DNA of 20,157 nt from a virus. The position numbers and the translations under genes are program-made. Numbering within the stretch: the first letter of the stretch is position 1; each line of letters starts with the position of its first letter. The stretch covers positions 18,346 to 38,502 of the IMG/VR virus record IMGVR_UViG_3300038825_000589; one strand, written 5' to 3'. This document shows positions 1 to 20,157 of the stretch, in pieces. A model generated the notes under the pieces. It worked only from the letters and a program-made list of their open reading frames with translations. It searched no databases and was not told the DNA's origin.

Positions 1-96
1 ACTCCCTGCTAACGGATAAAAAGAAGCCTTGGAACATCCACCTAAAAGAACCAGAACCAACACTGGCAAGAAAAAAGATGGAGTCCAAGGCTTCAT
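1..96 (-). CDS. Putative phage lipoprotein, N-terminal part (runs off the left edge)
   Basis: Thirty-two codons are visible, starting with ATG 23 bases after the scaffold stop. The peptide begins MKPWTPSFFL, continues with a leucine/valine-rich core (residues 8-18) and reaches LLGGC, a good lipobox with Cys21 as the expected lipidated residue, then SKASFYPLAGS. This is a type II signal peptide layout, so the product should be exported and anchored in a membrane. It lies just after the scaffold gene, where T7 has its capsid gene directly. Phage lipoproteins serve as outer spanins (Rz1) or exclusion factors, but nothing here decides between them. No Shine-Dalgarno site is visible before the ATG. 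Both arms of an 11-bp inverted repeat lie in the coding sequence. The rest of the gene is outside the window. Confidence 0.66.
   Translation of the reverse strand, partial: MKPWTPSFFLPVLVLVLLGGCSKASFYPLAGS
23..94. repeat. 11-bp inverted repeat inside the lipoprotein start region
   Basis: GAAGCCTTGGA at 23-33 is exactly repeated in inverted form at 84-94, with 50 bases between the arms. In the mRNA the first arm begins two bases after the first base of the ATG of the lipoprotein gene. A fold would put the start codon at the foot of the stem. A separate palindrome, TTCATATATATGAA, covers the start codon itself at 91-104. Confidence 0.5.
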
Positions 97-119
97 ATAT
101 ATGAACCAACCAAATAAAA

Positions 120-932
120 CTACAGGTAATTCTGACTTGCTTCGATGCGTCTGTCAATCTCTTCGTGATAACTTTTGTCACCACTCTTGTATCGAGGATC
201 AGACATTGCACGAGCAAGTTCTTGATTAGATTTAAAAGGCATTGTAGATGAACCACTTACAGCACCTTGTACCAACTTAGGAGCAACTCCGTTCTCTGCT
301 TTAAATTGTGCGTATAATCCTTTGGTAGCGAGTTTAGCTTGTTCAACTGTACCGTTCTGTACGATTTCATCAAAAGTTTCTACCTCTTCAGGTGATAGAT
401 TGTTAGCAGCCCACTCAGCCATTTGATCCCAGTTACCTTCAGCAGCTGCTTTGATATTACTTTCTTCTTGTTGAGCATTCGTTTCTTTTTGTTGTTGAAG
501 TGCTAAACCTCCTGCTATGTATTGGTCAATTAAGTTTTTAGGGATACCAGCTTCAACAAGTTTCTCGTAAGATTCTTCAGGTAACTCGTTATTGTTTTCC
601 TGAAATACATCATTAGCTTCATTAAGCAGTTTACTAAGATCATTACCTTCCTCCTGAGTGTCATCTTGTTCATCTGTTGATTGCTCTTCTTCTTGTTGTG
701 CTTCTTCTTGTTCCTGTTCATCATTAGCCCCTGCTCCCATTTTCTTTTCAAGTTCACTATAGGCATTAGCCATGTCTTCAGGACTCTTGAATTTCTCAGG
801 TAACCAATCAGGTCTATCCTCTTGCGTTTCTTGTGTTTGTTCTTCCGATACTGCATCAACAGCTTCCTCTGACTCTGGGTCAATCTCCTGTGGTGCTCTC
901 TCATTTATCTCTACTCGGTGTAATTCAGCCAT
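120..932 (-). CDS. Capsid assembly scaffold protein (T7 gp9-like)
   Basis: A 270-aa, very acidic and glutamine-rich protein coded directly after the portal gene, 9 bases away, which is the position of gene 9 in T7. Residues about 40-67 hold the pattern DWLPEKFKSPEDMANAY followed by SELEKK, which is typical of scaffold proteins of T7-like and marine podoviruses. Residues about 70-110 are a Glu/Gln/Asp-rich, low-complexity, probably helical segment. The C-terminal part (about 215-270) is less acidic and would be the capsid-binding end by analogy. The protein would direct procapsid assembly around the portal and then leave. GAGAGAT just before the ATG is a weak ribosome site. Assignment rests on context and the conserved N-terminal pattern. 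Confidence 0.85.
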   Translation of the reverse strand: MAELHRVEINERAPQEIDPESEEAVDAVSEEQTQETQEDRPDWLPEKFKSPEDMANAYSELEKKMGAGANDEQEQEEAQQEEEQSTDEQDDTQEEGNDLSKLLNEANDVFQENNNELPEESYEKLVEAGIPKNLIDQYIAGGLALQQQKETNAQQEESNIKAAAEGNWDQMAEWAANNLSPEEVETFDEIVQNGTVEQAKLATKGLYAQFKAENGVAPKLVQGAVSGSSTMPFKSNQELARAMSDPRYKSGDKSYHEEIDRRIEASQNYL

Positions 933-941
933 ATCTCTCTG

Positions 942-2498
942 TTACTCTTCTTGTGGTTGTTGTGATGCCATGTACTGCTCTTGTGCAGCATTGATAGCAG
1001 GTGCTACAGCAGGTTGACCCAACTTCATCATCATCTCTTGTTGTTGTGCCATCTGCATAGCTTGTTGAATTTCTTCTTCTGTCTTGATCAATCCTTCAGT
1101 CTCAATACCTAACGCTGTAGCTCTTCTTTTGAAGTAGTCAGATACATTAACATATTCTGCAACTGCTTGTGGACCAACGATTTGATTAGCCCCTGCAAGA
1201 AATAGATCAAGCTTTTGTAAATCATTACCTCGTCCTAGTGCTTCAACACCAGTAACAATAGTAGGTTTAACAATGTCTTTAGGTAACTTAGGAAGTCTTC
1301 CTTCTTTGCCCATCCTTGCCATTAACCTAGTAACGACAGGCATTTGAAACTCTTGTGACAATAAAGAATACAGACCACCAAGTGCAGCTTCCAACTCTTG
1401 AGATAACATTCTTATCTCCTCTGCTGTTACTCGTTCTGCATCTCTGACTACACCACTGTTAAGTAAGAAAGCTTGAGATAGTCTATCACTAATCCCATTC
1501 ATTACTCCTTGTGCAGTACGGAAGTCATTGAACTTATTAAGTTGTAAGACAGATACATCTCCATCACTACCTTGTACAATTGCACCGTTAGGAGATTCAG
1601 ATAAAGTCTTAGCCCTGGTTGTACCGTTAGGATTAACCATGAATAATACCTTAGCTGCTGCTGCACTACCTTCGACTATCGCTTTTGTTAACGACTCTAA
1701 AGATTTAAGATCACCAATGTACTCCTCTACAAATCCTCGTCCGTAGTCTTCACCGTCTATTCTTGTATAACGAAGAGGTAGGAACGGAGTCTTCTCGATA
1801 GGATACCTACCTTTTGACTCTTCAATAACAATTCCTTTAACATCTTGTTGTACTACAAATTCATTACCTTCTCTAACTACAGAGGTGTACAAGTCACAGC
1901 TATTCTCTTTCTCTTGACGATATACTTCCTCTCTTACAGACTCAGGTAACATCATTGGAGCAACAGTTTCTTTGATAGCTATGTGTGTTACATTACCCAT
2001 TGGGTCTCTCTTAACACAGTAACGATCTAGTCTGAATACTCTCATCCCGCCGTCATCTGGTAAGTATAACAAAGTATTACCTGTGACCAATAAATTCTTT
2101 AACGCTTCAAACACTCCTACTCGAAATGCTTCAACTTCTACTTCTTGAGATACACTTCGTTCTACATCTGCTAAAGCTTTCTCTAAGTCAGATCGTAATT
2201 GCTCTCCTCCCTCTGGTCCTAACTCCTGCTTTGCTTTATCTAATTCATACCTGTCTATAACAAGACGGAAGAACGGAGCGTTAGGTGGTAACAGTGCTAA
2301 CAGTAATTTAGATGCTAAGTTGTTTACTCCTCTAGCTCCTACTCCTTGATATGGTGTGTAATACTTAGTAGCGTGGCTATGACCATCAGGAGGCATTATG
2401 TAAGGAATAGTCAACTCAGATGAGGTACGACCTCGATCTAAGAAAGACCACCTTTGGTTCTCTAAGGAGTGGTATAGACCTTGTGCTGTTTCTTGCAT
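942..2498 (-). CDS. Portal (head-tail connector) protein, T7 gp8-like
   Basis: At 518 aa this is close to T7 gp8 (536 aa). The N-terminal part has features of the T7-type connector: RTSSELTIPYIMP, then YYTPYQGVGARGVNNLASKL and LLALLPPNAPFFRL (about residues 24-80). The middle contains PFLPLRYTRIDGEDYGRG and the helical segment following it, LKSLESLTKAI, a strongly conserved part of podovirus portals. The C-terminus is rich in glutamine and methionine. Twelve copies should form the ring at one capsid vertex through which DNA is packaged and ejected, and which nucleates assembly with the scaffold encoded next. It starts two bases after the stop of the small upstream gene. Confidence 0.95.
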   Translation of the reverse strand: MQETAQGLYHSLENQRWSFLDRGRTSSELTIPYIMPPDGHSHATKYYTPYQGVGARGVNNLASKLLLALLPPNAPFFRLVIDRYELDKAKQELGPEGGEQLRSDLEKALADVERSVSQEVEVEAFRVGVFEALKNLLVTGNTLLYLPDDGGMRVFRLDRYCVKRDPMGNVTHIAIKETVAPMMLPESVREEVYRQEKENSCDLYTSVVREGNEFVVQQDVKGIVIEESKGRYPIEKTPFLPLRYTRIDGEDYGRGFVEEYIGDLKSLESLTKAIVEGSAAAAKVLFMVNPNGTTRAKTLSESPNGAIVQGSDGDVSVLQLNKFNDFRTAQGVMNGISDRLSQAFLLNSGVVRDAERVTAEEIRMLSQELEAALGGLYSLLSQEFQMPVVTRLMARMGKEGRLPKLPKDIVKPTIVTGVEALGRGNDLQKLDLFLAGANQIVGPQAVAEYVNVSDYFKRRATALGIETEGLIKTEEEIQQAMQMAQQQEMMMKLGQPAVAPAINAAQEQYMASQQPQEE

Positions 2499-2500
2499 TA

Positions 2501-2710
2501 TTAGGTAGTAAGAGTAAAGGCAGCAGTCTCGTACAAAGTAGCGTCAGAAGAACCAGCAGATGTTATAGCAATGTATAACTTCTTATCGGAGGTATTGAAA
2601 AACAACTCTCCTTTTGTAGCTTCCTTCTTAAACTTATCTTCGTCACCTGCTGTATCGCCTGTCTTAATAGCGATAACAAAGTCCTTCCGATGTAACTTAT
2701 TGAGTGCCAT
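2501..2710 (-). CDS. Small predicted virion protein with a tail-fibre-type beta motif
   Basis: A 69-aa protein just before the portal gene. Its centre, KGELFFNTSDKKLYIAI (about residues 34-50), matches the pattern G-E-x-[FY]-x-[ND]-T-x-x-x-K-L-Y common in phage tail fibres and baseplate accessory proteins. The N-terminus (ALNKLHRKDFVIAIKTGD) and the Thr-rich end suggest an all-beta fold. It starts six bases after the stop of the beta-helix protein gene, which suggests it is expressed with it. It could be a fibre or spike cap or a head-tail joining accessory protein. I do not recognise the family. Confidence 0.7.
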   Translation of the reverse strand: MALNKLHRKDFVIAIKTGDTAGDEDKFKKEATKGELFFNTSDKKLYIAITSAGSSDATLYETAAFTLTT

Positions 2711-2716
2711 GACTAA

Positions 2717-3553
2717 TTAACTTGCTGTACCAGCGTTGATGCAAGGTGAGGATGGACGAAGGCGAAAGTCATTGTTTGCAGAGTCCACAAATTGAGGATC
2801 CGTGTCGTAAAGGTTATTTGTTCCCCCTGAATCGTTTGCCGTTCCCATCTGAAAGAAAGAGCAATTAGTGGCAAACTGAGCAAAATCTCCTGCATTATCT
2901 GTCTTCACATTAGCATCGTTATCACACACGAAAATTGTGTTTTTTAACCAGTCGGCATTAGGACTGTCCCCCATCCACCCAATTTTTGTGGTGAGTGTTC
3001 CGTCCGTTCCAAAATTGAACACGCAATTATTAAAAGTCCAATGGTCAGGACCACTAAAAACTCTGAAACCTGACACTGTAATTTTTGGATTAAAACAAGA
3101 GTTGGTAACTTTTATAGAACCCGAAGACCCGTAAAAATACTCACTACCACTACAATCTTTGTGTACGCTCGAAATGTGCAAGCAAGAGTCCATTGAGTTA
3201 TCATTCGCACCAGTTCCATAATTATAAATGGTATTTATATCAGTAAGTTTAAATTTATTAATTTTTATTCCGTCAATTGTAGTTGAACCTATGCCTAGAA
3301 ACCTAGTCGTACCTGTGTCACCCAAAACTGCCTGGTGTAAATTAAGTGCTTCGTAAGTTAAACCACTTGCCCCGTCAAAAGTTTCACTACCTCCAAAAGG
3401 GTAAGAACCATCCAAAAAGTAAATCGTTCCGTTTGCTCCTGCTAAAGTTTCTGCCGTTCCAAGTCCTGAACCACTATTCCAGTTAACTGCGTTTGCTTGA
3501 GAGTCTCCACTTCCGTTACCTGCCCCACTTGGTGATATATATGCTATGCCCAT
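2717..3553 (-). CDS. Predicted right-handed beta-helix tail spike-like protein
   Basis: A 278-aa protein rich in Gly, Asn, Ser, Thr and Asp, with short hydrophobic strands alternating with turns. The opening, AYISPSGAGNGSGDSQANA, and later GTIYFLDGSYPF are typical of secreted and phage parallel beta-helix (pectate-lyase-like) proteins. The end, FRLRPSSPCINAGTAS, matches the closing segment of such helices. In relatives this is usually followed by a D-I-G-A-Y pattern, which is missing here, so the end looks cut short. No lyase catalytic set can be assigned. The likely role is recognition or cleavage of host surface sugar. An AGGAAA site lies 11 bases before the ATG. Its place before the portal gene is unusual, since T7-like phages usually carry fibre genes far downstream of the capsid. 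Confidence 0.7.
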   Translation of the reverse strand: MGIAYISPSGAGNGSGDSQANAVNWNSGSGLGTAETLAGANGTIYFLDGSYPFGGSETFDGASGLTYEALNLHQAVLGDTGTTRFLGIGSTTIDGIKINKFKLTDINTIYNYGTGANDNSMDSCLHISSVHKDCSGSEYFYGSSGSIKVTNSCFNPKITVSGFRVFSGPDHWTFNNCVFNFGTDGTLTTKIGWMGDSPNADWLKNTIFVCDNDANVKTDNAGDFAQFATNCSFFQMGTANDSGGTNNLYDTDPQFVDSANNDFRLRPSSPCINAGTAS

Positions 3554-3574
3554 AATTTAAGTTTCCTAATTTGT

Positions 3575-4618
3575 TTAAGCGATTGAACCGCCACTGATTA
3601 ATAAAGGGGATGAAAATGCTCCGATGTTCGGTGCGTTAAAGCCTTGCTGAAGCGGCAATCCGTTGGGGTCTTTCGCATCACTGTCTCCGCTTATGAGCGA
3701 GTAAGTCCCCGTTGCAGTAGTAATCTCGATGTCAGGTTCGGCTGAATCTTCTACTGCGGAAATACCTGTCGAAATTGCGGATTTACCTGACGAATTAAAT
3801 ATATAAAGTTTTCCGTCAGCATCCGATCCAAGCATTACCGACCGAGTCGGATTATCTACTACTAATAAAGACTGATTAGGATACGCTCCAATGTGTGGGT
3901 TAGCTGTGCCTCTTAAATCTGCGTCTCCAACTACAACATTCTGAAACGAACAAGTCCCATCTCCGTCTTCTCGTAAGAATTTAGTAGCTCCTGTTTCTCC
4001 TGTTGAGGTGACTGCTGTGCCGTCAACTGCTGTGCTTATTCCTGTTAAGTTACTACCGTCAACGGCTGGTAATTGTGCTGACCCATTTAACTGTACGATA
4101 TTATTAGCACTTGTTCCTACATCTAAAGTAGCCGCAGTACCTAGTCCGCTAACATCAGTATTACTAAGTGTTACTGTACCTGTTCTTCCAGCTACCGATT
4201 GCACTGGTGCTCCTGATGAATCGATGAAGTTACTATTATTAGTAAGTGTCGATATGTTATCACCTGGTTGAGTAGCACTATCTGCTAAAGTTCCTTGAGC
4301 TGCTGTAGCGTAGTCTGTGCTTGCTGTTGTGGCTGCCGTGCCTAGTCCTAAGTCTGCTCGTATTGCTGATAACCCTGTAGGATTTATTGTCCCTAAACTT
4401 ACAAAGTTAGTACCGTTAGATGCAATCATCGTACCGTTTGCTTGTGCAATGGTAGAGATGTCAGTCAAGTTAGAAGCTAATGATTGAGTCGCTGCTTGAA
4501 GCTCTGATACCTTTACACTGAAAGTTGTACCTACAGAGGTATCATTGAGAGGCAATATATCGTTAGCGTCTGGTGTAGCATTTAACGGTGTAAGTTCAGA
4601 TATTTTTTTATTAGCCAT
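3575..4618 (-). CDS. Tail fibre-like protein with repetitive middle
   Basis: A 347-aa protein. The N-terminus ANKKISELTPLNATPDANDI, then LPLND and VKVSELQ, is the common opening of phage fibre and tail-accessory proteins. The middle (about 50-200) is a low-complexity, Ala/Gly/Ser/Thr/Asn-rich chain with recurring GTAAT-type units, as in trimeric fibre shafts. The C-terminal third contains DLRGTANPHIGAYP and later NAPNIGAFSSP, two copies of an N-x-x-IGA-[YF] pattern that normally closes beta-helix proteins, although no beta-helix precedes them here. With the next gene it probably forms an adhesion module. The initiation region (CGATAAATGG) lacks a good Shine-Dalgarno site. Confidence 0.72.
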   Translation of the reverse strand: MANKKISELTPLNATPDANDILPLNDTSVGTTFSVKVSELQAATQSLASNLTDISTIAQANGTMIASNGTNFVSLGTINPTGLSAIRADLGLGTAATTASTDYATAAQGTLADSATQPGDNISTLTNNSNFIDSSGAPVQSVAGRTGTVTLSNTDVSGLGTAATLDVGTSANNIVQLNGSAQLPAVDGSNLTGISTAVDGTAVTSTGETGATKFLREDGDGTCSFQNVVVGDADLRGTANPHIGAYPNQSLLVVDNPTRSVMLGSDADGKLYIFNSSGKSAISTGISAVEDSAEPDIEITTATGTYSLISGDSDAKDPNGLPLQQGFNAPNIGAFSSPLLISGGSIA

Positions 4619-4638
4619 TTATCGAAAAGTTAAAAAGG

Positions 4639-5127
4639 TTAGAATGTAAAGTTTAAGACAGGTGGACTGAATGGACCATATACTTGTGTTGTTGTATCTC
4701 TAGCTCTGTACTTAGCTTGTAATATATCTCCAGAAGAAAAGGAGGAAGACAAATCATAAGTTCTAGTAAGTGTTGGAGAAATAAATACCGCTTGGATAAG
4801 TGGGTTAAATCTAATTAAGAACAAATCATACCGATCCGCATTAGGTACTGCATCATAAGTAAACACTGCAATGCTTCCTGTTATAGTCACACTAAGAGTA
4901 TCGTCTGAATTAGTGTAAGTGTTAACACCTGGTGCTATCGGAGAACCTTCGTCAAACTGTAAAGTCTCTCTATCTTCTGTTTGTATTATCTCACCTGCTT
5001 CTGTTAACAAAGCATCAGTAATCGCATCAAAACCATACAGCTCTTCAAAGCTAGGTCTTACGAACTGATTAGGTAAACCTTCTAAGCTACTAGGTTTTAA
5101 CTGCTCTGATGGAAAGGTGATTGACAT
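4639..5127 (-). CDS. Predicted structural protein, unknown family
   Basis: A 162-aa protein. Residues about 70-162 look like a single immunoglobulin or fibronectin-like beta-sandwich: alternating strands such as SVTITGSIAVFTYDAV, the segment NADRYDLFLIRF, and an end YGPFSPPVLNFTF typical of the last strands of Fn3-like domains. The first 65 residues (PSEQLKPSSLEGLPNQFVRP) look like a docking segment. It sits in a run of small beta-rich genes between the DNA-metabolism genes and the portal, so a tail or capsid accessory role fits. I do not recognise the family. Confidence 0.65.
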   Translation of the reverse strand: MSITFPSEQLKPSSLEGLPNQFVRPSFEELYGFDAITDALLTEAGEIIQTEDRETLQFDEGSPIAPGVNTYTNSDDTLSVTITGSIAVFTYDAVPNADRYDLFLIRFNPLIQAVFISPTLTRTYDLSSSFSSGDILQAKYRARDTTTQVYGPFSPPVLNFTF

Positions 5128-5133
5128 TTGTAT

Positions 5134-5457
5134 TTACAAAGAATGTGTAGTTCCTCTAGCGTATACACTGTAAGTACCGTCTGTATAAGTACTTATGTTA
5201 CCTCTGATTTTTTCGTAGTGTCCGTGGTCATCTCTAATCATAAATGATCCGTTAGCTGTTACAGTTTCCCTGTGAATCACAAACCAAATACCTGCGATCT
5301 CAGCTTCAATGTCTACCACTGCACCACTAGTAACACCACTTGCCGCTATTACAAAGGTCCAACCTTTTGCTCTTTCAGATGAGATGCTACTACCAGGTGC
5401 TTCACTTGTTGCTCCGTTTAGTAAAGTCTTTTTAAATAAAGTAATTAAATTATTCAT
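5134..5457 (-). CDS. Small predicted beta-sandwich virion protein
   Basis: A 107-aa protein with the run GWTFVIAASGVTSGAVVDIE, then IWFVIHRETVTANGSFMI, and a C-terminus YEKIRGNISTYTDGTYSVYARG. This arrangement (strand, SG-turn, strand, W, and a closing I-R-x-x-I-x-x-Y-x-x-G-T-x-S-V hairpin) recurs in small accessory proteins coded beside podovirus portal genes. The function is not established, and decoration or tail accessory are both possible. It starts nine bases after the stop of the proline-rich gene and stops six bases before the next start. Confidence 0.66.
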   Translation of the reverse strand: MNNLITLFKKTLLNGATSEAPGSSISSERAKGWTFVIAASGVTSGAVVDIEAEIAGIWFVIHRETVTANGSFMIRDDHGHYEKIRGNISTYTDGTYSVYARGTTHSL

Positions 5458-5466
5458 AGTAATAAA

Positions 5467-5682
5467 TTAGGAAGGCATTTGTACTCCTGTTTGACCTGAT
5501 GATTGCATACCAAGTGTAGGGCGACGAGATACTGTTAAACGCTTTGTACCTCTTTTCCTTTTTTTAATCAGAGCATTAGCCATTGATCGTTCAGTCATAG
5601 CTGAAGCAGCCATCTTTAAAGGAGGTGGAGGAGGTGCAGGTGGAGGCGGAACATCAGGCATCTTAGGTGAGGACATACACAT
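5467..5682 (-). CDS. Small proline-rich basic protein, probable virion or assembly component
   Basis: A 71-aa protein beginning MCMSSPKMPDVPPPPAPPPP, with two Met codons so initiation could be at either, followed by an alanine/methionine segment and a basic stretch KKRKRGTKRL. It ends with GMQSSGQTGVQMPS. Short Cys/Pro-rich proteins with a basic tail are common between exonuclease and portal genes in T7-like phages, in the place of T7 genes 6.5-7.3. Gp7.3 in T7 is a virion protein needed for tail assembly. Equivalence is inferred from position and composition only. It starts two bases after the previous stop. Confidence 0.68.
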   Translation of the reverse strand: MCMSSPKMPDVPPPPAPPPPPLKMAASAMTERSMANALIKKRKRGTKRLTVSRRPTLGMQSSGQTGVQMPS

Positions 5683-5684
5683 AG

Positions 5685-5900
5685 TTAATCTTTTGTTAAA
5701 ATGTTTTGTTGAAGCTGTTCGTTATAAGTTTGTCTAAGGAATCTAATTACAGACACTTGTCCACTTTTAAACCAAACATCTTTTTCAGAGTTCGTCAAGT
5801 CAGGACATTTGTCAGGAAATAATTCTTCCAATCTTTTTACAACAGCCTCGCTTATAAGAGGCATTAGTTCATCTTCCATTATTGCGTGTCTCCAGTCCAT
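5685..5900 (-). CDS. Small conserved-type phage protein, unknown function
   Basis: A 71-aa, predicted all-helical protein: MDWRHAIMEDELMPLISEAV, then VKRLEELFPDKCPDL, and FKSGQVSVIRFLRQTYNE. The aromatic and charged pattern suggests a compact helical bundle that may bind a partner protein. It occupies the place of T7 gene 6.5, between the exonuclease region and the first virion genes. No signal peptide or membrane segment is visible. I do not recognise a family. Confidence 0.68.
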   Translation of the reverse strand: MDWRHAIMEDELMPLISEAVVKRLEELFPDKCPDLTNSEKDVWFKSGQVSVIRFLRQTYNEQLQQNILTKD

Positions 5901-5913
5901 ATGTATAGTGGGG

Positions 5914-6276
5914 TCATGCTTTATAACTCCTATCTTCTAGTTCTTGAGGTAAGTAACCTTTTCTGATTTGATCCTCGGTCCACAGGAAAGCACTAGCATT
6001 CCACAGTATAGCACCTGCGTGGTCTTCTGAATCATCTCCTTCACTAAGTGCTAACAAGTGTCTACTCATGCTATCTATTAATCTACTTAATGGGAATCCG
6101 TTGTGCCAGTTGTTGTCTCCGTAGAGTTTTCCTCCTTCTTCAAATCGTTTGGCAAGGGATCGAAGGGCGATTGGAGGAATAAGGCTGAATCGTCCCCGTC
6201 CAGTAGCCCTGTCACGCTGTGCACCTGTGATGTAATTCTCCTTTTGTCCGCTGTTTGGTAGTTCTTCGGTGTCCAT
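5914..6276 (-). CDS. DUF5664-like dATP/dGTP pyrophosphohydrolase-type protein
   Basis: A 120-aa protein. RFSLIPPIALRSLAKRFEEG, then GKLYGDNNWHNGFPLSRLID and SMSRHLLALSEGDDSEDHAG (about residues 29-95), then ILWNASAFL, fit the DUF5664 pattern R-F-x-L-I-P-x-x-A-L, Y-G-x-x-N-W, R-H-x-x-A, D-x-x-S-x-x-x-H and W-N. This family is related to MazG-like pyrophosphohydrolases and has been tied to dATP/dGTP diphosphohydrolase activity in some phages. The visible Glu, Asp and His residues would bind metal. The likely role is adjusting purine dNTP pools during replication. The gene overlaps the end of the exonuclease gene by 190 bases in another frame. The conserved core starts inside the overlap, so the overlap is real. 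No PurZ gene is in the window, so a diaminopurine genome is not supported. Confidence 0.8.
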   Translation of the reverse strand: MDTEELPNSGQKENYITGAQRDRATGRGRFSLIPPIALRSLAKRFEEGGKLYGDNNWHNGFPLSRLIDSMSRHLLALSEGDDSEDHAGAILWNASAFLWTEDQIRKGYLPQELEDRSYKA

Positions 6277-7007
6277 AGTTTTGTTATTTGTTTTTGTTTT
6301 TTATTGTACTCTTGTTTTCTTAGTAGTCGTGCCATCCACGCATTCATCAAAGCTTCCTGTTCTGTTTGTCCCTTCTTCTCATACAAAGCAACAACAGATT
6401 CCCAAGTGTATCCGTTATCATCCAACCATTTCTTAGCAGTCACAGCTCCTACTCCCTTTGCTCCGCCGAATCCATCTGTTGAATCTCCCATCAAAGCTTG
6501 TAGTAGGTGGAAGTGATCTGCTTCTTCTTCTGTAGGTTCGTGGTATTCTTCTCTGTTATAGTCATAGAATATTCCTGGTACACTTTTGAAGTCCTTGTCT
6601 ATTGATACGATGATACGCTTGTCTTTCCAATTAGGATACTCAGTAGCTAAGATACTTAACACATCATCAGCTTCTATGTTTGGCCACAGTTGTGCGTCTA
6701 GTTCGTTGATCATCCATTCCCTCATAGGTTTTAAGATGATAGGTAACACTGACTTCCTTCTGTTAGCTTTGTACTCAGGGAATAGTTTCCTTCTGAAGTT
6801 TGCTCGGTCACTAAGTGCTAACACTACTTCATCTGCTTTAATTAAGTCTTTGAATTGTTCTATCCTTCCGATGACTCGGTCCTTTGCTACTGCCATGTCT
6901 GCGTGTACAGTCCAAAGCTCCTCTTCCCATTGTATGTTTTCTTGTGCTATGATCGACGCTTCAAAAGCTAATACATCTGCGTCAATTAGTATGGTTGTTT
7001 TACTCAT
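6087..7007 (-). CDS. 5'-3' exonuclease (T7 gp6-like, FEN family)
   Basis: A 306-aa protein, close to T7 gp6 (300 aa). Visible family motifs are ILIDADVLAF near the N-terminus, DRANFRRKLFPEYKANRR (helical arch, about residues 67-84), EADD, IIVSIDKDF, and GDSTDGFGGAKGVGAVTAKK (helix-hairpin-helix with metal-binding Asp residues). It should degrade host DNA, remove RNA primers and help recombine concatemers. It starts in an ATGAGTAA overlap with the nuclease-like gene. Its last 63 codons overlap the DUF5664 gene, and the C-terminal tail (NDLKKEENSTETTTGTTDSH) is low-complexity, as expected for a segment constrained by another frame. Confidence 0.93.
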   Translation of the reverse strand: MSKTTILIDADVLAFEASIIAQENIQWEEELWTVHADMAVAKDRVIGRIEQFKDLIKADEVVLALSDRANFRRKLFPEYKANRRKSVLPIILKPMREWMINELDAQLWPNIEADDVLSILATEYPNWKDKRIIVSIDKDFKSVPGIFYDYNREEYHEPTEEEADHFHLLQALMGDSTDGFGGAKGVGAVTAKKWLDDNGYTWESVVALYEKKGQTEQEALMNAWMARLLRKQEYNKKQKQITKLWTPKNYQTADKRRITSQVHSVTGLLDGDDSALFLQSPFDPLPNDLKKEENSTETTTGTTDSH

Positions 7008-7524
7008 AGAATATGCTCCAGTTCTCTCTGTATTTTTGAAATCTACTTTTGGTTGTTTGGTCAGTTGATAATCTAGTTGTTTGTCCTTTGATATGTTCTA
7101 TCGGTATTATAAACCACAACTTCTCTGGTTGAATATAACAACCCACAACATCAATGACTTCCTTGTCTAAGCATTTTTTCTTTAAACTTCCTGTGTGGGT
7201 TGCAATATTATAACTGTCAGGTCTAGTAGCTACATTAGTTGCTTTGATCTGTACTTTTAAAGAACCTGCTGGGCAAGTTACAATAAAGTCCCAAGGCATC
7301 GCAGTAGTAGGAGAGTGCGGTTCAAAGTTCCTTGTTAAACATTGAGTTACGAAATCCGACTCAGCTATCGCTCCTATTCTTGTCTCATTCGATGAAGGCA
7401 TGGTATTACTTATTCGTTCGTTCTTCCAATCCCAAGGTACATTTAAGTCAGTTGTATCATACAAGTTAGCAAGGGACAAGTAGTAATCAAACTCAGGTTC
7501 TCGTGTCAGTGTGTCTCTGCCCAT
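7000..7524 (-). CDS. PD-(D/E)XK nuclease-like protein
   Basis: A 174-aa protein. RIGAIAESDFVTQCLTRNF, then PWDFIVTCPAGSLKVQIKATN, gives the order Glu (about residue 55), W-D (about 79-80), and Q-I-K (about 92-94), the usual E...D...(E/Q)xK layout of PD-(D/E)XK enzymes such as the I-Ssp6803I and Hjc-like types. The rest has strands VIDVVGCYI and LWFIIPIEH, as in related endonucleases. The start overlaps the DNA polymerase gene end by 19 bases, and the stop overlaps the exonuclease start by 8. It could resolve branched DNA, attack host DNA, or be a stand-alone homing-like nuclease. The phage already codes for endonuclease I, so its job is likely different. Confidence 0.68.
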   Translation of the reverse strand: MGRDTLTREPEFDYYLSLANLYDTTDLNVPWDWKNERISNTMPSSNETRIGAIAESDFVTQCLTRNFEPHSPTTAMPWDFIVTCPAGSLKVQIKATNVATRPDSYNIATHTGSLKKKCLDKEVIDVVGCYIQPEKLWFIIPIEHIKGQTTRLSTDQTTKSRFQKYRENWSIFYE

Positions 7525-9497
7525 GACTCTCCTACTTTATATTCACCATCCATAGGACACTTCATGTTTAACTCTCTACCTGCTGCTTGGATTGCTTTGA
7601 TAGCTAACGCTCCGTATGTCTCTGCTAACTCAGGTTTAACTTCAGCTTGGAACTCATCGTGTATGTTACCTACAAAAGCATACTCTCTTCCGTGTTGCCA
7701 TCCGATCTCATTAAGCTTGGTGTGTAGTTTAATTAAAGCTACCTTCATAAGGACAGCACCAGCAGATTGAAGTAACATATTAAGTGCAGCGTGTTCACTT
7801 CTTATAGTTAGTATCCTACCGTCTAGTCCTGTTAAACATCCATTCCGTTCTGCTTTCTGTTGGATTAATTGTTTGAGCTTATTCAACGCAGGTAAGTTAG
7901 ACAAGAACTTCATCTGTAATGCTGCTCCTTCTTTTGCTCCTCCTCCCACAATCTCTCCTAGCTTTGAAGGACCAGCACCGTAAAGGAATCCATAGATAAA
8001 TGTCTTAGCTTGGTCTCTTGTTTTTAAGTTAGCTGCCTTCTGATTAACAGAGTGTATGTCTCCTTCAAGGATAGCTTTAGTGTACTCTCCTCCGTCCCAA
8101 GTTGACAGGTAGTGTGCAAGCATACGAAGTTCTAAACCACTAGCGTCAACACCTACTAACTTGTAACCTTTTTTAGCTATAAATAAAGAACGACATTCCT
8201 CACCGTACTCTGCTCTTGTAGCTGGTACTTGTGCTAGGTTAGGTGAACTATGAGTACATCTACCTGTGACTGCTCCGTTTGTGTTGACTCGTCCGTGGAT
8301 TCTGCCATCCTTAACTAATCTTAACCATCCATTTTCGCCTTCAGCTAGTTGCCCTAGTCTTTTTACGACTAACAAGTATTCAAGCAAAAGCTCGGCAGAT
8401 GGATGGTTAATAGATTTTAAAGTAGATTCGTCTATCTTAGCTGTCTTTCCGTCATTCGTTAAAGGTATTTTAAAACCTAAAGCTTCAAGTCTTTCTTTAA
8501 TCTGTGGTCTACTACCAGGATTAAAAGGTATGATCTCCTCCCTCACATCGAGTGGTTTAGCTTTGTTAACCAAGTTCTGTACCATGCCTCTACTCTTCAG
8601 TATCTTTTTAAGTTCTACTTTAGTAGGTGCTGTGATTACCTCGATTCCATCCATGTGTTCAATAGTTAATGAGTATCCCTTCGGGGTCTTCATCTTCCTG
8701 ACGGTAGGTTCAAACATCTCTTGTAACTTATCTTGTAGCTTTGCTCGTACAGCGTTTAACTTCTGTTCCAGTTGTTCAGCTTTATCTATATTAAAAGCAA
8801 AGCCTTGGCTCTCTTGTAATCTGATGATGTAAGCAAACCAATGTTCAATAGCTAACATCTTTCTACTAGGTTCAAGCTTAATTAAATATTCATACAAGGT
8901 CTTGGTTACTAACACATCTCGTTCACAATACTTCTTCATCTCTTCGTTGTAGTGATCAAATGCCCCTTCCTCTTTTCCGTAAGTAAGTTTCAACATCTCA
9001 CCCATCCTGTGTCCCCAAGCTTTTAAGCTGTGACTACCTAATATATCTTCGTTAAATTTTTTTTCTACTTTTTCATATACATAATTTTTAATGTGTTTCT
9101 CTTTCTCTTTTCCTTCTAACCCCAACTCATTAGCTTGTTTGTTTGCTTCTCTTCTCGGTCCTTGACTTAGCTTAGTTCTTTCAACTATGTCTGTGACAAT
9201 TATGTCAGGGTGTATACACCTACTCATAACAAGAGAGTCTTGTACTCGGACCAAAGGTGGATGGAAGTTGTACAACTTAGCTAACGCAGGTAGATCAAAT
9301 CCTATCACATTATGTCCGATGATCTTGTCTGCTTTGCTTAACATATTAAGTCCTTCCTTTATCCCGTCACCTTCAAAGGTAATCATCTTAGCTGCTATAG
9401 GATCGTAGATGGATATGCAATGGCATACCTTGAGGTCACTCAGATTAGTGAAGTCCTCGATGCCGTTTGTTTCTATATCAAAGAATAGTATTTTCAT
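7506..9497 (-). CDS. Family A DNA polymerase with 3'-5' exonuclease (T7 gp5-like)
   Basis: A 663-aa protein (T7 gp5 is 704). The start is ATG at 9497, because it overlaps the previous stop as ATGA. An in-frame ATG at 9530 lies inside the DpdA-like gene and would add 11 residues before the exonuclease strand. Exonuclease motifs are FFDIETNG (Asp7, Glu9), IGHNVIGFD, and YCERD (Asp194). Polymerase motifs are VTGR (about 410), A VGVDASGLELRML (Asp451), B RDQAKTFIYGFLYG (Arg494, Lys498, Tyr502) and C IHDEF (Asp614, Glu615). It should replicate the phage genome and may recruit host thioredoxin as in T7, but the thioredoxin-binding loop cannot be assigned. Tyr502 is the ddNTP-accepting Tyr of T7 polymerase. 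Confidence 0.96.
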   Translation of the reverse strand: MKILFFDIETNGIEDFTNLSDLKVCHCISIYDPIAAKMITFEGDGIKEGLNMLSKADKIIGHNVIGFDLPALAKLYNFHPPLVRVQDSLVMSRCIHPDIIVTDIVERTKLSQGPRREANKQANELGLEGKEKEKHIKNYVYEKVEKKFNEDILGSHSLKAWGHRMGEMLKLTYGKEEGAFDHYNEEMKKYCERDVLVTKTLYEYLIKLEPSRKMLAIEHWFAYIIRLQESQGFAFNIDKAEQLEQKLNAVRAKLQDKLQEMFEPTVRKMKTPKGYSLTIEHMDGIEVITAPTKVELKKILKSRGMVQNLVNKAKPLDVREEIIPFNPGSRPQIKERLEALGFKIPLTNDGKTAKIDESTLKSINHPSAELLLEYLLVVKRLGQLAEGENGWLRLVKDGRIHGRVNTNGAVTGRCTHSSPNLAQVPATRAEYGEECRSLFIAKKGYKLVGVDASGLELRMLAHYLSTWDGGEYTKAILEGDIHSVNQKAANLKTRDQAKTFIYGFLYGAGPSKLGEIVGGGAKEGAALQMKFLSNLPALNKLKQLIQQKAERNGCLTGLDGRILTIRSEHAALNMLLQSAGAVLMKVALIKLHTKLNEIGWQHGREYAFVGNIHDEFQAEVKPELAETYGALAIKAIQAAGRELNMKCPMDGEYKVGESWAETH

Positions 9498-10222
9498 AAT
9501 GTTAATTCTAATTGTTTTTGTGTCATCCATGTTGATGCACTTTGTTCGTTTTCTACACGATCCGCTATTACCACAGCTCGTTGTCCTCTTGTGGGAGGTG
9601 GATACATACCGAAGCGTTCCACTAATAAACCGTTTCTTTCTGCATTAGTAGAGTCTGCACTTTTTAAAGGAAGTTTACTAAACACTCTTGTGTTTAACAT
9701 CCTCAACCCATGCATTCTAACTTTTGCTTTACCTAAATCATCAGTAGCTACATCCATTATTTTATTCATTCTTGACCACCATATCTTAGAGTTAGGATGT
9801 GAATAATCACCGCTTGATCCAAGACATATGTAATCGTAGTTATTTATTAACCGTTCTAATCGCTCGAAAGATTCATGCATATGATAAACAGGTACTCCTA
9901 TATGCTTAGGCAGTGTCCACTCATCTAGTAAAGCATCGTTCTCTTCCTCTGATCCGTCAATAACATCAGGCATCACTGCCCAATCAAACGCTGGGTGTTG
10001 CATCCACTCGGTAACGAAGTCAGTGTAACCGCTCATATCGAATTGCTTACCTTGTTTCCAGACTGTGAACGCACCATTGTCTAAAGCAAAGGACGAGCAT
10101 ATGGAAGCAAACAAAGATAACTTGGAACGAGATGCGTAGCTAACAAAACAATGCCTACCTTTTGAAAGATTAACCATGTCTTGTATAGTCCCTGCTCCTG
10201 ACATTCCGTGATAGTGTATCAT
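9494..10222 (-). CDS. dpdA: DpdA-like DNA guanine transglycosylase (TGT superfamily)
   Basis: A 242-aa protein resembling the short phage DpdA proteins, which swap guanine in DNA for a 7-deazaguanine base. Visible landmarks are FALDNGAFTVW (Asp48), AVMPDVIDG (Asp86, Asp89), VPVYHMHES (His114, His116), ICLGSSG (135-138), RMHGLRML (His171), and KSADST (Asp190, Ser191, Thr192). These follow the TIM-barrel order of the TGT/DpdA superfamily. The tRNA-TGT zinc site with three Cys is absent, as expected for phage forms. It starts in an ATGA overlap with the deoxyribosyltransferase-like gene and ends in an ATGA overlap with the DNA polymerase gene, which suggests coupled expression during replication. 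An alternative reading is a TIM-barrel glycosidase or transglycosylase with another substrate. The subfamily cannot be fixed by eye. Confidence 0.75.
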   Translation of the reverse strand: MIHYHGMSGAGTIQDMVNLSKGRHCFVSYASRSKLSLFASICSSFALDNGAFTVWKQGKQFDMSGYTDFVTEWMQHPAFDWAVMPDVIDGSEEENDALLDEWTLPKHIGVPVYHMHESFERLERLINNYDYICLGSSGDYSHPNSKIWWSRMNKIMDVATDDLGKAKVRMHGLRMLNTRVFSKLPLKSADSTNAERNGLLVERFGMYPPPTRGQRAVVIADRVENEQSASTWMTQKQLELTL

Positions 10223-10632
10223 TGCGTAACACCAGGGTTAAATTCAGGGTACTCCATTGCGTTAAGTGCTTCATCGAGTGTAGGAAATACATAGTCTGCA
10301 TGATACCTAATCCAAGGAGACATAGAACTAGTGACCACAATAATTTGTTTACGCAAACTCCATGCAAACATAATTTCCATTGCTGTACCCCAAGAAGGTT
10401 GATCGCACTTTGCTAGGATTGTATCGCAAGAAACTATATCCCTTTTATCCCTCTCTACTATTTCCTTTGGCATTCCAGCGATACTCTCTTTCCCTCTGTA
10501 ATCAGCATCTGTAGGCTTAATGCTCATTATACCCTTTTTGCGTAAGATAATATTTGCAGCCTTTCTCCACCTCACGCAGGTATCATCCATCTCATAGATT
10601 GCTCCAGCTAGGTAAACTAATCTTACTTCCAT
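10219..10632 (-). CDS. Nucleoside 2-deoxyribosyltransferase-like (DUF4406-type) protein
   Basis: A 137-aa protein. The Rossmann-like N-terminus VYLAGAI, a conserved Pro-x-Asp (KPTDADYRG, about 39-47), IVERDKRDIVSCDTILAKCD (about 58-77), SWGTAMEIMFAW with Glu86 in the position of the nucleophile of nucleoside deoxyribosyltransferases, then IIVVT and DYVFPTLDEAL, fit the NDT/DUF4406 fold. Members swap or hydrolyse the N-glycosidic bond of deoxynucleosides or their monophosphates. It starts after a clear GGAGG site (10640-10644), with its first 10 bases overlapping the QueD-like gene, and ends in an ATGA overlap with the DpdA-like gene. It could recycle guanine, hydrolyse a host nucleotide or provide a modified base. 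The specific reaction is unknown. Confidence 0.74.
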   Translation of the reverse strand: MEVRLVYLAGAIYEMDDTCVRWRKAANIILRKKGIMSIKPTDADYRGKESIAGMPKEIVERDKRDIVSCDTILAKCDQPSWGTAMEIMFAWSLRKQIIVVTSSMSPWIRYHADYVFPTLDEALNAMEYPEFNPGVTQ

Positions 10633-10985
10633 GCCGATACCTCCGCTTGCGTTGTTGTCTTACAGACTTTTACAGAATCTAAAGTAAGATGATTAAATGT
10701 TAGGTTCTTTCCTATCTCCTTGAACAAATACAGAGCTATACTTTCTGCGGTAGTCTGTTCCATGATTTCATTTAGATACCTATGGTCTAATCTTTTTATT
10801 ACTCTACCAACAATATCTCTAAACTCCTGTTGGTCTATCAACCATCCTACTTCTGGGTCAGGTTCTCCACTTATAGTTACATATACTTTGTGGGAGTGTC
10901 CGTGCAGTTCTCCGTATTCTTGTCTTTTGTTTCTTATTCGATGAGCAGCTTCAAAAGAAAACTCCTCTGTTAATTTGGTTTTCAT
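10623..10985 (-). CDS. queD: QueD / 6-pyruvoyl-tetrahydropterin synthase-fold protein with altered active site
   Basis: A 120-aa T-fold protein, close to E. coli QueD (121 aa). SFEAAHRI and ELHGHSHKVYV supply the three zinc ligands (His15, His28, His30). EVGWLIDQQEF and RLDHRYLNEI (Asp67, His68) match well. In bacterial QueD a Cys precedes the second His motif (C-G-x-L-H-G-H); here it is Tyr24. The usual Glu near the C-terminus (V-x-E-T) is Lys109 in VKVCKTTTQ. It may therefore not make 6-carboxy-tetrahydropterin and may act on a 7-deazaguanine intermediate instead. The decarboxylase DpdL proposed in some phages is a candidate. The gene begins four bases after the primase-helicase stop. The phage has no visible folE, queE or queC in this window, so precursors would come from the host. 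Confidence 0.82.
   Translation of the reverse strand: MKTKLTEEFSFEAAHRIRNKRQEYGELHGHSHKVYVTISGEPDPEVGWLIDQQEFRDIVGRVIKRLDHRYLNEIMEQTTAESIALYLFKEIGKNLTFNHLTLDSVKVCKTTTQAEVSAWK
10640..10644 (-). promoter_or_regulatory. Shine-Dalgarno site of the deoxyribosyltransferase-like gene
   Basis: GGAGG on the minus strand lies inside the last codons of the QueD-like gene, seven bases before the ATG at 10632. It supports that start despite the short overlap between the genes. Confidence 0.7.
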
Positions 10986-10989
10986 ATTA

Positions 10990-12582
10990 TTAAAACGGAT
11001 CTTTACCGTTGGTTGTTATTGTTTTGTCTTTAAATACATTCTCATCTTCTGTGTACCTACCACTGTCTTGATCATATAACAAGGTAGTAGCTAGTCCAGT
11101 CTCTCCTGAGAATCTATTCTTTAAGACTCTTACTTTTGTTTCGTTGTTGTTTTCTTTTTGTTGATTTCTCTCTAATCCTATGACCATGTCACTGAGTTGT
11201 GGTATCGAATGACTACCTCTCAGGTCTGATAACCTAGTGACTCCTCCCTCCTCATGTCCTCCACCATTCGGTGGTCTTCTCAGGTGAGACACTAACACCA
11301 TTCCACATCCAGTCTCTTCTACTAAGCTCCTCAGTTGTGTCATTGTATTATCAATTAACCGTCGTTCATCATCTCCTTGGATACCACTAACTACAATCGA
11401 TAGATGGTCAAGGAATATCCACTTACATCCTAATCCTTTGCACAGGTACTTAATCTTACTTAATAGGTTATCACTCTCCGTACTTCCGAAGTGGTCATAG
11501 GTATAGAAGTTCTTGTTGCCCATTGTCTCATCGAATGCTTTGCGTAAGTCTTCCTTCTTTAAATCATTCTCTAGGTGCAACGGTTTGTTTAGATGGATAC
11601 CCATGATGCCAAGTGCAGTTCGTCTGACTGATTCTTCCAGTGCTATATAACCTACTGTCTCTCCAAGTCCAAGGAGATGGTGACATACTTCACGACAGAA
11701 CAAGGACTTACCTATCCCTGATCCAGCACAAAGTGTCACCAACTCCCCTCTCCTCAGTCCGTGTGTCATAGTGTTAAGTGAAGCGTATGGATAGGGCTGA
11801 CATTCAGAGGTGTCCTCCTTTATAACAGCTTCCCATATCTCCTCACCACTTACTATCCCATCAGGTCTATACTCTCTCGCTTGCCACAGACAAGTCACCA
11901 ACTCCTCGCTACGCTTTGCCACTAACATATCGTTAGCATCTTTAAGAGGTAACTCTGCAATGTGTGCTTTTCCTGGTGTCAATAGTGCAGCACATTTTGC
12001 TGCTCCATCTCTTCCTGGATCATCGTTATCAAAGCAGAAGATTACCTTCTCAAAGGACTCTAACCAATCGATAGCTTGTGACACATACTTCTTTGCTCCA
12101 CCTGCTCCGTTAGGTACAGATACTACAGCCCATTTGTTTCCGAAAGCTTGACTAACAGATAGTGCATCAATCTCTCCTTCACATACTACTACTCTTCTTC
12201 CACCACTACTCCAAAGGTGCTGTCCATATAATCCATACAGCTCTCCTTTGATAGAAAAAGTTTTGTTACTGAAGCGTAGTTTCTGTGCGACAAGTGCTCC
12301 GTTCCTACTTTTATAGTTAGCAATGTGTACTGGTTCTCCGTTGTGAGTCCCTATTTGATAACCCCACTTCTGACAAGTCTCTTTAGTTAAGTTCCGTCTA
12401 GCTATCTCCTGTGCTTTGCCTTGGACAAAAGATGTATCGTTAGTAGTCACTGACCCTCCTCCTTTGTTACCTCGACTGTATGAATCGCAGCTGAAACATT
12501 TTGTACTTCCGTCGTCGTTGACTGCAAGAGCGTCACTCGATCCACACTTTGCACACTGCTGATGCGTTCTAGTGAAAGCCAT
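10990..12582 (-). CDS. Primase-helicase (T7 gp4-like)
   Basis: A 530-aa protein (T7 gp4 is 566). Residues Cys10, Cys13, Cys29 and Cys32 form the zinc-binding domain that reads the primase template. EGEIDAL (135-141) and CFDNDDPGRDGA (about 183-194) are the TOPRIM motifs. GSGIGKS (287-293) is Walker A and WIFLDH (Asp392) Walker B. RGSHSIPQLSD and ERNQQ follow, the usual place of helicase motif 4 and the arginine finger. Both activities should be present. The start at 12582 is required, since the first zinc ligand is residue 10. It lies inside the last 136 bases of the endonuclease gene. The DNA-modification cassette follows with a 4-base gap. Confidence 0.96.
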   Translation of the reverse strand: MAFTRTHQQCAKCGSSDALAVNDDGSTKCFSCDSYSRGNKGGGSVTTNDTSFVQGKAQEIARRNLTKETCQKWGYQIGTHNGEPVHIANYKSRNGALVAQKLRFSNKTFSIKGELYGLYGQHLWSSGGRRVVVCEGEIDALSVSQAFGNKWAVVSVPNGAGGAKKYVSQAIDWLESFEKVIFCFDNDDPGRDGAAKCAALLTPGKAHIAELPLKDANDMLVAKRSEELVTCLWQAREYRPDGIVSGEEIWEAVIKEDTSECQPYPYASLNTMTHGLRRGELVTLCAGSGIGKSLFCREVCHHLLGLGETVGYIALEESVRRTALGIMGIHLNKPLHLENDLKKEDLRKAFDETMGNKNFYTYDHFGSTESDNLLSKIKYLCKGLGCKWIFLDHLSIVVSGIQGDDERRLIDNTMTQLRSLVEETGCGMVLVSHLRRPPNGGGHEEGGVTRLSDLRGSHSIPQLSDMVIGLERNQQKENNNETKVRVLKNRFSGETGLATTLLYDQDSGRYTEDENVFKDKTITTNGKDPF

Positions 12583-12950
12583 TGTTTTGGTATTTGTTTA
12601 TGTGCATATAATATTCCTTTCTTCTCACACCACATCGCATAGGTAGTTTTACTTCCCTTGCGAATCTTGTTGTAAGCATTTTGAAATAACAACCTAATGT
12701 CTAAGTCAGGATGTTGTTCCTTGATTAACAAGTGTTTAGTCCTATCCTCCGTGACCCATCTCCCCTTGGTTTCAATAATGATTCCGTTGGGGAGGATGAA
12801 GTCAGGAGTGTAGGTACTAAGACGCTTGTACTCGATCACTAACGATTCGTACTTGTACTTTATACCGCACCGTCTTAGTTGTGATGCTATTCTCTCTTCA
12901 AATCCAGACCTAAAAGTCCGCTTTGATAATGTCTTCTTCTTCGGCATCAA
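12447..12950 (-). CDS. Endonuclease I, Holliday junction-resolving enzyme (T7 gp3-like)
   Basis: A 167-aa protein (T7 gp3 is 149). RSGFEERIASQL with Glu18, STYTPDFILPNG with Asp50, and IIIETKGRW with Glu60 and Lys62 match the metal-binding set of T7 endonuclease I (Glu20, Asp55, Glu65, Lys67). It should resolve branched replication intermediates and help break down host DNA. Its first 41 bases overlap the acidic tail of the SSB gene, which produces a basic N-terminus (MMPKKKTLSKRTFR). Its last 136 bases overlap the primase zinc-finger coding region, adding a C-terminal extension (about residues 123-167) absent from T7 gp3. Confidence 0.92.
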   Translation of the reverse strand: MMPKKKTLSKRTFRSGFEERIASQLRRCGIKYKYESLVIEYKRLSTYTPDFILPNGIIIETKGRWVTEDRTKHLLIKEQHPDLDIRLLFQNAYNKIRKGSKTTYAMWCEKKGILYAHKQIPKQWLSLERISSVQSVDRVTLLQSTTTEVQNVSAAIHTVEVTKEEGQ

Positions 12951-13548
12951 GTGCTTGGTCTAAGTTTTCACCTCCGTTAACATAGCCTCCTTCAACCTCA
13001 GTAAATCCAAAGCTTTCAGCTGCTTTCTCACTTAGGCTACCATCACTTAACTCGATGACTTGACAAGCAAGTAAGTCCAGTGACATTCCAAACCCAAGTG
13101 CAGGTACAAACCAGAACCGTGGGCGAAAAGCTAACTTAACCTTTGATCCGCCTCTCACAATTATGTCTTTACCTAATGGTTTACCTTGTGAATCATAGAT
13201 AGCTACACTTTTTGCAGGTCTTGGGTCTCCGCTTTTATAAGTACCAGCAAGTACATCTTTCAACTTTGTTTTTATTATCCAACTACCATCGTCATCCTCA
13301 CGCACAGGTGAATCAGATAGTTTAAGCTTTTGTTTACCTGTCTCCTCCAGTTTACTTTGATACTCAGTATCGAATAGTGGTTGAAGCTGTGTGTTTATAG
13401 CCTCTGCTTCTTCCTTTGTTACTATTAAATCACAACTGTATTCACCTTGATCGTTAAACTTTGTATCAGGTGTGTTTAATTTCGGATACTTCGCTGTACC
13501 TACAGGTGTTACAATTTGTGGGTGTTTTGTTCTAGCTTTAATCGCCAT
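12910..13548 (-). CDS. Single-stranded DNA-binding protein (T7 gp2.5-like)
   Basis: A 212-aa protein (T7 gp2.5 is 232) between the RNA polymerase and endonuclease genes, as in T7. Central strands such as YSCDLIVTKEEAEAINTQL and the region PRFWFVPALGFGMSLDLLAC are consistent with the OB-fold of this family. The C-terminus LDAEEEDIIKADF is acidic and ends in Phe, the arrangement by which gp2.5 contacts the polymerase and helicase. It should coat single strands and coordinate the replisome. AAGGAG seven bases before the ATG gives it one of the best ribosome sites in the window, as expected for a protein needed in quantity. Confidence 0.9.
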   Translation of the reverse strand: MAIKARTKHPQIVTPVGTAKYPKLNTPDTKFNDQGEYSCDLIVTKEEAEAINTQLQPLFDTEYQSKLEETGKQKLKLSDSPVREDDDGSWIIKTKLKDVLAGTYKSGDPRPAKSVAIYDSQGKPLGKDIIVRGGSKVKLAFRPRFWFVPALGFGMSLDLLACQVIELSDGSLSEKAAESFGFTEVEGGYVNGGENLDQALDAEEEDIIKADF

Positions 13549-13555
13549 TGTCTCT

Positions 13556-13561
13556 CTCCTT
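13556..13561 (-). promoter_or_regulatory. Shine-Dalgarno site of the SSB gene
   Basis: AAGGAG on the minus strand, seven bases before the ATG at 13548, in the 27-base gap after the RNA polymerase stop. It supports independent, strong initiation of SSB. Confidence 0.7.
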
Positions 13562-13575
13562 ATTTTATTTATTTA

Positions 13576-15951
13576 TTATGAGAATATATACTGACAGTCG
13601 TTAAGTGCCGACACATCTAGTGTGCCAAGTTCAGGGCTGTCTTCCAGTGTACATCCTCTTTGTGCTTCAATCTCGTCCTTGAACTTGTTGACAAGATCGT
13701 CGCTAAAGTGTTGTTCGTAAATCTCTCTTAGTTGTTGGTGCATTTTCGGTGCGTTAGGGCTTTGAGTTGCAAAGCTATCGTGTATACTTGCTATACAATA
13801 ATCACTTTTGCAAGCTAATTCCATCATAACAGATGAGTCAAGACTGTGTATATAATTAGGTACAATAGCTCGTGCCATTCGTTTACTACTTATACCTTTC
13901 TGTCTGTTGTTAAAAGAAAGAATAGTGTTTTGCATATTAAGAATGCTGTTCACTTTAATTATTGTTTGATCGTATAGTGCTTGTACAATTTCCAATCCAA
14001 AAGGTGTGGTCCACTTCAAAGGTTTGTCAGTCCTAGCTATACCTTTAAACCACTTCATCAATTCTAAATGTGGTTGGATTAAAGCGTTGGCTTTGTCGTT
14101 GATTAAAGAAGCTAAGTATATCATAGCCTCGTTAAAATCTTCCTTGCTGAACGGACTGCCTAGTCCCTCCTTAAGTCGTTTAACAACAGCATCTTCCAGT
14201 GCATCTTTACTTGTGTATCCATTCATTCCAAACGGTTTACACATCACTATCTTCTTAGTAAAGCTACGATCTATTCCAAACTTTAACCAATCTCCAGCCA
14301 AGCTGTTCTTACTTTTGTCTTTCATTAAACAATCGTACACTTGATTAGCTACTTCCTGATATATATCCTGTGGTTTCTGGCTAGGTAATAAGTTAACGTG
14401 GTGTCCAGACTTTTCATCTCTTGTTAACAAAGATAGAATCTGTATGCCGTTACAACTAGCGTCCATGTGACAAGGCAACCTAGTTTCAAATCCCCATCCT
14501 TGCTGTTTAAACTCAGCGTATTCAAAACAAAAGTGTATGAAAGCCCAAGGGTCACTCGCTTCTTTCCACCAAGTACACTCACAAGGATCATTTGCACTTT
14601 CAAGTATCAATTCCTTCTTCTTATCTATCCAAGCTAATCGTTCTTCATAGCTTCCTTTTACTCCGAAGACATTAGCTCCGTGAATCCTTAACCATCTACT
14701 ATCTTCATCGTTATTTATAGGTACTCCTTTAGCAAATTGTAAAGCACTCCTTCCAAAGTCACATGATTGTGGGTTAACATAACTAGGTATTGAATACACT
14801 CTCCCTCTGTAGTCCATCTGATAAGGGAAATAGAACTCATCCATCTCAGCGTAGCGTTTTGCAATGTTGAGTATCTTCAAGCATCTCATACGCTGTCCGT
14901 TACTCCTTAAATTATATTCGTATATCTCTTTTTGTCTACGCTTCCATTCAGTGAAAGCTACTGGGTCTGTGTCTGCTAGGTTAGGTACAATATCAAGTGG
15001 TTGTAACAACTCACTCTTCTCCATTCCTCCTATAGTTAGGTCCTTACTCCACGCCCAAGTCATAAGATTTAACATCTTCGGATTGATCTTCCAAGCTACT
15101 CGTTGCAGTCGGTTAAGTGGTTCGTAAGCTGGGCTAAGATCTCTGTGTTTTATACCATCGTTGTTCTTGATCTTCATTATAGGAAGAGTAGGTAGTCCTT
15201 CACTATTGTATCCTCCTCCGTAGTTATCTATCCAATCAACAGGTGGTTTAGGTGTGGCTAAATAGAACGGACGAATGACCTCACAATTCTCATCGTATTT
15301 ATTTACCCAAGCATACAAGTCTTTATTAGGAGCTATGACTTTCCGTTTAGCAGTGGTGTAAGTGTACTTGATTTTAACGTGGAATAAATTAGTTTGCATC
15401 CTTATCAATTCAATTAACCACGAACCAAGCATGATCTTATTACGCTTACTCCAAAGTTCAAACCTTTGATACCTTCCTTGTTTGTGATACTTTCTTTCTT
15501 TATCCCAGAACTTATTAACAAATCTATTCCTTGTAAGTACATCCTTTTGATCTCGTTTTAATAACAACCAATCACTGTCCGTCACATTCTCTTTAAAGTA
15601 ACGGACGCGTACTTCATCCTCCAAAGCTTTAGCTACTAAAAAGGAAGCCTCGGAAATGTAAGGTTCATTAGGAAGGATATCAAACAATACCTTAACCCCT
15701 AGAAAAGCTACAACGCTAGGTTCTAAGTCCCATATATAAGGCAGCCAAACAGGTACAGGTGCGTTAGGTCTGGCGTTGTCCTCAAAGAATTTATTTACAG
15801 CGTGTTCGATAGGTGCGTGTACTTCTCTTCCTAACTTCTTGTAAGCTGGTAATTCAGAGTTATATCCTTGGGCTTTGTAAATCTCTTGAGCTTTTCTATA
15901 CCTAGCTTTACCCCAAGAAATCATAGTTGTGTCGCTTTTATCTTCTTTCAT
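13576..15951 (-). CDS. Single-subunit DNA-directed RNA polymerase (T7 gp1-like)
   Basis: About 791 aa (T7 gp1 is 883), so the N-terminal promoter-binding part is shortened. FPYQMDYRGRVYSIP (about 375-389) matches the T7 DWRGR segment. MDASCNGIQ (Asp496) is motif A. RSFTKKIVMCKPFG (Arg561, Lys565, Phe573) is motif B. PNYIHSLDSS and IHDSF (His723, Asp724) are motif C. At Phe573, T7 has Tyr639, the residue that rejects dNTPs. The segment PLKWTTPFGLEIVQALYD precedes the specificity-loop region. It should transcribe the middle and late genes of the phage. The ATG comes one base after the stop of the small upstream gene, so it is translated as part of the early operon. Confidence 0.97.
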   Translation of the reverse strand: MKEDKSDTTMISWGKARYRKAQEIYKAQGYNSELPAYKKLGREVHAPIEHAVNKFFEDNARPNAPVPVWLPYIWDLEPSVVAFLGVKVLFDILPNEPYISEASFLVAKALEDEVRVRYFKENVTDSDWLLLKRDQKDVLTRNRFVNKFWDKERKYHKQGRYQRFELWSKRNKIMLGSWLIELIRMQTNLFHVKIKYTYTTAKRKVIAPNKDLYAWVNKYDENCEVIRPFYLATPKPPVDWIDNYGGGYNSEGLPTLPIMKIKNNDGIKHRDLSPAYEPLNRLQRVAWKINPKMLNLMTWAWSKDLTIGGMEKSELLQPLDIVPNLADTDPVAFTEWKRRQKEIYEYNLRSNGQRMRCLKILNIAKRYAEMDEFYFPYQMDYRGRVYSIPSYVNPQSCDFGRSALQFAKGVPINNDEDSRWLRIHGANVFGVKGSYEERLAWIDKKKELILESANDPCECTWWKEASDPWAFIHFCFEYAEFKQQGWGFETRLPCHMDASCNGIQILSLLTRDEKSGHHVNLLPSQKPQDIYQEVANQVYDCLMKDKSKNSLAGDWLKFGIDRSFTKKIVMCKPFGMNGYTSKDALEDAVVKRLKEGLGSPFSKEDFNEAMIYLASLINDKANALIQPHLELMKWFKGIARTDKPLKWTTPFGLEIVQALYDQTIIKVNSILNMQNTILSFNNRQKGISSKRMARAIVPNYIHSLDSSVMMELACKSDYCIASIHDSFATQSPNAPKMHQQLREIYEQHFSDDLVNKFKDEIEAQRGCTLEDSPELGTLDVSALNDCQYIFS

Positions 15952-15952
15952 T

Positions 15953-16189
15953 TTATTTCTTTTTGTTTAAGCGTTGTTCAACTTCGGCTTTCTTTTTTAA
16001 CACGCCAAACAATTGGTCTCTGTAGTCCCTCGGTCTAATTCTTTTTATGTCCGTTCTAATCAGCCTTCCGTCCTTGTCGTATCCAAGCTGTTTATTCTGC
16101 CAAAACAAATCATAAGCGATAGCTAACTGCTCGTTAAAGGTCTTTGAAAAAATAACAACCTCATCAAAGTCTTCAAGGTCTCTACTCAT
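15953..16189 (-). CDS. Small early protein coupled to the RNA polymerase gene
   Basis: A 78-aa protein, SRDLEDFDEVVIFSKTFNEQ, then LAIAYDLFWQNKQLGYDKDG, with a basic end (KKKAEVEQRLNKKK). Residues 8-33 look helical with aromatics on one face. It overlaps the acidic-peptide gene by 8 bases (ATGAGTAG) and ends one base before the RNA polymerase ATG. Immediate coupling suggests a job in host takeover or polymerase control, but this is inference. I do not recognise the family. Confidence 0.72.
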   Translation of the reverse strand: MSRDLEDFDEVVIFSKTFNEQLAIAYDLFWQNKQLGYDKDGRLIRTDIKRIRPRDYRDQLFGVLKKKAEVEQRLNKKK

Positions 16190-16319
16190 GGTCTTCTTCT
16201 TGTTCGTGTTCCTCTATATCAAAGTCAATCAGTCCTTGGTGTCGGTTAATATCTCTTCTCAACTCTTCCTTGTACTCCCATCGGGTCTCTTCTCTTTCTA
16301 TCTCGTTGTCTTCATCCAT
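16182..16319 (-). CDS. Very acidic 45-aa early peptide
   Basis: Begins at ATG 16319 (MDEDNEIEREETRWEYKEEL) and ends EEHEQEEDHE. About 20 of 45 residues are Asp or Glu, and it is probably a long helix. The start is chosen because it makes an 8-base overlap (ATGGATGA) with the upstream stop, while a longer reading from 16391 would overlap the zinc-ribbon gene by 80 bases. Early acidic phage peptides can mimic DNA or bind host proteins (T7 Ocr, gp0.3, is a longer example). No homology to Ocr is visible. Confidence 0.7.
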   Translation of the reverse strand: MDEDNEIEREETRWEYKEELRRDINRHQGLIDFDIEEHEQEEDHE

Positions 16320-16647
16320 GATTGTACTCCTCCAGTAAGTGTTGTAAGGACAGGTAAAGGTCAAAGTATTTATGGTTGGGATCAAGCACACCTTTAAAGT
16401 GCTCGGTCATAATGTAGTGCATAGTTTCTTCTATCATGTTTCTTGGTTGGTTAATATATTTGAAATCTTTAGGTGTTATCTCGGTTCTCATAGGGTTGTC
16501 GGTTGATTGTCGTATAGCTCCTTCGATGGTACTATATCCTTGGTCAAAGTTACAATGAGGAGTTAAAGAGGAAAGGCAAGTTAAACATATATCTCCCTCC
16601 TGATCACTGCCTCGTAAGGTTATACCACATTTACTACAGGTTTTCAT
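16312..16647 (-). CDS. Zinc-ribbon early protein, unknown function
   Basis: A 111-aa protein. MKTCSKCGITLRGSDQEGDI followed by CLTC gives a CxxC...CxxC zinc ribbon in residues 4-24, then a helical C-terminal part (YINQPRNMIEETMHYIMTEH, and YFDLYLSLQHLLEEY). Such pairs often act as adaptors that bind nucleic acid or a host protein. It starts in an ATGA overlap with the hydrophobic-peptide gene and ends in an 8-base overlap with the acidic-peptide gene. Confidence 0.78.
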   Translation of the reverse strand: MKTCSKCGITLRGSDQEGDICLTCLSSLTPHCNFDQGYSTIEGAIRQSTDNPMRTEITPKDFKYINQPRNMIEETMHYIMTEHFKGVLDPNHKYFDLYLSLQHLLEEYNHG

Positions 16648-16718
16648 GGTTCTCTATATAAGAAGCCAAGGCTAATGATTAAGATCAAGGCGTACATTAG
16701 TAGCATTTCTAAGCTCAT
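16644..16718 (-). CDS. 24-aa hydrophobic peptide, likely membrane
   Basis: A very short gene, MSLEMLLMYALILIISLGFL followed by YREP. Residues 5-20 form one hydrophobic helix, and Tyr-Arg-Glu-Pro would face the cytoplasm or periplasm. The start ATG overlaps the methyltransferase stop as ATGA, and its stop overlaps the zinc-ribbon start as ATGA. This perfect fit in a coupled operon is the main evidence that it is real. It could be a membrane disruptor, holin-like peptide or regulator of a host membrane protein. Ribosome profiling or conservation in relatives would settle it. Confidence 0.6.
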   Translation of the reverse strand: MSLEMLLMYALILIISLGFLYREP

Positions 16719-17323
16719 GTTGATTTTAATTGGTTAAATATTTGAAAACCAAGGTCAGGATGTACACAATTCCTAAGAATCTGACAAGGACAATGATTGT
16801 TTTTATAATAAATGTTTTTATTGTAGTAAATCCCTAACCAGTCCATAAGTTTTTGCTTTCCTTTTAAGTTATCTAAATTAATAAAATCTTTCGGACGCTT
16901 AACATCTTCAGCTATGAAATAATCACTAGCCCAAAACATATGCCTCCCTATCTTGGTTGTTTCTTTTATTAAAGGTTCGTAGTAAGGACATACATTTTCA
17001 ACTACCCATTTTCCTTTAAAAAAATGTTTTAAAAATAAAATCTCTTCGTAAAGTTTTAGATTTGGATATTTCTTTTTTGTCCTAGCGTTTGCTTGTGCCA
17101 TTTTAGAGTGAGTCTGACAAGGTGGAGAAGACCAAATAAAATCAAACTCTAAGTAATGATCTTGTAAATATGTATGAGCGTCACCAATGACTAAGTTATC
17201 ACCAGGAAAAAGTTCTTTATAAACATCTGCAATTTCCTGGTTCTCTTCAACACTTGTAACATCACAATCTTTCCAATGCTTTCTGTTACCTCCTAAACCT
17301 GAGTATAAATTAAGAACTTTCAT
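16715..17323 (-). CDS. Minimal DNA (cytosine-5) methyltransferase-like protein
   Basis: A 202-aa protein. NLYSGLGGNR (motif I, S-adenosylmethionine-binding), DFIWSSPPCQTHSKM (motif IV, Cys69 as nucleophile), VVENV (motif VI, Glu109), GRHMFWAS and the C-terminal GFQIFNQL are recognisable. There is little room for a target-recognition domain, so sequence preference is probably short or set by the context. It should methylate cytosine in phage DNA to evade host restriction. ATG 17323 is chosen because it follows the lipoprotein stop by one base (TAAT-ATG); an upstream ATG at 17368 would add residues before motif I. The stop makes an ATGA overlap with the 24-aa peptide gene. Confidence 0.82.
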   Translation of the reverse strand: MKVLNLYSGLGGNRKHWKDCDVTSVEENQEIADVYKELFPGDNLVIGDAHTYLQDHYLEFDFIWSSPPCQTHSKMAQANARTKKKYPNLKLYEEILFLKHFFKGKWVVENVCPYYEPLIKETTKIGRHMFWASDYFIAEDVKRPKDFINLDNLKGKQKLMDWLGIYYNKNIYYKNNHCPCQILRNCVHPDLGFQIFNQLKST

Positions 17324-17324
17324 A

Positions 17325-17447
17325 TTAGTGTTTAAATTTACAGATCGGACACTTACCATGCGATACATCGCTACACCTGTCGGTTAATCTAGGGCTTTTG
17401 CAACTCGATAAAACGAGTAACAAGATAAGTATAAGTTTAGTTTTCAT
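17325..17447 (-). CDS. 40-aa early lipoprotein with Cys-rich tail
   Basis: A tiny gene absent from routine annotation. MKTKLILILLLVLSSC has a basic start, a leucine/isoleucine core and a lipobox LSSC (Cys16 as the expected lipid site). The mature 25 residues are KSPRLTDRCSDVSHGKCPIC and KFKH, with three further Cys, two as CPIC. AGGAGGTGATGAT seven bases before the ATG is the strongest ribosome site in the window. The start overlaps the previous stop (ATGA) and the stop is one base before the methyltransferase ATG. Early phage lipoproteins such as T5 Llp block receptors to prevent superinfection, and this is a plausible role but not shown. The charged and His residues of the tail could bind metal or form disulfides in the periplasm. 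Confidence 0.75.
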   Translation of the reverse strand: MKTKLILILLLVLSSCKSPRLTDRCSDVSHGKCPICKFKH

Positions 17448-17656
17448 ATCATCACCTCCTTAGCGTGCGTAAAGGTCATGCCTAACATCTTCGCTAGGCT
17501 AAACCCTGTTTTACTTGCTTCTTCAGCACTTCGTGCTTCTACCTCGCTGATAGCTCGTTGTTTAACAATTCCACTTGGCAAGGTATGGTCAGCGTAAAGC
17601 TGATAGTTTTTTAAAGGCTTTCTATGTTTCTTTCTTATTTTAATTTTAGTTTTCAT
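17444..17656 (-). CDS. Small basic early protein
   Basis: A 70-aa protein. The N-terminus MKTKIKIRKKHRKPLKNYQL is strongly basic, then comes an ADHTLPSGIVKQRAI segment and an amphipathic helix SAEEASKTGFSLAKMLG. A basic start of this type suggests nucleic acid or ribosome binding. The ending MI with TGA overlaps the lipoprotein ATG (ATGA). I do not recognise the family. Confidence 0.7.
   Translation of the reverse strand: MKTKIKIRKKHRKPLKNYQLYADHTLPSGIVKQRAISEVEARSAEEASKTGFSLAKMLGMTFTHAKEVMI
17455..17460 (-). promoter_or_regulatory. Shine-Dalgarno site of the early lipoprotein
   Basis: AGGAGG on the minus strand, seven bases before the ATG at 17447, extended as AGGAGGTGATGAT. It is the clearest ribosome binding site seen here and is the main reason to accept the 40-codon gene. 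Confidence 0.78.
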
Positions 17657-17673
17657 CGTCCTGTTCTCATCCT

Positions 17674-17877
17674 TTATGCACCTCTACCCCAACAATCTGC
17701 CCACTCTTTTAATTTAAGGTTATTGACTTCCATATTGTCGCACCAAGCACGACTGATCTCTTCATCATCCCATGCTTGGTCTTCAGCTTTATTAATAGCA
17801 TCATCCATAGAATCAGCTTTTACATAAAAGGTACGATAAGTTGTACTCTTTAATTCTATTTCGTATTGTTTAGTCAT
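17674..17877 (-). CDS. Small acidic early protein, unknown function
   Basis: A 67-aa protein: MTKQYEIELKSTTYRTFYVK has the beta-alpha look of small domains where a strand is followed by ADSMDDAINKAEDQAWDD, a helix. Such Y-x-V-x-A-x-S-x-x-x-A-x-x-x-A patterns are common in small host- and phage-coded proteins. Two Trp and Cys near the end (AWCDN, EWADCWGRG) are notable. It precedes the basic gene by 17 bases. Confidence 0.68.
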   Translation of the reverse strand: MTKQYEIELKSTTYRTFYVKADSMDDAINKAEDQAWDDEEISRAWCDNMEVNNLKLKEWADCWGRGA

Positions 17878-17901
17878 GTTGGTTTTATTTATTTGGTTTG
17901 G

Positions 17902-18099
17902 TTATAATGTTTTAACATATGCTTCTATTGATTCATACATTGACTGGTCAATTACATAATACTTTGACTCCTTAAATTTTTTCATGTGATGTTTTATTAC
18001 TTCCCATGATTCATCGCACTCTATAAATCTGAGTTGATCTGTATAGGATTCTAATAAATGGCTCATTAAGTAACGGTTGTATGCTTCTTCTTCTTTCAT
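17902..18099 (-). CDS. Small helical early protein, unknown function
   Basis: A 65-aa protein, EEEAYNRYLMSHLLESYTDQ, then LRFIECDESWEVIKHHMKKF, with a C-terminus YESIEAYVKTL. Charges alternate in a way that suggests two to three amphipathic helices. No membrane segment or known motif is seen. It is one of a string of short early genes. Confidence 0.6.
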   Translation of the reverse strand: MKEEEAYNRYLMSHLLESYTDQLRFIECDESWEVIKHHMKKFKESKYYVIDQSMYESIEAYVKTL

Positions 18100-18106
18100 T
18101 TTGGTT

Positions 18107-18262
18107 TTATTTCTTCCAATGTTTTAGGTAATTATTAAAGCATTCCCTTGTCCAGTGACACGGATATATATCATTGATAAAATCAGATACTTGTTCTTGT
18201 GTCCCCCATTTAGAAATTACTGATATTGGATTAGCAGGTATATTATTTATTGGGTGTAACAT
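18107..18262 (-). CDS. 51-aa early protein, unknown function
   Basis: A short gene starting MLHPINNIPANPISVISKWG and ending ECFNNYLKHWKK. The C-terminal half (TQEQVSDFINDIYPCHWTRE) looks helical and aromatic-rich. The start overlaps the preceding gene's last 16 bases. The short length makes it uncertain, but the reading frame fills the gap between two genes and uses the same AT-rich codons as neighbours. Confidence 0.55.
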   Translation of the reverse strand: MLHPINNIPANPISVISKWGTQEQVSDFINDIYPCHWTRECFNNYLKHWKK

Positions 18263-18462
18263 TGTTTGGTTTTCTTTCTATTTAGTTTTTTAAGTTCCTT
18301 TAAAACTGATTTGTATTGTTCAATCTTTTCTTCATGCGAGTTAGCTCGCCCAGTAAACAGGTGCGGTAGGTCTTTCATATGCCATTGTATATATACCTCC
18401 TTATAATCACTTACAACTCTGTAAACAAAGGCGGTTTCTTCTATGTATTCGGTTACGCTCAT
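18247..18462 (-). CDS. Small early protein, unknown function
   Basis: A 71-aa protein: SVTEYIEETAFVYRVVSDYK, then EVYIQWHMKDLPHLFTG, then a basic helix (EEKIEQYKSVLKELKKLNRK). The beginning looks like beta strands and the end like a lysine-rich helix that could touch DNA. It starts two bases after the stop of the upstream gene. Confidence 0.65.
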   Translation of the reverse strand: MSVTEYIEETAFVYRVVSDYKEVYIQWHMKDLPHLFTGRANSHEEKIEQYKSVLKELKKLNRKKTKQCYTQ

Positions 18463-18464
18463 TA

Positions 18465-18671
18465 TTATTGTAGTTCTTTAAGGGTTTCAACGGCAGTGTT
18501 ATATCCAGCTTTTACCTTTAGATAATCTCGCAAGGTAAAGTTGTCTGGATCATTTTCCATATCATGTAATCGTCGGCTTGCCCAGTCTCTTTGATTCTTT
18601 GCATCAGTGGATAATTGTAGTTTACGCCAATCGTTGTTGGTCATCTTAGGGAATGTTTTTGATAGGTTCAT
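18465..18671 (-). CDS. Small helical early protein, unknown function
   Basis: A 68-aa protein rich in charged residues: LSKTFPKMTNNDWRKLQLST, then DAKNQRDWASRRLHDMENDP, then a helix LRDYLKVKAGYNTAVETLKE. The Trp and Arg pairs suggest a partner-binding helical bundle. No known family is recognised. Confidence 0.65.
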   Translation of the reverse strand: MNLSKTFPKMTNNDWRKLQLSTDAKNQRDWASRRLHDMENDPDNFTLRDYLKVKAGYNTAVETLKELQ

Positions 18672-18691
18672 TATATTTTATTTTCTATTAG

Positions 18692-18841
18692 TTATAGGCT
18701 ACATATAAAAATAAGAGCAGCCCAAGTTGCAAGCACTATTACAGGCGATATAAGCCAAATAACAGCTTGTTCCTTTTTGCTTGGTTTTAAGGAGTCAAAC
18801 ATATCTTGAATGTCTGATGCTTGGTTGGTTGGTTTTTTCAT
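18692..18841 (-). CDS. 49-aa early membrane protein
   Basis: A short gene. A polar N-terminal half MKKPTNQASDIQDMFDSLKP, then SKKEQ, is followed by one hydrophobic stretch, AVIWLISPVIVLATWAALIF and ICSL, that runs to the C-terminus (residues 26-49). It is a tail-anchored protein with the N-terminus expected in the cytoplasm. Small early membrane proteins may modify host transport or receptors. It fills the gap between neighbouring genes and shares their codon style. Confidence 0.65.
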   Translation of the reverse strand: MKKPTNQASDIQDMFDSLKPSKKEQAVIWLISPVIVLATWAALIFICSL

Positions 18842-18861
18842 ATTGTTTTATTGGTTAGTTA

Positions 18862-19566
18862 TTAATTAGAGAGTGCTTGTTCCATTGCTCTTTTCTTTTT
18901 AGAGCCGTGCGGATTAATCCAAATAGATTTAGCTCCGATACGATTACCTTTGCAAAGTTGGCACTGATCGCACGATAAGCCTTTACTATCTGCAAGGCAT
19001 TCTATCGTATCCTTTGGTTGGGTTGGGCTAACATGAAAGTATCTTAGATTCTTTTCCTTTGCACGTCTTACACTATCGTTCGTCTCAGTTGATGCCATAA
19101 AATAATTTCCGTATGCAGTAGCTCGTTCTTTACTCATCTCTTTCCAGTCGTGAAAATATCCAGTCCATCCGTCGCACGCTTCTGTTATCATTTTAACAAT
19201 ACTTAAAGGAATGAGACTAGGATTGCCATAAGCTCCAAAGCGAACCTTGCGACCATTGAAAACATTAGAGTAAAGGAAAGGATCCAATTTAGGATAAGAA
19301 TTCTTTTTATAAGCTTTCCAAATACTATTTGGAGCTTGTCCTACATTAACATAGCATCCATTCCCACTTGCAAACTTGCAACCTGTACAAATCGTGGAAG
19401 CATCTAAACCACTTTTTACACCATCAACTGGTGAATGATCAGACAATAGAATCCATAATTGAATCATGTTACCTGTCTTGCGATTAGATGTTTTTAAGGT
19501 GGCAATTACGGCAAACTTTTCGCCGTTCTTACTACCTTCATAAATTATAAATCCGTTTGGTTTCAT
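18862..19566 (-). CDS. Cys-rich phage protein (DUF7227/gp88-like), possible iron-sulfur enzyme
   Basis: A 234-aa protein. STICTGCKFASGNGCYVN (about residues 59-76) gives a C-x2-C-x6-C-Y cluster, and SCDQCQLCKGNRIGAKSIW (about residues 198-216) gives C-x2-C-x2-C. Between them, FGAYGNPSLIPLSIVKMI and later WTGYFHDWKEM, ASTETND and RYFHVS have the beta/alpha rhythm of a partial TIM barrel. The layout recalls radical-SAM-like phage families such as gp88, in which Cys triads hold iron-sulfur clusters. That is a hypothesis from spacing, not a proven assignment. The gene is the second in the early region and starts one base after the stop of the first. Confidence 0.72.
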   Translation of the reverse strand: MKPNGFIIYEGSKNGEKFAVIATLKTSNRKTGNMIQLWILLSDHSPVDGVKSGLDASTICTGCKFASGNGCYVNVGQAPNSIWKAYKKNSYPKLDPFLYSNVFNGRKVRFGAYGNPSLIPLSIVKMITEACDGWTGYFHDWKEMSKERATAYGNYFMASTETNDSVRRAKEKNLRYFHVSPTQPKDTIECLADSKGLSCDQCQLCKGNRIGAKSIWINPHGSKKKRAMEQALSN

Positions 19567-19567
19567 A

Positions 19568-19759
19568 TTATGCGATCCAATCGTTTTGATGTTTAAATCT
19601 ATATTGAAAAGAATATCTATCAGGTCGATTTTTAATTAATCTTGATTTCAATAATTTGCGATAATTTAACATTGATTCCTCTAAATTTTGGCTTTCACTG
19701 GTAATCCAATCGCCATTTAATCTATAGCGAGTTAATAAAGTTTTATAATCGTTTTTCAT
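19568..19759 (-). CDS. First early gene, 63-aa basic protein
   Basis: Starts MKNDYKTLLTRYRLNGDWIT and ends RYSFQYRFKHQNDWIA. It is rich in Arg, Lys, Asn, Tyr and Leu. The NGDW and NDWI patterns and basic helices could bind nucleic acid. It lies just after the AT-rich control region and is the first gene read in the leftward direction, so it should be made earliest after infection. No Shine-Dalgarno site is seen before the ATG. The family is not recognised. Confidence 0.6.
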   Translation of the reverse strand: MKNDYKTLLTRYRLNGDWITSESQNLEESMLNYRKLLKSRLIKNRPDRYSFQYRFKHQNDWIA

Positions 19760-19933
19760 TTTAATATTTATATTTTGTTGGTTGTTTGGTTAAAATAAAT
19801 ATGATTTGCTTTAAATCAAAAATGTCAAAAGTTGTAAAGCTTTTATTTTTATATTTGTTGTAAGTTGTTGATTTTACTTAATAGAAAAAAAATAAAAAAA
19901 GTTTTATAGTTTTATTGATAAAATGAAATTAAA

Positions 19934-20015
19934 AGATTTTGACGAATCAAATTAAAGAGTTTGATTGATACTAAATAGAGACTTTGACTAATGATTGTTA
20001 TAGACTTTGACTAAT
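19934..20015 (+). repeat. Four 14-bp direct repeats at 22-23-bp spacing (iterons or operators)
   Basis: On the plus strand, copies start at 19934 (AGATTTTGACGAAT), 19956 (AGAGTTTGATTGAT), 19979 (AGACTTTGACTAAT) and 20002 (AGACTTTGACTAAT). The last two are identical, and the other two match at most positions. Starts are 22, 23 and 23 bases apart, about two helical turns, so a protein could bind all on one face of the helix. Confidence 0.72.
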
Positions 20016-20051
20016 CAAAATTAAACGAAAAAGAAATAACAAATTTACAAG

Positions 20052-20067
20052 TGATAACAGATTATCA
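20052..20067. repeat. Perfect 6-bp dyad near the right edge
   Basis: TGATAA at 20052-20057 and TTATCA at 20062-20067 flank a four-base centre (CAGA). It is a small operator-like palindrome. It could also arise by chance in AT-rich DNA. Confidence 0.4.
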
Positions 20068-20079
20068 ATAGCAACCAAG

Positions 20080-20113
20080 ACGCAAATAACCCTGTTGATC
20101 TGTTGATTTGCGT
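20080..20113. repeat. 8-bp inverted repeat near the right edge
   Basis: ACGCAAAT at 20080-20087 and ATTTGCGT at 20106-20113 form an inverted repeat with an 18-base centre. The centre overlaps a tandem TGTTGAT pair (20093-20099 and 20101-20107). Confidence 0.42.
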
Positions 20114-20157
20114 TTGATCTAATAATGAGCTTTAACAAGGTTAAATTGATAGACTAT

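Follow-up and report, generated by a model that had tools for sequence, protein, structure and literature searches.

In the usual description of T7-like phages, constitutive host promoters fire on entry. Exchangeable regulatory sites are known from phage immunity systems, such as the lambdoid operators and the stoperators of cluster A mycobacteriophages, which are read by a phage repressor, and iteron-type replication origins are known to combine AT-rich DNA with adjoining direct repeats at a spacing of about 22 bp. The corynephage tox gene is controlled by host DtxR through a single operator at this prophage cargo gene, and repression is the usual mode of the DtxR/MntR family. At S. mutans mntH, the DtxR-family protein SloR is reported to bind cooperatively to several sites (PMC12096823). 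Besides, single Pho boxes are present at auxiliary and replication genes of T4-like cyanophages, and gel-shift evidence shows that host PhoBR acts on cyanophage genes (PMC10976474).

The window, i.e., the whole stretch of 20,157 nucleotides analysed here, corresponds to bases 18346–38502 of a 38,502-base IMG/VR virus record from a marine T7-like phage. It contains four phased repeats, which on balance we regard as an operator array for a host DtxR/MntR-family protein, located in an exchangeable slot of the phage early control region. The array resembles the DtxR/MntR operators of bacterial Mn/Zn transport genes in having a palindromic box like that at mntR, mntH and ZnuA-type promoters, but in the phage the sites stand ahead of early genes, half-sites are part of their phased arrangement, and the set is exchangeable. 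As in the PhoBR–cyanophage case, a host nutrient regulator (here a predicted one) would have sites ahead of lytic-phage genes, but the T7-like phage has an array instead of single boxes, placed in the early control region and swapped between relatives. Corynephage tox likewise involves a host metalloregulator of this family acting on phage DNA (in our case a predicted one), but its operator is no array for early control. Immunity operators, too, are diversifying regulatory sites that pass between otherwise similar phages, but they are read by a phage repressor, and none was found here. In contrast to iteron-type origins, the array is not conserved in close relatives, its outer copies are palindromic and no initiator gene was identified.

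In the literature searched, with most subscription papers outside its scope, MntR/DtxR arrays at the early genes of phages were not described. That phage genes can come under host regulators is already known; the present case differs in the phased array at T7-like early genes, in the exchange of this array for other words in a fixed slot and in its occurrence in a second, unrelated family. If the slot does include a host metalloregulator box and sister phages do use sigma-54, early expression of T7-like phages would hang on the nutrient state of the host, and phages would trade that dependence. The slot words would then name host regulators and give a handle on the hosts of uncultured phages.

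Repeat Array and Its Surroundings

An earlier note on this DNA had described four phased 14-bp copies, and all were found at the spacing it gave: the 14-mer AGACTTTGACTAAT starts at 19934, 19956, 19979, and 20002 (n = 4), i.e., in steps of 22, 23, and 23 bp. The description of the copies as near-identical holds for two exact ones but is overstated for the other two, which have 2 and 3 mismatches. The copies, numbered in the sense of the genes, are:

20002–20015, plus strand: repeat copy 1, exact AGACTTTGACTAAT, extended by its flank to the full palindrome TTTGACTAATCAAA at 20006–20019
19979–19992, plus strand: repeat copy 2, exact AGACTTTGACTAAT; half-site
19956–19969, plus strand: repeat copy 3, AGAGTTTGATTGAT, 3 mismatches to AGACTTTGACTAAT; half-site
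19934–19947, plus strand: repeat copy 4, AGATTTTGACGAAT, 2 mismatches; with its flank it forms the palindrome TTTGACGAATCAAA at 19938–19951

The outer copies (positions 0 and 68 of the array) complete the palindrome TTTGATTARTCAAA, a property absent from the earlier note, and the copies at 23 and 46 are half-sites; the window has near-complete palindromes at just two of its four copies. Copy 3 was found to be similarly degenerate in related phages. The phased score of the four 14-mers was 37 of 42, compared to at most 31 when the intergenic block (22% GC) was dinucleotide-shuffled 120 times; since the shuffles stayed below the observed score and the register is conserved, a chance origin of the array was rejected. 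A search elsewhere in the genome, which had been proposed as a check, showed this to be the single array of the source phage. By its anatomy, the stretch is a putative operator array and not simply a direct repeat.

The surrounding features are:

13576–15951, minus strand: T7-type RNA polymerase, the query for gathering relatives
19568–19759, minus strand: first early ORF, 63 aa, without confident family match
19760–19933, minus strand: AT-rich leader, separating the array from the first early gene
19861–19873, minus strand: IHF consensus match (sense AATCAACAACTTA), downstream of the array
20017–20053, minus strand: core between two exchangeable slots (sense CACTTGTAAATTTG...CGTTTAATTTT), conserved in nearer relatives
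20052–20067, no strand: slot A dyad TGATAA-CAGA-TTATCA, kept in some relatives, with other words elsewhere
20081–20112, no strand: slot A dyad CGCAAAT-N18-ATTTGCG, the loop of which holds a ATCAACAGATCAACA repeat

The convincing genes all lie on the minus strand in T7-like order, and those for a T7-type RNA polymerase, SSB, a T7-type primase-helicase, PolA, and a head-tail connector were recognised. In the direction of transcription the array follows the core and precedes the leader; it separates the late genes from the early ones, with the contig end about 140 bp away. Read in gene sense, the repeats precede the first early gene, as the earlier note had it, and its AT-rich gene-free block (19760–20157, 22% GC, without a convincing gene) and two nearby dyads (20052–20067 and 20081–20112) were likewise present. 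The second early gene (18862–19566, minus strand) matches PHROG 2554, of unknown function; distant relatives occur in many phages, one of them annotated as an antirestriction protein. Comparison with the relative L024 showed that the two ends of the record (window position 20157 and the left end) nearly meet, with about 3 bases missing; the record therefore appears to be a circular assembly that is almost complete and was opened within the control region.

Two kinds of promoter were considered and rejected. A Bacteroidota −33/−7 promoter at 20040–20068 fits the pattern TTG-N18-TAAATTTG, but this pattern occurs about 1.2 times per shuffled genome and was therefore not relied on. For promoters of the phage RNA polymerase no fitting repeated intergenic motif was found, and the array occurs once per genome.

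Exchange of Words in Related T7-Like Phages

Relatives were gathered by the polymerase, the repeat, the adjoining core, and a landmark located where the late genes end. The register 0/23/46/68 was kept in 14 distinct arrays from related T7-like phages, some of which have one or two copies outside the search pattern, and a short one comprises two copies, 22 bp apart. In most relatives the last copy is ACTTTGATTAGTCAAAGT, a full palindrome. The repeat sought in relatives, as the earlier note had proposed, was thus recovered in register in these arrays, but other words occupy the slot in close relatives: in L001, L005, L024, and L041, with polymerases 94–97% identical, the repeats are replaced by CCATATTTGG pairs, TAGGTAA words or others.

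A comparison of 54 control regions showed differing words on both sides of the core, the core itself being conserved in nearer relatives. The upstream words pair freely with the repeats. The partners found were TACACGAGTAAAGCA together with a TGATAAT-type dyad; TGCAAGT and a word of TGACGTCA type; pairs of TTGAGAC; and the set seen in the window. In slot A of five loci (L003, L006, L013, L208, and L218) the TTGAGAC direct repeats stand 11 bp apart, in a geometry that resembles PhoB/OmpR-type response-regulator sites. In L230 the core is followed by about six ATCAAACT-type repeats at 22–23 bp, a longer array of degenerate copies that is apparently an eroded or early form of the window's array.

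Sigma-54-like elements, defined as TGGCAY-N5-TTGC with at least 8 of 10 consensus positions, were present in 10/10 regions of three word classes (the TAGGTAA class being L005 and L006) compared to 0/17 repeat-class regions, with the promoter of the sigma-54 classes situated 3′ of the slot. Since word class tracks promoter type, the words behave like binding sites for different regulators. The elements suggest sigma-54-dependent early transcription in the sister T7-like phages; for the repeats read as a sigma-54 enhancer (UAS) array, no downstream sigma-54 promoter was present in any of the 17 repeat-class regions. The elements are located in the control regions of L213, L214, L220, L228, L212, L187, L192, L016, L005, and L006, downstream of TGTGYCA-type, TGTATAAANNCTATACA-type, and TAGGTAA-type dyad arrays. 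IHF consensus matches numbered 1.54 per control region compared to 0.094 in shuffles, an excess of about 16 times. None of the early genes compared in the T7-like group tracks the presence of the array.

Occurrence of the Palindrome at Bacterial Metal Transport Genes

The palindrome GACTTTGAYTARTCAAAGTC was found at eight places in 84,980 prokaryote genomes, five of them in Opitutae, and by our estimate about one would be expected in random sequence. One site separates a DtxR-family gene from an Nramp gene, two are located directly 5′ of ZnuA-type binding-protein genes, and two of the eight places (L254 and L256) are without Mn/Zn or DtxR gene context. One-mismatch sites in the same genomes were located 5′ of further Mn/Zn ABC genes, and one bacterial locus, L265, has two boxes 22 bp apart. 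In L253, the operon headed by the box encodes a Mn/Zn ABC permease that carries a fused DtxR-type metal-binding domain (2404–3699, minus strand).

Nramp upstream regions on their own contained few boxes (L272 and L297), and ZnuA-type promoters were therefore tested. The box was present with up to 4 mismatches in 8/30 promoters of Opitutales ZnuA-type genes, one of the eight being already known (L467 is L252), compared to a mean of about 0.18 for 188 palindromes of the same composition, among which the sole high scorer was the same motif. At L475 the box is placed between a DtxR-family gene and a transporter gene. A TGCAA-type box was not found at the ZnuA-type promoters. The exact box was present in only 2/286 genomes of the bacterial class and is therefore not general in the class. 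We conclude from these gene contexts that the palindrome is a predicted DtxR/MntR-type metalloregulator box in Verrucomicrobiota and Planctomycetota, located beside mntR, mntH, and Mn/Zn ABC genes; the metal sensed by the regulator that reads it is likewise inferred from gene context. A palindrome like the box at mntR/mntH/znuA-type promoters is formed by two of the four copies in the window.

Presence of the Box in a Second Phage Family

Scanning for phased copies also turned up contigs of an unrelated phage group, with a terminase 75% identical to that of 'Phage C75C1' and without a match to the T7-type polymerase. In 5/59 loci, 6–8 boxes exactly 22 bp apart were found ahead of the terminase-adjacent gene. 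Most loci of this family with 95–98% identical proteins are without boxes, and some members bear TGCAAGTAACTTGCA-type repeats. Tandem TTTGACTAATCAAAGT-type boxes were seen at L367, L371, L373, L375, and L379 (also at L338, L353, L356, and L360). Both phage families have the box in common, besides TTGCAAGTAASTTGC and an IHF-like word.

Predicted Function of the Array

A MntR homolog was not found among the searched phage ORFs, the two phage families have no relevant protein in common and no early gene tracks the array; the simplest account is therefore that the binding protein is the host's. We infer that the host of the phage makes a DtxR/MntR-like regulator, which binds the array and controls early transcription. 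The metal-loaded protein would bind the two full palindromes, and the half-sites would be bound cooperatively by the same regulator. Bound regulator would alter transcription of the early genes, most likely by repression, following the precedent of the family, and it may instead activate, or the array may serve as a decoy. Among the readings offered by the earlier note, that of a repressor or operator site is supported by the palindromic boxes, the conserved phasing and the match to the bacterial metalloregulator box.

These results suggest that phages may wire their first genes to host regulators and exchange the wiring. We tentatively propose, as a possibility somewhat short of even, that unrelated marine phage families trade operator words in fixed slots, each lineage's early transcription being tied to a different host regulator. 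Equally tentative is the view that these regulators could include a DtxR/MntR metalloregulator, sigma-54 enhancer-binding proteins and others, in a combinatorial, horizontally traded input layer that overlies phage genomes conserved in other respects.

It is unlikely that the repeats are instead operators for a regulator encoded by the phage, a prophage or a satellite, i.e., an immunity-like system in which the slot is exchanged as phages escape each other's repressors. The slot is indeed replaced among phages otherwise 94–97% identical in polymerase, and TACACGAGTAAAGCA, the arrays of which were found only in this T7-like group, was absent from 266 Verrucomicrobiae genomes, so that not every slot word need be a chromosomal operator. 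For some slot words an immunity-type explanation stands, and the phage may encode a novel repressor. However, no early gene follows the array, the searched phage ORFs contain no MntR homolog, the tested early ORFs were without regulator family match and the box is that of a chromosomal metal regulon.

We consider it quite improbable that the array, once replicated, acts by titration, soaking up the host metalloregulator and derepressing metal uptake, with the phage genes left uncontrolled. Several phased boxes, up to eight in the second phage family, are what such a sponge would have, but the arrays stand in intergenic control regions ahead of genes, other word classes of the same slot are coupled to promoter type and the T7-like array has just two full palindromes.

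The earlier note had also proposed an initiator site or origin. The 22–23 bp phasing with an AT-rich flank, an iteron-like feature, and the site ahead of the early genes would suit iterons for a phage or host initiator beside an AT-rich unwinding region, and GC skew is uninformative on this point because all genes run one way. Such a function is nevertheless very unlikely: the array is missing from close relatives with the same replication genes, those with 97% identical RNA polymerase included, which carry other words in the slot; in bacteria this box is the operator of a metal regulon, found at the promoters of Mn/Zn transport genes; and none of the early-region genes compared, for an initiator or otherwise, tracks the array. 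A role in packaging or in the processing of concatemers close to the genome end, on the model of the short repeats beside the T7 terminal repeat, would fit the position between late and early genes near the contig end but is scarcely credible, as close relatives have unrelated words in this place, the repeats are palindromic and the gene context in the second phage family is different.

Possible Hosts and Further Shared Words

The box of the repeats points to Verrucomicrobiota or Planctomycetota as host, and a core element resembles a Bacteroidota −7 element at chance frequency. Polymerase matches were sought in 223 Opitutales genomes and none was found, a negative that is uninformative as to the host, and no tRNA genes were found as a host clue in the phage.

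Another word of both phage families is TTGCAAGTWACTTGCAA (phage loci L392, L394, L395, and L403; also L481). It occurs twice in one Opitutales genome (G394; L480 and L483), in one case 5′ of a TonB-dependent receptor gene. A variant is followed by a weak MerC match, and the word is perhaps a FUR-family (Zur-like) box.
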